Position numbers and translations under genes: made by a program. Shown piece by piece: positions 1 to 64,000 of a stretch of DNA of 64,000 nt. Each line of letters opens with the position of its first letter. The stretch's first letter is position 1. This stretch comes from an uncultured Saprospiraceae bacterium (GTDB lineage: Bacteria; Bacteroidota; Bacteroidia; Chitinophagales; Saprospiraceae), in assembly GCA_937923485.1 (NCBI GenBank), contig CALDUE010000011.1, positions 1 through 64,000 on the forward strand, given 5' to 3'. The notes beneath the pieces are model-generated. The model made no database searches. It worked only from the letters and a program-made list of their open reading frames with translations, and was not told the DNA's origin.

Positions 1-36
1 CACCAGACGCGTCACATCAGACAGATTAAGCGTGCA

Positions 37-1437
37 TTAGCCCAGAATGCCCGCAATAACCGCCGTCAGAAAACAAGCTAGCGTTCCGCCGACTAGGGCT
101 TTTATTCCAAACTCAGTAAGTAGTTTTCTCCGTGAAGGCGCAATGGCTCCAATGCCTCCGATTTGTATACCGATACTCGCAAAGTTGGCAAAACCACACA
201 ACGCATAGGTTGAAATCAAGAGCCCTTTATCACTTAGCGTGATGCCTGCGCGACGCATATTGTCGAGCTCGGCATAAGCGACGAATTCATTGATCACCGT
301 CTTTTGTCCTAGTAGCTGGCCGACCAACACCATGTCTTGTGTCGGAGTTCCGAGCAGCCACGCAATTGGACTAAATATCAAACCGATGAGGTAGGTAAAA
401 GTGAGTCCTTCAAAGCGACCATCGGTAAGGGCGGAGATTTGCCCATTCCAATCGACTTCATTGCCAGAGATCCCGTTATAGCCAGCATTGACCATATCCG
501 TAGCCCACAGGAGAATACTGTTGGCCATAAATATTAAAGCCGTAAATACAAGCAGCATTGCCCCCACGTTGATCGCCAATTTAAGTCCGTCAACGGTACC
601 TGTGCTAATCGCGTCGAGTAGGTTGTCACCAACATCGCCACTCATGCGCATCTGATCATCAATCGGCTTGTCCTCTGTCTCAGGATAGATAATTTTGGCC
701 ATGACAATTGCCGCTGGAGCTGAAATTATGCTTGCCGTCAAAAGGTGCTTCGCATAAAACAACTGTAATGCTGGATCACTACCTCCTAAGAATCCGACAT
801 AGGCCGCAAACACGCCACCTGCTATCGTGGCCATTCCGCCTACCATAAGACAAAGCATCTCAGAGCGGGTCATGTTGTCGAGGTAGGGCTTGACAACAAG
901 CGGCGCTTCGGTCTGTCCGATAAAGACATTGGCCGCTGCCGCGAGGCTTTCCGGACCGCTGAGTCCCATCGTTTTTTTCATGACCCAAGCAAAGCCATAC
1001 ACGATTTTCTGCAGGATTCCGAGGTAGAACAGAACCGAAGAAAGTGCAGAGAAAAAGACAATGGTTGGGAGCACCTGAAAGGCAAAAATGTAGCCGAAGC
1101 TATCTAAGTCGGTGATGAGATTTCCAAATAGAAATTGTGCTCCAGCTTCAGAATAAGCTAGTACGCCTTGGAAGAAACTGGCGAGGATATCAAAGACGCT
1201 ACTAACGAACGGTATCTTCAAAATCGAGAGTGCAAGGACGAGTTGCAGCGCAAATCCAATACCGACGAGTCGCCAGTTAATCGCCTTGCGGTTGCTGCTA
1301 AATGCATACGCCGCTCCAAAGCAAAACGCGAATCCTATGAGGCCGCGGACAAGATCTGTAATCGTGGGGAAAGCTTCCATACCTAGTTCGGGCAAGATAG
1401 CGCGATGAAAACCCTCGTACGCGTAAGTTTGCCACAT
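37..1437 (-). CDS. NupC/CNT-family Na+-dependent nucleoside transporter (real start probably Met20 at 1380)
   Basis: Polytopic membrane protein with CNT-type motifs (GQTEAPLVVKPYL, SGPESLAAAANVFIGQTEAP, ALCGFANFASIGIQIGG). Confidence 0.93.
   Translation of the reverse strand: MWQTYAYEGFHRAILPELGMEAFPTITDLVRGLIGFAFCFGAAYAFSSNRKAINWRLVGIGFALQLVLALSILKIPFVSSVFDILASFFQGVLAYSEAGAQFLFGNLITDLDSFGYIFAFQVLPTIVFFSALSSVLFYLGILQKIVYGFAWVMKKTMGLSGPESLAAAANVFIGQTEAPLVVKPYLDNMTRSEMLCLMVGGMATIAGGVFAAYVGFLGGSDPALQLFYAKHLLTASIISAPAAIVMAKIIYPETEDKPIDDQMRMSGDVGDNLLDAISTGTVDGLKLAINVGAMLLVFTALIFMANSILLWATDMVNAGYNGISGNEVDWNGQISALTDGRFEGLTFTYLIGLIFSPIAWLLGTPTQDMVLVGQLLGQKTVINEFVAYAELDNMRRAGITLSDKGLLISTYALCGFANFASIGIQIGGIGAIAPSRRKLLTEFGIKALVGGTLACFLTAVIAGILG
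1424..1431 (+). promoter_or_regulatory. Putative Bacteroidota -7 element TAAGTTTG directly upstream of udk
   Basis: Matches TAnnTTTG consensus; ends 5 nt before the ATG at 1436. Confidence 0.4.
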
Positions 1438-2086
1438 GGCAGCAACGTATGTAGTTGGAATTTCAGGTGGGAGTGGTTCGGGAAAAACAAGCTTCGTTCG
1501 CGCTTTGCGTGAGAAGCTTGGAGATCAAGCCACGTTCATCTCTCAGGATGACTATTATTTTCCCATGGAGACGCAGGCCGTGGACGACAAGGGTGTGCAT
1601 AACTTTGATCTGCCAACGAGCATTGACTCAGCTACGATGGCGAAAGAAATTCGTCAAGTGTTGGCTGGTGAGACCGTTCAGCGCCAAGAGTACACTTTCG
1701 AAACGGTCTATCGCGATGATCAGGAGGCCGAGGGGAAGAACGAGCACGTCTCTTCTGTATTGGTCTTTAAGCCCAATCCAATCCTGATCGTTGAGGGACT
1801 TTTCTGTTTCCACGAGTCGGAATTGCGAGCATTAATGGATTTGACGGTATTCGTCGACGCATCAGATGTGGCCAAGTTGAGTCGGCGCATAAAACGCGAC
1901 CGTATCGAGCGGGCTTTGCCACTCGAAGATGTGCTCTATCGCTATGAAAAGCATGTGTTGCCTTCCTACGAAACCTTCATAAAACCGCATAAATCAAGCT
2001 GCGACATTGTGGTCAATAACAATGACTCCTTTGACGCCGGACTAAATGTGCTGTTAAGCTTTTTGCAGGAAAAGCTTCCTAAGTAG
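1436..2086 (+). CDS. udk: Uridine kinase
   Basis: P-loop GISGGSGSGKT; QDDYY; FDLPTSID; IVEGLFCF; RRIKRD. Confidence 0.92.
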   Translation: MAATYVVGISGGSGSGKTSFVRALREKLGDQATFISQDDYYFPMETQAVDDKGVHNFDLPTSIDSATMAKEIRQVLAGETVQRQEYTFETVYRDDQEAEGKNEHVSSVLVFKPNPILIVEGLFCFHESELRALMDLTVFVDASDVAKLSRRIKRDRIERALPLEDVLYRYEKHVLPSYETFIKPHKSSCDIVVNNNDSFDAGLNVLLSFLQEKLPK

Positions 2087-2101
2087 CGGGTAAAGTTGCT
2101 A

Positions 2102-2263
2102 CTAGAAAAGGAAGAAGTAGATAAGCAATACTACGACGAGAGTGATTCCGCCTGCCCACATGAAAAATGAGCGCTCTTGTTGAAGTTCTTCCTCGGTTGG
2201 CTTCACGTTCTTACCAGCGGTTCCCTGGGCTGCTTTTCTACTCTTTCTGTTACGACGGGCCAT
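2102..2263 (-). CDS. Small single-TM membrane protein, 53 aa (absent from the supplied ORF track)
   Basis: Manual reverse translation: MARRNRKSRKAAQGTAGKNVKPTEEELQQERSFFMWAGGITLVVVLLIYFFLF*; basic N-terminus plus C-terminal hydrophobic helix. Confidence 0.6.
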   Translation of the reverse strand: MARRNRKSRKAAQGTAGKNVKPTEEELQQERSFFMWAGGITLVVVLLIYFFLF

Positions 2264-2355
2264 AGTTGGTTTTTAAGGTTTGGGCTTCTAGGTCCTTTTG
2301 CTTACGCCAAAACAGACTTCTAGTTGCGGCTTGAAAATACACACCCTTTTGCTCA

Positions 2356-3483
2356 CTATGCAAACCCTCGTGCAAACAAAACTCCGATTAGTGTTCCAAG
2401 GGCAAGTCCAATCAACCCGATGAACACGCCTGTGGGCACTAAATCATAGCGTTTGGTGGTGGTAGCGATCGGTGGCACAAAGGCAGGACTATAGATAGCG
2501 CCGACTAGTGCCATGAGGTATAAGGCGGGCTCTACTTTCAAGGCTTTCGCCAAAACCAGTGAGACGACTACCTGTACAAGGAGAAAAAGTCCCATTTGTC
2601 CAGCCCAAACCAGCGCTTCTGGTCCAACGGAAGTCCAATCGGCAGACCAACCAATGAGGACGCAAAAGATGAGCATGAGGTATTCGCCTAGGTTTTGCCC
2701 TGCAGTGGCGATCGCGTTGCTTCCCTTGGATTTCTGCGCTAATCGCTCACCAGTCGTCACGGCCAAAAGTGCACCCAAGCCAAGTACTCCTAATTCTAAA
2801 AAACCGCTTGGAAGCAGTAAAGAAGCTCCACCTGCAAGTGCAACACAAGCCACAGCCAAACCAAGCGCCTTGGCATATACGGTGAGTGACATCTCTCCAT
2901 TGGTTTCATTTAAAGACTCAATGGAGCGTTCTGCGTTTGTAATTTTTCTAACGTCCCTTAGCTGAGACCCGAACAGCTTTCGCAAAAACGGCCAGCCAAC
3001 ACTCGTCAAGAAAAGGAAAAGCAATCCTCCTGCGATGACATCACCAAGGTTTGCTGCGACCAGTTGGTATTCATCTAATTCAAGAATGAGTCCTGCGGCC
3101 TGAAGATTAGCGAGACCTCCGGTGAAAATCGCAAGGATCATCCCAATGCGATCCGAGCTCACTTCTATTAACCAGAGTAATACAAAAGCCGCAATGGCTG
3201 CTCCAATCCAAAGACTTATGGCTGCTTTGAATCCCGAAAGTCCAAGTCGCTTGAGCTGGGTCCAGGAGGCAGCGAGCAGCATGGCAGGAATAGCGATGAC
3301 GACACAAACTTGAATGAGCGTATGTACTAATTCGTGGAGCAAGCTCGGTGCGCCAAATACGGCACTCATCGCTAGTCCAATCGCGTAACACAAAAGCACA
3401 ACCGATAGCCAAGCTGGCAGGGTCAGCTTTTTGAAAAGCCAAGGACTGATAAAGGCCACCAATAGAAGTATCGCTTCCAACAT
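2356..3483 (-). CDS. DUF819 family membrane protein
   Basis: About 10 TM helices; FTGGLANLQAAG..., GAIYSPAFVPPIA-type signature. Confidence 0.75.
   Translation of the reverse strand: MLEAILLLVAFISPWLFKKLTLPAWLSVVLLCYAIGLAMSAVFGAPSLLHELVHTLIQVCVVIAIPAMLLAASWTQLKRLGLSGFKAAISLWIGAAIAAFVLLWLIEVSSDRIGMILAIFTGGLANLQAAGLILELDEYQLVAANLGDVIAGGLLFLFLTSVGWPFLRKLFGSQLRDVRKITNAERSIESLNETNGEMSLTVYAKALGLAVACVALAGGASLLLPSGFLELGVLGLGALLAVTTGERLAQKSKGSNAIATAGQNLGEYLMLIFCVLIGWSADWTSVGPEALVWAGQMGLFLLVQVVVSLVLAKALKVEPALYLMALVGAIYSPAFVPPIATTTKRYDLVPTGVFIGLIGLALGTLIGVLFARGFA
2543..2556 (+). repeat. Interspersed word GCTTTCGCCAAAAC, exact copy
   Basis: Exact 14-mer; inside DUF819 gene (read VLAKA). Confidence 0.95.
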
Positions 3484-3502
3484 TTGCAGACGCTAAATAC
3501 AA

Positions 3503-4816
3503 CTATCGATGCTGTTCGTACCAATCTTTGACACGTTCATCTACCAAAATATCTCGACCGCGCAGCGGATTGGCCAATCGAATACCATCTAAGGTCCGGC
3601 ATCTACTCAAGGCTACATAGGTCTGGCCGCATTCAAAAGCACCGCGACCTAGGTCGAGCGTCATGCGTTCGAAGGTCTTGCCTTGGCTCTTGTGAATGGT
3701 AATTGCCCAAGCGAGTTTTAGCGGAAATTGCTTGAAGGTGCCGGTGACGTCATCGGTGATTTTACCTGTTCGTTCGTCAACCGTGTAGCGAATGTTTTCC
3801 CAGGTCTCTTTGCTTACAACGATATCGTGCTCCTTGCCTTCTTCTTCGACATGGACGACAAGTTTTTCTGATTCTGCCTCAGTAACTACTCCAATGCTTC
3901 CATTGACGAAGCGCTTCTCGGAGTCGTTACGCACAAACATGACTTGCGCCCCAGGTTTTAGCGCAAGCGCCAATTCTGTTGGCAGATTGCGACTATCGAA
4001 ATTGCCAGTGAGATCCCCGACATAGCGAACTGGTTTTGCCGAAAGGCGAAGAAGCTCACGTTGATTGATCGCATCAGCGAGTCTATTTGTACTGCAGAGC
4101 GTAATGGCTGGCTCTTCGCCAAACTCTTCTTCAGGGACGTTGCGCAAATTCAGATCAACGAGGTCATCGTAGTCAAAATGCCCTTCTCTCACTGCATCGA
4201 GCAAGCGCACGAATTGTCTGGCCTTTTGACGGAAAACGATGTTCAGTTCCAGCATCTCCATCTCAACATCTTCCGTCCAAACATTTGCATCGAAGAAATA
4301 CGGCGAGGGGTAGATTGCCGCATCTCCTTGAAAAAGGGCGCGCTCCACATCACTAGCCACGACGGGCGGCAACTGGAATAAATCTCCAAACATGACGATC
4401 TGAACACCTCCAAAAGCTTCAGTAGGGCGTTCTCGATTAAGTCTTAAAAATTCGTCTATCCTTTCAAGGAAATCTGCTCGTACCATACTCACCTCATCGA
4501 TAATGAGCGTATCGAGCTTCTGGTATAAGTAACGGTTAGACCGTTTGCGGATGTCCTTGCGTGAAAGCAGCTTTCCAGGGAATCCAAAAAAGCTGTGAAT
4601 CGTCTGACCTCTAACATTCAAAGCTGCCACACCTGTTGGTGCAACCACGGCGATGCTGCGACGCGTCGTTCTTTTGATGAGGTTGAGTAGGGTAGATTTA
4701 CCTGTTCCTGCGCGACCAGTGATAAAAAGATGGTCACCCGATTCGAAGCGATCTAGGGCGTATTCGAATTCGTGGGTGAGTAATAGAGCCTCGCCTTGAA
4801 TGGCCGTATTTTTCAT
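3503..4816 (-). CDS. PIF1/RecD2-like ATP-dependent helicase
   Basis: Walker A GRAGTGKSTLL, Walker B IIDEVSMVRADFLE, GDLFQLPPV, AITIHKSQGKTFERM, YVALSRCRTL. Confidence 0.9.
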   Translation of the reverse strand: MKNTAIQGEALLLTHEFEYALDRFESGDHLFITGRAGTGKSTLLNLIKRTTRRSIAVVAPTGVAALNVRGQTIHSFFGFPGKLLSRKDIRKRSNRYLYQKLDTLIIDEVSMVRADFLERIDEFLRLNRERPTEAFGGVQIVMFGDLFQLPPVVASDVERALFQGDAAIYPSPYFFDANVWTEDVEMEMLELNIVFRQKARQFVRLLDAVREGHFDYDDLVDLNLRNVPEEEFGEEPAITLCSTNRLADAINQRELLRLSAKPVRYVGDLTGNFDSRNLPTELALALKPGAQVMFVRNDSEKRFVNGSIGVVTEAESEKLVVHVEEEGKEHDIVVSKETWENIRYTVDERTGKITDDVTGTFKQFPLKLAWAITIHKSQGKTFERMTLDLGRGAFECGQTYVALSRCRTLDGIRLANPLRGRDILVDERVKDWYEQHR

Positions 4817-5901
4817 CAGAAAGGACGTATCAGCACCGCGTATACCGGAAGGTGATCACTGTAGCCTTCTTTATAACTACTGCCCACATAGGTACGAAAA
4901 GGAAAGCCTTTGTACGATCCAGATTGTTGGAGCAAATAGTCCTTTCTAAAGATGCGTGCATTGCGGAACATCCAATCTTTACTAGCTTTCGCTAAACCTT
5001 CAGACACTATGATCTGATCGAACAGGTTCCAAGCATGTTGGTAGCCAAGTGTTCCTCCTCCTTGGTTGTAGAGAGACAACATCGGATTGTATAGACCCGT
5101 AACACCAGCATCGGCACGACGACCAGCAGCTTTTAAAGATTTTGTCAAACTCGGACTGTTCGGGTCGTCATTAAGATCACCGGCGATAATGATGTCTGCT
5201 AGTTTGTTCGTTGCCTCGATGGAGTCAACAATTTTGCGATTAAGCAAAGCTGCCGCGGCTCTTCCAGGACGACTCTTTTCTTCACCTCCATATCGACTTG
5301 GCCAATGATTGACGAGATAATGGATGGTGTCACCTAGAAGCGCTCCTTTTACGTAAAGGACATCTCTAGTAGTTTTTCGGCTGCCATCGTCTCTCTTCTG
5401 GTCTAAAAGCAGGCTAATGGTCTTGCTCTGAGTCGGTGTAAACAGGTCCTTTCTATACAAAAGCGCGTTGTCGATGCCTCTTCCATCTGGCGAATCATAG
5501 TGAATGATCGCGTAGTTCGATTTGCTTAAAGCTGGCTGGGCGACGAGGTCTTCGAGCACCTTCTTATTCTCGACTTCACAAACGCCAAGGAGTGCCGGAC
5601 CGCCAGGCAGCACTTCATTCCCGATTTGGGAGATGACCGTAGATAGTTTAGCAAGTTTATCTTGATAGCGCGCTGATGTCCAGTGTTTAGCAGCGCTAGG
5701 TAGGTACTCATTATCACCCTGATTGCTCGCATCATCGGTCGTGTCAAAAAGATTTTCGAGGTTGTAGAATCCAACCGTAAGCTGATCTTCAAGTTCAGAA
5801 TTTGCTGAAGGCGGGACCCGCGTAGCTGACGTAGAACCACAAGAGAGGTATACTGCAGCTATAAGGAGCAGCATGCTTAGTAGCAATGCGATTCTATTCA
5901 T
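4816..5901 (-). CDS. Endonuclease/exonuclease/phosphatase family lipoprotein (ORF track starts at 5928; Met10 at 5901 preferred)
   Basis: EEP motifs FYNLENLFD, CEVEN, IIAGDLNDDP, YSDHLPV; lipobox-like LLLIAAVYLSC. Confidence 0.85.
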   Translation of the reverse strand: MNRIALLLSMLLLIAAVYLSCGSTSATRVPPSANSELEDQLTVGFYNLENLFDTTDDASNQGDNEYLPSAAKHWTSARYQDKLAKLSTVISQIGNEVLPGGPALLGVCEVENKKVLEDLVAQPALSKSNYAIIHYDSPDGRGIDNALLYRKDLFTPTQSKTISLLLDQKRDDGSRKTTRDVLYVKGALLGDTIHYLVNHWPSRYGGEEKSRPGRAAAALLNRKIVDSIEATNKLADIIIAGDLNDDPNSPSLTKSLKAAGRRADAGVTGLYNPMLSLYNQGGGTLGYQHAWNLFDQIIVSEGLAKASKDWMFRNARIFRKDYLLQQSGSYKGFPFRTYVGSSYKEGYSDHLPVYAVLIRPF

Positions 5902-5943
5902 GCGGGTAAAGGTAAATGAGTGATTCATAAGAAAATGTAAAGG

Positions 5944-7410
5944 TTGACAAGTGCTTTACCTCTGGGCCATGACGACACAGTATTTTTGCAACTAATTAAG
6001 CCCCCTAAAGAATTGAACTCAAGATTTTTACACTTTATCTATTGTTGGGTTGCTCTGTTTGTAATGAGTTCAGCTGTTGCTCAAACTCGCGCATTTAGCA
6101 CCTCAGCAATCGCTCAAGAAATATCCCCTCAAGCTGAGACGCCAGTCATCTTATCAAATGCTACCCACACCATAGCTGATCTCAAGGAATATTTTGTTCC
6201 TGGAGAGATCACGAAAATCACCGATCAGTTAATCATAAAGGCCGTCGTCGTCGCAAATGACGAACACGGGAATTTTTACAAAAAAATCGTTCTGCAAGAC
6301 GAAACGGGCGGAATTGTATTCCTTCTCGACCGTCATGACCTATTTACCACCTTCGAAGAAGGTCGTGAAATCTCGATCGGCGCCAAAGGCCTGTACATCA
6401 GCGACTATAGCGGTACTATCCAGGTTGGCGGAGCGCCAACTATTGATAAAAAAGGTAATCCAAGGCTAGGTCAGTTGGATGACCGTCTCATTGCAGACCA
6501 CCTCTTCCATGGTAAGCAAGTAGGACTACCCAAGGCTAATGAAGTTACGATCGTCGAGCTAGGTCCAAGTGATATCTCGACGCTTGTCAAACTCTGTGGT
6601 GTTCAATTTAGCCCTAATGACACTACTGGCACCTTAGCGGATGCAGCTGCACAGCAAACCATCAGTAAGACGCTTGTTGATTGTAATGCTAACGAAATTT
6701 TTCTGCGAACGAGTGGCTATGCTGAAGTTGCTACCGTGTCCGTACCCGATGGCTCAGGCTGTGTGACGGCTATATATGGCGTCTATCAAGACAAAAAGCA
6801 GCTCCACATCCGTACAGGACTAGACCTAAGCCTGAGTGAAGCTCGATGCGAAATAGACGCAAGTGCAGCTCTTGCGTCCACGGCCACTCCGGCGTCTTTG
6901 GTCCCCGTGATTTCCCTTAAAGAGGATTTTAGCAGTAACGAAAATTACGAACCTGTTGCAGCGCCAAACTGGTTGAATACGACCAACGTCAGCAAAGGTC
7001 GAACTTGGCAAGCACGGGAATACAACGGTAATGTATATGCGCAGGCAACGGCATACAAAGACGATGCTCCGAAGGTTGATGCGTGGCTCGTCACTCCTAA
7101 AATTAACTTTAGCGAAGGATTGCAAATTTCATTCAGAACTGCCACTGCTTTCAATGCACATCAAGGGCTCGAGGTGCTTGTAAGTACTGACTATAAAGGG
7201 TCGGGCGATCCTTCAACAGCGACTTGGACTCCTTTAAAAGGTGTTGAGTTGGCCAACGCAACATCTGGTAATAATAACTGGGTTCCGAGCAGGAACGTGT
7301 CCTTAGCGAGCTACAAAGGGGAAGGTTTTGTTGCCTTTCGATACACTGGATCAAGCGCTGGCAAAGCTTCGACATTCAGGGTAGACGACGTTGTCATTTC
7401 TAAATCGTAA
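5944..7410 (+). CDS. Secreted DUF5689 / choice-of-anchor J domain protein (start uncertain)
   Basis: N-terminal hydrophobic segment; OB-fold-like ...YFVPGEITKITDQLIIKAVVVANDEHGNFYKKIVLQDETGGI; C-terminal jelly-roll DAWLVTPKINF...FRVDDVVIS. Confidence 0.7.
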   Translation: MTSALPLGHDDTVFLQLIKPPKELNSRFLHFIYCWVALFVMSSAVAQTRAFSTSAIAQEISPQAETPVILSNATHTIADLKEYFVPGEITKITDQLIIKAVVVANDEHGNFYKKIVLQDETGGIVFLLDRHDLFTTFEEGREISIGAKGLYISDYSGTIQVGGAPTIDKKGNPRLGQLDDRLIADHLFHGKQVGLPKANEVTIVELGPSDISTLVKLCGVQFSPNDTTGTLADAAAQQTISKTLVDCNANEIFLRTSGYAEVATVSVPDGSGCVTAIYGVYQDKKQLHIRTGLDLSLSEARCEIDASAALASTATPASLVPVISLKEDFSSNENYEPVAAPNWLNTTNVSKGRTWQAREYNGNVYAQATAYKDDAPKVDAWLVTPKINFSEGLQISFRTATAFNAHQGLEVLVSTDYKGSGDPSTATWTPLKGVELANATSGNNNWVPSRNVSLASYKGEGFVAFRYTGSSAGKASTFRVDDVVISKS

Positions 7411-7447
7411 TTTCGTTCTCACGGAGCAAGCTCTGTAATCCACTACT

Positions 7448-8830
7448 TTGACTAATACATTTACGAAATTTTGTTTCGTTGCTCTGATCGCAATTTCTGC
7501 GATATACACCCTGAGAGCGCAGTCGTCATCTTCCGATGTCGAGGTATTTTTCAATTATCCTGTATCAACGGCTAGTTCGAGTACGCTCAATGTTGAGTTT
7601 ACGGGTTCAGCGATTAGCGCCAAGGCCGTTGCTATGGTTGATGCTGCACAGTTTACGGTAGACCTCGCAGCCTATAATTTCGATCATGCCCCTCTCGCCG
7701 CTGCACTTGAACGTGCGAGTGACCGTGGTGTCCGGGTTCGTGTGCTGACCGACTTTGACACAAGACATCCTTCCTTGCTATCGCCTGTGCCTCCATATTT
7801 CTGGTCGGCTGTAAACGATAGGGGCTTAATGCACCATAAATTTTTGGTAGTTGATGCCGAAGACCCTGATCTATCTTCCGTGATGATGGGTTCTACCAAC
7901 TTCACAGATACCAACATCTTTGGCTTTTACAACGATGCTATAGTCTTTAGGTCGAAAGAGCTTACTGATGCCTATACAACGGAGTTCGAGTTGCTTTGGG
8001 GAAGTGATACCGAAGTTCCCGATGCCTCACGCAGTCTGAGTGGTGAAAACAAGCCAAACCGTACGATAAAAAATTTCTCTGTAGGAGACCTTCGAGGTGA
8101 TTTATATTTCTCGCCCAACGATGAAGTAAGTACTCGCATCATCTCAGAAATTACCGCTGCTGAGCAATCTGTCGGCTTTCAGTTGCTTGTACTCACCTTA
8201 GATGAAATTGGCGATGCACTTCTTCAAGCCCACAATAGAGACACGAAGGTCTTCGGCGTTGTAGACCTTATTGACTCAAACAGCGAGTTTCCTTTTCTGG
8301 CTGATAGGGGAGTCTCCATACGGGCGATGGACGATGACTTGGGAGACGTTCACCACAAGTACGGTGTCTTTGATGTTGAGCAAGGAGATGATGCCACCGT
8401 CATTACAGGAAGCCACAATTGGACCTATTCTGCGGAGACTTTTCACGACGAGAATACAGTGGTGGTGACTGGAAGCGCAGCATTTGCAGAACTGTATTAT
8501 GAAGCGGCACGAGCACGTCACTGCTCGCTGAGTCCGCCAAGAGAATGCATTGATGCGGTATCGCCAACAGTTGCCTTGGTGGATGTGGATGTAACCGTCG
8601 GACCTAACCCAACCACCGGGTCAGTGCTCGTTTCTCACAATTTGAATGAAAAAATAAGCGCCTATCGTATCTTCAACGTTTCTGGACAACAGATACAAGG
8701 AGGATTGATGGATAGGCAACAGCAGAGCCACTCGCTCGACTTTTCGCATTTGGCGCCTCAAACCATTTTCCTACAGTTGCTCACAGCCTCAGGATGGTCA
8801 ATGGGAACGCCTATTTACCTCACGAATTGA
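7448..8830 (+). CDS. Secreted phospholipase D-like protein with T9SS type A sorting domain
   Basis: Two HxK PLD motifs (MHHKFLVVDAED...GSTNFT; VHHKYGVFD...GSHNWT); C-terminal GPNPTTGSVLVS...YRIFNVSGQQI. Confidence 0.85.
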   Translation: MTNTFTKFCFVALIAISAIYTLRAQSSSSDVEVFFNYPVSTASSSTLNVEFTGSAISAKAVAMVDAAQFTVDLAAYNFDHAPLAAALERASDRGVRVRVLTDFDTRHPSLLSPVPPYFWSAVNDRGLMHHKFLVVDAEDPDLSSVMMGSTNFTDTNIFGFYNDAIVFRSKELTDAYTTEFELLWGSDTEVPDASRSLSGENKPNRTIKNFSVGDLRGDLYFSPNDEVSTRIISEITAAEQSVGFQLLVLTLDEIGDALLQAHNRDTKVFGVVDLIDSNSEFPFLADRGVSIRAMDDDLGDVHHKYGVFDVEQGDDATVITGSHNWTYSAETFHDENTVVVTGSAAFAELYYEAARARHCSLSPPRECIDAVSPTVALVDVDVTVGPNPTTGSVLVSHNLNEKISAYRIFNVSGQQIQGGLMDRQQQSHSLDFSHLAPQTIFLQLLTASGWSMGTPIYLTN

Positions 8831-8840
8831 ACTCACATAT

Positions 8841-9566
8841 ATGCAAGTAGAAGCTGGACTAGAACCTGTCGAATTCAAGAAATTTAAGATTGGCCATGAT
8901 CGCTGCAGCATGCGCGTAGGGACGGAATCCGTCGTACTAGGTGCTTGGGCTGACTGTAAAGACTCTCCAAGAATCTTGGATGTAGGTACAGGATCAGGTG
9001 TGATTGCACTTATGCTCGCGCAGCGAAATGAGAAAGCAAGCATTGTTGGAGTTGAAATCGATGCGGAAGCTGCTGCACAGGCCAAGGAGAATGCGATGTA
9101 TTCTCCATATGCCGATAGAGTTGAAATCGAGCACATTGACGTGCAGAGTTTCGCGCGTAAAGAAGAAGAAAAATTTGACCTAATCGTCTGCAATCCACCC
9201 TTCTTTTCTGGTGGCTCGCACTCTTCAGGTTTGAGCCGATTGGCAATGCGTAGCACAAAGAAATTGCCTCACGGTGATCTCCTTAGCGCTTTCCGCACGC
9301 TGCTTACAGAGACGGGCCGAGGCGTAGTTGTTCTACCATACATCGAAGGCTTACGCTTTAGCGAACTTGCACGCAGCTATGGTTTATATCCGGTGCGTAT
9401 TCTACAACTACGCCCAGAAGATGAGCAGCCTATTGAACGCCTCGTCATCCAACTTGAGCGTAAGCGCATGGAGCCTATTCGTCACGACCTTGTGTTGAAG
9501 TACGATACAGGCGAACCTACTCGCCAGTTCAAGCGACTTACCAAGCCATTCTACATGGAATTCTAA
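8841..9566 (+). CDS. tRNA1(Val) (adenine(37)-N6)-methyltransferase-like SAM methyltransferase
   Basis: FKIGHDRCSMRVGTESVVLGAW; ILDVGTGSGVIALMLAQR; NPPFF. Confidence 0.88.
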   Translation: MQVEAGLEPVEFKKFKIGHDRCSMRVGTESVVLGAWADCKDSPRILDVGTGSGVIALMLAQRNEKASIVGVEIDAEAAAQAKENAMYSPYADRVEIEHIDVQSFARKEEEKFDLIVCNPPFFSGGSHSSGLSRLAMRSTKKLPHGDLLSAFRTLLTETGRGVVVLPYIEGLRFSELARSYGLYPVRILQLRPEDEQPIERLVIQLERKRMEPIRHDLVLKYDTGEPTRQFKRLTKPFYMEF

Positions 9567-9605
9567 GGGATTGAGCCAATTTCTCTACACTTAGAAAATA
9601 CCAAT

Positions 9606-9640
9606 AAAAGGCCCGTTTCCATCTGGAATGGGCCTTTTTT
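9606..9640 (+). terminator. Intrinsic terminator after the methyltransferase gene
   Basis: aaaaGGCCCgtttccatctggaatGGGCCtttttt. Confidence 0.85.
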
Positions 9641-9642
9641 CT

Positions 9643-10818
9643 ATGGAACACTTCACCGAAATACCTACTAGCGAGCTAGCCATCCAAGTGGTTAGTTTCG
9701 ATTGGCCATGGCCAGCCAATTATGGTGGCGTGGTCGACGTCTACTATAGGATCGACTCCCTCTTGGAAAAAGGTGTAGCGGTCGACTTAATTGTGATTAG
9801 CCAGCATCCACAACCAGGACCTGTTCCTGCTTCCTGGCAAGACAAGCGATTTTCGCTCTATGCATATCCACGGCGAGGTTGGAGAAGTCTGCTTTCGCCA
9901 AAACCTTACATCGTATCGAGTAGAGCTGTCGGTCCCTTACTGCCCAAATTAGCCAGTGGACCTCCAATCATTCTCTTTGAGGGCATTCACACCACTGCGT
10001 ATCTGGGTCACCCAAGACTTGGGAATCACGAACAGTGGGTACGCGTACACAACCGAGAAGCAGCCTATTACCAAGAGTTGGCAGATACCACGGATGCCGC
10101 GACAAGTAGATTCTATTACAAAGAAGAAGCGCGACGACTGCGGAGCTACGAGCCGAGGGTTTTGGCGGAAGCTGACCTTTTGCTCATCGTAAGTCAACGT
10201 GATGAATCCTATTGCGAGACTTTAGCGCCTCAACGCGTCTATTTACATCCAAGCTCGACGAGTCTCAAAAAAGTCGACATCAAGAAAGGTCGAGGAGAAT
10301 ATGTGCTCTTCCATGCTGGCCTTCATGTAGACGATAATGCCATTAGTGCAGTTGAACTAGCCAAAAGAATGTCGGCTAGACCCGCTATCAAATTTATCAT
10401 CGCAGGAAAGGATCCAAGCGACCAACTTAGATCTAAGTTGAGTGGCTTCTCTAATGTGGAACTCATAGCAAATCCTTCGGTTGAAGAGATGCACGCACTG
10501 ATTGCAAATGCTCAAATGCTACTGCTTCATGCTAATCACCAAGCGGGCTATAAGGTGAAACTCGTAGAGAGCTTGGCTAGGGGACGTTGGATAATTGCGA
10601 ACTCAAAAATGGTCCACGGTGCACCAAGCTTAAAAGCAGGGGTCTCCGTAATTGACGAACCTGATCAATGGATTGCAGAGCTCGATAAACTTTGGGAAGT
10701 CTCCTTCCTTGATGAAGATGAAGTTTCGCGCGTAGAGCTCCTCAAAGGCTACCTCAGAGACGATCTTGCAGAAGACTTCATTCTTAAGTTAAAAGAAGTT
10801 ACTTTCAATAGAAACTGA
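9643..10818 (+). CDS. GT-B-like glycosyltransferase (ORF track starts at 9628 inside the terminator; Met at 9643 preferred)
   Basis: N-terminal FDWPWPANYGGVVDVYYRID, C-terminal VLFHAGLHVDDN...FIIAGKDPS...VKLVESLARGRWIIA. Confidence 0.7.
   Translation: MEHFTEIPTSELAIQVVSFDWPWPANYGGVVDVYYRIDSLLEKGVAVDLIVISQHPQPGPVPASWQDKRFSLYAYPRRGWRSLLSPKPYIVSSRAVGPLLPKLASGPPIILFEGIHTTAYLGHPRLGNHEQWVRVHNREAAYYQELADTTDAATSRFYYKEEARRLRSYEPRVLAEADLLLIVSQRDESYCETLAPQRVYLHPSSTSLKKVDIKKGRGEYVLFHAGLHVDDNAISAVELAKRMSARPAIKFIIAGKDPSDQLRSKLSGFSNVELIANPSVEEMHALIANAQMLLLHANHQAGYKVKLVESLARGRWIIANSKMVHGAPSLKAGVSVIDEPDQWIAELDKLWEVSFLDEDEVSRVELLKGYLRDDLAEDFILKLKEVTFNRN
9891..9904 (+). repeat. Interspersed word GCTTTCGCCAAAAC, exact copy
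   Basis: Exact 14-mer; inside glycosyltransferase gene (read LSPKP). Confidence 0.95.
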
Positions 10819-10847
10819 AAGTTGTGAAATAACGTTCTTTGCAGTAG

Positions 10848-12116
10848 TTGATGTCATCACCTCAATCTCTCAGTCACATGCTCGATAAAGGAATTCTTAG
10901 TCCATTGAAATTGGACAAACGCCTAAGCCCAGAGCTTTTTGCTATTGCTGAAAAAATAGTAGCTGGAACTCGTTTGAGCTTTGATGACGGAGTGACGCTG
11001 TATGAAAAAGCTCCTCTTGCGTATTTAGGAGTACTTGCTAACGCAGTCCGTGAAAAGCGGCACGGCGATGTGACCTATTTCAACAGAAACTTTCACCTCG
11101 AACCAACCAACGTCTGTCTGTATACCTGCACCTTCTGCAGTTACAGCCGCTTAATCAAAAAACGTTCGGAAGGCTGGGAATTGACAGCCGATCAAATGAT
11201 GGACGAGATCAAAAAGTATGACGATGAGCCTGTCACCGAGGTGCACATCGTGGGTGGGGTGCTGCCGCAGTATGATCTCAAATTTTATACAGACCTCTTT
11301 AGTCGCATTAAAAAGCACCGTCCTGAACTCCACGTCAAGGCCCTGACTCCTGTAGAGTACCACTACATCTTCAAAAAAGCGAAGGTTAGCTATGCGGAAG
11401 GGATGAAGCTTATCAAAGAAAGTGGAGCTGACTCAATGCCAGGTGGTGGCGCTGAGATTTTTCACCCAGAAATCAGGGATCAAATTGCGGGCGGGAAGTG
11501 CTCAGGTGAAGAGTGGTTGGACATTCATAGAGAATGGCACAAGCTGGGGATGAAGTCTAACGCGACCATGTTGTACGGACACATTGAAAAGTACGAGCAC
11601 CGTGTTGATCACCTTGAAAAATTGCGCGCTCTTCAAGACGAAACTGGGGGGTTCCAAACCTTCATTCCACTGAAGTTTAGAAACGAAAACAATCAAATGT
11701 CGCATATCAAAGAGAGCACTACGCTCGAAGATTTGCGCAACTACGCCATTAGTCGTCTGTACCTCGACAACTTCCCGCACATCAAGGCATATTGGCCTAT
11801 GATTGGAAGAGATGTCGCTCAGTTAAGTCTGGCGTTTGGTGTCAACGACATCGACGGCACGATCGACGACACGACTAAGATTTACTCCATGGCAGGCTCA
11901 GAAGAGCAAACGCCTGCTATGAGCACAGAGCAACTGGTTCAGCTTATCAGAAGCGTTGAACGCAAACCTGTAGAGCGAGATAGTGTCTATAATGTGCTTA
12001 AGGATTTTGAAGGAGTCGAATTTGAAAGCGACAAGCATTTCAAAGGATACTTATCCCTTCCAGTAGTCAAAGCCGCACCTGCCGATGCCACGACCACTAG
12101 CAACAAACCGGCTTAG
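10848..12116 (+). CDS. mqnE: Aminofutalosine synthase (radical SAM)
   Basis: NFHLEPTNVCLYTCTFCSY (CxxxCxxC), VHIVGGVLP, SMPGGGAEIFHPEIR, MLYGHIEKYEHRVDHL. Confidence 0.92.
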   Translation: MMSSPQSLSHMLDKGILSPLKLDKRLSPELFAIAEKIVAGTRLSFDDGVTLYEKAPLAYLGVLANAVREKRHGDVTYFNRNFHLEPTNVCLYTCTFCSYSRLIKKRSEGWELTADQMMDEIKKYDDEPVTEVHIVGGVLPQYDLKFYTDLFSRIKKHRPELHVKALTPVEYHYIFKKAKVSYAEGMKLIKESGADSMPGGGAEIFHPEIRDQIAGGKCSGEEWLDIHREWHKLGMKSNATMLYGHIEKYEHRVDHLEKLRALQDETGGFQTFIPLKFRNENNQMSHIKESTTLEDLRNYAISRLYLDNFPHIKAYWPMIGRDVAQLSLAFGVNDIDGTIDDTTKIYSMAGSEEQTPAMSTEQLVQLIRSVERKPVERDSVYNVLKDFEGVEFESDKHFKGYLSLPVVKAAPADATTTSNKPA

Positions 12117-12748
12117 TGACGAAACGAAAAGTCATATTAGCACGACACGGCCAAACGGAATTGAACCGAGTGGGCATCATTCAAGGGAGTGGAGTAGACC
12201 CTTCTTTGAATGAAGAAGGTCGCGTCCAAGCGAGTGAATTATTTGCTGCACTTGACGGTCAAATAGATTTTGTTGGGTCAAGTGGAATGCATCGCGCAAA
12301 AGAAACAGCTGAGCCTTTCGTGAAAGCTGGTGTGCCTTATTACGAGGACAGCAATTTCAGAGAAATATGTTGGGGCGAGTACGAAGGAAAAGTCGCTCAC
12401 GCTGACATGAGAGAGAAGTATAGTGCGCTTCTGCAAAACTGGGAAGGTGGAAACCTCAATGCGAGAATTCCCGGCGGCGAAAGTGCAGCAGAGTTAGCAG
12501 ATAGGTTGCAAAAAGCATGGTCTGCCTTGTTACAACAAGACTTTCAAACGGCGCTCATCGTTTTGCATGGTCGTGCGCTCAGGTGCATTGCCTGTTGGCT
12601 TAACGGCGAGGCAGTTTCTCAAATGAATAATTACGCTCACGCGAACGGCGGTTACTACGTCATAGAAGTTGAGGCAGATAATTCTTGGGTAGTTACTGAA
12701 CAGAATGTCACAGCTCATCTTTCGAAAACCGAAATCTTTCACCGATGA
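12116..12748 (+). CDS. Histidine phosphatase family protein
   Basis: ILARHGQTELNRVGIIQG; VLHGRALR. Confidence 0.88.
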   Translation: MTKRKVILARHGQTELNRVGIIQGSGVDPSLNEEGRVQASELFAALDGQIDFVGSSGMHRAKETAEPFVKAGVPYYEDSNFREICWGEYEGKVAHADMREKYSALLQNWEGGNLNARIPGGESAAELADRLQKAWSALLQQDFQTALIVLHGRALRCIACWLNGEAVSQMNNYAHANGGYYVIEVEADNSWVVTEQNVTAHLSKTEIFHR

Positions 12749-13545
12749 GTGTACGTGCCATAGCCGTTGATTATGCCAACACCTTGCCGCTGCGTAGTGG
12801 TCTAAAGGCACTTGAGGTGAAGGGAGACATGTCTATGTTTCTAGCGAGGCCAGCACGTGCTACGGATTTGTTTGTCCAGGGAAATTATGAGCTTGGCCTA
12901 CTGCCAACTGCCGCACATTTGACAGCGCCCAATTCTAAGTTTATTGGGGAGTATGGAATTGTCTCCGATGGCTTCGTTGGGAGTGTAGGAATTTTTTCGG
13001 AGGTTCCTTTTGAAGAAATAGATCTTCTTTATCTCGATTATGACAGCCGCTCTTCCATGTTGTTGACGAGGGTGCTGCTCAAGCATCATTGGCAACGAGA
13101 TGAGCATAGCGCCTCACCGCTGAGCATCATCAAGGCCAAGCCTGGTTACCGTGAGCAGATAGGCGGCAGCGCCGCAGGACTTATTATTGGTGATCCAGCA
13201 ATCGAAGCGCGGTCGAAATTTCCATACTACTACGACCTTGCAGAGGCTTGGAAAGAGATGACTGGTCTTCCCTTTGTTTTTGCTGCCTGGTTGGCTTCAA
13301 AAGAATTGGACGAGTCATTTATTCAAGCATTTGATGCTGCGCAAGAAGCTGGAATTGCAAATCGAATAGCGCTGGCAGAGGAGTATCAGGCATTCGTGCC
13401 GGGATACGATCTAAAGAAATATTTTACCAATCAGATTCAATATCGGATCTCAGAAGAGGCGAAGAAAGGAATGAGGCTTTTCCTTGAATTAGGTGCAGAT
13501 ATATTGGGATTAGAACGCTCCAAGCATCAAGTGGTATTTGGCTAA
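12745..13545 (+). CDS. mqnA: Chorismate dehydratase / menaquinone biosynthesis protein MqnA
   Basis: RAIAVDYANTLPLRSGL, ELGLLPTAAH, LYLDYDSRSS, LIIGDPAIEA, DLAEAWKEMTGLPFVFAAW. Confidence 0.88.
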   Translation: MSVRAIAVDYANTLPLRSGLKALEVKGDMSMFLARPARATDLFVQGNYELGLLPTAAHLTAPNSKFIGEYGIVSDGFVGSVGIFSEVPFEEIDLLYLDYDSRSSMLLTRVLLKHHWQRDEHSASPLSIIKAKPGYREQIGGSAAGLIIGDPAIEARSKFPYYYDLAEAWKEMTGLPFVFAAWLASKELDESFIQAFDAAQEAGIANRIALAEEYQAFVPGYDLKKYFTNQIQYRISEEAKKGMRLFLELGADILGLERSKHQVVFG

Positions 13546-13657
13546 ATTCTGATCACTTTACTTGAAGAACTTCCTATTCTGGGTTACTCGGTAACTCTTT
13601 GATGTCTAACTTCAACTTTCGTCAAAACAATTTCGCCAGTTTAGCCTTATTTCTCCA

Positions 13658-14185
13658 ATGGAAACTGCAACTCTAGGTGGCGGCTGCTTTTGGTGTGTCG
13701 AAGCCGTTTACAATAAACTACAAGGAGTCGAATCTGCGATTTCGGGCTACATGGGTGGCAAGGCTTCGACGGCAAATTATAAGGCTGTTTGCACTAAAAC
13801 AACGGCTCATATTGAAGTCGTACAGGTAACATTCGATCCAGCCATTGTCAGTTACGCTGATATCCTCAGGATATTCTTTACGGTGCATGATCCAACGACA
13901 CGTGATCGTCAAGGTGGTGACGTCGGACCTCAATATCGTAGTGCAATTTTTACGCACAACGAGCAGCAAGCATCAACTGCGCAGGAGGTTTTGGCGGAAG
14001 CTCAAGAACTCTACGATAACCCAATTGTCACAGACATCAGAGAAGCCATGCCCTTTTATACAGGCGAGGAATATCACCAAGGTTATTTCGAAAGGGTAGG
14101 ATCACAAAACAGCTATTGTACCTTTGTTATCGCTCCGAAAGTGAGCAAGTTCCGACAGCAATTTGCCCATCGCTTGAAAAGTTAA
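13658..14185 (+). CDS. msrA: Peptide-methionine (S)-S-oxide reductase
   Basis: GGGCFWCVEAVYNKLQGV, GYMGG, HDPTTRDRQGGDVGPQYRSAIF, AEEYHQGYF-like. Confidence 0.95.
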   Translation: METATLGGGCFWCVEAVYNKLQGVESAISGYMGGKASTANYKAVCTKTTAHIEVVQVTFDPAIVSYADILRIFFTVHDPTTRDRQGGDVGPQYRSAIFTHNEQQASTAQEVLAEAQELYDNPIVTDIREAMPFYTGEEYHQGYFERVGSQNSYCTFVIAPKVSKFRQQFAHRLKS

Positions 14186-14303
14186 GAAATCATTTAATTT
14201 CTCTTGACTTTACTATGATGTACCCTTTACGACATAAGCACGTTTAACGGACGATTAACCAATTCGCAATTAAGCAGATTTTGATAGTCTAACCTTAATG
14301 CGC

Positions 14304-14311
14304 TACATTTG
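14304..14311 (+). promoter_or_regulatory. Putative -7 element TACATTTG with TTTG at 14280-14283
   Basis: TAnnTTTG with an upstream TTTG about 20 bp away, 27 nt before the ATG at 14339. Confidence 0.55.
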
Positions 14312-14338
14312 CAAAACCAACTAAAAATCCCTCAACCT

Positions 14339-14875
14339 ATGTTTAAGTCAACCCGACTCGTAGTTCTTGCCCTATCGGCATTCGCATTTCTCGCTAGCTG
14401 TAACGAAGATGGTAGCGCTGATGTACGTGATGCTGCTCGTGCAACCGTAGAAACTACTTCTAATGTTGCCAACAAGGCTGCTGATATGGCATCTAACGCA
14501 GCAACTACCGCTGCTGCTGCTGTTCCTAGTGGTCCTACAACAGTAATGACTTTCGACGAAACAACTTTTGACTTCGGTTCAGTTACTGAAGGTGAAAAAG
14601 TTAAGCATACCTACGCATTCAAGAATACTGGTGATGAGCCACTCATTCTTCAAAACGCAAAAGGAAGCTGTGGATGTACTGTACCACAATGGCCAAGAGA
14701 GCCAATCGCACCAGGCGCTTCTGGAGAAGTTACTGTTGAGTTTAACTCTAAAGGTAAAGTAGGAGACCGCAACCAGAAGGTTACGATCACTTCTAACACT
14801 AATCCAGCACAGACATTCATTTACCTAAAAGGTAAGGTGAACAAGGAAGGCGGAGAGTCTCCACTCGTTCAATAA
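14339..14875 (+). CDS. DUF1573 domain lipoprotein
   Basis: Lipobox FLASC; FDFGSVTEGEKVKHTYAFKNTGDEPLILQNAKGSCGCTVPQWP. Confidence 0.88.
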   Translation: MFKSTRLVVLALSAFAFLASCNEDGSADVRDAARATVETTSNVANKAADMASNAATTAAAAVPSGPTTVMTFDETTFDFGSVTEGEKVKHTYAFKNTGDEPLILQNAKGSCGCTVPQWPREPIAPGASGEVTVEFNSKGKVGDRNQKVTITSNTNPAQTFIYLKGKVNKEGGESPLVQ

Positions 14876-14913
14876 GCAACAGTTAATTTTTTGCTCCACA
14901 TTTAAGTGGTCAT

Positions 14914-14953
14914 AAGCCCGCATCGTGCATCTTCGCGCGGTGCGGGCTTTTTT
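14914..14953 (+). terminator. Intrinsic terminator
   Basis: AAGCCCGCatcgtgcatcttcgcgcggtGCGGGCTTTTTT. Confidence 0.85.
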
Positions 14954-14981
14954 CTTTGTCCGCAGACCTTTCAAACCAATC

Positions 14982-15851
14982 ATGCGCGACTATTTCAGCC
15001 TCGTAACTTTCAGTCACACCATATTTGCGCTGCCCTTTGCACTGCTGGGCTTTACGCTGGCCGTGATTCAGCCAGACTATGCCTTTGAGTGGACGGACCT
15101 ATTACTGGTCATCGGATGTATGGTATTCGCGCGTTCTGCGGCGATGGGGTTTAATAGACTTGTAGACCGCAACATCGATGCGGCAAATGAACGTACGGCA
15201 ACGAGAGATATTCCAGCGGGGCGTATCAGCCCAATGCGCGCAAAGGTCTTCATCGCAATTAATGCAGTGCTATTCATTGTCTGCGCTGGACTGCTGAATA
15301 CCTTGTGCTTGGTCCTCAGCCCGCTAGCACTGGCGATCGTTCTCGGATATTCATATACTAAGCTGTTCACCTGGCTGTGTCACCTTGTGCTAGGACTAGG
15401 CTTGGCGCTAGCACCGATAGGCGCTTACATCGCCATTACTGGAGTCTTTGATGTACTCCCAATAATTTATGGCGTTATCGTGCTGCTGTGGGTTGCGGGA
15501 TTTGACATTATCTATGCCCTACAAGACGAGGCTTTTGATCTAGAGCAAAAGCTCAATAGTATTCCCACTCGTTTTGGCGGAAGCAGTGCCCTCAGACTTT
15601 CTCGTCTGCTTCATCTCTGTTGTATTTTATTGTTGAGTTATGTCTCGTGGACCTTGTACAACCAATATCCAGCAGCATGGATGCCAATTCTGTTGAGCTG
15701 GGTGCTGTTTGCAGGAGCATTGGTGTATCAACAGTCTATTGTAAGCGAAGCTGATCTTTCCCGTGTAGGTCGGGCTTTTTTCACAACCAATGGGGTGGCT
15801 AGTATCGCCTATGCAAGCTTGGTCATTGGAGGAATTTTACTATTGAGTTAA
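14982..15851 (+). CDS. UbiA-family prenyltransferase, probably futalosine-pathway MqnP (ORF track starts at 14925 inside the terminator)
   Basis: GFNRLVDRNIDAANERTATRDIPAG, LGYSYTKLFTWLCHLVLGL, GFDIIYALQDEAFD. Confidence 0.85.
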   Translation: MRDYFSLVTFSHTIFALPFALLGFTLAVIQPDYAFEWTDLLLVIGCMVFARSAAMGFNRLVDRNIDAANERTATRDIPAGRISPMRAKVFIAINAVLFIVCAGLLNTLCLVLSPLALAIVLGYSYTKLFTWLCHLVLGLGLALAPIGAYIAITGVFDVLPIIYGVIVLLWVAGFDIIYALQDEAFDLEQKLNSIPTRFGGSSALRLSRLLHLCCILLLSYVSWTLYNQYPAAWMPILLSWVLFAGALVYQQSIVSEADLSRVGRAFFTTNGVASIAYASLVIGGILLLS

Positions 15852-16026
15852 GTCCTAGATTTTTCCCCAAGCAAAAAAAAGAAATTGTCCGAACCCTTAA
15901 ATTTTCAGGGATAAGTTGGACAGAACTACAAATTAGAGAAATTTTGAATGTGATTGGCATGATTGTCGCGTAGGTGTTGATACGGGTCCCCGATTAGGAG
16001 TCCCCCCCACACTACAAAAACTAATC

Positions 16027-18000
16027 ATGGATATGAGACCTGCTCGCTGGCTCATGCTTTTCAGTTGCTTTTTCTTAGTCTCGCTAAATACGGGGCTAGG
16101 TCAGTTCTCTGAAGATACGTATGACTTCACACTCACAGATTGTTCAACGCTCGCTTTCATTTGTAGCGATTACGATCAAACAGAATTTGACACTTTTGAC
16201 TTCTTCATTGACGGAGTCCTACATACTGATCCGCGCGTGTCGTGCAACAGTGATCAGGGTTCACGCTTCGGTTTTGAGGTTGGTACACACACCATCGAAG
16301 CAAGAGATGGAGCTGTTGTCCTTGATCAAGCAACCGTAAACGTTGCCTGCGACCCAAGTATAAATTTCATTTATCAGGCGGTCTTTATTCCGAATTCAAT
16401 TACAGTTTGTCCAGATCTAAGTGCGCTTAGCGGACCTGTTACTACAGTAGATGTTACTCCGACGCCAAATTTTGTGACGGTAGATTTAGCGGCAAACGAT
16501 TGCTTCGAGATTACACCACAAGGTATTGGGATCGATAGCCTCACGATTCGCTTTTGCGACGACATAGGCACCTGCGATGAAGCATCCTACATCTTCGACA
16601 GCGATTTAGCTACACCAATTGTAAGCTCAACAATCTTCGATACGGTTCCTGTTCCAGGCAACGTCTTTACGTTTTGTATCGACACCATGGAACTCCCAGG
16701 TAATGTCGTGAGTGTAACAGACATCTGTGCAGACGGTAACGAGCGCTTCGTTGAGTTCACCCTAACTACACAAACGGTATGCTTGAAGTACCGAGGTATA
16801 GAAGTAGGTGGTACAGACACTAGTTGCGTCGTGGTTTGCGATGACCTTGGCTTTTGTGACACCACAACTGTTATTGTTACTACGGTTGAGCCAAATGAAT
16901 TTCCTGACCGTGATCTAAACTTTACGATCTCCAAAGGGAACTCATCGAGTACTGTACTTGACTTGAGTGATTTCACCGACCCGATTATGAGTGTGTCTAA
17001 CACGTGTCCAGATTTATCAGGAACATTTGTTGAATACACGGTACAACCTTCCAATTTCTCTGTTCAATTTGACGGACTGGAAGTAGGTGTTGAACGTGCC
17101 TGTATAGATGTGGTAGATGATGGTGGACGCCAACAACGATTCAACATTACAGTAAATGTCATCGAGGCAAGAGCGGCCAGAGATACCATTCGTATCCGTA
17201 ATGGCGACTCACGTCTCTACTGCTTTGGACCATTCGAATTTCCCGGAGATCCTTTCTCTTTGACAGATGACTGTCCAGCAACCAATCAATTGGTAGACCT
17301 CTTGCCGGTTGCTGACGTCACTTGTGTAGACATTGATGCATTTGCACTTGGAACACAATTGATTTGCTTAACACTCTGCGATGCTGACGGATTCTGCGAT
17401 ATCGTGAACCTTGTGGTTGAGGTGATTCCTAACGACGACGACCGTCTACCCATCGCGATAGATGATGAGTTTATTGTTGATCCTCTAAGTAGCAACAATG
17501 TTGTCACTCCTTTGCAAAACGATTCAAGTATAGATCCAATCACTTTTGCTGCGATTGTATCAGGACCAGTAAGTGGAGTTGCAAGTTTTAATTCAGATTT
17601 CACGCTTAATTATTCGCTTAATGGCGCTCCATGTGCAAACGATTCGCTGGTATATGAGATCTGCAACAACTTCGGTTGTGACCAAGCGACGGTCGTTTTC
17701 AATAACAATTGTGATGGAATTGAAAATAAACCTCCAATTATTGTTCGAAACGGATTCTCTCCAAATTTTGATGGATCGAATGATACTTGGACCATCACGA
17801 ATATTGAATTCTTTCCGAGAAGTATTCTGAAAGTCTACAACCGTTGGGGCTCTCAAGTACTAGAAGTAGAAGGCTATGACAACAGTTGGGATGGAACCTT
17901 TGGTGACAGTCCGTTGCCAGATGGAACGTACTTCTACTCGATCGATCCGAACGAAGAAGGAAAGGAACCCGTCGCCGGTTATGTACAACTAAGGCGGTAG
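16027..18000 (+). CDS. Secreted T9SS type B (gliding-motility-associated C-terminal) sorting-domain protein
   Basis: Signal peptide; Cys-rich beta repeats; C-terminal NGFSPNFDGSNDTWTITNIEFFPRSILKVYNRWGSQVLEVEGYDNSWDGTFGDSPLPDGTYFYSID. Confidence 0.85.
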   Translation: MDMRPARWLMLFSCFFLVSLNTGLGQFSEDTYDFTLTDCSTLAFICSDYDQTEFDTFDFFIDGVLHTDPRVSCNSDQGSRFGFEVGTHTIEARDGAVVLDQATVNVACDPSINFIYQAVFIPNSITVCPDLSALSGPVTTVDVTPTPNFVTVDLAANDCFEITPQGIGIDSLTIRFCDDIGTCDEASYIFDSDLATPIVSSTIFDTVPVPGNVFTFCIDTMELPGNVVSVTDICADGNERFVEFTLTTQTVCLKYRGIEVGGTDTSCVVVCDDLGFCDTTTVIVTTVEPNEFPDRDLNFTISKGNSSSTVLDLSDFTDPIMSVSNTCPDLSGTFVEYTVQPSNFSVQFDGLEVGVERACIDVVDDGGRQQRFNITVNVIEARAARDTIRIRNGDSRLYCFGPFEFPGDPFSLTDDCPATNQLVDLLPVADVTCVDIDAFALGTQLICLTLCDADGFCDIVNLVVEVIPNDDDRLPIAIDDEFIVDPLSSNNVVTPLQNDSSIDPITFAAIVSGPVSGVASFNSDFTLNYSLNGAPCANDSLVYEICNNFGCDQATVVFNNNCDGIENKPPIIVRNGFSPNFDGSNDTWTITNIEFFPRSILKVYNRWGSQVLEVEGYDNSWDGTFGDSPLPDGTYFYSIDPNEEGKEPVAGYVQLRR

Positions 18001-18121
18001 ATTTTACCCTTTTCGTACGGATTAGCACAGTATTTGCAAACTCTCGGCTAGGGCTCAATAACAGAGCTTACAAACACGCCGCAACGGAAGGGTAAAACCT
18101 TCTCAAAAAATTTAGAGTCTA

Positions 18122-19132
18122 ATGACGCATTTGATCAAACTCGTAACAACCGCCTCGCTGGTACTATGTCTTGCTGTTTCAGCATTCGCGCAGCAGGACG
18201 CAATGTTTACGAAATATATCTTTAATTCTTTGTCTTACAATCCAGCCTATGCTGGGTCTAAAGATTACTTGAGCCTAGGTATTCTACACCGTTCTCAGTG
18301 GGTTGGTATTGATGGGGCTCCTGTCACACAAACCTTTACTGCTCACACACCACTCAAGAACGAGCGTGTTGGAGTAGGTTTCTCTATGAGTAATGATAAC
18401 ATTGGTCCTACCAATACTTTTGGTGCTAATTTCTCATATGCTTATCGTATACCTGTAGGTGACGGTCTGCGTCTTTCTGTAGGATTGCAAGGTGGAATTG
18501 AGAATTGGACTGCTGACTGGAGTCAATTAAATATTGAGAATCCAGATGTAGCTTTCCCAGAGGGTATGAACCCAAGTCGCTTCTTACCAAACTTCGGAGC
18601 AGGTCTATTCTTGTTTAGCGAGCGTTTCTACGTTGGTTTCTCAAGTCCGCACCTCCTTGAGTATGACTTGCGTCAAAACAATGATCCTAACGTCGAGATT
18701 TTCTCTCGTCGCTACCGTCACTACTTCGGATCTATTGGTGCAGCATTCCCAATTAAGGGAGATGATATCATTTTCAAGCCAAGCCTTTTGGTAAAAAATG
18801 TTGGCTTGTTTAGCTCACTACGTAAAGAAGAAATTTCAAGAACTATTGGCGCTCCAACTGAGGTTGACCTTGATGCTAGTTTCTTGTTCTACAACACATT
18901 TTGGGTTGGTGCAAGTATTCGTACTGCTGTTGAAGTGTATGACGATCGATCATCTTTTGATTCGGCTGACCTTTGGTTTAGCGTCAACCTAGACAACGGA
19001 CTTCGCGTCGGTGGAGCATATGATTATGCACTTACTGCGCTCAATAAGTCAACTGCTGGTTCTTTCGAGCTCATGGTTGGATACGATATGAATTTCCTCA
19101 CCAAGCGCATCGTGACTCCACGATACTTCTAA
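18122..19132 (+). CDS. Type IX secretion system membrane protein, PorP/SprF family
   Basis: QDAMFTKYIFNSLSYNPAYAGSKDYLSLGILHRSQWVGIDGAPVTQTFTAHTPLKNERVGVGFS. Confidence 0.93.
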   Translation: MTHLIKLVTTASLVLCLAVSAFAQQDAMFTKYIFNSLSYNPAYAGSKDYLSLGILHRSQWVGIDGAPVTQTFTAHTPLKNERVGVGFSMSNDNIGPTNTFGANFSYAYRIPVGDGLRLSVGLQGGIENWTADWSQLNIENPDVAFPEGMNPSRFLPNFGAGLFLFSERFYVGFSSPHLLEYDLRQNNDPNVEIFSRRYRHYFGSIGAAFPIKGDDIIFKPSLLVKNVGLFSSLRKEEISRTIGAPTEVDLDASFLFYNTFWVGASIRTAVEVYDDRSSFDSADLWFSVNLDNGLRVGGAYDYALTALNKSTAGSFELMVGYDMNFLTKRIVTPRYF

Positions 19133-19186
19133 TACTTCTATCTGTGCTGTCTTCAAGACAGGACGTATTGATAATTACCTCCTTCT

Positions 19187-19200
19187 GCTTTCGCCAAAAC
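19187..19200 (+). repeat. Interspersed word GCTTTCGCCAAAAC, exact copy (intergenic)
   Basis: Exact 14-mer in the spacer upstream of the OmpA/PD40 gene. Confidence 0.95.
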
Positions 19201-19240
19201 CGGTAATGTGCCGACGAACGTGATCGCCAACTTAATAGCA

Positions 19241-21730
19241 ATGAAGCTGATTTCTACACGCCTTTGCCTCTTCCTCGCGCTCGTTTTTGCGTGCTCTGCA
19301 GCTTTCGCTCAGGGTTCTGCGATCAAGCGTGCTCAACGTAGCATGGAGGATCTTAACTATACTGAAGCGATTCAGCAGTACACTCAGATACTTGAAAAAA
19401 GTGATGATCCTACTGCGAAGATCATGCTTGCAGAAGCTTACCGCAAAACCAACGACGCAATCAATGCGGAGTATTGGTACGGACAAGTTGTACGCCTACC
19501 TGAAAGTAAGTCTGTACATAAGCTGTACTACGGTCAAGCGTTGCAACGCAATGGCAAGTGCGATCAAGCCAAGGAGTGGTTTGCACTTTTTATTCAAGAG
19601 CAACCAGACGATCTACGTGGCCAATACCTGAGTCGTGCTTGTGACTATGAGCAAGAGCTACTTACTAAGGCAATCAGCACTTACGAAGTGCAGCACCTAG
19701 ATTTCAACTCTGCACTCGATGATTTCGGAGCTACACCGTACCAAAATGGATTACTATTCGCATCTGATCGTAGCCAAGGGGTTGCAGTAAAGCGTGACCA
19801 CGCTTGGACTGGTAATCCATTCCTCGAGCTGTTCTATGTGGAAACTCGTCAGACAGACGAAGATGATCCGCTCAGCACAGTTTACGGCCGCCCAGACAAG
19901 TTCAGCAAAAACTTCAACTCTAAGTATCACGATGCTGCGGTAACCTTTACCGAGGACAGCAAGACAATGTTCTTTACACGTAACAACTTTAAGGACGGAA
20001 AGATTGGAAAGAGTGATGATGGAATCATCAAACTAAAAGTATTCTACGCTGATAAAAACGGCGAAGAAGGATGGGGAGACCTACAAAGTCTTCCTTTCAA
20101 CTCAGATGAGTATTCTGTATTGCACCCAGCTCTCAGCAAAAGTGGAGAGCGTCTCTACTTCGCTAGTGATATGCCAGGAGGCTTTGGTGGAATGGATGTC
20201 TATTACTCAGAAAAAGATAATGGACGCTGGGGGCCGCCAATCAACTTAGGTCCAGTAGTAAACACAGAAGGTCACGAGGCTTTCCCTTACTCAGCAGCTG
20301 ATGGCCGCATTTACTTTGCATCTGATGGACACATCGGCTTGGGTGGATACGACATCTTCTACACAACTGAAAAAGGACCTGCGGATTTCGCGCAACCTGA
20401 AAACTTAGGTGCTCCGATGAACTCTATCGCTGATGATCACTCGATCATGGTTAAGGAGGACGGAAACTTCGGATACTTCTCATCTAACCGTACGGGTGGA
20501 GCAGGACTCGATGATATCTACAGCTTTACACGCTCTGGTGTTCCGGTTGAAGTACTTGTAATCGACGCTGATACGCGTCTTCCAATCGAAGGTGCGACAG
20601 TGCTTAACGCATGTACAGCTGGAACAACCGTTACAGATGTAAATGGTATCGCGCTTGCCGATATGGGAGAAGACGAGAAATGTGATTTCACTGCAAGTGC
20701 AGAGCGCTATGAGGATGCTACCAAGAGTGCATCTACCTTCAACTTCACCGATACCAAGCTCATAGTTGAGATTCCACTCAAGCCGCTCAAGGATTACAGT
20801 GTAGAAGGTTTCGTATACGACGAAAGTACAGGCGAACCACTCGAAGGAGCCCGCGTAACGCTTACTTCTTCTTGTTCTGAAGAGGAAGAAGAGCTTCTCA
20901 CAGACGCAGCTGGTCACTATGAATTTGAGCTTGAAACAGGATGTTGCTACACTGTAAGAGGTGTTTTAGAAACATACCTATCTGACAAACAAGAAAACAT
21001 TTGCGCAATTGATACAGCAGAGACGCGCAACTTCATCCACAATCTATTCTTGCAGCCTACCGTCTTCGGTGCTTCAAATACAGACATGGTTGATAATCCA
21101 GGGTCAGGAACAACCCGTCCAGATCAAGATCCGAATGCACGCATCTACCAAGACCCAGCAACAGGAATCTGGATCGATAGCGAAACAGGTCGTCCAGCAA
21201 ATGGAAGCATCCTAGGTCGCACATACCAAAATGGTCAGCTAATCGATTCTGATGGTAAGTTTGTTAAAGGTATTTCTCCAGTAGCACAAGGTGACGCGAT
21301 TCCATACTTGCTTCACATTTACTATGATTTCAACAAGGCAACCATCCGTAAGGAAGCTCGCCCAGAACTTGAGTCATTGTATGCTATGATGACCGATAAC
21401 CCACAGGTTATCATCGAAATTGCATCTCACACAGATGCGCGTGGTACAGATGACTACAACCTTCGTCTATCACAGCGACGTGCAGAATCAGTAGTTCGCT
21501 ACCTTGTACAGCGTGGAATCGAGCGTGATCGCATGGTTCCTCGTGGATACGGTGAAACACTACCGGTCAACGCTTGTAACAACGGAGTTCCTTGTTCAGA
21601 GCGAGAGCACCAATTCAACCGTCGTACAGAGTTCCGCGTTCTCGGATGTACCGACTGTGACTCGAAAGGAAAGAAATCATTGCCTAAGCAAGATGTTCAA
21701 GTCAGCCCTTGCAAGAGCTGCCCATTCTAG
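19241..21730 (+). CDS. TPR + PD40/WD40-like + carboxypeptidase-regulatory-like + OmpA C-terminal protein (PorE-like; ATG at 19241 preferred over 19208)
   Basis: Signal peptide MKLISTRLCLFLALVFACSAAFAQ; LYFASDMPGGFGGMDVYYS; OmpA IIEIASHTDARGTDDYNLRLSQRRAESVVRYLVQRGI. Confidence 0.88.
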   Translation: MKLISTRLCLFLALVFACSAAFAQGSAIKRAQRSMEDLNYTEAIQQYTQILEKSDDPTAKIMLAEAYRKTNDAINAEYWYGQVVRLPESKSVHKLYYGQALQRNGKCDQAKEWFALFIQEQPDDLRGQYLSRACDYEQELLTKAISTYEVQHLDFNSALDDFGATPYQNGLLFASDRSQGVAVKRDHAWTGNPFLELFYVETRQTDEDDPLSTVYGRPDKFSKNFNSKYHDAAVTFTEDSKTMFFTRNNFKDGKIGKSDDGIIKLKVFYADKNGEEGWGDLQSLPFNSDEYSVLHPALSKSGERLYFASDMPGGFGGMDVYYSEKDNGRWGPPINLGPVVNTEGHEAFPYSAADGRIYFASDGHIGLGGYDIFYTTEKGPADFAQPENLGAPMNSIADDHSIMVKEDGNFGYFSSNRTGGAGLDDIYSFTRSGVPVEVLVIDADTRLPIEGATVLNACTAGTTVTDVNGIALADMGEDEKCDFTASAERYEDATKSASTFNFTDTKLIVEIPLKPLKDYSVEGFVYDESTGEPLEGARVTLTSSCSEEEEELLTDAAGHYEFELETGCCYTVRGVLETYLSDKQENICAIDTAETRNFIHNLFLQPTVFGASNTDMVDNPGSGTTRPDQDPNARIYQDPATGIWIDSETGRPANGSILGRTYQNGQLIDSDGKFVKGISPVAQGDAIPYLLHIYYDFNKATIRKEARPELESLYAMMTDNPQVIIEIASHTDARGTDDYNLRLSQRRAESVVRYLVQRGIERDRMVPRGYGETLPVNACNNGVPCSEREHQFNRRTEFRVLGCTDCDSKGKKSLPKQDVQVSPCKSCPF

Positions 21731-21769
21731 CACTCAAGACATATTGATATTTAAATATCTGACAGCATT

Positions 21770-21807
21770 AAAAGCCGGTTCCAACGCATAAGTTGGGACC
21801 GGTTTTT
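21770..21807 (+). terminator. Intrinsic terminator
   Basis: aaaagCCGGTtCCAACgcataaGTTGGgACCGGttttt. Confidence 0.85.
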
Positions 21808-21876
21808 ATCGTTTACGGTTTACCCTCTTTATGCGTGTATAAACGTCTTATCTTAGTGCCGCGAACTACAAACACT

Positions 21877-24387
21877 ATGAAGCAATTACTCATCTGCTGC
21901 ATTTCGATCATTGCACTAGGCTTTGGATCGACGCTACATGCGCAAGGCTACCTCCGAAAGGCAGAAAAACAGTATGATCTCGGCGACTTCGCTGAGTCGA
22001 TCTCAGGCTTTGAGCGCTACGTAAGAAAAGATCCAAAGGCTACTAACATTGGTGCAAAGCTGGCCAATGCCTATCGGATGACCAATCAGTCGGCAGCTGC
22101 TGCAGCTCAGTATCAAGTTTTGGCGAAAGCTGAACCTAACAACCCTGGCTACGCATACCTGTCTGCACTTACCTTGATGGAAGACGGTCAGTACGGCGCC
22201 GCAGTTATCCAACTTTCAGAAGCAGCGATTCTTGGACATCCAGGGGTAGAAGCATTGGCAGAACGCCTCGCTTACGCTCAGGCACATGTCTCAGAACCGA
22301 GTTCATGGAGAATAAGCAACGAGTTCATCAACACTGCCGGAGACGATTACAGCGCCCAGCCATTTGGAGACCTCACCGTCTTTGCAAGTGATCGCGACGG
22401 AGAACCTTCCAAGCTGTTCTTAAGCAGTCGCGATGACAACAATTTTTTACGCATTCCTCGCCCCGTGCATAAGGTGCTTTCAGAGCAGGTAAGAGATGCA
22501 CCTGTGGCTTACAGCCCCAGTGGTGAATTGGTAGCCTTTACCAGAAACAACTTCAAACAAGGAGAGCGCTTCATTCCAGAAGCAGGTTGGGAATTAAGCC
22601 TTCTCCTTGGTATTTCCGATAAAGAAGGAGACTTTCAAGCAGGAAAACCTTTCGTTCATAACGGACCGGGTTTCAATACTGGATTCCCAGCATTTTCTCC
22701 ATCGGGAGATGCGCTATACTTTGCAAGTGATCGACCAGGAGGCTACGGAGGCTACGACCTTTACGTTTCAAAAAGAACCTCTAGTGGTTGGGGAGTCCCA
22801 ACAAATCTTGGTGACGTGGTGAATACACCAGGAAATGAAATTTCGCCATTCGCGGTTGGAAATTCAATCTACTTCTCAAGCGATTACCTCCCTGGTTATG
22901 GCGGAATGGACATTTACAGAGCCGACCTTGTGGGCAAAGCTGTTTCTACAGTGGTCAACATGGGCAACGGTGTCAATAGTCCAGCCGATGACGCTGGCTT
23001 CACGATGAGCGAAGATGGGCAGTGGTCTTACTTCCACAGTAATCGCGCAGGCGGCAAAGGCAACCTTGACTTGTATCGTGGTGCGCGCAACGGAAAGGCC
23101 GTAACGCTTGCTGTCGTTGATGGAAAAACAGGAACTCCAATTCCTAACGCAGTACTTGATTTCTCAAGTTGCGGTCAAGGAAATTTCTTAACTGGTGTAG
23201 ATGGAGAGTACACTTTCAGGGCAGTATCCACCCTAGATTGTCGCCCAACTGTTCAGAAGAGCGGATATAATGCGAAGGAATTTAGCATCCGTGCATCTTC
23301 GCTTAGTGAAAACCAACGCGTTGAAATAAAGCTGAATCCTGAAGATAAGATCAGCATTTATGAAGGCAAAGTACTCAATGCGCGCACAGGTGATGTAATA
23401 CCTCAAGTTACCGTCATTGCTCAACAGATCGACGGACCTTTTACGAGTCAAGCAACTACAAATGAAAGAGGTTGGTACGAGTTGAAGCTGGAAAGAGCAA
23501 GTGAGTACACAATCTCTTACAACAAGTCTGGGATGGCTGACATCGACCGCGAAGTGAGTACGTATGACTCAGATGGCGGTGGGATTCTCAGCAGCTTTGC
23601 AATGTTCCCTGACCAGTCGGTGGCTGCTACAGGAGGCCGCGAGATGACTCCTTTTAAAGGTTTTGATACGGCGCCGAGTGAATACGAGCCATCAACCAGC
23701 TCAAACACTGGTGCAACGGGCACAACTTATTCATCAACTCGTACAAGTTCAACTTCTGAATATAGAACGATTATCGGCTCAATTGAAACAGGCTTTGCCG
23801 TACAAGTTGCCGCTTTAGCTCAGACAGTAACCGACATCAGTGAGTATCAGCAGAAGCTAAGCGAGCTAGGTCAAGTGTATGGTAAGCGTGAAAACGGAGT
23901 ACTTCGTATTCGTATTGGACCTTTTTCTTCTAGGCAAGAGGCTTCAAGAGTGCTGCCACGCGCTAAGAACTTAGGTTTTTCTGATGCATATATCGCCAAA
24001 GAAGATGGTGGACCTGCAGTTGGTATAAACCGAGTTGAACGAGTTTCTACTCCTGCTCCACGTTCAGCGCCTGCTCCACGTCGCGTGTCGACTCCAGCGC
24101 CACAGACTGCTGTAGCGCCCGCTCCTGCTCCATCATCACCGTCAGCAGGTGCCTACTTGATTCGATTGGCAACTTATGGCAACTACAGCAATTTTGACGC
24201 AGCAAAAGTTGCGACCTTAGGGACTCTCACAACGCGTCAACGCGGGGAGTACACTGTTGTTTTGGTGCAAGGATTCGGCTCTGTAGAAGCAGCTCAAGCG
24301 AAAATTGCTGAAGCCAATGCCGCAGGATTCTCTGATGCCCACGTGGTGTACGAAGAAAGCGATGGTACACTAAAGAAGGTGCGCTAA
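21877..24387 (+). CDS. TPR + PD40-like + CarboxypepD_reg-like + two SPOR domains (ATG at 21877; ORF track starts at 21793 inside the terminator)
   Basis: Signal peptide MKQLLICCISIIALGFGSTLHAQ; LYFASDRPGGYGGYDLYVSKR; TGFAVQVAALAQ...RIRIGPFSSRQEA and GAYLIRLATYGNY...VQGFGSVEAAQ. Confidence 0.85.
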   Translation: MKQLLICCISIIALGFGSTLHAQGYLRKAEKQYDLGDFAESISGFERYVRKDPKATNIGAKLANAYRMTNQSAAAAAQYQVLAKAEPNNPGYAYLSALTLMEDGQYGAAVIQLSEAAILGHPGVEALAERLAYAQAHVSEPSSWRISNEFINTAGDDYSAQPFGDLTVFASDRDGEPSKLFLSSRDDNNFLRIPRPVHKVLSEQVRDAPVAYSPSGELVAFTRNNFKQGERFIPEAGWELSLLLGISDKEGDFQAGKPFVHNGPGFNTGFPAFSPSGDALYFASDRPGGYGGYDLYVSKRTSSGWGVPTNLGDVVNTPGNEISPFAVGNSIYFSSDYLPGYGGMDIYRADLVGKAVSTVVNMGNGVNSPADDAGFTMSEDGQWSYFHSNRAGGKGNLDLYRGARNGKAVTLAVVDGKTGTPIPNAVLDFSSCGQGNFLTGVDGEYTFRAVSTLDCRPTVQKSGYNAKEFSIRASSLSENQRVEIKLNPEDKISIYEGKVLNARTGDVIPQVTVIAQQIDGPFTSQATTNERGWYELKLERASEYTISYNKSGMADIDREVSTYDSDGGGILSSFAMFPDQSVAATGGREMTPFKGFDTAPSEYEPSTSSNTGATGTTYSSTRTSSTSEYRTIIGSIETGFAVQVAALAQTVTDISEYQQKLSELGQVYGKRENGVLRIRIGPFSSRQEASRVLPRAKNLGFSDAYIAKEDGGPAVGINRVERVSTPAPRSAPAPRRVSTPAPQTAVAPAPAPSSPSAGAYLIRLATYGNYSNFDAAKVATLGTLTTRQRGEYTVVLVQGFGSVEAAQAKIAEANAAGFSDAHVVYEESDGTLKKVR
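22117..22130 (-). repeat. Interspersed word GTTTTGGCGAAAGC, exact copy
   Basis: Exact 14-mer; read VLAKA in the SPOR gene. Confidence 0.95.
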
Positions 24388-25736
24388 AAGGTCAGAATCC
24401 CTGGCAACCCTAGTCGAGAACTAAAGCGAAGACAGTATCCTGCTGTCTTCGCTTTTTTCGTTTTAAGCGAGCTGCTTTTACGTAGGCCAACAATCCAAAT
24501 CGGTTCATTTCCAGCTAAAATTGTGCTTGCAGCAGCGAGTGCTATGGGAGGAAGTTTCGCTTCCGCCAAAACCCGCTTTGCGCCCTTAGATTCAGTTTGG
24601 GAAATCGAAAGGGTATCCTCTGCAAGGGTCGTACGCCAGCTCAGAGCGTCTAAGGTCGGAACCCAAAGCTCTTGCGCATTAGGAGAGGTTGAGGTCGGTT
24701 CGCTTTCCGAGACCAATAGCTTACCAAGCGGAGAAGTGTACTCGCCAACAGTATCAATTTGTAGCAGAAAGGATTCGAAAGGTGACGTTTTTTCTAGGTG
24801 AATCGTCTGGCCACTTATCACCAGCCGAACACGCTCAGTTCGATTTAAAAACTGTCTTTTTTGATCTACGGCATCAACCGTGGCGCGCGCGATAGACGCT
24901 ACATTTTCAGAGGCGAAATCGTGCTTGCGAAGGAGCTCATGCAAGAAGTAATCGAGACCGGATACCTTGGCTAATTTTTCACGATCGAGGCTATGCGGCC
25001 ACTTTGTTGAGCGAAGTGACTCGATTTTTGCTTGCACCATGCTTTCCGCAAAAGATAGTAGTGATTGTTGCTGCTGAGCAGCTCTACTGATGTTTTGGCG
25101 AAAGCCCTCAAATAACTGATCACCGATAGGAGCAAAATGATGCCGAACACGATTGCGCAAATAGTCATCGCTTGCATTGCTCACATCTTCCCTGAATGTC
25201 ACCTCGCGTGTTTTGGCGTAAGCAGCTAACTCAGCTTTGGAAAATGGTAGCAAGGGTCGTAATCGACGATTAGTTACTTGCGATATGCCTGCCAAGGCTT
25301 TCGGTCCTCCTCCTCGTGCGAGTTGCAAGAGGACCGTTTCCACTTGATCGTCGCCATGATGCGCAGTACACACATAAGGATACTCGGCGCTCAGCGTTTC
25401 GAAAAAGGCATAACGTAGCTCTCGAGCTTTTGCCTGTAATCCAGCGCTACCTTTATGGATTGAGTAATCGGAAAGCACATGCACATCCACTCCTCGTTGC
25501 TGAGCGAGCTGTCTGACAAAGACTTCATCTAAATCGCTATCCTCACTTCGCAAGTGATAATTGACATGCGCTACGGCATAGCGATGACCGGTCTGATGCA
25601 CCAAATCCCACAGCACCATCGAGTCTAACCCGCCCGAGACAGCCAACAGCAGGGCTTGTTTTCCTACCTGTTTTTGCAAGAACGCACGTACCCATTCTGA
25701 TGATAAAGTTGGTAGAGATGAAGTTTGCATTGACAT
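24384..25736 (-). CDS. tilS: tRNA(Ile)-lysidine synthetase (ORF track starts at 25769; start at 25736 or 25730 preferred)
   Basis: PP-loop LLAVSGGLDSMVLWDLV; AHVNYHLR; CTAHHGDDQVETVLLQLARGGG; NRVRHHFAP. Confidence 0.92.
   Translation of the reverse strand: MSMQTSSLPTLSSEWVRAFLQKQVGKQALLLAVSGGLDSMVLWDLVHQTGHRYAVAHVNYHLRSEDSDLDEVFVRQLAQQRGVDVHVLSDYSIHKGSAGLQAKARELRYAFFETLSAEYPYVCTAHHGDDQVETVLLQLARGGGPKALAGISQVTNRRLRPLLPFSKAELAAYAKTREVTFREDVSNASDDYLRNRVRHHFAPIGDQLFEGFRQNISRAAQQQQSLLSFAESMVQAKIESLRSTKWPHSLDREKLAKVSGLDYFLHELLRKHDFASENVASIARATVDAVDQKRQFLNRTERVRLVISGQTIHLEKTSPFESFLLQIDTVGEYTSPLGKLLVSESEPTSTSPNAQELWVPTLDALSWRTTLAEDTLSISQTESKGAKRVLAEAKLPPIALAAASTILAGNEPIWIVGLRKSSSLKTKKAKTAGYCLRFSSRLGLPGILTF
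24423..24458 (+). terminator. Terminator for the SPOR gene, located inside the 3' end of tilS
   Basis: aAAGCGAAGACAGtatccTGCTGTCTTCGCTTttttcgtttt. Confidence 0.8.
25092..25105 (-). repeat. Interspersed word GTTTTGGCGAAAGC, exact copy
   Basis: Exact 14-mer; read GFRQN in tilS. Confidence 0.95.
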
Positions 25737-25766
25737 TGAAGGACAAGACCTCCTAGATTTACAGCT

Positions 25767-25774
25767 CAAATGTA
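25767..25774 (-). promoter_or_regulatory. Putative tilS -7 element TACATTTG
   Basis: TAnnTTTG on the minus strand (plus: caaatgta), overlapping the ORF-track tilS start. Confidence 0.45.
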
Positions 25775-25778
25775 AACT

Positions 25779-26306
25779 ATGCGAATCGAGGTTCTATTGA
25801 TAAGTGCGGCAGTTTTATTTTTCACTGCATGTAGTAATGACAAGAAGGTGGAACCTGCGGTTGGGCCGCTAACAGCGACCGCCCCTACCGCCGACCTTAG
25901 TCCTGCACTTCCTCCAGGTTATATTGAGATGAACGACATCACGCGCAATCTCATCGATGGATTTTGGCATATACAGCAGGTCTTCGAACGTGTCCCGACC
26001 TCTCGCTACCAGGCACAAAAAGGGCGCTACTATAAATTTGCTGAGAATGGAGATTATGCGCTTTTTAATCCTGATGGGAAGGTATTTCACCTTGGGAAGT
26101 GGCGCTACAAGCCAGGTGACGGTGACCGAAATTACATCTCAATCGATGCTAAGGATACACAGTATAACAACCAGTGGAAAGTAATCATGTCAAAGGATGA
26201 CGCGGTATTTGTGGGGACCCAAACGTTTAATAATCCAGGCGTACAGCAGCGCTTAGAAAAAATTACCAGCCTTCCTGCGTCGGCTATTGAGGCTCAAAAA
26301 GAGTAA
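25779..26306 (+). CDS. Hypothetical lipoprotein
   Basis: Lipobox LFFTACSN; KYYKFAENGDYALFNPDGKVFHLGKWRY lipocalin-like/DUF pattern. Confidence 0.6.
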   Translation: MRIEVLLISAAVLFFTACSNDKKVEPAVGPLTATAPTADLSPALPPGYIEMNDITRNLIDGFWHIQQVFERVPTSRYQAQKGRYYKFAENGDYALFNPDGKVFHLGKWRYKPGDGDRNYISIDAKDTQYNNQWKVIMSKDDAVFVGTQTFNNPGVQQRLEKITSLPASAIEAQKE

Positions 26307-26339
26307 GAGATATCACATAGCTGGTGGTATACTCGCTTT

Positions 26340-27686
26340 ATGGAGTCCAGAAGCGAGGATGAAGAGCTGAAAACCAATCGACCGTTCAATACGCCTTCGT
26401 GGGCTTCTACAACGAATATTTACGAAGTGAACGTTCGTCAGTATACACCTGAAGGAACCTTTGAAGCTTTTAGAAAACATCTATCTAGGCTGGCAGATAT
26501 GGGGGTAGAGGTCCTCTGGTTTATGCCTATCTATCCGATAAGTGAGTTGAAGCGTAAGGGTAAGATGGGTAGCTATTATGCGAGTTCAGATTTCCTTTCG
26601 GTGAACCCAGAATTTGGGACCTTAGAGGAGTTTATCTCTATGGTCGAGGAGATTCATGCACTTGGGATGTATGTCATTTTGGATTGGACGGCCAACCACA
26701 CGGGTTGGGATCACCCTTGGGTGAAGGAGCATCCTGAATTTTACATCAAACGGGAAGGGACGGATGAGATTCGCCATGCTTTCAATCCCCAAGATGGGGC
26801 AGAGACGGATTGGTATGACATTGCCCAGTTGAACTTTGATAATCCCGACCTGACTCCGGTGATGATTGAGCAGATGAGGTTTTGGCGAAAGCGGGCCAAT
26901 ATTGATGGCTTTCGATGCGATGTGGCAGGCTTTATCCCCTTGCATTTTTGGTACGCTGCTCGTCCGGCTTTGGAGCAAGATGGTCCGCTATTTATGCTCG
27001 CAGAATGGGGTAATGAACCGATGCATTTTGAAGCCGCTTTTGATGTCAATTACGGGATGGATTTTCATCACCTGCTCAATCGACTTGCAAAGGGAGAGGC
27101 TAGGGTAGCGGACGTTTGGGCGTATCAAGAAAAAGATCACGCCCAATTTCCTCAACAAACGATCCATTTAAATTACACGAGCAACCATGACGAGAACTCA
27201 TGGAATGGTACCGAGTTCGAGCGTATGGGCAAGCTCGCCGATGCCATGTGGGTGGTCTGCGCAACCTTTGATGGCATACCGTTGGTGTACTCAGGTCAAG
27301 AAGAGCCCTTGCATCGAAGGCTAGCGTTTTTTGAGAAAGATGATATCCAGTTTTCGGCTTTCGCCAAAACCCACTTATTCAAGCCTCTGCTCAAAGCAAG
27401 AAAAGAGGGAGGACCATTAGCGGCTGGAAGCACTTTAAATCGGGCTCAGCGGGTAGACTTAGCTGAGCAGAATGATAGGATTCTAGCCTACCAAAGAACA
27501 AGCGATATGGGGACAGTCTTAGTATTTGTAAATACTAGTGGGGAGCAACAATCCATTCAACCAAAAGAGGTTAAAGCTGGAGAGTATGCAGACCTCTATG
27601 CAGAAAAGCGCGTTGTTGATTACAAATCAGGCGAAACGAGTTTTCTCTTAAAGCCATATGGTTACCTTGTGTTGGAGTCGTTATAG
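26340..27686 (+). CDS. GH13 alpha-amylase family protein
   Basis: IYEVNVRQYTPEGTF, VLWFMPIYPIS, DWTANHTGWDHPW, IDGFRCDVAGF, YTSNHDENSW. Confidence 0.92.
   Translation: MESRSEDEELKTNRPFNTPSWASTTNIYEVNVRQYTPEGTFEAFRKHLSRLADMGVEVLWFMPIYPISELKRKGKMGSYYASSDFLSVNPEFGTLEEFISMVEEIHALGMYVILDWTANHTGWDHPWVKEHPEFYIKREGTDEIRHAFNPQDGAETDWYDIAQLNFDNPDLTPVMIEQMRFWRKRANIDGFRCDVAGFIPLHFWYAARPALEQDGPLFMLAEWGNEPMHFEAAFDVNYGMDFHHLLNRLAKGEARVADVWAYQEKDHAQFPQQTIHLNYTSNHDENSWNGTEFERMGKLADAMWVVCATFDGIPLVYSGQEEPLHRRLAFFEKDDIQFSAFAKTHLFKPLLKARKEGGPLAAGSTLNRAQRVDLAEQNDRILAYQRTSDMGTVLVFVNTSGEQQSIQPKEVKAGEYADLYAEKRVVDYKSGETSFLLKPYGYLVLESL
26879..26892 (-). repeat. Interspersed word GTTTTGGCGAAAGC, exact copy
   Basis: Exact 14-mer; read FWRKR in the amylase gene. 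Confidence 0.95.
27357..27370 (+). repeat. Interspersed word GCTTTCGCCAAAAC, exact copy
   Basis: Exact 14-mer; read AFAKT in the amylase gene. Confidence 0.95.
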
Positions 27687-27693
27687 TTTTTGC

Positions 27694-28179
27694 ATGCGTT
27701 GTTTTTCTGCTTTTCTGAAATTTGCTCTTGTGTCGGCTTGCACCCTTTCGGTATGGGCCTCAACGGCGCACGCCCAAGCTTCTGAGTCCACTGATTTTGT
27801 AGGTTCGTGGAAGGGGATTATCACTCAGGTTGATGGGGCCACGGTGCGCTATTTCGATATGGAATTGACTGTTTCTCCCGAACTAGGTAGTGATAGCACC
27901 TACAGCGTTGCTACACATGTCATGGATGGTGAGTACCACGCCTACATCGTTGGTAGAGCCTTTGAAGGCAACAAAAAGAATCGACTTTTCATCGCGGAAA
28001 GTGAAATTATTCGATCGGATTCTATTCCAGGAATGGAGTGGTGCGTGAAGCGGTATGAGCTCAAAAAACACATTAAAAATGGTGAGCTCCACCTGCAAGG
28101 GGTATGGGGCGGTGATACGAGCTTTGGAGAGTGCATTCCTGGAGATATGGATTTGGTGCGGCAGATAATTCGGCCTTAA
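27694..28179 (+). CDS. Secreted hypothetical protein (start at 27694 preferred over 27658)
   Basis: Signal peptide MRCFSAFLKFALVSACTLSVWASTAHAQ; FVGSWKGIITQVDG. Confidence 0.6.
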   Translation: MRCFSAFLKFALVSACTLSVWASTAHAQASESTDFVGSWKGIITQVDGATVRYFDMELTVSPELGSDSTYSVATHVMDGEYHAYIVGRAFEGNKKNRLFIAESEIIRSDSIPGMEWCVKRYELKKHIKNGELHLQGVWGGDTSFGECIPGDMDLVRQIIRP

Positions 28180-28186
28180 GGGGGGA

Positions 28187-28634
28187 ATTGGCAATTGGCA
28201 ATTGTTAATTGACAATTGTTAATGATCGTGACGGCCTAGCGATCGTGAATTGTGAGTTGCTCGCCTGCGGCGGTGGGAGAATTTTGAATTTACGTTCGTG
28301 GCTACGCCACTCAAATTTTGAATGATCGTGACGGCCAAGGGTACGTGGACTAGGTGTTGCTCGCCTGCGGCTCGGGGGCAAATTCGGTGGCTGACATCCT
28401 CTGGATGTGCCGAATTTGAAGTGAAATCATAAGCGAGAGCATTGCATCTCAAACGCGTCCCTAGCAACTGTCCGGTCCCGAGTATTGAACGAGAATCCCG
28501 CGCTTTACGAGACCTCAAGCAGCGAGGAACGAGCGGTCTAGCAACGTAGTGGTCAAAATTCCTCTTTCCGAAATCCGACATCCGATATCTGGAGTTCACG
28601 AAGTGAACGATACCTAACTACCTTTGCGCCCGCT
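28187..28634. repeat. Non-coding repeat island: CAATTG-rich run, 100-bp-period direct repeat, several short inverted repeats
   Basis: 16-mer aatgatcgtgacggcc at 28221 and 28321; gttgctcgcctgcggc at 28256 and 28356; hairpin arms 28379-28387/28410-28418. Confidence 0.8.
28619..28626 (+). promoter_or_regulatory. Putative argS -7 element TACCTTTG
   Basis: TACCTTTGcgcccgctATG; ends 8 nt before the start codon. Confidence 0.5.
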
Positions 28635-30479
28635 ATGAAAATTGTCCAGCAACTACAAGCGCTTACACAGCGTGCGATTACCCAGGCCTACGGGAAAGAG
28701 ATTGATGCCGAGAAGATCGTCATCAACGCAACCCGCAGCGATATGGACGGCGATTTTACCGTCGTAACTTTTGCCTTGGCTAAGCTGCTGGGCGACCGAC
28801 CAGACGCCATTGCCGCGAAGATCGGAGAGGCTCTTGAAGCCAGTGCGGAAGACGTGTCTGGTGTATCGGTAGTGAAGGGATTCCTCAACATCAACTTGGC
28901 GGGCTCGTTTTGGCGAAAGCAGTTGGAAGCAATCAAGGATGAAGACCAATTTGGCTATGCAGCTAAAAAAGGTATCAAGACGGCGATTGAATTCAGTTCG
29001 CCAAACACCAATAAGCCACTTCACCTTGGACACGTGCGCAACATCCTTTTAGGATGGAGCATCTCCAAGTTGCTCGAAGCTGCTGGGCATGACGTCGTTC
29101 GAGTACAGATCATTAATGATAGAGGCATTGCGATTTGCAAGAGTATGGTAGCCTGGCAGAAGTTTGCCAATGGAGCTACACCAGCTTCTCTCAGTAGGAA
29201 AGGAGATCTTGTCGTCGGTGATTATTATGTGCGTTTTGAAGCAGAATTTCAAGAGGAATATCGCGCTTGGCAAAACACGCCTGCTGGTAAAGCAGCATTG
29301 GCTGATGTGAAGGTTAAGGAAGGTGAGGAACCAGCCAAAAAGTATAAGAATACTTACTTTAATACCATCTCTCCGCTTGGGAAGGAAGCGAAGGAAATGC
29401 TTTTGGCTTGGGAAGCTGGAGACCCCTCAGTGCGTGAGCTTTGGAGCACAATGAATGGCTGGGTGTATGCTGGCCATAATGCCACCTATGAGCGGATGGG
29501 GGTCACTTTTGACAAGCTATATTACGAGTCTGACACGTATCTGCTTGGTAAAGCAATGGCGTTGAAAGGTCTTGAAAAAGAAGCATTTTACAAAAAAGAA
29601 GACGGCAGTGTTTGGGCCGATTTAACGGATGCTAAACTCGACCAAAAAATCATCCTTCGCGCAGATGGGACGAGTGTATACATTACTCAAGATCTTGGGA
29701 CAGCCCACCAGCGGTTCGAAGATTTCGGAATGGATCGCATGATCTATGTGACGGGCGATGAGCAGAATTACCATTTCCAAGCTTTATTTGCAGCACTCGC
29801 AAAACTTCAGGAACCCTACGCAGATCAACTCTATCACCTTGGCTATGGGATGATTGATTTGACCACGGGTAAAATGAAATCCAGAGAAGGCACCGTAGTT
29901 GATGCCGACGATCTTATGGAGCAAGTCGTTGCTGAAGCCCGTGCCAATGCCGAAGAGCGAGCGGAGATTACAGAGAGCGATGCATCAACTCGAGCAGAAT
30001 CTGCTGAGCAGGTCGGCTTAGCGGCAATCAAGTACTACATTCTACGTGTCGGACCGAAAAAGCGAATGGTCTTCAATCCAAAGGAAAGTGTCGAACTTCA
30101 AGGTACGACTGGTCCGTATATTCAATACAGTTACGTCCGTGCGTTTGGTGTCTCTGCGCGAGCAGAAAAGGAAGGCTACGATGCAGCTGCAGGTGGAGCA
30201 TATAACGAACTTGCACCAGCTGAGCGGGATTTGGTGAAACACCTGTTAACGCTACCCGAAGTTATTGAGCAGGCTGCAGAGGAGTTAGACCCTTCACAGG
30301 TAGCTAGTTATGCCTATGCATTGGCCAAAGGCTATCACCGTTTCTGGCACGATCACTCGGTCTTATCCGCTGAAAATGAAGCAGCTAAGGCATTTAGAGT
30401 AGGGTTGAGTCATGCTGTCGCCAAAACCCTTCGCACTTCAATGGACCTGCTCGGAATATCTTTACCCGAACGTATGTAG
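28635..30479 (+). CDS. argS: Arginyl-tRNA synthetase
   Basis: IEFSSPNTNKPLHLGHVRNILLGWSIS; YITQDLGTA; GMIDLTTGKMKSREGTVV; C-terminal DALR-like. Confidence 0.97.
   Translation: MKIVQQLQALTQRAITQAYGKEIDAEKIVINATRSDMDGDFTVVTFALAKLLGDRPDAIAAKIGEALEASAEDVSGVSVVKGFLNINLAGSFWRKQLEAIKDEDQFGYAAKKGIKTAIEFSSPNTNKPLHLGHVRNILLGWSISKLLEAAGHDVVRVQIINDRGIAICKSMVAWQKFANGATPASLSRKGDLVVGDYYVRFEAEFQEEYRAWQNTPAGKAALADVKVKEGEEPAKKYKNTYFNTISPLGKEAKEMLLAWEAGDPSVRELWSTMNGWVYAGHNATYERMGVTFDKLYYESDTYLLGKAMALKGLEKEAFYKKEDGSVWADLTDAKLDQKIILRADGTSVYITQDLGTAHQRFEDFGMDRMIYVTGDEQNYHFQALFAALAKLQEPYADQLYHLGYGMIDLTTGKMKSREGTVVDADDLMEQVVAEARANAEERAEITESDASTRAESAEQVGLAAIKYYILRVGPKKRMVFNPKESVELQGTTGPYIQYSYVRAFGVSARAEKEGYDAAAGGAYNELAPAERDLVKHLLTLPEVIEQAAEELDPSQVASYAYALAKGYHRFWHDHSVLSAENEAAKAFRVGLSHAVAKTLRTSMDLLGISLPERM
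28907..28920 (-). repeat. Interspersed word GTTTTGGCGAAAGC, exact copy
   Basis: Exact 14-mer; read SFWRKQ in argS. Confidence 0.95.
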
Positions 30480-30545
30480 CGCATTTAGTTGCACATCTAA
30501 ACCGCTATTTTCAGCGTTCATTAATTGGACACCAAATCACATAAG

Positions 30546-31994
30546 ATGCGTTTACTTTTTCTTCTTTTGGCCTTTTTGGTAGTAGGGGGAGTTTCAGCAC
30601 AAGCTGATGAAACAAAACCAGCCTACAACATCTCTTTTGAGATTGAGGGTTTTGCCGATTCAGCAGTGTACTTGGCAAACTACTTTATGGACAAGCAGTA
30701 CATCGTTGATACCGCTGCTTTTGAGAATGGAAAAGCTGTTTTTACAGGAGATGAACCGCTGAAGGAAGGAACATACTTACTCGTGCTGCCTCCAAATAAC
30801 AACTATGCGCAGTTACTTATTGATGGAGACCAAGAGTTTTCCTTAAAGACCAATGTTGATGACTTGACGGGAGCGATGGTTGTTGAGGGATCTAGTGAAA
30901 ACGAACTGTTTTACGATTACCTCCACTTCCTGTCTGAGCAGCGACCCCTCGCAGACAAGTACCGGGCAATCAAGCAAGACAGTACTCAAACGGCGGAGGC
31001 TATCGCGCAGGCAACCATTGACGGTGATGCCGTAGACAAAGCTGTTGAGGATCGTCAGCAAATGATATTGACCAAGCATCCTGAAACGATAACTGCCTCG
31101 ATTCTGCTTTCCATGCAGGACCCCAATCTTCCAGAATTCACGGGTACCGATGCTGAGCAGCAACAGCAAAGATATCTCTGGTATAAAAAGCATTATTTCG
31201 ACAACGTTAATTTAGGAGATCCAAGGTCTTTACGCTCCACGTTTCTAGACAAACAGGTAATGTATTACATGGATAAGCTGGTCATCCCGGCACCTGACAG
31301 TCTTATCAAAGAGATAGACTTTATCCTTGAACAGATGCGTCCTTCTGAGGAGACCTTCCGCCAATACACGAGTAAGTTTCTCAACCAATATGCTTCTTCT
31401 AAGATTGTAGGTCAGGATGCAGTGTACATCCACATTGCTGAGAAGTATTACATGGGAGGTCAGACACCATGGGTTGATTCTACGACCTTGGCCAAGATCA
31501 CAGAAAACGTAAATTCAGTCAAGCCACTTCTCATCGGCAAGAAAGCTCCACCTTTGAAGCTTGTTGATCGCAATGAGCAGCCTTGGGATTTGTATGAAGA
31601 CGATGCAGATTTTACGGTGCTCTTCTTTTACGACCCAGAGTGCGGGTACTGCAAAAAGCAAACGCCGTTTGTTGTTGACTTTGCAAAGAAGTTCAAGGAT
31701 AAAAATGTAAAGGTTGTCAGCATCTGTTCGAAGTTTGCTCCCGATAAAGCTGATTGCTGGGAGTATGTAGATAGCAAGGATGAAATGAATGACTTGCTTT
31801 ACAACCTTTATGATCCTTATCACAGATCGCGGTTCAAGATTACGTACAACGTGACCTCAACTCCTCAAGTCTACGTGCTTGACAAAAACGACATTATCGT
31901 CAGTAAAAAGATTGCTGGTGATCAGCTAGAAGAGGTGGTCGGTCGACTTGTTGACGAGAAAGAGAAGATGGAAATGGATGGGGCAGGGAAGTAG
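30546..31994 (+). CDS. Secreted thioredoxin-like (DUF5106/TlpA-type) protein (ATG at 30546)
   Basis: Signal peptide; DUF4369-like N-terminus; FYDPECGYCKKQTPFVVDF; FKITYNVTSTPQVYVLDKNDII. Confidence 0.83.
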   Translation: MRLLFLLLAFLVVGGVSAQADETKPAYNISFEIEGFADSAVYLANYFMDKQYIVDTAAFENGKAVFTGDEPLKEGTYLLVLPPNNNYAQLLIDGDQEFSLKTNVDDLTGAMVVEGSSENELFYDYLHFLSEQRPLADKYRAIKQDSTQTAEAIAQATIDGDAVDKAVEDRQQMILTKHPETITASILLSMQDPNLPEFTGTDAEQQQQRYLWYKKHYFDNVNLGDPRSLRSTFLDKQVMYYMDKLVIPAPDSLIKEIDFILEQMRPSEETFRQYTSKFLNQYASSKIVGQDAVYIHIAEKYYMGGQTPWVDSTTLAKITENVNSVKPLLIGKKAPPLKLVDRNEQPWDLYEDDADFTVLFFYDPECGYCKKQTPFVVDFAKKFKDKNVKVVSICSKFAPDKADCWEYVDSKDEMNDLLYNLYDPYHRSRFKITYNVTSTPQVYVLDKNDIIVSKKIAGDQLEEVVGRLVDEKEKMEMDGAGK

Positions 31995-32007
31995 CGGGTT
32001 TTTACCC

Positions 32008-32781
32008 CTATGTCACATCCCGATTTTTAAGCACCTTTCTAAATATACCAGGAACGAAACGCTTTAGGTAAATCCCCGCAAGCTCTCGGCCTCCGATATG
32101 GAGCTCTCGTTTTCCTTTTAGGATTCCAGTCCAAGCCTTTTGCGCGAAGACCTCAGGTTTCATACCAGAGGCCTGAGCATTATCCATTGTCCCTTGCTTC
32201 TGTCCATCGGCAGTTACTGCATTTACACTGATGTCTGTATGAATGAAGCCGGGACAAATTATAGTAACCTGTACACCTTCATCTTCTACTTCGAAACGAA
32301 GCGAATTAAAGTAGCCGTGTAATGCATGCTTGCTCGCAGCATAGGTCGAGCGCTTAGGTGTCCCGAAGTAGCCTACTACAGAACTCATTGCTATAACATG
32401 TCCTGAGCGTCGCTGAAGCATGCCTGGTAGCACAATTCGAGTAAGCTCCACATGACCGAAGAAGTTGGTCTCCATGATCTGACGAACGACTTCTGGCGAG
32501 GTGTCCGCAGCATTCGAGCGCTGAGAAATCCCACCATTGTTGATCAGATAATCTACTTCCCCAGCTTTTGCTGCGGCCGCTGCAAAGGATGCTGGCTCCG
32601 TCAAATCTAGGGTGATGATCGTACTTGGTCCAGGAAGGGTTTTGGCGACAGCTGATAACTTTTCCTCTCGACGAGCAGAGAGCACAACATGCGCACCCTG
32701 CCGACTTGCTTCATGCGCAAGTGCAGCTCCCAATCCCGATGATGCGCCAGTGATCCAGACGCGTTTATTCTTTAATTTCAA
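32008..32781 (-). CDS. SDR family oxidoreductase
   Basis: VWITGASSGLGAALA; INNGGISQRS; SSVVGYFGTPKRSTYAASKHAL. Confidence 0.92.
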   Translation of the reverse strand: MKLKNKRVWITGASSGLGAALAHEASRQGAHVVLSARREEKLSAVAKTLPGPSTIITLDLTEPASFAAAAAKAGEVDYLINNGGISQRSNAADTSPEVVRQIMETNFFGHVELTRIVLPGMLQRRSGHVIAMSSVVGYFGTPKRSTYAASKHALHGYFNSLRFEVEDEGVQVTIICPGFIHTDISVNAVTADGQKQGTMDNAQASGMKPEVFAQKAWTGILKGKRELHIGGRELAGIYLKRFVPGIFRKVLKNRDVT

Positions 32782-32790
32782 GAGTGTGAA

Positions 32791-33834
32791 TTAACGACTA
32801 CCGGTGACCAGTTCGTAAAGCTCGCCAAGCTGAGGGGTAAGAATAATTTCAGTGCGACGATTGAGGGCCTTGCCAGCTGCGGTACTGTTATCAGCGACTG
32901 GTTGAAACTGCCCGCGACCTGCTGCCGTGACTTGGCTTGGGTTGACACCACCTTGAATGAGACGTTGCGCAACCGTAGTAGCACGAGCCGTACTTAAATC
33001 CCAATTTAGACTCGCTGACCCATCGGTATCGGTATGCCCTTCGACCGTGATGTTGATGTCTGGTTGTTGTTTGAGCGCTTGTGCGACCTGACCTAAAGCA
33101 TCGGTTCCATTCTTGTTGAGCGTCTTTGATCCGCTTGCGAAGAGGAGATTTTGCGATAGACTCACATACACTTTACCTCGACGTTCTTCTACACTTAAAT
33201 CGCTTGCGCTAAAACCAGTTAGAGCCTTTTGCATGCGCTCTCTAAGGGCGTTAAGCTTGGCATCTTTTGCCGCTAATGCAGCGCGGAGTTGGTTTACTTC
33301 GCTGGTCTTCTCATTGAGCTCAAATTCGCTCATCGCTACTGCTTTTCGAGAACTAGAAAGGTCTGTAGAAAGCTCAGCGATGCGTGTGTTCAAATCGGCT
33401 TCTTTTCGATTCAGCGTTGCGCTTAATTCATTGAGCGTACTCTCTTGACGAGCAAGCGTCAATTCTTTTTGCGATAGTTCCTGTCGCAAGGTTCCTAATT
33501 CAGAACTACTTGTCGCGAGCTCGGCTTGATTTTGAGCCAGTACGCGATCATAGCGTGAAAGTAAATCCGTATTAGCTCTTTCAAGCTGCGCGTATTGACG
33601 TCGAAGGCTGGTCAATTCCTGATCCATGAGACTGTTCTTCTCTTCAAGGTCGAGCTTACCCGTGGTCGTTAACCTCCTAAGAGATTCTAGTCGTTCGAGG
33701 CTATCTGCTTGAAGATTGACACGTGCAGAAAGGCGTTCTGATTCTGCTACAGTTGTTTCATACTTACGCGCACTTACGCAAGCCGTCATGAGGCTACCTA
33801 GTAAGAGCAGAGAAAAAAAGTGGAGGAGTTTCAT
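32791..33834 (-). CDS. OmpA family lipoprotein with coiled-coil region
   Basis: Lipobox SLMTAC; heptad-rich middle; INITVEGHTDTDGSASLNWDLSTARATTVAQRL. Confidence 0.88.
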   Translation of the reverse strand: MKLLHFFSLLLLGSLMTACVSARKYETTVAESERLSARVNLQADSLERLESLRRLTTTGKLDLEEKNSLMDQELTSLRRQYAQLERANTDLLSRYDRVLAQNQAELATSSSELGTLRQELSQKELTLARQESTLNELSATLNRKEADLNTRIAELSTDLSSSRKAVAMSEFELNEKTSEVNQLRAALAAKDAKLNALRERMQKALTGFSASDLSVEERRGKVYVSLSQNLLFASGSKTLNKNGTDALGQVAQALKQQPDINITVEGHTDTDGSASLNWDLSTARATTVAQRLIQGGVNPSQVTAAGRGQFQPVADNSTAAGKALNRRTEIILTPQLGELYELVTGSR

Positions 33835-33900
33835 GTGGATTGTGTTTCAAGTGTAAGGCAAAGACAAGCACTAAGTAACTGCCTATGCCCCAAAAGTACG

Positions 33901-33932
33901 AAGCCCCGCCCCGAATAAATCGGGACGGGGCT
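33901..33932 (-). terminator. groEL downstream terminator
   Basis: AGCCCCGtCCCGatttattCGGGgCGGGGCTt on the minus strand. Confidence 0.75.
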
Positions 33933-33956
33933 CACGTATGGGGATTGAGCAGATGC

Positions 33957-35609
<1,653 letters not shown>

Positions 35610-35659
35610 TTAGAAAAAATGGAGGGGTTGGGGTAGGACTGAGGTTTAGACTAGGGTAA

Positions 35660-35926
35660 TTAGTCAAGTACAACGAGGATATCGTCTTGCTTCACGATGA
35701 GGTAGTCCTCACCTTTGTAGCTCAGCTCTTGGCCGGCGTACTTGCCGTAGAGTACCACATCACCTTTTTTGACAGTCATGGGTACATCTTTTTTACCTGG
35801 ACCAACAGCTACGACTTCACCACGTTGTGGTTTTTCCTTAGCGGTATCTGGGATGATTAGGCCACCAGCGGTGCGCTCTTCTGCTGCAGCTGGCTTTACG
35901 ACCACACGATCATTGATCGGCTTCAT
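35660..35926 (-). CDS. groES: Co-chaperonin GroES
   Basis: [44 protein letters not shown]. Confidence 0.98.
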
Positions 35927-36109
35927 ACTCGGGGAGTTTTTATGGATTTAAATTCAAAAAGTTGTTTGCCTGCACTTTACAAAAAGCGGTAAAGGCGGTG
36001 CAAGTAACAACCATCATATTAAGTGCCAATGCTTATTTGCTGACAGGGGGGCAGAGAGAAGTCGCACTCTGTCAGGTGGGGTAAAGCTTCGCCTGAATTT
36101 TTGGCAGGA

Positions 36110-36420
36110 GCGCTCTTGGTGCAGCTTCCATCCGTTGTGCTTCGCACTAATAGGATAGGAGATTCAAAAGGTTCAGCATCAACTACTCGCGTTGCTCGTA
36201 TGTGGTGGTTCAAAAGGTTCAGCACCAACTACTCGCGTTGCTCGCACTTGATGGTTCAAGGTGCCACAACCTTGCTCGCTACGCTCGTTGGTTTGCTTAC
36301 TACTTGCCGCACCTTGAACCAAATTGGTGAAGTGCGAAGCACGAGCTAATTTGTTTAACCTTGAACCAGCTCAAAGAAGTGCGCAGCACGAATTGAGTTG
36401 CATTGAACCTAGACCCTACC
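36110..36420. repeat. Repeat-rich intergenic island with 46-bp tandem repeat and inverted repeats
   Basis: ttcaaaaggttcagca[tc]caactactcgcgttgctcg at 36163 and 36209, degenerate third unit at 36255; 11-bp arms 36253-36263/36310-36320. Confidence 0.85.
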
Positions 36421-36427
36421 ACAACGA

Positions 36428-36464
36428 AATAAGCCCCACAAGTCAGAGACTTGCAGGGCTTATT
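36428..36464 (-). terminator. secG downstream terminator
   Basis: AATAAGCCCcacAAGTCagaGACTTgcaGGGCTTATT. Confidence 0.7.
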
Positions 36465-36482
36465 CAGTTGTGGTACTTCAAT

Positions 36483-36758
36483 TTACCCTTGTATCGGGAA
36501 ATTATTGATCGCATCGCCTCCACCTTCTGGACCTCCGACAACCATCGAAGTGATGATGCAGAGTACAAATAGTGCGATTGCGAGATACCATGTTAGTTTC
36601 TCGATGAAGTCGGTTGACTTCGCTGCGCCGAACATTTGTGTCGCTTGATTTCCGCCAAACGTACTATCAAGTCCACCACCCTTCGGGTTTTGAACGAGTA
36701 CGGCGATTATAAGGAGTACACAGATGAGTGCGATGATGACAGTTAGTACTGGAGCCAT
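36483..36758 (-). CDS. secG: Preprotein translocase subunit SecG
   Basis: MAPVLTVIIALICVLLIIAVLVQNPKGGGLDSTFGGNQATQMFGAAKSTDFIEKLTW. Confidence 0.93.
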   Translation of the reverse strand: MAPVLTVIIALICVLLIIAVLVQNPKGGGLDSTFGGNQATQMFGAAKSTDFIEKLTWYLAIALFVLCIITSMVVGGPEGGGDAINNFPIQG

Positions 36759-37522
36759 TATGCGTTTTCTTGCTGAAGTGCGTCAATTAGAGCTGCGAAT
36801 GTCGCTCTTTTTTCAGGATATCGCAAAGATAGTGTTTCGTACATATTAATTGCCTTGTCATTATGTCCCTGTAATGCCAAAATTTCGGCGAGGGTCTCTG
36901 AGGCAATATCAAGTGAATCCTCACTACTCTTGCTGACTTCATTACGAGATTTCTTCGCTGATTGTTTCTTGTCGGTAGACAGCAACAGCAAGTCACGCCA
37001 AGAGGTCTTAGCTTTCTTTCTCTTCCATTCGTTGTACGAGCGAAAAGATTCTTTAGGGGATGGTTTAGGTCTTCCGTATTCCATGATTAGTCCATGGCGA
37101 TGCAAATACCAATCCACGGTTTCTACAACGGAAGCTACAACGTCAAGATTGAAGTCGGAAATAAACCTTTCTGAAGCATTCTCTGCTTCCATTCTAAGAG
37201 CGCTTTGCGCAGCCGTATTGGCCGTTGCAATTTGGCTTTCTTCCTTGATAAATCCAAAGTGTTGATCAACTCTGGCAGGGTTTGCATTTATGAGTTGCTC
37301 GCGTTGTTGAGCAATATCTCCTCGGCTAACGAAAGGTGCGACTCGATTTTTCCAAATGCGAATATCATTCTCGTTACCATCGAGAAGTGCCTTCTGGTAG
37401 CGAAGCACGCGCAGTGGACCGCACCACGGATGTGAAGCGATAAGAACCTCTAACTCCGTGGCGTTCTGGCTACTTAAGAGCGCGGATTTTTTCAGTAAAT
37501 CACCAAATCTTTCGGCGGTCAT
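36758..37522 (-). CDS. Conserved hypothetical protein upstream of secG
   Basis: ATGA-type overlap with secG; C-terminal LALQGHNDKAINMYETLSLRYPEKRATFAALI TPR-like. Confidence 0.65.
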   Translation of the reverse strand: MTAERFGDLLKKSALLSSQNATELEVLIASHPWCGPLRVLRYQKALLDGNENDIRIWKNRVAPFVSRGDIAQQREQLINANPARVDQHFGFIKEESQIATANTAAQSALRMEAENASERFISDFNLDVVASVVETVDWYLHRHGLIMEYGRPKPSPKESFRSYNEWKRKKAKTSWRDLLLLSTDKKQSAKKSRNEVSKSSEDSLDIASETLAEILALQGHNDKAINMYETLSLRYPEKRATFAALIDALQQENA

Positions 37523-37613
37523 AAGTCCAAGATTACGACAAGAAATTAACTGTCCAGTAGAAAATATTCACCAATCTTGAGATTGTAGGCATAACGAGCG
37601 TTGACGACCACGC

Positions 37614-38033
37614 TTAGCTCGTCTTAAGAATTTTTAGGCAACTCCAGAGCAGCTTCTTTTTCTCGATATCCGCTTCAATGGTTTCTAGCCTTTCGGCAAA
37701 ACACCAAAACTGATCGCCAATCTTGGTCCATTGATAAGGAGTGACGTTCCACTGTGCGCCAATTTGTTTTGGCGAAAGCCCAAAAACAGCAATATGCAGG
37801 CCAACAATTGTTGTAGGTATGCCTCCGACTACAGCTTTTGGCGGCGCAAATTCAAAAGTGGATGATTCGCTGTTAGGATTAAGAGAACAAGCGACATAAA
37901 TTTTCTCCAACATCTCCCGCGCACTTGGTGTTGTTCTATGCGGAATCAAAGAAAGAAGACGGATTTGAGGACCAATCTCAAGCTCAACTTTCGGGAGTAC
38001 GTCTAGGTATTCGTCGTTCATATTTTGAAACAA
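37614..38033 (-). CDS. Hypothetical protein, 139 aa
   Basis: Intact ORF, no recognised domain; carries two members of the interspersed motif family. Confidence 0.45.
   Translation of the reverse strand: MFQNMNDEYLDVLPKVELEIGPQIRLLSLIPHRTTPSAREMLEKIYVACSLNPNSESSTFEFAPPKAVVGGIPTTIVGLHIAVFGLSPKQIGAQWNVTPYQWTKIGDQFWCFAERLETIEADIEKKKLLWSCLKILKTS
37766..37779 (-). repeat. Interspersed word GTTTTGGCGAAAGC, exact copy
   Basis: Exact 14-mer; read LSPKQ in the 139-aa ORF. Confidence 0.95.
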
Positions 38034-38148
38034 AATTTGCTGTGTTGTTGTTTTTTCAAGCTTTTATGCCGATAAAAAGTAAAATGCATCCACATGGCAA
38101 TATATCCTTTTGAGTTTCTTACTTTCGTCACTCTAATCAGCAGCTCTA

Positions 38149-39237
38149 ATGAACCAAAATATCTCCATAAAGAAGACACAAAACTCTCGTCTTAAAGACG
38201 TTGACTTTGAAAACCTACCGTTCGGCCGACTTTTTTCGGACCACATGTTTATGGTTGATTACGTCGATGGAGAATGGAAGGAACCTCAAATAGTTCCATA
38301 TGGTAGCATTAGCATAGAGCCATCAAACATGGCGCTGCATTACGGTCAAGCGGTCTTTGAAGGAATGAAGGCCACCAAGACTGCTGATGGCAAAGCAATG
38401 CTTTTCCGTCCTGAGCAACACTCTCGCAGAATTAATGCCTCAGCAGCACGACTGGCTATGCCAGAGCTTCCTGAGTCAATTTTCCTCGATGCTGTGCACA
38501 CGCTCGTCAATCTCGACAAGGGATGGATTCCTCCAGCAGAGGGAAGTGCTTTGTACATCCGTCCATTCATGTTCGCAACCGACCATTCTGTAGGTGTACG
38601 CCCAAGCAATAGCTACAAATTCATGATTTTTACCTGTCCCGTAGGTCCATACTATGCTAAGCCTGTAAAGCTCTTGGCGGAGACCAAGTACGTGCGTGCT
38701 GCAACTGGTGGAGTGGGAGAGTCTAAAGCGGCTGGCAATTACGCAGCAGCAATGCTACCAGCGCTGTTGGCGCAGCAAAAAGGCTACGATCAGGTGCTTT
38801 GGCTCGACGCTAAAGAATTTAAATATGTGCAGGAGGTTGGGACGATGAACATCTTTTTCGTCATTGACGGAAAAGTGCATACACCTATGATTAGCGGTAC
38901 GATCCTTCGTGGCATAACGCGCAACTCAATCATTACTTTCCTTAAGGATGCAGGGTACGAGGTGGTCGAAAGAAGAATTTCAATTGATGAAATTGTCGAG
39001 GCTCATGAGAACGGCACCCTTACAGAGGCCTTTGGTTCGGGTACAGCTGCCGTTATTAGTCATGTGCAGAGTATTCTTTACAACAATGTAGAGATCACTC
39101 TGCCACCAGTTGACGACCGCGAAATCGGACCTTGGGTGAAAAACCAAATCAACGGTGTACGAAGTGGTCGAATTACCGACTCGAAAGGTTGGTTGATTGA
39201 AGCCGGGCAGCATAGCGCCGCAGCGATTGAAGTTTAG
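38149..39237 (+). CDS. ilvE: Branched-chain amino acid aminotransferase
   Basis: LHYGQAVFEGMKAT; YIRPFMFATD; GVGESKAAGNYAAAMLP; EVGTMNIFFV. Confidence 0.94.
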   Translation: MNQNISIKKTQNSRLKDVDFENLPFGRLFSDHMFMVDYVDGEWKEPQIVPYGSISIEPSNMALHYGQAVFEGMKATKTADGKAMLFRPEQHSRRINASAARLAMPELPESIFLDAVHTLVNLDKGWIPPAEGSALYIRPFMFATDHSVGVRPSNSYKFMIFTCPVGPYYAKPVKLLAETKYVRAATGGVGESKAAGNYAAAMLPALLAQQKGYDQVLWLDAKEFKYVQEVGTMNIFFVIDGKVHTPMISGTILRGITRNSIITFLKDAGYEVVERRISIDEIVEAHENGTLTEAFGSGTAAVISHVQSILYNNVEITLPPVDDREIGPWVKNQINGVRSGRITDSKGWLIEAGQHSAAAIEV

Positions 39238-39317
39238 TTTTAGCACGCTCATTTTCTAGACGCTGAAATTGTTGAAGGACTAAAGCTTCTTCGGCGAACC
39301 TTAGCGTTTGAGTTTGG

Positions 39318-40883
39318 TTGAGTAAGTGCATGGCCAAACGTAAAGCTACAACAACTCTCAGATTAATCCTCGGAGATCAATTAAACCACAAACACAGTTG
39401 GTTCGAAAAGGTCGATGACCATATTCTCTACGTCTTCATGGAGGTTCGCTCCGAGACAGACTATGTAGTGCATCATATACAGAAGGTAATCGCTTTCTTC
39501 TTGGGGATGCGAGCGTTCGCAAAACACCTTGAAAGCAAAGGGCATCGGGTCGCATACATCGCGCTCGATGACCCTGGAAATTTGCAGGATATCCCAAAGA
39601 ACTTGTCCAAGCTTGCAGATCAATATGGCGCTGGCACTATTGCCTATCAGTTGCCAGATGAGTGGAGATTGGATCAGTTGATGGATGGTTTTAGCGAAAG
39701 CGAAAAACGAGAAGTCATCAGTTGCGATACAGAGCATTTCATGACTGCCCGTGAGGATTTAGCTACGTTTTTCAAAGGTAAAAAGCGCTACACGATGGAA
39801 TATTTCTATCGAGACATGCGCAAGAAGCATGATGTGCTGATGAATGCAGATGGGGAGCCGACTGGCGGTGCGTGGAATTTTGATCACGATAACCGCAATA
39901 AGCTGCCGAAAGATGTTGCAATGCCTCCGCTCAGGACATTCACCTCTCAAATAAGCGATTTGCAATCCATGCTCAAGGAGCAAGGGGTCAAAACCTTAGG
40001 ATCCATCGACCCAAGTAAGTGGGTGTGGCCTACCACTAGATCGGAAGCTTTACAGACGCTCAATGATTTTGTAAAAGAAAGGCTTCAGTCCTTTGGCACC
40101 TATCAGGATTCGATGACGACTCGTGATCCATTCTTATTTCATGCGAGAATAAGCTTTGCGCTGAACAGCAAACTGATCTCACCAAAGGAAGTCGTTGAGA
40201 GGGTCGAAAGTTATTACGACAAGCATCGCAGTACGATTGAAATTAATCAAGTTGAAGGATTTATTCGGCAAGTGATTGGGTGGCGCGAATACATGCGAGG
40301 CATTTACTGGGCTCACATGCCTGAGTTTGCTGAGTTGAACAAACTTGAGCACACTGCAGCTCTGCCAGACTGGTATTGGACAGGTGATACCAAAATGACT
40401 TGTTTGTCGCACGCCATTGGGCAGACTCTCGAGCACGCGTATGCACACCACATTCATCGACTAATGATCACTGGAAATTTTGCGCTCTTGCTCGGCGTCA
40501 ACCCCGATGAAGTTGATGCGTGGTATTTAGGTATCTATATAGACGCGATCGAGTGGGTTGAAATAACCAACACGCGTGGCATGAGTCAATTTGCAGATGG
40601 AGGAATTGTAGGTACCAAACCTTATATGTCCTCTGCAAATTATATTCATAAAATGAGTGACTATTGTAAGGATTGTCACTACGATCGAAAAATTAGACAC
40701 GGCGATAAGGCTTGTCCATTTAATTCTCTTTACTGGGCATTTGTAGATCGTCACCGAGAACGATTATCTAAAAATGGGCGGATAGCTCAGATGGTGCGCT
40801 TATGGGAAAGGATGGCCGCTGATGAACGTGCATCAACTTTATTGCAAGCTGAAGAGTATATGAAAAACGTGAATACCTTATGA
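39318..40883 (+). CDS. Photolyase-related protein with probable Fe-S cluster (FeS-BCP/CryPro group)
   Basis: LRLILGDQLNHKHSWF; IRQVIGWREYMRGIYW; C-terminal YCKDCHYDRKIRHGDKACPFNSLYWAF. Confidence 0.92.
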   Translation: MSKCMAKRKATTTLRLILGDQLNHKHSWFEKVDDHILYVFMEVRSETDYVVHHIQKVIAFFLGMRAFAKHLESKGHRVAYIALDDPGNLQDIPKNLSKLADQYGAGTIAYQLPDEWRLDQLMDGFSESEKREVISCDTEHFMTAREDLATFFKGKKRYTMEYFYRDMRKKHDVLMNADGEPTGGAWNFDHDNRNKLPKDVAMPPLRTFTSQISDLQSMLKEQGVKTLGSIDPSKWVWPTTRSEALQTLNDFVKERLQSFGTYQDSMTTRDPFLFHARISFALNSKLISPKEVVERVESYYDKHRSTIEINQVEGFIRQVIGWREYMRGIYWAHMPEFAELNKLEHTAALPDWYWTGDTKMTCLSHAIGQTLEHAYAHHIHRLMITGNFALLLGVNPDEVDAWYLGIYIDAIEWVEITNTRGMSQFADGGIVGTKPYMSSANYIHKMSDYCKDCHYDRKIRHGDKACPFNSLYWAFVDRHRERLSKNGRIAQMVRLWERMAADERASTLLQAEEYMKNVNTL

Positions 40884-41329
40884 GCCGATGTGACCTCCTA
40901 ATAACGCACTACGTGAAAGGTAATGCGGTGGATATTTTCGATAATTTTACGCAAGAATTATTTGAAGTGCTTGCGCCTGCGTTCCCGCCAGCAAAACTCT
41001 TGCGTTATGATGGAAATGCAATAGGTGATGTTGTTGAAATACGTCTCGGTATTCCTCCAGCTACGGTTGTTTGGCAAAGCAAAATTACCGAACACAAGCG
41101 CGCAACAGATAAATGCCTATTCGTAGATGAAGGTGTGAAACTGCCGCCACCACTGGATTATTGGGTGCATAGGCATAGGATAGAGCAAGCAGGGGAGGGA
41201 AGGGTTGCAATTATTGAAGATATAACCTTTGGAACACCATTCAATTGGCTCACCAGTCTAATGAAGCCGGTTATCAGTGCACAATTCGAAGCTCGGGGAA
41301 GCAAGTATGTTTCATTCTTTAACGGGTAA
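40880..41329 (+). CDS. SRPBCC-like ligand-binding protein, translationally coupled to the photolyase gene
   Basis: 4-nt ATGA overlap; KITEHKRATDKCLFVDEGVKLPPPLDYWVHRHRIE. Confidence 0.6.
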   Translation: MSRCDLLITHYVKGNAVDIFDNFTQELFEVLAPAFPPAKLLRYDGNAIGDVVEIRLGIPPATVVWQSKITEHKRATDKCLFVDEGVKLPPPLDYWVHRHRIEQAGEGRVAIIEDITFGTPFNWLTSLMKPVISAQFEARGSKYVSFFNG

Positions 41330-41340
41330 CTATTAGCCTC

Positions 41341-44319
41341 TTAGTTGCCCTTGAGCTCTTTCAATCTTTTCTCTTCTTCTTGAATTGCACGTTTGAGTTT
41401 GGCCTCTTCTTGGCGAAGCTTTTCAATTTGCTTTTGGCGCATTCCAACGTCGTTGGTTAATTCATCGCGCTCTACTTTTTGCATGCTAAGCTGTTCTTCA
41501 TGTGCGGCTCTAGCCTTACGCGTCGCATCTATATAAGACTGCTGAGCAGCCTCAATTTCTGCTACTGCATTATCTCGTGCTTCTTTGATTGATTTTGCAG
41601 CTTTCTGTTGTTCTTCAGCAATTTGTTCTTGCTGTTTTATTCGCTCTGCGGCAAGTTCATCCCGCAAGGCTCTGCGTTCGTCTTCTACAGCTTTTCGTTC
41701 TGTTGCTAAGTCTTCTGCAAGAATTGCTTTTTGAGTTTTGCGTTGTTCAGCAAGGTCGTCTTCAAACTTCTTGTGCGCGATATTCATGTCGCGTTTTTCG
41801 GCGTCTTGCGTTTCTCGGAGAGCGACAATCTGCTCACTATGTTCTTGACGAATTGTAGAGATACTTCGCGCTGCTTTCTCTCGTTCTGTGGCAACATCGC
41901 CGGCGATTTCTTCACGAACCTTGGCGAGGTCGCGCATCAAAGCTTCTTGTTCGTCAATGGCCTCTTCTTGAAGTCGATTTAAGGTTTGAGCCTGTTTAAT
42001 CTCAGCTTTGCTAATTTCTTCACGGGCCTCCTTGCGAGCCAACGCTACTTCGCGATTGAGTGAGTCTCTGTACTCCGTGCTACGCTTAAATGCTTCATTT
42101 TGGAGCTCTCGATCTTTTTTGAGTTGGAATTCAAGAGCCTCTTTTTGAGCTTGATTACGTGCACGGGTCGAACTCATATCTTTCGATTCTGCATCGAGTG
42201 CAGCAAGTCTTCTTTCGTTTGCTTCAATGAGTTCTTTGTCCGCATTATCAGGGAGATTTTTCGCTTGAGTTGCGATTCGAGCACGTTGCGATTCAATTGC
42301 CTTGTCAAGACTATCAAGTCTACTTCTGCGCTGTGCCTCTTCTTTTTGAAGTACCGCATCAATTTTTTTGCGTTCTTCCTCGATCCGAGTAGCCAAAGCC
42401 TCACGCTGCGCTTTCCATTCTTGCGCTGCTGCGAGGTCTCTGGCTTCTTGTTCTTCTGCCAATGTTTTCTGACGTGCTTCAATAGCAGCCATTTCATCGG
42501 CGAGTTTGGATTGCATCTGTTCGCGACGCTCGTTTGCTGCTTTTGTTTGCTCTGCCACGCTAGCTGCCAGTTCTTGGCGGCGCGTATCTGCAGTAGATCG
42601 TGCAGCTGCAATAGCAGCAGCTTCCTCGGCTTGAACTTCGGCTATTCGTTGATCAGCGGCTTCGCGAGCAGCTTTGACATCTTGAGCCAATGCTATCCTC
42701 GCTTCTGCTCCCATTTCAGCGGCTTCTTGAGTTTTCTCAAGTTCCTCTGCTTTAGCCTTCGCAATGGCTTCTTGAGAGTTCGTCGTTGCGCTCACAGTTT
42801 GTTCTGCCAGAACTTGCTGCTGCGAGCGGGCGGCTTCACGAGCTGCTTCAAGTTCTTCTGCGTAGGCTTCACGCTGATTGACTAACTCTTCCTTTAGGCT
42901 TGCAATTTTGCGCTCAAAGGCAGATTCTTGTTCAGCGAGTTGTTCTGCTTGGAGGCGACGAGCTTCTGCCATTCTTACGGCTTGCGCTTCTTGTTCCCGA
43001 GCTACCTCTTCTCGCATTTCTGCGATTTTGGTTAGGCTAGCCTCCTTTGCTTTCAGGACTTCTTTCTGCGCTTCGGCGCGTGTTTGAGAAACGGTCGCTT
43101 GACTAGAATCTTGCGCATTCATTGCTGCTTTTCTTGCGGCTGCGATTTGATCCTCCAGGTCCTTACGAATCTCTATGATCTGTTGCTGGCTACTTTCTCG
43201 TGCACTAGCAACTTCATCGGCATATGCCGTCCTCGCCTCAGCAAATTTGGTCCGTTCCGCTGCTGCGGCAGCCGCGTTCTCTTTGCGTATTTGTGCTAGT
43301 TGAGAGGCGCTTTCAGTTTTGGCTTGTTCGATTGCGAGCAGTGCTTTTGCTCTCGCATCTGCGACTTCTTGCGCAGCGGCCTGTTGTTCTGAACTCACAT
43401 CTCCATCGATGGCCTGAATTTTCTGACCAGCACTAGCTTGAGCTTCGGTGATACGCTCAGTTGCTTTTTGCCTTGCTTCTACCACTTCGGCGGCTATGGC
43501 TTGCTCTTGCAGTGCAGCGGCCTCTCTGCTCGCTGAAAGGTCATCCGCGATATTGGCTTTTGCTCGATCTGCTTTTGCTTTTTCGAGCGCTATTTCTTCA
43601 AGAAGGTCTTTTTTGAGTTGAGCGAGCTGAGCTCTAAGGTCTACTATTTCCTGTTTGGCTGCATCTTGCTCAGCTTTGTCTCTTTCCGATAGTGTTGTTG
43701 TTCCTGGTTTTGTCGAAAGACCACTTTCTCTAGTTGATCTCACATCTGGTGCCCGAGTTCTTCCAACGGCAGGGATTGAAATTCTAACCGCGGCTATATC
43801 TGGAATTAGGGCAGGATTGATTTCTTTGACAAAGCATTGCGCCAATTGTCGCAGCTCAGCTTGTCGACTTGCAGGTAGGGTAAACCTTCGTCCTTGGCTT
43901 TTGACGTTATTTTTAAGGGTGACTACAGCGATGTCATTTGCGGCGAGCCAATTTGCAGTTTCTACATCTAGTTGGAGCTCATTGACAAATTCTGGAGCAC
44001 CAGAGGAACTAACCGTTTTGACCGATCCGACGAACCTGTAAGACCTTAACTGTCCTGACTTAGGGATGAAAATCAGCTCGTCGTCCTTATTCGGTTTTTC
44101 ACCACCACGACTTTCAAAAACGGCCCGAATCCCTTTGCCTCCTGCTTCGAAATGAATAGAGTAGGCATAATTACCGCGCACCACGAGCTTCTGAGACTCG
44201 GTTACGATTCTTTGGCCGGTAGATAATGTGACATTTTCAGTCAGCCGGCTCGCACACTGTGCGGTTATGCTTTCGCCAAAACATAAAATGGCAATGCTCA
44301 GTATTAGTAGCCTAATCAT
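41341..44319 (-). CDS. Secreted long coiled-coil protein, 992 aa
   Basis: Signal peptide MIRLLILSIAILCFGESITAQ; about 170-aa globular N-terminus; then about 780 aa of A/E/K/R/Q-rich heptad-like sequence. Confidence 0.75.
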   Translation of the reverse strand: MIRLLILSIAILCFGESITAQCASRLTENVTLSTGQRIVTESQKLVVRGNYAYSIHFEAGGKGIRAVFESRGGEKPNKDDELIFIPKSGQLRSYRFVGSVKTVSSSGAPEFVNELQLDVETANWLAANDIAVVTLKNNVKSQGRRFTLPASRQAELRQLAQCFVKEINPALIPDIAAVRISIPAVGRTRAPDVRSTRESGLSTKPGTTTLSERDKAEQDAAKQEIVDLRAQLAQLKKDLLEEIALEKAKADRAKANIADDLSASREAAALQEQAIAAEVVEARQKATERITEAQASAGQKIQAIDGDVSSEQQAAAQEVADARAKALLAIEQAKTESASQLAQIRKENAAAAAAERTKFAEARTAYADEVASARESSQQQIIEIRKDLEDQIAAARKAAMNAQDSSQATVSQTRAEAQKEVLKAKEASLTKIAEMREEVAREQEAQAVRMAEARRLQAEQLAEQESAFERKIASLKEELVNQREAYAEELEAAREAARSQQQVLAEQTVSATTNSQEAIAKAKAEELEKTQEAAEMGAEARIALAQDVKAAREAADQRIAEVQAEEAAAIAAARSTADTRRQELAASVAEQTKAANERREQMQSKLADEMAAIEARQKTLAEEQEARDLAAAQEWKAQREALATRIEEERKKIDAVLQKEEAQRRSRLDSLDKAIESQRARIATQAKNLPDNADKELIEANERRLAALDAESKDMSSTRARNQAQKEALEFQLKKDRELQNEAFKRSTEYRDSLNREVALARKEAREEISKAEIKQAQTLNRLQEEAIDEQEALMRDLAKVREEIAGDVATEREKAARSISTIRQEHSEQIVALRETQDAEKRDMNIAHKKFEDDLAEQRKTQKAILAEDLATERKAVEDERRALRDELAAERIKQQEQIAEEQQKAAKSIKEARDNAVAEIEAAQQSYIDATRKARAAHEEQLSMQKVERDELTNDVGMRQKQIEKLRQEEAKLKRAIQEEEKRLKELKGN
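44269..44282 (+). repeat. Interspersed word GCTTTCGCCAAAAC, exact copy
   Basis: Exact 14-mer; read CFGES in the signal peptide of the coiled-coil protein. Confidence 0.95.
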
Positions 44320-44421
44320 GAAATCAATTTCGTTAAAAACCCTTACGCGGAATAATGTACAAGTATTCCTTGGAACTACAGCATTTAACAGCGAATGTTG
44401 CCAATTATCTGATAGCTGGCC

Positions 44422-45372
44422 TTATTCAGGATTTGAAGCACCAAGCAGATAGAGTACGGCCATACGTACAGCTACACCATTTTCTACCTGTTGAAGAATT
44501 ACCGATTGCTCTGGATCGTCAGCAACCGCACTACTTATTTCAACTCCACGATTGATCGGACCAGGGTGCATGATCAGTATGTCCTTATCATGCTTTGCTA
44601 GACGTTCGCGCGTTAGGCCATACAGATTGTGGTATTCTCTCAAACTTGGGAAAAACTTAATGTCTTGGCGTTCGAGTTGTATACGCAGGACGTTGGCGAT
44701 GTCAGCCCAGGCCAATGCGTCATCGAGCTGATCGAAAACCTTTACACCCAATTTTGGCAGGTGAAACGGAATAAGAGAGGGTGGACCACAAACGGCAACC
44801 TTTGCACCCAGCTTTTGGAGGCAAAATATGTTACTCAGTGCTACACGGCTATGAAGAATATCTCCAATGATGACGACGCGTTTACCTGCTAATTTTTCAA
44901 ATCGTTGACGCATAGAAAATGCATCAAGTAGTGCTTGGGTCGGATGCTCATGCGTTCCATCACCTGCATTGATAATGTTCGCAGGAATGTGTTGAGCGAG
45001 AAATTGATGAGCCCCTGGAGCTGGGTGACGCATCACCACCATGTCGACTTTCATCGCCAAGATGTTTTGAACGGTATCTAATAAGGTTTCTCCCTTTTTT
45101 ACACTTGAACTAGAAGCGCTGAAATTGACGATATCTGCAGACAGTCGCTTCTCAGCAAGCTCGAAACTTATGCGGGTACGCGTAGAATTCTCAAAAAAGA
45201 TATTCGCAACCGTCGTGTCTCTAAGCGTCGGAACCTTACGGATCCTTCCTTGAAGCATGCTGCTGAACCCATCAGCAGTTGAAAAAATGAGCTCAATGTC
45301 CGCTTTTGTTAAATCGCGGATGCCAAGCAAATGCTTTGTGCTGAGTCGGGTGGAAGGAGTGGTATCGGTCAC
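44422..45372 (-). CDS. pyrB: Aspartate carbamoyltransferase catalytic subunit
   Basis: FFENSTRTRISFELAEKRLSAD; MRHPAPGAHQFLA; NAGDGTHEHPTQALLDAF. Confidence 0.96.
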   Translation of the reverse strand: MTDTTPSTRLSTKHLLGIRDLTKADIELIFSTADGFSSMLQGRIRKVPTLRDTTVANIFFENSTRTRISFELAEKRLSADIVNFSASSSSVKKGETLLDTVQNILAMKVDMVVMRHPAPGAHQFLAQHIPANIINAGDGTHEHPTQALLDAFSMRQRFEKLAGKRVVIIGDILHSRVALSNIFCLQKLGAKVAVCGPPSLIPFHLPKLGVKVFDQLDDALAWADIANVLRIQLERQDIKFFPSLREYHNLYGLTRERLAKHDKDILIMHPGPINRGVEISSAVADDPEQSVILQQVENGVAVRMAVLYLLGASNPE

Positions 45373-45923
45373 TTGCGGCTAGCTTCTTTGTTAGGGTATA
45401 GCATGACTTCATCAATGCCGTCGTGCTTTTTCCAACGGACGCGCACGTAGGCTTGGCCGATGGCGTCGATCTGTACACCCATATAATCAGGTGTAATCGG
45501 GACTTCACGGTGAAACCTTCTTTCTACCATGACACAAAGCTCAACTTTGGAAGGGCGACCTAAGCTTTGCAGCGCGTTCATAGCCGCATTGATTGTCCGT
45601 CCTGTATACAGCACGTCATCTACTAAGATTACGCGCTGGCCCTGAGTGGAAAATGGCATTTCCATCGGATCGGGTAGCAATTGCTTTGTACCCGTTCGAA
45701 AGTCATCACGAAAGAAGGTGATGTCCAGTTTGCCGAAAGGTAGATGCGGCGCGTATTGGAGGAGACGCTCATGGAGCCGTTCAGCAAAAAAGGTCCCTCG
45801 CGGTTGAATGCCAACAAGTACGGTGTTTTCGAAGTCGCGGTAGCGTTCATGCAAATGCCTTGCAATGCGCTCAAGAACGAGCTTAATTTTGAGCTCTTCT
45901 AAGATGACTTTTTCCTGTGACAC
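45369..45923 (-). CDS. pyrR: Bifunctional pyr operon regulator / uracil phosphoribosyltransferase (GTG start)
   Basis: VLVGIQPRGTFFAERL; VILVDDVLYTGRTINAAMNAL. Confidence 0.93.
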   Translation of the reverse strand: MSQEKVILEELKIKLVLERIARHLHERYRDFENTVLVGIQPRGTFFAERLHERLLQYAPHLPFGKLDITFFRDDFRTGTKQLLPDPMEMPFSTQGQRVILVDDVLYTGRTINAAMNALQSLGRPSKVELCVMVERRFHREVPITPDYMGVQIDAIGQAYVRVRWKKHDGIDEVMLYPNKEASRK

Positions 45924-45927
45924 GGCA

Positions 45928-45935
45928 CAAATCTA
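45928..45935 (-). promoter_or_regulatory. Putative pyrR -7 element TAGATTTG
   Basis: Plus-strand caaatcta, only 4 nt upstream of the GTG start. Confidence 0.4.
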
Positions 45936-45984
45936 AGGTTATATCGAGGCTTCGACGAAAGGCATTTTCTACATCTTAGAAAGA

Positions 45985-47637
45985 CTACTGACGCTTTTTG
46001 GCGTAGTTGTCTTTCAAGGTGACTGTACGGTTGAAGATTTGACGATCACTTGTCGAATCTGGATCTACAGCAAAATATCCCTTTCTTAGAAATTGTACCA
46101 CTTCGCCTTTCGGCAAAACAGCTGCTGCGGGTTCAATCCAAGCTTCTATAGTTTCCATTGAGTTTGGATTTAAAAATTCACGGAAGTCTTTGCCTTCGTG
46201 TGAATCGGGCGTCTCATCGGTAAAGAGGCGATCGTAAAGATTTATCGTCGCTGGAACAGCTGTTCCTTCGTGAACCCAGTGAATAGTCCCTTTGGGCTTC
46301 AACCCACTTGTGTCCGAACCACTTTTACTTTCTGGGAAATAGCGTGCTTTTACTTCGATAATATTACCATCAGCATCTTTAACTGCTTCGTCTGCTTCGA
46401 TGATGAAACCACTCTTGAGGCGAACCATTCCTCCTAATTTGAGTCGGAAATATTTGCGATTTGCTTCTTCTTTGAAATCGTCTTTTTCGATGAATAGATT
46501 CCTTCCGAAAGTTAGGTTTCGCGTTCCTGCTTCTTCATCTTCAGGGTTGTTCGCGGTCTCGATAAGCTCTGTTTGACCTTCTGGGTAATTAGTAATTGTA
46601 AGCTTGATAGGATCGAGTACAGCCATCATCCGTTTTGCGGAAGCATTAAGATGTTGCCTGACGAAAAACTCAAGAAGGGAGAGGTCAATCAATTTATCTC
46701 TCTTGGCAACGCCTACGCGATCGTTGAACTCACGGATTGCTGCTGCCGGATAGCCACGACGTCGAGCGCCGCTAATAGTAGGCATACGCGGGTCATCCCA
46801 ACCGGTAACATCACCTTCCCTCACCATTTGGATCATCTTCCGCTTACCCATTACAGTATAGGTGAAGTTGAGTCGTGCGAATTCGATTTGACGGCTTGGA
46901 AAGATGCCGAGCTTCTCAATAAACCAATTGTATACGGGGCGGTGGTTTTCGAACTCTAGGGTACAAACGGAGTGTGAGATGTTTTCGATTGAATCACTCT
47001 GGCCGTGGGCGAAGTCATACATCGGATAAATACACCAAGCGTCGCCGGTGCGGTGGTGTGTAGCGTGCTTAATACGATAGATGAGCGGATCACGCATCAA
47101 CATGTTTGGACTCGTCATGTCAATTTTAGCGCGAAGAATGCGTGCTCCATCAGGAAACTCACCTTTTCGCATGCGCTCAAATAGGTCTAGGTTTTCAGCG
47201 ACGCTTCGGTCGCGGAACGGAGAATTTGTTCCTGGCTTGGTCGGAGTGCCTTTTTGCTCTGCGATAAGCTCTGGTGATTGGTCATCTACATAGGCATCGC
47301 CTTGCTCAATAAGTTGTTTTGCGAAAGCGTAGAGCCGATCAAAATAATCTGAGGCGTAAAATTCACGATCTTCCCAATCAAAGCCAAGCCATTTCACATC
47401 CTCTCGGATCGCATTTACATACTCGGTTTCTTCAACCAATGGATTGGTATCGTCGAAGCGAAGGTTTGTTTTGCCTCCAAACTTCTTTGCTGTGGTGAAT
47501 TGAAGACAAATTGAGAATGCGTGACCGAGGTGAAGGTATCCATTTGGCTCAGGCGGAAAACGCATGTGCACTTGCTCGAATCGACCATTATTGAGGTCTT
47601 CGACGATGAATTCTTCGATAAAATTGTTGGTGTCCAT
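45985..47637 (-). CDS. glnS: Glutaminyl-tRNA synthetase
   Basis: RFPPEPNGYLHLGHAFSICLQF; LRFDDTNP; VMGKRKM. Confidence 0.96.
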   Translation of the reverse strand: MDTNNFIEEFIVEDLNNGRFEQVHMRFPPEPNGYLHLGHAFSICLQFTTAKKFGGKTNLRFDDTNPLVEETEYVNAIREDVKWLGFDWEDREFYASDYFDRLYAFAKQLIEQGDAYVDDQSPELIAEQKGTPTKPGTNSPFRDRSVAENLDLFERMRKGEFPDGARILRAKIDMTSPNMLMRDPLIYRIKHATHHRTGDAWCIYPMYDFAHGQSDSIENISHSVCTLEFENHRPVYNWFIEKLGIFPSRQIEFARLNFTYTVMGKRKMIQMVREGDVTGWDDPRMPTISGARRRGYPAAAIREFNDRVGVAKRDKLIDLSLLEFFVRQHLNASAKRMMAVLDPIKLTITNYPEGQTELIETANNPEDEEAGTRNLTFGRNLFIEKDDFKEEANRKYFRLKLGGMVRLKSGFIIEADEAVKDADGNIIEVKARYFPESKSGSDTSGLKPKGTIHWVHEGTAVPATINLYDRLFTDETPDSHEGKDFREFLNPNSMETIEAWIEPAAAVLPKGEVVQFLRKGYFAVDPDSTSDRQIFNRTVTLKDNYAKKRQ

Positions 47638-47725
47638 TGAATGTGCTTAGGCCGTAAAAGTAGCCTTTGTTACGAGAGGCTGGTATTTCTACGGACGTTT
47701 TTACAAATAGTAGCGTTATTAGAGT

Positions 47726-48316
47726 GTGAAAAGACTCAAAGGGACGTTAATACTACTGGTTTCATTGCTGTTTTGCGGAAGCGTGGCCTTTGCGCAAGTA
47801 GAATGGTTGCCACTACGCATCGATAATGAAAAGAAGCCAATCGCTTTTTTCCCAGGACAAATTGAAGAGATAAGTGATACGGTACCGACAGCGCTTGGGG
47901 AGATGCCCTTTACCACCTATTTTACCAAGGATGATGATGCATTGACGGGTAATCGTCTATATATGATGACCGTTATCGATTACGCTAGGGGTGCTTTTCC
48001 TGCTGATAGTATAGAAAGGAGAAATGCATTTTTTGAGCAAACGGTATCAGCTGCACATGAATCCATTGGAGGGGAGGTAGTAATTTCTCAGCCGACCAAG
48101 TCGGGAACCCATGAAGGATGGATTTTCCGTATTAACTATGGAGAAGAGCGACCAACGGTGGTTAGAAACCGCATGTATATTGTTGGAGATCGCTACTACC
48201 ATCAACAAGTATTTTCTTTTATGAAGGATGGCGGAGTCAAAAGTCGTGAGCGATTCTTTGATAATTTTAATCCTATAGAGCCTGCACCGCCTAAGAGCCT
48301 ATCTAAGAAGTCTTAG
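47726..48316 (+). CDS. Secreted hypothetical protein
   Basis: Signal peptide LILLVSLLFCGSVAFAQ; FPGQIEEISDTVPTALGEMPFTTYF. Confidence 0.6.
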   Translation: MKRLKGTLILLVSLLFCGSVAFAQVEWLPLRIDNEKKPIAFFPGQIEEISDTVPTALGEMPFTTYFTKDDDALTGNRLYMMTVIDYARGAFPADSIERRNAFFEQTVSAAHESIGGEVVISQPTKSGTHEGWIFRINYGEERPTVVRNRMYIVGDRYYHQQVFSFMKDGGVKSRERFFDNFNPIEPAPPKSLSKKS

Positions 48317-48398
48317 GCCAGCGCCTTGAATTACCTTGCAGTTAAACCCACGAAGGACAAATTCGTAGACGTATACTAGCGCTAGAAAATTCAAGGCC

Positions 48399-48860
48399 AT
48401 GAAGATTGCAGTGTTCCCCGGAAGTTTTGATCCAATTACAACGGGTCATGTCGATCTAGTAAAAAGAGCGTTACCTCTATTTGATAAGATTTATATCGCG
48501 ATTGGGGTAAACTCGCAGAAGAAGTATCTCAACGATCTTGATACGAGACTGAGATGGATAAAAGAGACTTTTGCTAACGAAGAGAAAGTAGTCGTGGATA
48601 GTTTTGAGAAACTCACCGCTCACTACTGTCAGCGTATTGGAGCGCGCTATCTGCTTCGTGGATTACGAAATGCATCTGATTTCGATTACGAAAAGACGAT
48701 TAGTCAATTGAATGATATTGTAGGGGGAGGCTTAGAAACGGTATTCCTTATTTCAAGACCGGCGTATTCTCATATCTCAAGCACCATTGTTAGAGAGATT
48801 ATAAAGGGTGGGGGAGATGCTAGCTCTTTTTTGCCAGAGGCTGTGTTGAAGGATATTTAG
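48399..48860 (+). CDS. coaD: Phosphopantetheine adenylyltransferase
   Basis: AVFPGSFDPITTGHVDLVKRA; RGLRNASDFDYE; ISSTIVREI. Confidence 0.96.
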   Translation: MKIAVFPGSFDPITTGHVDLVKRALPLFDKIYIAIGVNSQKKYLNDLDTRLRWIKETFANEEKVVVDSFEKLTAHYCQRIGARYLLRGLRNASDFDYEKTISQLNDIVGGGLETVFLISRPAYSHISSTIVREIIKGGGDASSFLPEAVLKDI

Positions 48861-48879
48861 CTCTGCAAAGGCCAAGCAT

Positions 48880-48917
48880 AAAAAAAGCCGCACACATCTT
48901 TCGATGTGTGCGGCTTT
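48880..48917. terminator. Bidirectional terminator between coaD and the HhH-repeat gene
   Basis: aaaaaaGCCGCACACATctttcgATGTGTGCGGCttttgc. Confidence 0.85.
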
Positions 48918-48942
48918 TGCATTTAGAATCTCCTCTAAGAGA

Positions 48943-51648
48943 TTACTTCTTCTTCGCTGCTGGCTTGCGCTTAGCAGCTGTCTTCTTCGCCGCTGGCTTA
49001 GCCTTAGCAGTTGTCTTCTTAGCTGCTGGTTTAGCTTTTGCAGCTGTCTTCTTAGCTGCTGGTTTAGCTTTTGCGGCTGTCTTGCGAGTAGCGGTCTTAG
49101 CTTTTGCAGCAGGCTTCTTCTTAGCAGCTGCTTTGCGAGCACTAGGCTTCGCTTTAGCGGTAGTTTTAACTGCGCGAGTGCTAGACTTGGACATGTACTT
49201 CCCAGCAGCTTCTTTCACTTTTGTGCCGTTGGTATTACGTGCTCCTGACTCATCAACGAGTTGCTCAAGAGCGTCATCGTTCATTTTGATGATATCAGCA
49301 TAGGTTTTCACACCTCGCGTACGGAACATTTGTTGAGCCTTTGGTCCGATACCCTTGATACGAGTCAAGTCGTCACCGTCAGCAGGTGCAGTTGCAGCTT
49401 TCGCCTTCTTAGCAGGAGCTCCAGCAGGAGTTGAATACTTAGAAGGGTCAATTAGGTGCCAGTCGCCTTTTGCAGCTTGAGCAGCAACATTTTTCCAGTC
49501 ACGAACATTTGCTTTAGCAACACGGTATCCAACTTCGTCACGAATCGCTTCAAGTGAAGAAATGGTAGCTTTTGCTAGTTGCGCATATGTCTTTACGCCA
49601 GCAGCAAACAGCTTCTCTTGCACTTTAGCTCCAATTCCTGGAAGGTCAGTTAGCGTTTCAGCTCCTTCAGGTAAAGCAGTTTTAGCTTTCGCCTTACGCT
49701 TCTTTCCTGATTTCGCTTTTTTCGCCTTCTTCGGTACTGGTGGGTACTCTTCGTGCTTGCCGTCTTTAGCAAGAGCAGCTACAGTCTTCCAGTAGTCAAC
49801 AGCGAATCCTTTGTACTTAGGACCAGAAGCTTCTGAAACAACAACAAGTTTCTCTAAAGAAGCATTGGCTAACTGATTAAAAGTTTTGATGCCATTTGCA
49901 TTCATTGCCTCAACAACTTTAGCGCCTACACTAGGTAGAGAGATAAGGTCATTGTTGTTTTTAGGCGCTGGAGCTGGGCGTGAGGTACGCTTAGCTCGCT
50001 TGGCACCTTTAACTTTCTTTGGCTTAGGAGCAGTAGGTGGCTTAACTGGAATTTTATCGAAGTCTCCTGCATGTGCATGAGCAGCTGATTGTTTCCAGAA
50101 GTTAATGTCAAAACGTGCGAAACGACGTCCAGCATTTTCTTTAATCGCAGTGAGAATATCATCCTTCGCGCGAGCGAGTTGAGAGAAGGTACTGATACCT
50201 TTTTCGTTCATCGCAGTCTTGACGCTTGGTCCAACACCAGGCAGTACATCAAGGTCCTTATTAGTAGCTTTCTGAAGACGAGCTATATGACGCTCTGTTG
50301 CTGAAAGTTTTGATGTCGGAGCAGCTGCCTGCTTGTCGACCTTTACAGCCTTATTCAATTTCCCAAATCGTCCTTCGGCAGCATACTTAGCTTGACGCTG
50401 GAGAAAAGCGATATTGATATTCTTGTATTTTCCTTTGGTTTGGCTTCTAGCATTTTCCAAAACATCCTTATCAGCTGATGCTACATCGGAGAATGTATTG
50501 ATGTTTGCTTTGTGAAGAGCCGCGACGAGTTGCGCGCCGACACCAGGTAATACATGAAGATCATTAGGATTAATGACCTTTTCTTTCTTAGTTCTTCCTT
50601 TTTTAACTTTTGCCTTCGGCATCGGCTTTGGAGGAGTCGGCATTGATTTCGCACCTGCGAGCTTTTTCTCTCCGACTTTGCGGAAGTAGCTCATGTCGAA
50701 ATTAACGAAAGGTCGACCACCTTCAGTACGAAGTTTCTCGAGCTTCTCATCAGTTAATGCAGCAAGATCCTTGAAGGTCTTAATTCCGTTAGCAATCATT
50801 GCATTCAACATCTGCGGTCCTACTTTAGGAACAGAGTTGAGATCATCGTCTGCTAGTGCACTGAGGTCAATTTTAGCGTCCTTCTTGCTCGTAACTTTTA
50901 CGGCTTTCGGTGGAGCTCCGATCTTGTCCCATTCGCCAGCAACAGCATGAGCAGCAGCAGCACGCCAGAAGGTAGGATCGAAATTCTTGAAACGACGTCC
51001 AGCATTTGCGCGAACTTTTTCAAGAGCTTTATCTGATGCTTTAGAAAGCGCAGCAAAAGTTTTAATTCCAGCGTCATGAAGACCATCAACTACACTTTTA
51101 CCAACGAGTGGTAGGCGATGAAGATCTCCAGGGCCAATTGGCTTACGAGGGCGACCGCCACCTTTTCCGCCACGCTTGCGCGTAGGTGTGATGAAACTTA
51201 GTCGTGGTTGAATCCGCTTAGCTCCAAGGCTGTGGTCAGGGAAATATTTTTTTGCTTCTTCGGTACTACCCACTGGAAGAAATTCCTCTTCAACAATAAG
51301 ACCTTTATCGTCCCAGCGACGAGCAACAAGTAATAACATCTTGAAACGCTCATCGTTTGAAGGATCGCCTTCGATAGAGAATAAAGATACACTCGTGTTA
51401 TCTTCTTCGATAGCGCGACTCGCGAGTACCTCAACACTACCTTTTGATCCAATACGCTCCTCGAGGGCTGCAAGATCTTGGTGGTACTGTTTGCCCTTTT
51501 GGTTAAAAAGGTTTAATGTGTGAATACGCGCAGACTTATGATGGAAGTCTTTTGCCGCGTCTACAAACTTACGCTTTGCAAGTTTATTGTCTATTTTTTC
51601 TAGACTCGTGGTTACATTCATGTTCGAATGGTGCTTAGTTAGTTTCAA
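48943..51648 (-). CDS. Seven-repeat helix-hairpin-helix-like protein with histone-H1-like Lys/Ala-rich C-terminal tail (start may be MNVTTS)
   Basis: Repeats of DLxxLPGVGxxxxxAxxxxGIKTFxxLAxAxxxxL...FxxxFWxxxA; tail AKTATRKTAAKAKPAAKKTAAKAKPAAKKTTAKAKPAAKKTAAKRKPAAKKK. Confidence 0.85.
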   Translation of the reverse strand: MKLTKHHSNMNVTTSLEKIDNKLAKRKFVDAAKDFHHKSARIHTLNLFNQKGKQYHQDLAALEERIGSKGSVEVLASRAIEEDNTSVSLFSIEGDPSNDERFKMLLLVARRWDDKGLIVEEEFLPVGSTEEAKKYFPDHSLGAKRIQPRLSFITPTRKRGGKGGGRPRKPIGPGDLHRLPLVGKSVVDGLHDAGIKTFAALSKASDKALEKVRANAGRRFKNFDPTFWRAAAAHAVAGEWDKIGAPPKAVKVTSKKDAKIDLSALADDDLNSVPKVGPQMLNAMIANGIKTFKDLAALTDEKLEKLRTEGGRPFVNFDMSYFRKVGEKKLAGAKSMPTPPKPMPKAKVKKGRTKKEKVINPNDLHVLPGVGAQLVAALHKANINTFSDVASADKDVLENARSQTKGKYKNINIAFLQRQAKYAAEGRFGKLNKAVKVDKQAAAPTSKLSATERHIARLQKATNKDLDVLPGVGPSVKTAMNEKGISTFSQLARAKDDILTAIKENAGRRFARFDINFWKQSAAHAHAGDFDKIPVKPPTAPKPKKVKGAKRAKRTSRPAPAPKNNNDLISLPSVGAKVVEAMNANGIKTFNQLANASLEKLVVVSEASGPKYKGFAVDYWKTVAALAKDGKHEEYPPVPKKAKKAKSGKKRKAKAKTALPEGAETLTDLPGIGAKVQEKLFAAGVKTYAQLAKATISSLEAIRDEVGYRVAKANVRDWKNVAAQAAKGDWHLIDPSKYSTPAGAPAKKAKAATAPADGDDLTRIKGIGPKAQQMFRTRGVKTYADIIKMNDDALEQLVDESGARNTNGTKVKEAAGKYMSKSSTRAVKTTAKAKPSARKAAAKKKPAAKAKTATRKTAAKAKPAAKKTAAKAKPAAKKTTAKAKPAAKKTAAKRKPAAKKK

Positions 51649-51668
51649 AAAATGTGTTAAAAGCTGCG

Positions 51669-51676
51669 CAAAATTA
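51669..51676 (-). promoter_or_regulatory. Putative -7 element TAATTTTG for the HhH-repeat gene
   Basis: Plus-strand caaaatta, just upstream of the ORF. Confidence 0.35.
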
Positions 51677-51869
51677 ACGGTATATTTCTTTTATGCAAAC
51701 TATTGTTAAGATTAATATTCAATTCACTAGCTTTCTTTTTCCAGCCAATATTTAATTGATACTACGGGACAAATCCAACTAGGGTTGCGTACAGAGATTG
51801 TGAACGTTTGATCATTTCTTGGCTTAATGATGTTACATTCGCCGAACGTTCTAACCCTAAAACGAAAAC

Positions 51870-53498
51870 ATGTCAAAAGCAATTTTTGAAGTCCCTCTGC
51901 CGTACAACGAACCTGTTACTCCATATGCTCCTGGAGACGCTGCTACACTTCAATTACACGATGAACTTGCTCGAATGGAATCTGAAAAGATCGAAATATT
52001 CCAGCGAATCAACGGAAAGAAAGTAGGAGGTAAATCAAAGCGCACTATTCGCCAACCTCACGACCACAAAAAAATACTTGGATCTTTTTATCGAGGAACC
52101 AAGTCGGATGTAAGCGACGCGATTGATGCAGCACTCAAGGCCCGAGAGCAGTGGGCTGCTACTTCTTGGGAGCATCGTGCATCAATTTTTTTACGAGCAG
52201 CAGACTTATTAAGTGGTCCATATAGAGCACGAATGAATGCTGCAACAATGCTCGGCCAATCCAAAACTGCCTACCAAGCAGAGATAGATGCGACCGCAGA
52301 ATTTTGTGACTTCCTCAGATTCAATGCTACGTATATGCAGCAGATCTATGAGCAGCAACCTGAATCAGAACAAGGCATCTGGAATCGCCTCACTTATCGT
52401 CCACTTGAAGGGTTTGTATTTGCAATAACTCCTTTCAACTTTACGAGTATTGCGGGCAACCTCTGTGCAGCTCCAGCAATGCTCGGAAATGTATGTGTCT
52501 GGAAACCTGCCGAAACGCAGATATACAGCGCTCATGTAATCATGGATCTGTTTGAAGAGGCAGGCTTGCCTCCAGGGGTCATTAACTTAGTGTTTACAGA
52601 TGGACCTGCGGCTGGAGATGTAGTATTCAAGCATCCAGATTTTGCTGGACTTCATTTTACAGGAAGTACCAAGGTCTTTAAAGAACTTTGGGGTACCATC
52701 GGGGCAAATATCAGCCTCTATAAAACCTACCCACGAATAGTAGGTGAAACTGGAGGTAAGGATTTTGTCATCGCACATAAATCATCCGATCCCGAGCAGG
52801 TTGCCGTAGCGCTTTTGAGAGGTGCATTTGAGTTCCAAGGACAGAAATGTTCTGCGGCATCACGAGCTTACTTGCCTAAGAGTCTTTGGCCTAAGATTAA
52901 GAAGCGCATGGTCGCCGATATGAAGACACTGAAGATGGGTACGCCTACAGATTTTACAAACTTCTTAGGCGCAGTAATTGATGAGCGGGCATTTGATCGT
53001 ATAACTGCGTACATCGAGCGTGCAAAAGCTGATAAGAAGTCAACTATCATAGCTGGTGGTGGCTTTGACAAGTCAGAAGGTTACTTCATCGAGCCGACTG
53101 TGATTGTAACGACTGATCCACATTCTGAGACTATGGAAGAAGAACTCTTCGGTCCAGTATTGACGATATATGTATACGCAGATAAAGATTGGAAGAAAGC
53201 GCTGAAGCTTGTTGATTCAACCTCTCCATATGCACTTACTGGTGCTGTATTTGCCAATGACCGCTATGCGATTACTGAAGCAGAAATAGCACTAGAAAAC
53301 GCCGCAGGTAACTTCTACATCAATGATAAACCTACCGGTGCAGTCGTTGGTCAGCAACCTTTTGGAGGAGCCCGCGGAAGTGGAACGAACGATAAGGCTG
53401 GTTCAATCTTGAATCTATATCGCTGGTTAAGTCCACGATTAATCAAGGAGAACTTGAATCCACCTCGTGATTATCGCTATCCATTCTTGGCTGAATAG
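51870..53498 (+). CDS. pruA: L-glutamate gamma-semialdehyde dehydrogenase
   Basis: ITPFNFTSIAGNLCAAPAMLGNVCVWKP; GETGGKDFVIAH; FEFQGQKCSAASRAYLP; QQPFGGARGSGTNDKAG. Confidence 0.94.
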   Translation: MSKAIFEVPLPYNEPVTPYAPGDAATLQLHDELARMESEKIEIFQRINGKKVGGKSKRTIRQPHDHKKILGSFYRGTKSDVSDAIDAALKAREQWAATSWEHRASIFLRAADLLSGPYRARMNAATMLGQSKTAYQAEIDATAEFCDFLRFNATYMQQIYEQQPESEQGIWNRLTYRPLEGFVFAITPFNFTSIAGNLCAAPAMLGNVCVWKPAETQIYSAHVIMDLFEEAGLPPGVINLVFTDGPAAGDVVFKHPDFAGLHFTGSTKVFKELWGTIGANISLYKTYPRIVGETGGKDFVIAHKSSDPEQVAVALLRGAFEFQGQKCSAASRAYLPKSLWPKIKKRMVADMKTLKMGTPTDFTNFLGAVIDERAFDRITAYIERAKADKKSTIIAGGGFDKSEGYFIEPTVIVTTDPHSETMEEELFGPVLTIYVYADKDWKKALKLVDSTSPYALTGAVFANDRYAITEAEIALENAAGNFYINDKPTGAVVGQQPFGGARGSGTNDKAGSILNLYRWLSPRLIKENLNPPRDYRYPFLAE

Positions 53499-53520
53499 GA
53501 TTTAAAAGCCGAAATTTAAG

Positions 53521-53563
53521 TGCGTAGTTAGTTCAAGTATGTGACTTGTAGCTAACTACGTAT
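53521..53563. terminator. Inverted repeat between convergent genes, probable terminator
   Basis: TGCGTAGTTAGttCAAGTatgtgACTTGtaGCTAACTACGTAtttttatt. Confidence 0.65.
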
Positions 53564-53565
53564 TT

Positions 53566-55665
53566 TTATTTCCAAATACTTGGCCAGGCCGATATTTCTG
53601 CCGACAAAGTCTGATTGGGAGCAAAGGTAAATACCTGCTGTTTTCCACTCAATTCATTTACTTGTAGTGGGGTAGCTGAAAGACTTTTAGGGATCCAAGC
53701 TACCCATACCGTTTCACCAGAAGCTTTTTCAAGCTTATATATGTAACTATCCGATTGCTCGCTAACGATTTCTGTCACGCGATAGTCGGCTAGCTGGTCT
53801 ACGAAAGCTTGAAGCGCAATCATGACTTCCTTGTCTTGTGCTCCAGTACTGACTTTACCGACAAGACCACTTTTAGAGAATAAGCCAGATCTTTCCGAAT
53901 TACCAAAAAAGTAATAATCAGCCCGTCGAATACCAAGCCGATTAGCGATCAGTATACTTCTTAAAGTATAGGCAGCGGCCTCCTCTGGGGATACACATTC
54001 TGAATGCGAACAATTGTCTCCCCCGCCAGCGGCATCGTATCCAAACTCAGTAAGATAGATTGGTAGTTGTGGAGCATTTGCATCTCGCCAACGTAATATA
54101 TTATTAAGCTCGTTCCATTTATTAGCAGGATGCTCAGGATAGGTAGCTTGACGGTTTCCGATGCGATCATTTAAGAATGCATACGCATGAGCATTGAGGC
54201 CCTTAAGCTTTGGAAGGGTCTCAGGACTAATTCGGTTTCCGATATAATTCTTCCCGTTTCGGGTAGTTTCAACATGAGGATCGCAGGCCTGCAATGCGCA
54301 TGGTAGGACTGTACGTGATGAACCTTTGCCCGCTTCCGCAAAACCAGCAACCGCGCCATCAAGGATTAACTTATATGTGGAGGCAGAAAAACTCCAAGGT
54401 TCGTTGCCAATTTCTACGGTTCCTATGCTATCAGCAAAGTGTTGGGCAAAGTCCGCCGACCAAATGCGTGCTTGATTTTCTGGGTCACTCCATTCAACTT
54501 CGGCGTGGGTTGAAATTCTGACACTTGGATTTACTTCTAATGCCGCCTTTCTCCAATGGGTGTATTCTCTATCCCAATTCACCCATCCCTTTGCCTGTGT
54601 GCCATTGCCAGCCGCCATATTGGTATAATCTGCCACTTCACCAGGGGCTGATATATCCCAGTCAAGGTTGTGGTAGTTTCTTGCTTTCGCGAAAACAGCC
54701 GAAAAGCGTTTAGGCCCCAATGAGTCAGCAAGGCCATCACTATATCTTCCATATCCCCATCCCCAAAGACCGTTTATACCGAGCATTTCTTCAAAGGTCA
54801 TGGTAGGATCTACTTGCTCTGGGGTTTTGCCGAAAGGCCCATACTCATCATAGGCCCTAAGTTCCCAAACATTTACTTTGGCCCAATCTGCTGGCGCCAA
54901 AACTTGAACCACTCTGACTCCAAGCAACATCATTGGTGTATCTAATACTACTGGATATTCTCGAAAGGCTGCTGGATGCAATTGCTCAAGTAAGGTCCAG
55001 TTCAAGCCGTCTATAGTGCCTTCAAGGCGAGCTTCAATTGCTCCTGGAGAACCTGGCCAACTTCGGATCCAAACTTGTCCTACGCGCTCTGGATTCGATG
55101 AAAGATATCCTACATATTCTTCAATGTTTTGTTTCATCGCTGCAACGTCAAACACTTGTGCGGTGTTCGTCACTGTTAGTTGAATACGACCATCGAATCC
55201 TTCGGGCAAGGTGTAGTGCCTCACCTTGTAATTGTCGGATCGAGTTAATGTTGCTAGCTCTGAGGTCGGACCTGAAGTTGGAAGCAGTTTTAGTGAAAGC
55301 TCGCCTCTAAGTCCTGCTTTGATAGAAATTCTACCGGCGTTTTTCCCCTTCAAATCGAAGAGGATCGTATCGCGCGACTGGACAATTTCCCCCGTATTCA
55401 AAAGTCCATCCGTGCTCCGATCTCCTGTAATTCCTTTGAGGAGATTTTGGGAGTCATTTGAGATGTAACCATGCGGTAAAGCTGCAGCGGATTGCCAATG
55501 CGTATCGACATCGCGGTCAAAGGCACGATCCAAGACGGCTTGGTTGCTACTGCTGATAAATGTCGCTGACTCGGTATAGCTGGCGACGAGTCCAGCATCT
55601 GGATTAAACTGAGCAAGGCAGAAGTAACTACTGAAAGTCAGTAGGCCAAATAAGATAAAACGCAT
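53566..55665 (-). CDS. Secreted putative glycoside hydrolase-like (TIM-barrel) protein
   Basis: Signal peptide; discoidin-like N-terminus; VEIGNEPWSF and LPIYLTEFGYDAAGGG resemble clan-A GH acid/base and nucleophile contexts. Confidence 0.65.
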   Translation of the reverse strand: MRFILFGLLTFSSYFCLAQFNPDAGLVASYTESATFISSSNQAVLDRAFDRDVDTHWQSAAALPHGYISNDSQNLLKGITGDRSTDGLLNTGEIVQSRDTILFDLKGKNAGRISIKAGLRGELSLKLLPTSGPTSELATLTRSDNYKVRHYTLPEGFDGRIQLTVTNTAQVFDVAAMKQNIEEYVGYLSSNPERVGQVWIRSWPGSPGAIEARLEGTIDGLNWTLLEQLHPAAFREYPVVLDTPMMLLGVRVVQVLAPADWAKVNVWELRAYDEYGPFGKTPEQVDPTMTFEEMLGINGLWGWGYGRYSDGLADSLGPKRFSAVFAKARNYHNLDWDISAPGEVADYTNMAAGNGTQAKGWVNWDREYTHWRKAALEVNPSVRISTHAEVEWSDPENQARIWSADFAQHFADSIGTVEIGNEPWSFSASTYKLILDGAVAGFAEAGKGSSRTVLPCALQACDPHVETTRNGKNYIGNRISPETLPKLKGLNAHAYAFLNDRIGNRQATYPEHPANKWNELNNILRWRDANAPQLPIYLTEFGYDAAGGGDNCSHSECVSPEEAAAYTLRSILIANRLGIRRADYYFFGNSERSGLFSKSGLVGKVSTGAQDKEVMIALQAFVDQLADYRVTEIVSEQSDSYIYKLEKASGETVWVAWIPKSLSATPLQVNELSGKQQVFTFAPNQTLSAEISAWPSIWK

Positions 55666-55717
55666 GTGTGTGTTGAGCTGATTCTGAACCTTTGCACAAG
55701 GAAAGATTGAGCCAATT

Positions 55718-56263
55718 TTAGCGCTGATTTAAAAAGCGCTCGGCGGCCAATAATCCAGCGACGGCTAGTGAATCACGGATCTCCCCACGAATGACCAGTT
55801 GTACAGCCTCGTTCAATGGAAGTTTCTTGATTTGAAAGACCTCGGTTTCTTCAGGAGCTGCTTCACCTTGGCTTAATTCTTCCGCCAAAAAGAGATAAGC
55901 TCGTTCGTCAGTAACGCTGTTGCTCAAATCCATTTCGAGCAATTTGGTCCATTTCTTTGCGGTTATTCCTGTCTCCTCGAGCAACTCACGTTTGGCGGCT
56001 TCTATAGGCGCCTCGCCTTTCGGTCCACCCCCTTCTGGAATTTCCCAAGAATAACTTTCAAGCGGATATCGCCACTGGCCGATGAGGGTTGTGTTGCCAT
56101 CTTCATCTAGCGTTACGATGCCGATGGCGAGATTTTCAAAACGCACTACACCATAAATACCAGGATTTCCAGCGGCATTGAGAACGTCATCATGATCGAC
56201 GGCTATCCACGGGTTTTCGTAGACACGTTTACGCTTTACAAGTTTCCATGGATTGCTCTCCAT
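55718..56263 (-). CDS. NUDIX hydrolase
   Basis: Nudix box GGGPKGEAPIEAAKRELLEETGITAKKW. Confidence 0.92.
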   Translation of the reverse strand: MESNPWKLVKRKRVYENPWIAVDHDDVLNAAGNPGIYGVVRFENLAIGIVTLDEDGNTTLIGQWRYPLESYSWEIPEGGGPKGEAPIEAAKRELLEETGITAKKWTKLLEMDLSNSVTDERAYLFLAEELSQGEAAPEETEVFQIKKLPLNEAVQLVIRGEIRDSLAVAGLLAAERFLNQR

Positions 56264-56926
56264 TTAGAACGGGCGATTTGTGGTCAGCATTTCGATGAAA
56301 TGTCCGATAAGTCCAGGTCGCAATGCAATGAGCATAATTGGCATCGCGATCGCGCCATAAAAGTGAGCAGTGTGATCGATATTATCACCACCTTTTTTTG
56401 CAGCATATTGACTGTAGAATAAAAATGCGACTCCGGCAATTATGCTGTAAATTCCTATGATGCCGTATAAGTAAATTTTTTCCCAAGGCAAGTAAAGTAT
56501 ATAGCAGAATGTAGCACCACTCACTGCGCCACTGGCACCTATGGCTCCGTAATGTGGATTGTCTTTGTGCTTTAGCAAAGTTGGAATATTTGCTATCACA
56601 ATTGTAAGGAGATAAAGCGCGAGGTAGACTAAAGGAGCGATAGCTGGGGCGAATGCATATTCACTAAATGAAGTGTAGTAGCCACTAATGGCTGCCTCTG
56701 TAAAACGACCAAACGAGTAAAAGACAAACATGTTGACCCCGAGATGAATCCAGCTGCCATGCACAAAGCCAGCAGTTATTAACCGATAATATTCACCATT
56801 ATTGGACTCTTGGTATGGACTGTGCTTTAATTTTTCGAATAACGCTCGATCATTAAAACAGAGGTAACTCACCAGTACGGTGATGCCCATGATTATGTAG
56901 GTAACGAAAAAGGGTTGATCAAACAT
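56264..56926 (-). CDS. Rhomboid family intramembrane protein
   Basis: RLITAGFVHGSWIHLGVNMFVFYSFG; GAIGASGAVSGATF; DHTAHFYGA. Confidence 0.87.
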   Translation of the reverse strand: MFDQPFFVTYIIMGITVLVSYLCFNDRALFEKLKHSPYQESNNGEYYRLITAGFVHGSWIHLGVNMFVFYSFGRFTEAAISGYYTSFSEYAFAPAIAPLVYLALYLLTIVIANIPTLLKHKDNPHYGAIGASGAVSGATFCYILYLPWEKIYLYGIIGIYSIIAGVAFLFYSQYAAKKGGDNIDHTAHFYGAIAMPIMLIALRPGLIGHFIEMLTTNRPF

Positions 56927-56928
56927 TA

Positions 56929-57402
56929 TTAGTCGTTGTGGTAGGGTAGTCCGCGCAAGATGGTATATCCCCGGTAAAGTTGCTCTAAAGCCATGACTCT
57001 TATGACCTGATGTGAAAAGGTCATGTCGCTGAGTCGCACTTTTCCATTAGCTCGGGAATATAAGCTTTCGCCAAAACCAAACGCGCCACCGATCAGAAAG
57101 ATGATTTTAGATCCGCCTCGATGTTGTAGCTTTTCTAAATGGTTTGAGAAGGCTCTGGAGGTATAGGTTTTTCCTTTTTCATCGAAGAGGTGCAGTTGAT
57201 CGCTTGGCTTAAGTTTGTCCAAGAGGTAAGACTCTTCGAGAGATTTAATCTGCTCGGGACTAGGTCTTTTTGGCAGCTTAGGCCCTGGCCATTCGACGTA
57301 TTCAAAAGGCGTTAGGTGGGGAAGGCGCTCGGTAAACTGAGCGATTCCTTGCTTTAACCAAGGTGTCTTGGTTTTGCCGAGTGTCCACAATTCTACGGTC
57401 AC
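56929..57402 (-). CDS. rlmH: 23S rRNA (pseudouridine(1915)-N(3))-methyltransferase RlmH
   Basis: LWTLGKTKTPWLKQGI; IIFLIGGAFGFGE; MTFSHQVIRVMALEQLYRGYTILRGLPYHND. Confidence 0.94.
   Translation of the reverse strand: MTVELWTLGKTKTPWLKQGIAQFTERLPHLTPFEYVEWPGPKLPKRPSPEQIKSLEESYLLDKLKPSDQLHLFDEKGKTYTSRAFSNHLEKLQHRGGSKIIFLIGGAFGFGESLYSRANGKVRLSDMTFSHQVIRVMALEQLYRGYTILRGLPYHND
57064..57077 (+). repeat. Interspersed word GCTTTCGCCAAAAC, exact copy
   Basis: Exact 14-mer; read GFGES in rlmH. Confidence 0.95.
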
Positions 57403-59075
57403 AGCAGCGCAGCGTCTAAAGCGTCTAGTAGTGCATTTCGCTGCTTGAAGTCCTTCCGAATTCGGGCAACGAGTGTACTAGTAATGTCTCTGCGCGACCT
57501 TCTTGCGACATCGTCCAGAAGACTAGCAACCCATATTGCAGGGCCTTTGCCGAATCGATTGGATAGGTATTCTCTCAATTTGGTTTCAAGCAATAGCTGA
57601 AAGTCTTCAACTTCTAGCTTTCCAACCAAACGGGGAATCATTTGCTTGATAAGAACATCTGAATCGCTTCGATAGAGAAGTTTTTCGAGTGCCTCGTAAT
57701 CTTCAAGCCTGTAAAGAAGCTCTGCACGTAAGGTGTATTTCACATCCGCGTGAAGCTTGGATTCTACTACTTCGGTGAGGCATGCTTGCAGTGTTTTTCG
57801 TGCAAGATTATCATCTAATTCGTCAATAGAAGGAAGAATGGCTTCTAGCTCTCCTGTAGCTACCAAAACGGCAGGAGCATGTTCTAGGACCAGTTCTAAT
57901 TTCTTCGCAGGTATTGCACTTGCGAGTAAAAATTGACGGAGACGCAGGGCGTCCTCTGATTTGCTTTGGTGCTTGAGCGCTGCTCCGGCGAGTTTGACTG
58001 CACGGCGAAAATTAGACTTAGAGATTTCGGTTTGTAATGCCGCTAAAACCAAGCGTGGTTGATCTAGATGGTCAATAAGAAGTCTTTCGGCTTCTTCATT
58101 TAAATCATGTCGATAGTAAAGTTGCATCAACGCTTCGATTCTACTTTCACTGACGCCGTAGGTTTCGTTAGCTTCTAGAATTTCAGCTTTCGTTTCTTCC
58201 ATTGATTCACCAAGGAGTTCTCCGAGTTCATAAAGCGGAAGGTCCATCTGGTTTCTGAAGTAGGCTCCTCGCTGTCTTTCTTCTTCGAGCCAAGATTCGA
58301 TTCGTTCGAGGATGACAGGTGGTGGATTGGATTGAACAACCTGGCTCAATTCAGTAATACAAGTTTTGACGTAAGTCTTGATATCAAGCCCTATGCGATC
58401 TGCCTTCCCGATAACTACGACAAGCTTTGGTATCAGCGTGGTATTTAATTCGAAGATGTCTAAGAAAGCCTTGTCGGCCAACCATCTCTTCCGTTGCTCT
58501 TCAAATTGATGGAGCGCATCGGTAACACGCTTTGCTTGTCTCGGTGAAAAGTGATCGCTCGTCCTTTTAAAAAGCTTTGTCAATACTTGTTCAAAACGAT
58601 TACTAAGAGGCAGCGCTTCCGCAAAACGAACTTTGAGATCAAGGGCGAAATCGCTATGCTTCCGCGCGTAATCTTGAACGAATGCTCTGAGTTCGTGATC
58701 CTCAATCGAGTTGAGGAGTTTCTTCATGCTCAGCTGTGTACGTCGAGGAGCTGAGTGCTTTTTTGCTTTGGGTTGTTTCCGCAGGTGTACGACGGCTGCG
58801 AGTGCAGCGAAATGCGCACATTGTTCGCGGGTTTCGAAGTCAGGACAATCACAACGATAGTCTTTAATTTTCCGACCAGTGAGTTGGATCTCGGTCTCGT
58901 AGGTATCTCCTTTAACTGTCCACAGTCCGTTCGCGTGATCTACAACTTGAAAATTGTCACTATCTCGCAGCGTCTGTCCACCAACAACAGCATCGTCAGC
59001 CAGAGACTCGATGACCTCGTTGATGCCGACTCGGGCAAAAGGTCTAGTATATTGAGATTTTCGGCCTAAAGACAT
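57399..59075 (-). CDS. SWIM zinc finger domain protein
   Basis: CDCPDFETREQCAHFAAL (CxC...CxH). Confidence 0.83.
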   Translation of the reverse strand: MSLGRKSQYTRPFARVGINEVIESLADDAVVGGQTLRDSDNFQVVDHANGLWTVKGDTYETEIQLTGRKIKDYRCDCPDFETREQCAHFAALAAVVHLRKQPKAKKHSAPRRTQLSMKKLLNSIEDHELRAFVQDYARKHSDFALDLKVRFAEALPLSNRFEQVLTKLFKRTSDHFSPRQAKRVTDALHQFEEQRKRWLADKAFLDIFELNTTLIPKLVVVIGKADRIGLDIKTYVKTCITELSQVVQSNPPPVILERIESWLEEERQRGAYFRNQMDLPLYELGELLGESMEETKAEILEANETYGVSESRIEALMQLYYRHDLNEEAERLLIDHLDQPRLVLAALQTEISKSNFRRAVKLAGAALKHQSKSEDALRLRQFLLASAIPAKKLELVLEHAPAVLVATGELEAILPSIDELDDNLARKTLQACLTEVVESKLHADVKYTLRAELLYRLEDYEALEKLLYRSDSDVLIKQMIPRLVGKLEVEDFQLLLETKLREYLSNRFGKGPAIWVASLLDDVARRSRRDITSTLVARIRKDFKQRNALLDALDAALL

Positions 59076-59191
59076 GTAGGTGTAATGTTACGCAAGCGTG
59101 GGTGTTGCGTTTCGTCAATACAGAAAATCGAACTCAAATTATGAATTCTGGTTCCTATGATAATGACAAGCACAAGCTGTAAACTTACACC

Positions 59192-59698
59192 ATGAAGCAC
59201 ATACTATTTGTAAGGCATGCTAAAAGTGACTGGTCTGATGGTACTTTATCTGATTTTGATAGGCCATTAAACCGTCGTGGAAAGCATGATGCCCCTCTGA
59301 TGGCTAAGCACTTAAAGAAAATAGGGTGTGTTCCTACTTTTATTTTAAGTAGTCCAGCAAAGCGGGCATTCTCAACCGCTAAATTGTTTGCTAAAGAATT
59401 TGGTATCGATAAATCTGCTATCAAAACTGATGAAATACTTTATGAATCGTTTACTGCTCAGCTTATTGGAGCCGTAGCACAGCTACCAGACGACCATGAT
59501 ATAGCTGCAATTTTCTCTCATAATCCAGCTACGACGAGTGCAATCGCCCAGTTTTCGGATGATTACATCGGTAATGTGCCAACTTGTGGGATTGGTGTGA
59601 TTAGCTTTGAAGGAACCGAGTGGGCTGCGCTCACGCCTGCCAATGCAAAACTTTCGAAGTTGCTCATTCCTAAACAAGTCCTGGATGAATATCAATAG
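59192..59698 (+). CDS. SixA-like histidine phosphatase
   Basis: ILFVRHAKSDWSDGTLSDFDRPLNRRGKHDAPLMA; SSPAKRAFSTA; IFSHNPA. Confidence 0.9.
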   Translation: MKHILFVRHAKSDWSDGTLSDFDRPLNRRGKHDAPLMAKHLKKIGCVPTFILSSPAKRAFSTAKLFAKEFGIDKSAIKTDEILYESFTAQLIGAVAQLPDDHDIAAIFSHNPATTSAIAQFSDDYIGNVPTCGIGVISFEGTEWAALTPANAKLSKLLIPKQVLDEYQ

Positions 59699-60050
59699 TG
59701 GGTTACTTAAATTGCTTTTTTCGGCATTAATCGGCCTTAGCGTGATTGCTTGCAGTGATTCGAATACTCAGGTCACAGTGGACGACAAAGATGTTGATCT
59801 ACTCGTGGATGCAATGTTGTTGGAGGCCGCACTTCAGGATTTTAGCGGTGCTAAAAGAGATAGCTTGTCTAGAGTGAATTACGAATTGCTTTATGAACGC
59901 CATGGGATAGATGAGTCAGATCTTGAGGATTTGCGACATCGATTTAGCCAGAATCCTGAAAAGTGGGCCATCGCCGCGGATTCTGTGGCAAACCGACTAA
60001 AACGAGGCCGTTCAGATTTTGATTCACTTCTTAACCCTGAGTTAAACTAG
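59685..60050 (+). CDS. DUF4296-like lipoprotein (ATG at 59685; ORF track extends to 59607)
   Basis: MNINSGLLKLLFSALIGLSVIAC lipobox; VDLLVDAMLLEAALQDFSG...YELLYERHGI. Confidence 0.7.
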   Translation: MNINSGLLKLLFSALIGLSVIACSDSNTQVTVDDKDVDLLVDAMLLEAALQDFSGAKRDSLSRVNYELLYERHGIDESDLEDLRHRFSQNPEKWAIAADSVANRLKRGRSDFDSLLNPELN

Positions 60051-60094
60051 ACGTAAAGACTTAGGGATACATTTGCGGCTAACAACTTGCTCTA

Positions 60095-60775
60095 ATGGCC
60101 AACACGAAAATACTTATAGTAGACGACGAGCCGGACATACTCGAGTTTCTACAATATAACCTAGAGAAGGAAGGCTACGAAGTCTTTGTAGCAGATAATG
60201 GAGCAACAGGACTTGAAGAGGCAAAGCGCATACTTCCTGAGCTGATTATTCTTGACATCATGATGCCTGAAATGGATGGCGTTGAAGTATGCCGTAGACT
60301 CAGAAGTGACTCGCAGTTTGATAACACGATCATTACATTTTTGACAGCTAGGCAAGAGGATTATTCTCAAATTGCAGCCCTTGAACAAGGCGGGGATGAT
60401 TACATCTCTAAGCCAATTAAGCCACGAATTCTTGTTGCACGTATCAATGCGATGCTCAGACGTAGGCAGGCTTCGGGTTCTGCGATGGGTAATATGATTG
60501 AAGTCGACGATATGCGAATCGATCTTGAAGGCATGACCATTGATAAGTCTGGTAGCCGAATAGAATTGCCACGCAAAGAATTTGAACTGCTACAACTCTT
60601 GCTCAGTAAGCCAGGAAAAGTATTTTCTCGCGATGAGATTTACCGAAAGGTATGGGGTTCAGATGTAATTGTTGGTAATCGTACCATTGATGTACATATC
60701 CGAAAACTTAGAGAAAAGCTTGGAGATCACTATATCAAAACCGTGAAAGGTATCGGCTATAAATTTGATTTTTAA
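60095..60775 (+). CDS. OmpR/PhoB-type response regulator
   Basis: Receiver ILIVDDEPDILEFL, LIILDIMMPEMDGVEVCRRLR; winged helix GNRTIDVHIRKLREKLG. Confidence 0.95.
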   Translation: MANTKILIVDDEPDILEFLQYNLEKEGYEVFVADNGATGLEEAKRILPELIILDIMMPEMDGVEVCRRLRSDSQFDNTIITFLTARQEDYSQIAALEQGGDDYISKPIKPRILVARINAMLRRRQASGSAMGNMIEVDDMRIDLEGMTIDKSGSRIELPRKEFELLQLLLSKPGKVFSRDEIYRKVWGSDVIVGNRTIDVHIRKLREKLGDHYIKTVKGIGYKFDF

Positions 60776-60778
60776 GGT

Positions 60779-61858
60779 ATGTCACTAGCCACAATTAGTT
60801 CAGATCCGAGCAAGTCAAAAAACCCGACGCCGCAGCAGATTGCTTTTTTTGCAGCTGGGGTAAGTTCAGTTTTTGTAGGGCTGTTCTGCCTTGTACTAGC
60901 CTTGTTTGGAGAGATGCCTATATGGGCTGGGGCTCTCTGCGCATTGATCACACTTGTTGTTGGGTATGTTGTCTTTTTACAGTATTTAAAAAGATATATT
61001 TACCGAAAAATAAAGCTGGTATATAAAACAATTCATCAGCACAAGTTGACGCCCGAAGAGAAGTCTAATTCTGTAAATGTTAGGGAAGATATTATTGAGC
61101 AAGTAGAAGAAGATGTTTCTACTTGGATCCAAGAACAAAATTTGCAAATCGCTGAGCTTAAGCGTTTTGATGAGTACAGACAACGGTTTCTCGGCGATAT
61201 TTCTCACGAATTAAAAACACCAATTTTCAACGTGCAAGGGTATTTGGAGACCTTGCTCGATGGGGCCTTAGAAGACGAAAAAGTTAGGAGAAGGTACATT
61301 GAGAAGGCGGCGAAAAACGTTGAACGTCTCAATACGATTGTGGAAGACTTAGAAAGCATCTCACGCCTTGAAAACGGCAAGGAGATATTGGACATGCAGG
61401 TTTTTGGCATTCTTGATTTAGTCAATGAAGTGTTTGACGAACTTGAGATGAAAGCGCAACAAAAAGGTATCCAGCTACAGATTAAGCCCGGAGCTACTAC
61501 TAATTTTCCTGTATTGGCAGACCGTGAGAATATTCGACAAGTTTTGATCAACTTGGTCAATAACTCGATTAAATATGGGAAAGAGAAAGGGACGAGTAAA
61601 GTTGCTTTTTACGACATGGATAAAAACGTATTGATCGAAGTTGCTGATGATGGAATTGGGATACGCGAGGACCATATGCCCCGGATTTTTGAGCGTTTTT
61701 ACCGTATTGATAAATCTAGAAGTCGTCAGGCGGGAGGTTCAGGACTAGGGCTCTCTATCGTAAAGCACATTATCGAGGCGCACGAGCAGACGATTAATGT
61801 CCGAAGTTCGGCTGAACTGGGAAGCACTTTCGGGTTCACGTTGGCTAAGGCAAAGTAG
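60779..61858 (+). CDS. PhoR-like sensor histidine kinase
   Basis: FLGDISHELKTPIFNVQGYLETL; NLVNNSIKYG; VADDGIGI; GGSGLGLSIVKHII. Confidence 0.95.
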   Translation: MSLATISSDPSKSKNPTPQQIAFFAAGVSSVFVGLFCLVLALFGEMPIWAGALCALITLVVGYVVFLQYLKRYIYRKIKLVYKTIHQHKLTPEEKSNSVNVREDIIEQVEEDVSTWIQEQNLQIAELKRFDEYRQRFLGDISHELKTPIFNVQGYLETLLDGALEDEKVRRRYIEKAAKNVERLNTIVEDLESISRLENGKEILDMQVFGILDLVNEVFDELEMKAQQKGIQLQIKPGATTNFPVLADRENIRQVLINLVNNSIKYGKEKGTSKVAFYDMDKNVLIEVADDGIGIREDHMPRIFERFYRIDKSRSRQAGGSGLGLSIVKHIIEAHEQTINVRSSAELGSTFGFTLAKAK

Positions 61859-61937
61859 GTTGGCAGTCAACAGGCTCTAGGATTTCTTAAAACTATCAAG
61901 GGCTTGTCAATTCGGCAGATTGGTAGTTGCTATTTCC

Positions 61938-61945
61938 TACCTTTG
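61938..61945 (+). promoter_or_regulatory. Putative -7 element TACCTTTG for the ABC-F gene
   Basis: TACCTTTGcggccgcttATG; ends 9 nt before ATG at 61955. Confidence 0.5.
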
Positions 61946-61954
61946 CGGCCGCTT

Positions 61955-63916
61955 ATGATTTCAGCTGCATCCATTTACCTTCAATACGGTGATCGAGTCT
62001 TGTTCGATCGAGTCAACCTTGCCATAAAGCCAGGGGAAAAAATCGGCCTAGTAGGCCGTAATGGCGCTGGTAAATCCACCTTTGTCAAAATTATCGTCGG
62101 CGAGCTCAATCCAATGGAGGGTAACGTGACGATTCCAAATGAAGCGCGTGTAGCTTATCTTCATCAAGACCTTGACCCTCCGAAAGAAAGAACGGTACGT
62201 GAATTAGCCGAAAGTGCTTTTGACGATTTACGAAATATCGAGGATCGCTTGGCGAAGATTGAAGAGCAACTGAATACACGTACAGATTACGAGAGTGATG
62301 CTTATGCGAAGTTGATCGAGAACATGTCGAGCTTACATGAGCGCATCCACATCATGGGTGGTGATCAGCAAGATGCTCAGATTGAGCAGGTCTTGCGCGG
62401 GCTGGGATTTGGGCCAAAGGAGTTTTCGCGAAAGCTGGGAACCTTCTCTGGTGGCTGGCAGATGCGTGCTGAGCTGGCCAAGATGCTACTCGGCAAACCA
62501 GACTATCTATTTTTGGATGAGCCTACCAACCACTTGGACATTGAAAGTATCCTTTGGTTGGAGAAATGGCTGATGCAATACGAAGGTGCGGTGATTACGA
62601 TTTCTCACGACAGAACGTTCTTGGACAACGTGACTAGGCGTACTGTAGAGATTGAAGGAGCGAAGCTTTATGACTATGCCTTCAGCTTTTCCGATTACGA
62701 ATTGCAAAGAGCAGAACGTCGCGAAATCCTTGAAGCTTCAGCCAAGAATCAAGCGAAAATGATTGCTGAGCGTGAGCGTACCATTGCACGTTTTGCCGCG
62801 AAGGCGACGAAGACAAAGATGGCGCAGAGCATGCAGAAAAAGCTTGATCGCGTAGATCGCATTGAATTAGATCAATTGGACACTAGTGCGATGAAGCTAA
62901 GGTTTCCTGCACCACCTAGGTCTGGTGATATTGCGTTGGCTGGCAATAACCTTGCGAAGGCTTATGGCGAAAAGGAAGTCTTTGATAAGGTCGATTTTCA
63001 ACTTCGTCGTGGAGAGCGTATAGCATTTGTTGGTCAGAACGGACAAGGAAAGACGACGCTTGCGAAAATTTTGATTGGTGAACTTGAACCAACTGGTGGA
63101 GAGGTTACGCCTGGTTATAATGTGGAGCTTGGATATTACGCCCAAGATCAGAGTGATCGTTTGGACGGTGACCTGACCTTACTTGAGACGCTTGAAGCTG
63201 TCAGTCCACCAGAGATGCGCACGCAGCTTCGAAATATATTAGGAACGATGATGTTCACCGGTGCCGATCATGACAAAAAAGTCAAGGTGTTAAGTGGTGG
63301 TGAGCGAGCGCGTTTGGCGATGGCGAGTCTATTGTTGCAGCCTAGTAATGTGCTGGTACTTGATGAGCCGACCAACCACTTGGATATGCGCTCCAAGGAT
63401 GTGTTAAAAGAAGCCGTTAAAGAGTATAAAGGAGCCTTGGTGGTCGTGAGTCACGATCGTGATTTCCTAGAAGGCTTAACAGACAATGTACTTGAATTTA
63501 GAGACGGTCGCGTGCAGACTCATATCGGTGATATTGAGGACTACCTCAAGAAGCGTGCGATGGAAGATATGCGTGCCGTAGAGCTACAGTCGAAAAAGAG
63601 TGTAGCTTCTGCGAAGGCTAAAAATGAGGCAGCTTCCGCCAAAACTGCAGGTCCTACTGCTACTGAAAAGGCAAAGCCTACCGTCAGTCAAGAAGAGTTA
63701 AAGGCATTGAATCGAGCGGTTCAAAATGCTGAGCGAAAGGTGGACAATCTTGAGAAGGAGAGTAGCAAGTTGGAGGCCTTACTCGCTGATGTTGATTACT
63801 ACCAGAAGCCTGAGGCGCAAGAGACGATAAAGCAGCATGCAAAGCTTCAGAAAGATTTAGAGCTGGCAATGGAAACTTGGGAGAAGGCTCAGGAGGCCTT
63901 GGATGCTGTTGGGTAG
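61955..63916 (+). CDS. ABC-F family ATP-binding protein (ATG at 61955; ORF track starts at 61904)
   Basis: Two ABC modules: GRNGAGKSTFVKI/LGTFSGGWQMRAELAKMLL/YLFLDEPTNHLD and GQNGQGKTTLAKI/LSGGERARLAMASLLL/VLVLDEPTNHLD; C-terminal coiled coil. Confidence 0.94.
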   Translation: MISAASIYLQYGDRVLFDRVNLAIKPGEKIGLVGRNGAGKSTFVKIIVGELNPMEGNVTIPNEARVAYLHQDLDPPKERTVRELAESAFDDLRNIEDRLAKIEEQLNTRTDYESDAYAKLIENMSSLHERIHIMGGDQQDAQIEQVLRGLGFGPKEFSRKLGTFSGGWQMRAELAKMLLGKPDYLFLDEPTNHLDIESILWLEKWLMQYEGAVITISHDRTFLDNVTRRTVEIEGAKLYDYAFSFSDYELQRAERREILEASAKNQAKMIAERERTIARFAAKATKTKMAQSMQKKLDRVDRIELDQLDTSAMKLRFPAPPRSGDIALAGNNLAKAYGEKEVFDKVDFQLRRGERIAFVGQNGQGKTTLAKILIGELEPTGGEVTPGYNVELGYYAQDQSDRLDGDLTLLETLEAVSPPEMRTQLRNILGTMMFTGADHDKKVKVLSGGERARLAMASLLLQPSNVLVLDEPTNHLDMRSKDVLKEAVKEYKGALVVVSHDRDFLEGLTDNVLEFRDGRVQTHIGDIEDYLKKRAMEDMRAVELQSKKSVASAKAKNEAASAKTAGPTATEKAKPTVSQEELKALNRAVQNAERKVDNLEKESSKLEALLADVDYYQKPEAQETIKQHAKLQKDLELAMETWEKAQEALDAVG

Positions 63917-64000
63917 GAGCTTGATTTATGCGGCGCTCGCGAATCTATTGTTCGTTCTCGTTTTATGCAGGAGTTGAACTAGCCATCTTGGTTGATTTTC

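Follow-up and report, generated by a model that had tools for sequence, protein, structure and literature searches.

A seven-unit helix-hairpin-helix protein with a histone-H1-like tail in an uncultured Saprospiraceae bacterium: a putative multivalent nucleic-acid-binding protein

The window analyzed here (i.e., the whole 64,000-nucleotide stretch of a contig from an uncultured Saprospiraceae bacterium) carries on its minus strand an open reading frame (48943-51648) which, read from a TTG, encodes 901 aa. This ORF, noted in the original prediction, exists as described, but its start required correction. Since the ortholog in the second genome of the genus starts at an ATG nine codons into the window ORF and a conserved promoter-like element is located 78-48 nt upstream of this codon, the true start is most likely the ATG at 51621, giving an 892-aa protein (96 kDa) that is very basic, with a pI of 10.2 (Table 1). 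The element, TTTG-N19-TAnnTTTG, which presumably represents the house-keeping sigma consensus of Bacteroidota, is matched exactly in the window and at locus L007, at equal distance to the ATG, and the surrounding sequences have diverged. The gene stands alone, with coaD convergent and an aldehyde-dehydrogenase gene, which we read as 1-pyrroline-5-carboxylate dehydrogenase-like, divergent, and this order is kept in the sister genome. When the contigs of the genomes were scanned for the seven-unit protein, designated (HhH)7, the sister MAG was the only match, and a plasmid search with the protein gave no match. Elsewhere in the window, the extreme AT skew (-0.37) at 42-44 kb is accounted for by a minus-strand gene at 41341-44319, the 992-aa product of which starts like a signal peptide and contains a long coiled coil rich in Glu, Ala and Lys.

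Table 1. Features of the (HhH)7 gene and its upstream region in the window
Feature	Coordinates	Strand	Description
CDS of (HhH)7 protein	48943..51621	-	892 aa; start ATG 51621 (most likely), stop 48943-48945
Promoter-like TTTG-N19-TAnnTTTG	51669..51699	-	78-48 nt upstream of ATG
N-terminal head, probably SnoaL/NTF2-like	51232..51621	-	aa 1-130; near-neutral
Basic linker	51127..51231	-	aa 131-165; net +10; ortholog 100% identical
HhH unit R1	50920..51126	-	aa 166-234; LPLVG hairpin
HhH unit R2	50653..50844	-	aa 260-323; VPKVG hairpin
HhH unit R3	50359..50562	-	aa 354-421; LPGVG hairpin
HhH unit R4	50050..50256	-	aa 456-524; LPGVG hairpin; predicted all-helical, pLDDT 87
HhH unit R5	49747..49950	-	aa 558-625; LPSVG hairpin
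HhH unit R6	49450..49653	-	aa 657-724; LPGIG hairpin
HhH unit R7	49186..49371	-	aa 751-812; IKGIGPK hairpin; second half shortened
H1-like K/A/P tail	48946..49185	-	aa 813-892; net +31

The original prediction of seven helix-hairpin-helix (HhH)-like repeats on Lys/Pro-rich linkers, ending in a histone-H1-like tail, was borne out in all of these parts. Pfam HHH_5 was found in seven stretches (E 5.5e-39; 132.9 bits vs a cut-off of 27), and an HMM of the family tail domain found all seven units (i-E 3e-10 to 1e-19), covering R2 and R7 over their first ~50 positions only. The units are spaced 94-102 aa apart, the linkers between them are rich in Lys and Pro (net charge +2 to +11), and the 80-aa tail contains 31 K/R and no D/E. 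The seven units are unequal, yet recognizable; the GhG hairpin (h-x-G-h-G) is found in R3, R4, R6 and R7, R1, R2 and R5 are without its first Gly (L, K and S, respectively, instead), and R7 is short. Compared with solved structures, the unit profile matched residues 99-131 of DNA polymerase beta (E about 1e-4), which we take to be the second HhH of this enzyme, contacting DNA, and it also matched the HhH domains of RadA and REV1. Structure prediction, which had been proposed as a check of the HhH fold, gave for R4 an AlphaFold2 model that contains helices only; its structural neighbours were RadA N-terminal domains (the best ones; prob 0.96-0.99, E 0.05-0.2), Y-family polymerases, NusA AR2 and the RNA polymerase alpha-CTD, all at E >= 0.05, and no match in this fold search reached E 0.001.

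Scans of the protein with Pfam and NCBIfam recognized HhH parts only and no nuclease, ligase, helicase or polymerase catalytic domain, and a catalytic role for the HhH part was therefore rejected. The same result argues against an accessory factor of DNA repair or recombination, in which the HhH units would recognize nicks, flaps or junctions; while the HhH relatives of the units are repair and recombination proteins, the neighbouring genes are coaD and the 1-pyrroline-5-carboxylate dehydrogenase-like gene, with no repair genes adjacent, and such a role is considered very unlikely.

The (HhH)7 protein and its ortholog in the second genome of the genus are 90% identical, with a Ka of 0.06 vs a Ks of about 1.15 (saturated). 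Ka/Ks is about 0.04 in the HhH units, which are the most constrained part, 0.07 in the linkers and 0.10 in the tail. Judged from the close ortholog, a Ka far below Ks and the conserved promoter, the gene is real and under purifying selection. The tail is encoded by 33-bp tandem repeats and is longer in the ortholog, and the basic linkers are kept there. By comparison, the units themselves share 17-44% pairwise identity, which is far beyond chance, and every unit has a conserved counterpart in the ortholog; an artefact at the DNA level was thus rejected as the source of the repeat. The units were placed in a tree together with 42 tails taken from other proteins. In this tree, built from a short alignment and with many forks unresolved, R1-R6 from both species formed one clade (support 96), and a common origin of all seven units was not rejected (p-AU 0.53). 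These results suggest that the array most likely grew through within-gene tandem duplication, predating the split of the two species.

The N-terminal part, of which ~160 aa had been described as resembling nothing recognizable, is not an orphan. The head alone showed full-length similarity to stand-alone proteins of ~116 aa in 13 other Saprospiraceae genomes (E to 1.5e-7), although no stand-alone copy was found in its own genome, the assembly of which is 85% complete. A search of the head alone against Pfam gave no match to E 10, and the family scan gave none for the window domain either; SnoaL_5 was matched weakly by 8 of the 15 aligned members of the head family (best E 0.0016), and two members tested singly scored below the SnoaL_5 cut-off. 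A model of the head, of low confidence (pLDDT 57), has the order HHHEEEE, and Foldseek with this model returned mostly SnoaL, ketosteroid-isomerase (KSI) and VirB8 folds (E 0.007-0.1). A sequence search of the PDB with the SnoaL-family profile gave only an insignificant match (E 0.18). Moreover, in three other genera, fusion proteins join a SnoaL-like head to one or two HhH units, in many cases with a K/A/P linker in between. Taking into consideration the stand-alone relatives, the weak SnoaL_5 matches, the folds returned by Foldseek and the related SnoaL-HhH fusions, the head is probably a SnoaL/NTF2-like domain. Another Saprospiraceae protein, L137 (G262; 1139 aa), has two SnoaL-like domains at its start, with acidic and repeated segments after them, and is without HhH.

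The HhH unit is not specific to this gene. The unit profile matched 113 of 119 Saprospiraceae genomes, with up to 18 matches per genome, and the tail profile matched 22 of 242 Bacteroidota sampled from outside Saprospiraceae; these fractions were obtained with different profiles and thresholds and are thus only roughly comparable. Among 93 HhH ORFs read, which were drawn from the best matches and do not represent a census, the HhH domain was nearly always located at the C-terminal end of the protein. Pfam-confirmed partners include the ribosomal proteins L27 (the largest partner class in the sample; e.g., L051), S1 (L031), S6 (L062) and S16 (L069), as well as glutamine synthetase (L047), NrfD (L042), an AMPK-type glycogen-binding domain (L049) and a CO-dehydrogenase flavoprotein (L093). 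In the genome studied here, the domain is found on S6, S16 and long coiled-coil proteins. Single tails are joined to their partners via flexible Ala/Pro/Glu or Lys-rich linkers, have a conserved end (...LQ.EL.GG[KR]) and are strongly conserved outside the hairpin (TW..Q..A..G.W..L..LQ..L.GG). All seven window units are without E12, a near-invariant acidic residue next to the tail hairpin, and have linkers in place of LQ..L.GG; their mean charge over 69 aa is +3.1 vs +0.1 in related single tails (p 0.04, a weak test). The window units derive from a mobile tail domain that is usually single and C-terminal on unrelated proteins. The original picture of a lone nucleoid protein did not include this distribution, and the finding that HhH forms the tail of so many unrelated proteins across the family is more surprising than the (HhH)7 protein itself. 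A literature search combining HhH with Saprospiraceae, L21, NuoE and Bacteroidota nucleoid proteins found nothing.

Arrays elsewhere in Saprospiraceae have two to four units, with a maximum of four among the 93 ORFs, and seven units with an H1-like tail were seen only in this genus, among the matches listed. Examples are an L27 with three units (L029, G006), a coiled-coil protein with three (L035, G052) and a membrane-anchored coiled-coil protein with four (L034, G100). Five other HhH-tailed proteins (L138 of G048, L033, L036, L041 and L100) carry very long PVEVIKEVEVIKEV-type repeats and could form an elongated fibre; L138 combines these repeats with a SnoaL head and two HhH units. HU-like N-termini in some coiled-coil HhH proteins (e.g., L091) were an impression only, to which Pfam gave no support.

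The presence of the tail on ribosomal and metabolic proteins gives rise to readings in which the ligand is protein or RNA. In the main rival explanation, the HhH domain serves in Saprospiraceae as a general tag for protein interaction or condensate targeting, and the seven-unit protein would act as a hub, either gathering HhH-tailed proteins or competing with them for a common receptor. Such a protein scaffold would explain why the domain ends proteins as unrelated as L27, S1, S6, S16, GlnA, NrfD, glycogen-binding proteins and flavoprotein subunits and why the tails are so conserved outside the hairpin, and an equivalent domain is found on RC protein-O, NuoE and ATP synthase subunit E in Dinoroseobacter shibae and its relatives (PMC12079452). 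However, the window units have lost the most conserved non-core parts of the tail (E12 and LQ..L.GG), and they have gained charge and adjoin an H1-like tail, so that this explanation, although the foremost alternative, is considered rather unlikely. Association with RNA or the ribosome, in which the units would bind rRNA or mRNA, as may the tails on L27, S1, S6 and S16, and the protein would have a role in ribosome clustering or hibernation, is slightly less probable still. L27, S16, S1 and S6 are among the tail partners, with L27 as the largest class, and tailed S6 and S16 occur in the same genome as the (HhH)7 gene; HhH domains and polybasic tails also discriminate poorly between DNA and RNA. 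On the other hand, the sampled tails occur on non-ribosomal proteins too, and among solved structures, the HhH domains most closely related to the units belong mostly to DNA enzymes. A broader version, in which HhH is a general cytoplasmic address tag, with tails that tether proteins to the nucleoid or to each other and the seven-unit protein as their multivalent organizer, could also be envisaged, but we regard it as improbable.

The original prediction also proposed the (HhH)7 protein as a candidate for binding an iterated word. This word, GTTTTGGCGRAAGC, occurs in 618 exact copies in the genome studied here and 650 in the sister genome, equally on both strands, and in at most 39 copies in each of 294 other genomes of the family, with control counts near zero; a few other genera have raised counts (10-39). 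The window contains 39 sites with at most two mismatches (e.g., at 22117, 25092 and 57064). In appearance, it resembles iterated words of the uptake-signal or HIP1 type. Specific binding of GTTTTGGCGRAAGC by the (HhH)7 protein, which would organize the chromosome through hundreds of sites, could be suggested by the high counts in precisely the two genomes with the seven-unit gene. Both traits are, however, confined to one genus and effectively represent one evolutionary event, and their co-occurrence is therefore no evidence of binding. Moreover, HhH units are typically non-specific, no copy of the word lies inside the gene or its promoter, and the word is also present, in low numbers, in genera without the seven-unit gene. 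Specific recognition of the word is thus regarded as highly improbable.

Taken together, the features of the (HhH)7 protein point to a multivalent nucleic-acid binder, most likely a DNA-bridging or DNA-tethering protein of the nucleoid type, a reading to which we give about an even chance. Each of the seven HhH beads on flexible basic linkers would contact the DNA phosphate backbone weakly and without sequence specificity, the KPAA-type tail would contribute electrostatic neutralization, and the SnoaL/NTF2-like head may dimerize or carry cargo. We infer DNA as the ligand, together with non-specificity, dimerization and bridging; one complex could then bridge DNA segments or tie the partner of the head to the nucleoid. 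The principle would be avidity, combining an action like that of the HhH array of Topoisomerase V with one like that of the KPAA tails of AlgP and PhaF, and these two precedents (PMC9489208; PMC9239181) add to the support for this reading. Within the protein, support comes from the seven HHH_5 stretches, the matches to DNA polymerase beta, RadA and REV1, the more basic units and the tail with a net charge of +31, as well as the R4 model, with RadA N-terminal domains and Y-family polymerases among its neighbours (E >= 0.05), the basic linkers retained in the ortholog (completely at aa 131-165) and the loss of E12. The reading is weakened by the absence of the first GhG glycine in R1, R2 and R5 and of a fold match to E 0.001. 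In addition, since the parent tail is found on ribosomal and metabolic proteins, the ancestral ligand may not be DNA, and since the gene was restricted to one genus in the sample, the protein is no core nucleoid component of Saprospiraceae. If DNA bridging is true, a protein that joins seven HhH units to an H1-like tail would be unusual among nucleoid architects and would provide a testable model for avidity-based, sequence-non-specific DNA bridging. Identification of the ligand of the mobile HhH domain would explain many proteins together.

Several known systems share parts of this architecture. In NCBIfam, a domain homologous to the window units ends NuoE, L21, S2 and a phasin, in alphaproteobacterial models that include PRK12278, PRK12373 and PRK12311, and the window protein matched NF008916 with an E of 3.4e-28. 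The tail of the RC protein-O/NuoE/L21 type is homologous across the full unit of ~80 aa, beyond the hairpin (8YY9 chain O residues 159-231, E 1.2e-6), but is present as one unit at the extreme C-terminus, whereas in the window protein all seven units are internal and precede a basic tail of 80 aa; the function of this C-terminal domain in D. shibae and its relatives was called obscure (PMC12079452). Saprospiraceae tails carry E-G-[IV]-G-P-K and LQ..L.GG, and the window units are more basic and without both signatures. The SnoaL-HhH fusions of other Saprospiraceae (e.g., L109-L113, L138 and L143) have a SnoaL-like head, often a K/A/P linker, and HhH, but only one or two units, which no H1-like tail follows. 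Topoisomerase V of Methanopyrus, in which tandem (HhH)2 domains wrap DNA (PMC9489208), likewise has a long tandem HhH array on one chain, although its domains are packed (HhH)2 pairs and those of the window protein are single-HhH-type units on long basic linkers; the Pfam and NCBIfam scans found no topoisomerase IC catalytic or AP lyase domain in the window protein. AlgP and PhaF, the KPAA tails of which bind DNA and position granules, share with it C-terminal K/A/P repeats, a strong positive charge and a distinct folded head (PMC9239181), but the head of the window protein is probably SnoaL-like and seven HhH units lie between head and tail. The (HhH)7 protein belongs to a known fold class, and its arrangement is new, with seven HhH units between a probable SnoaL-type head and an H1-like tail.
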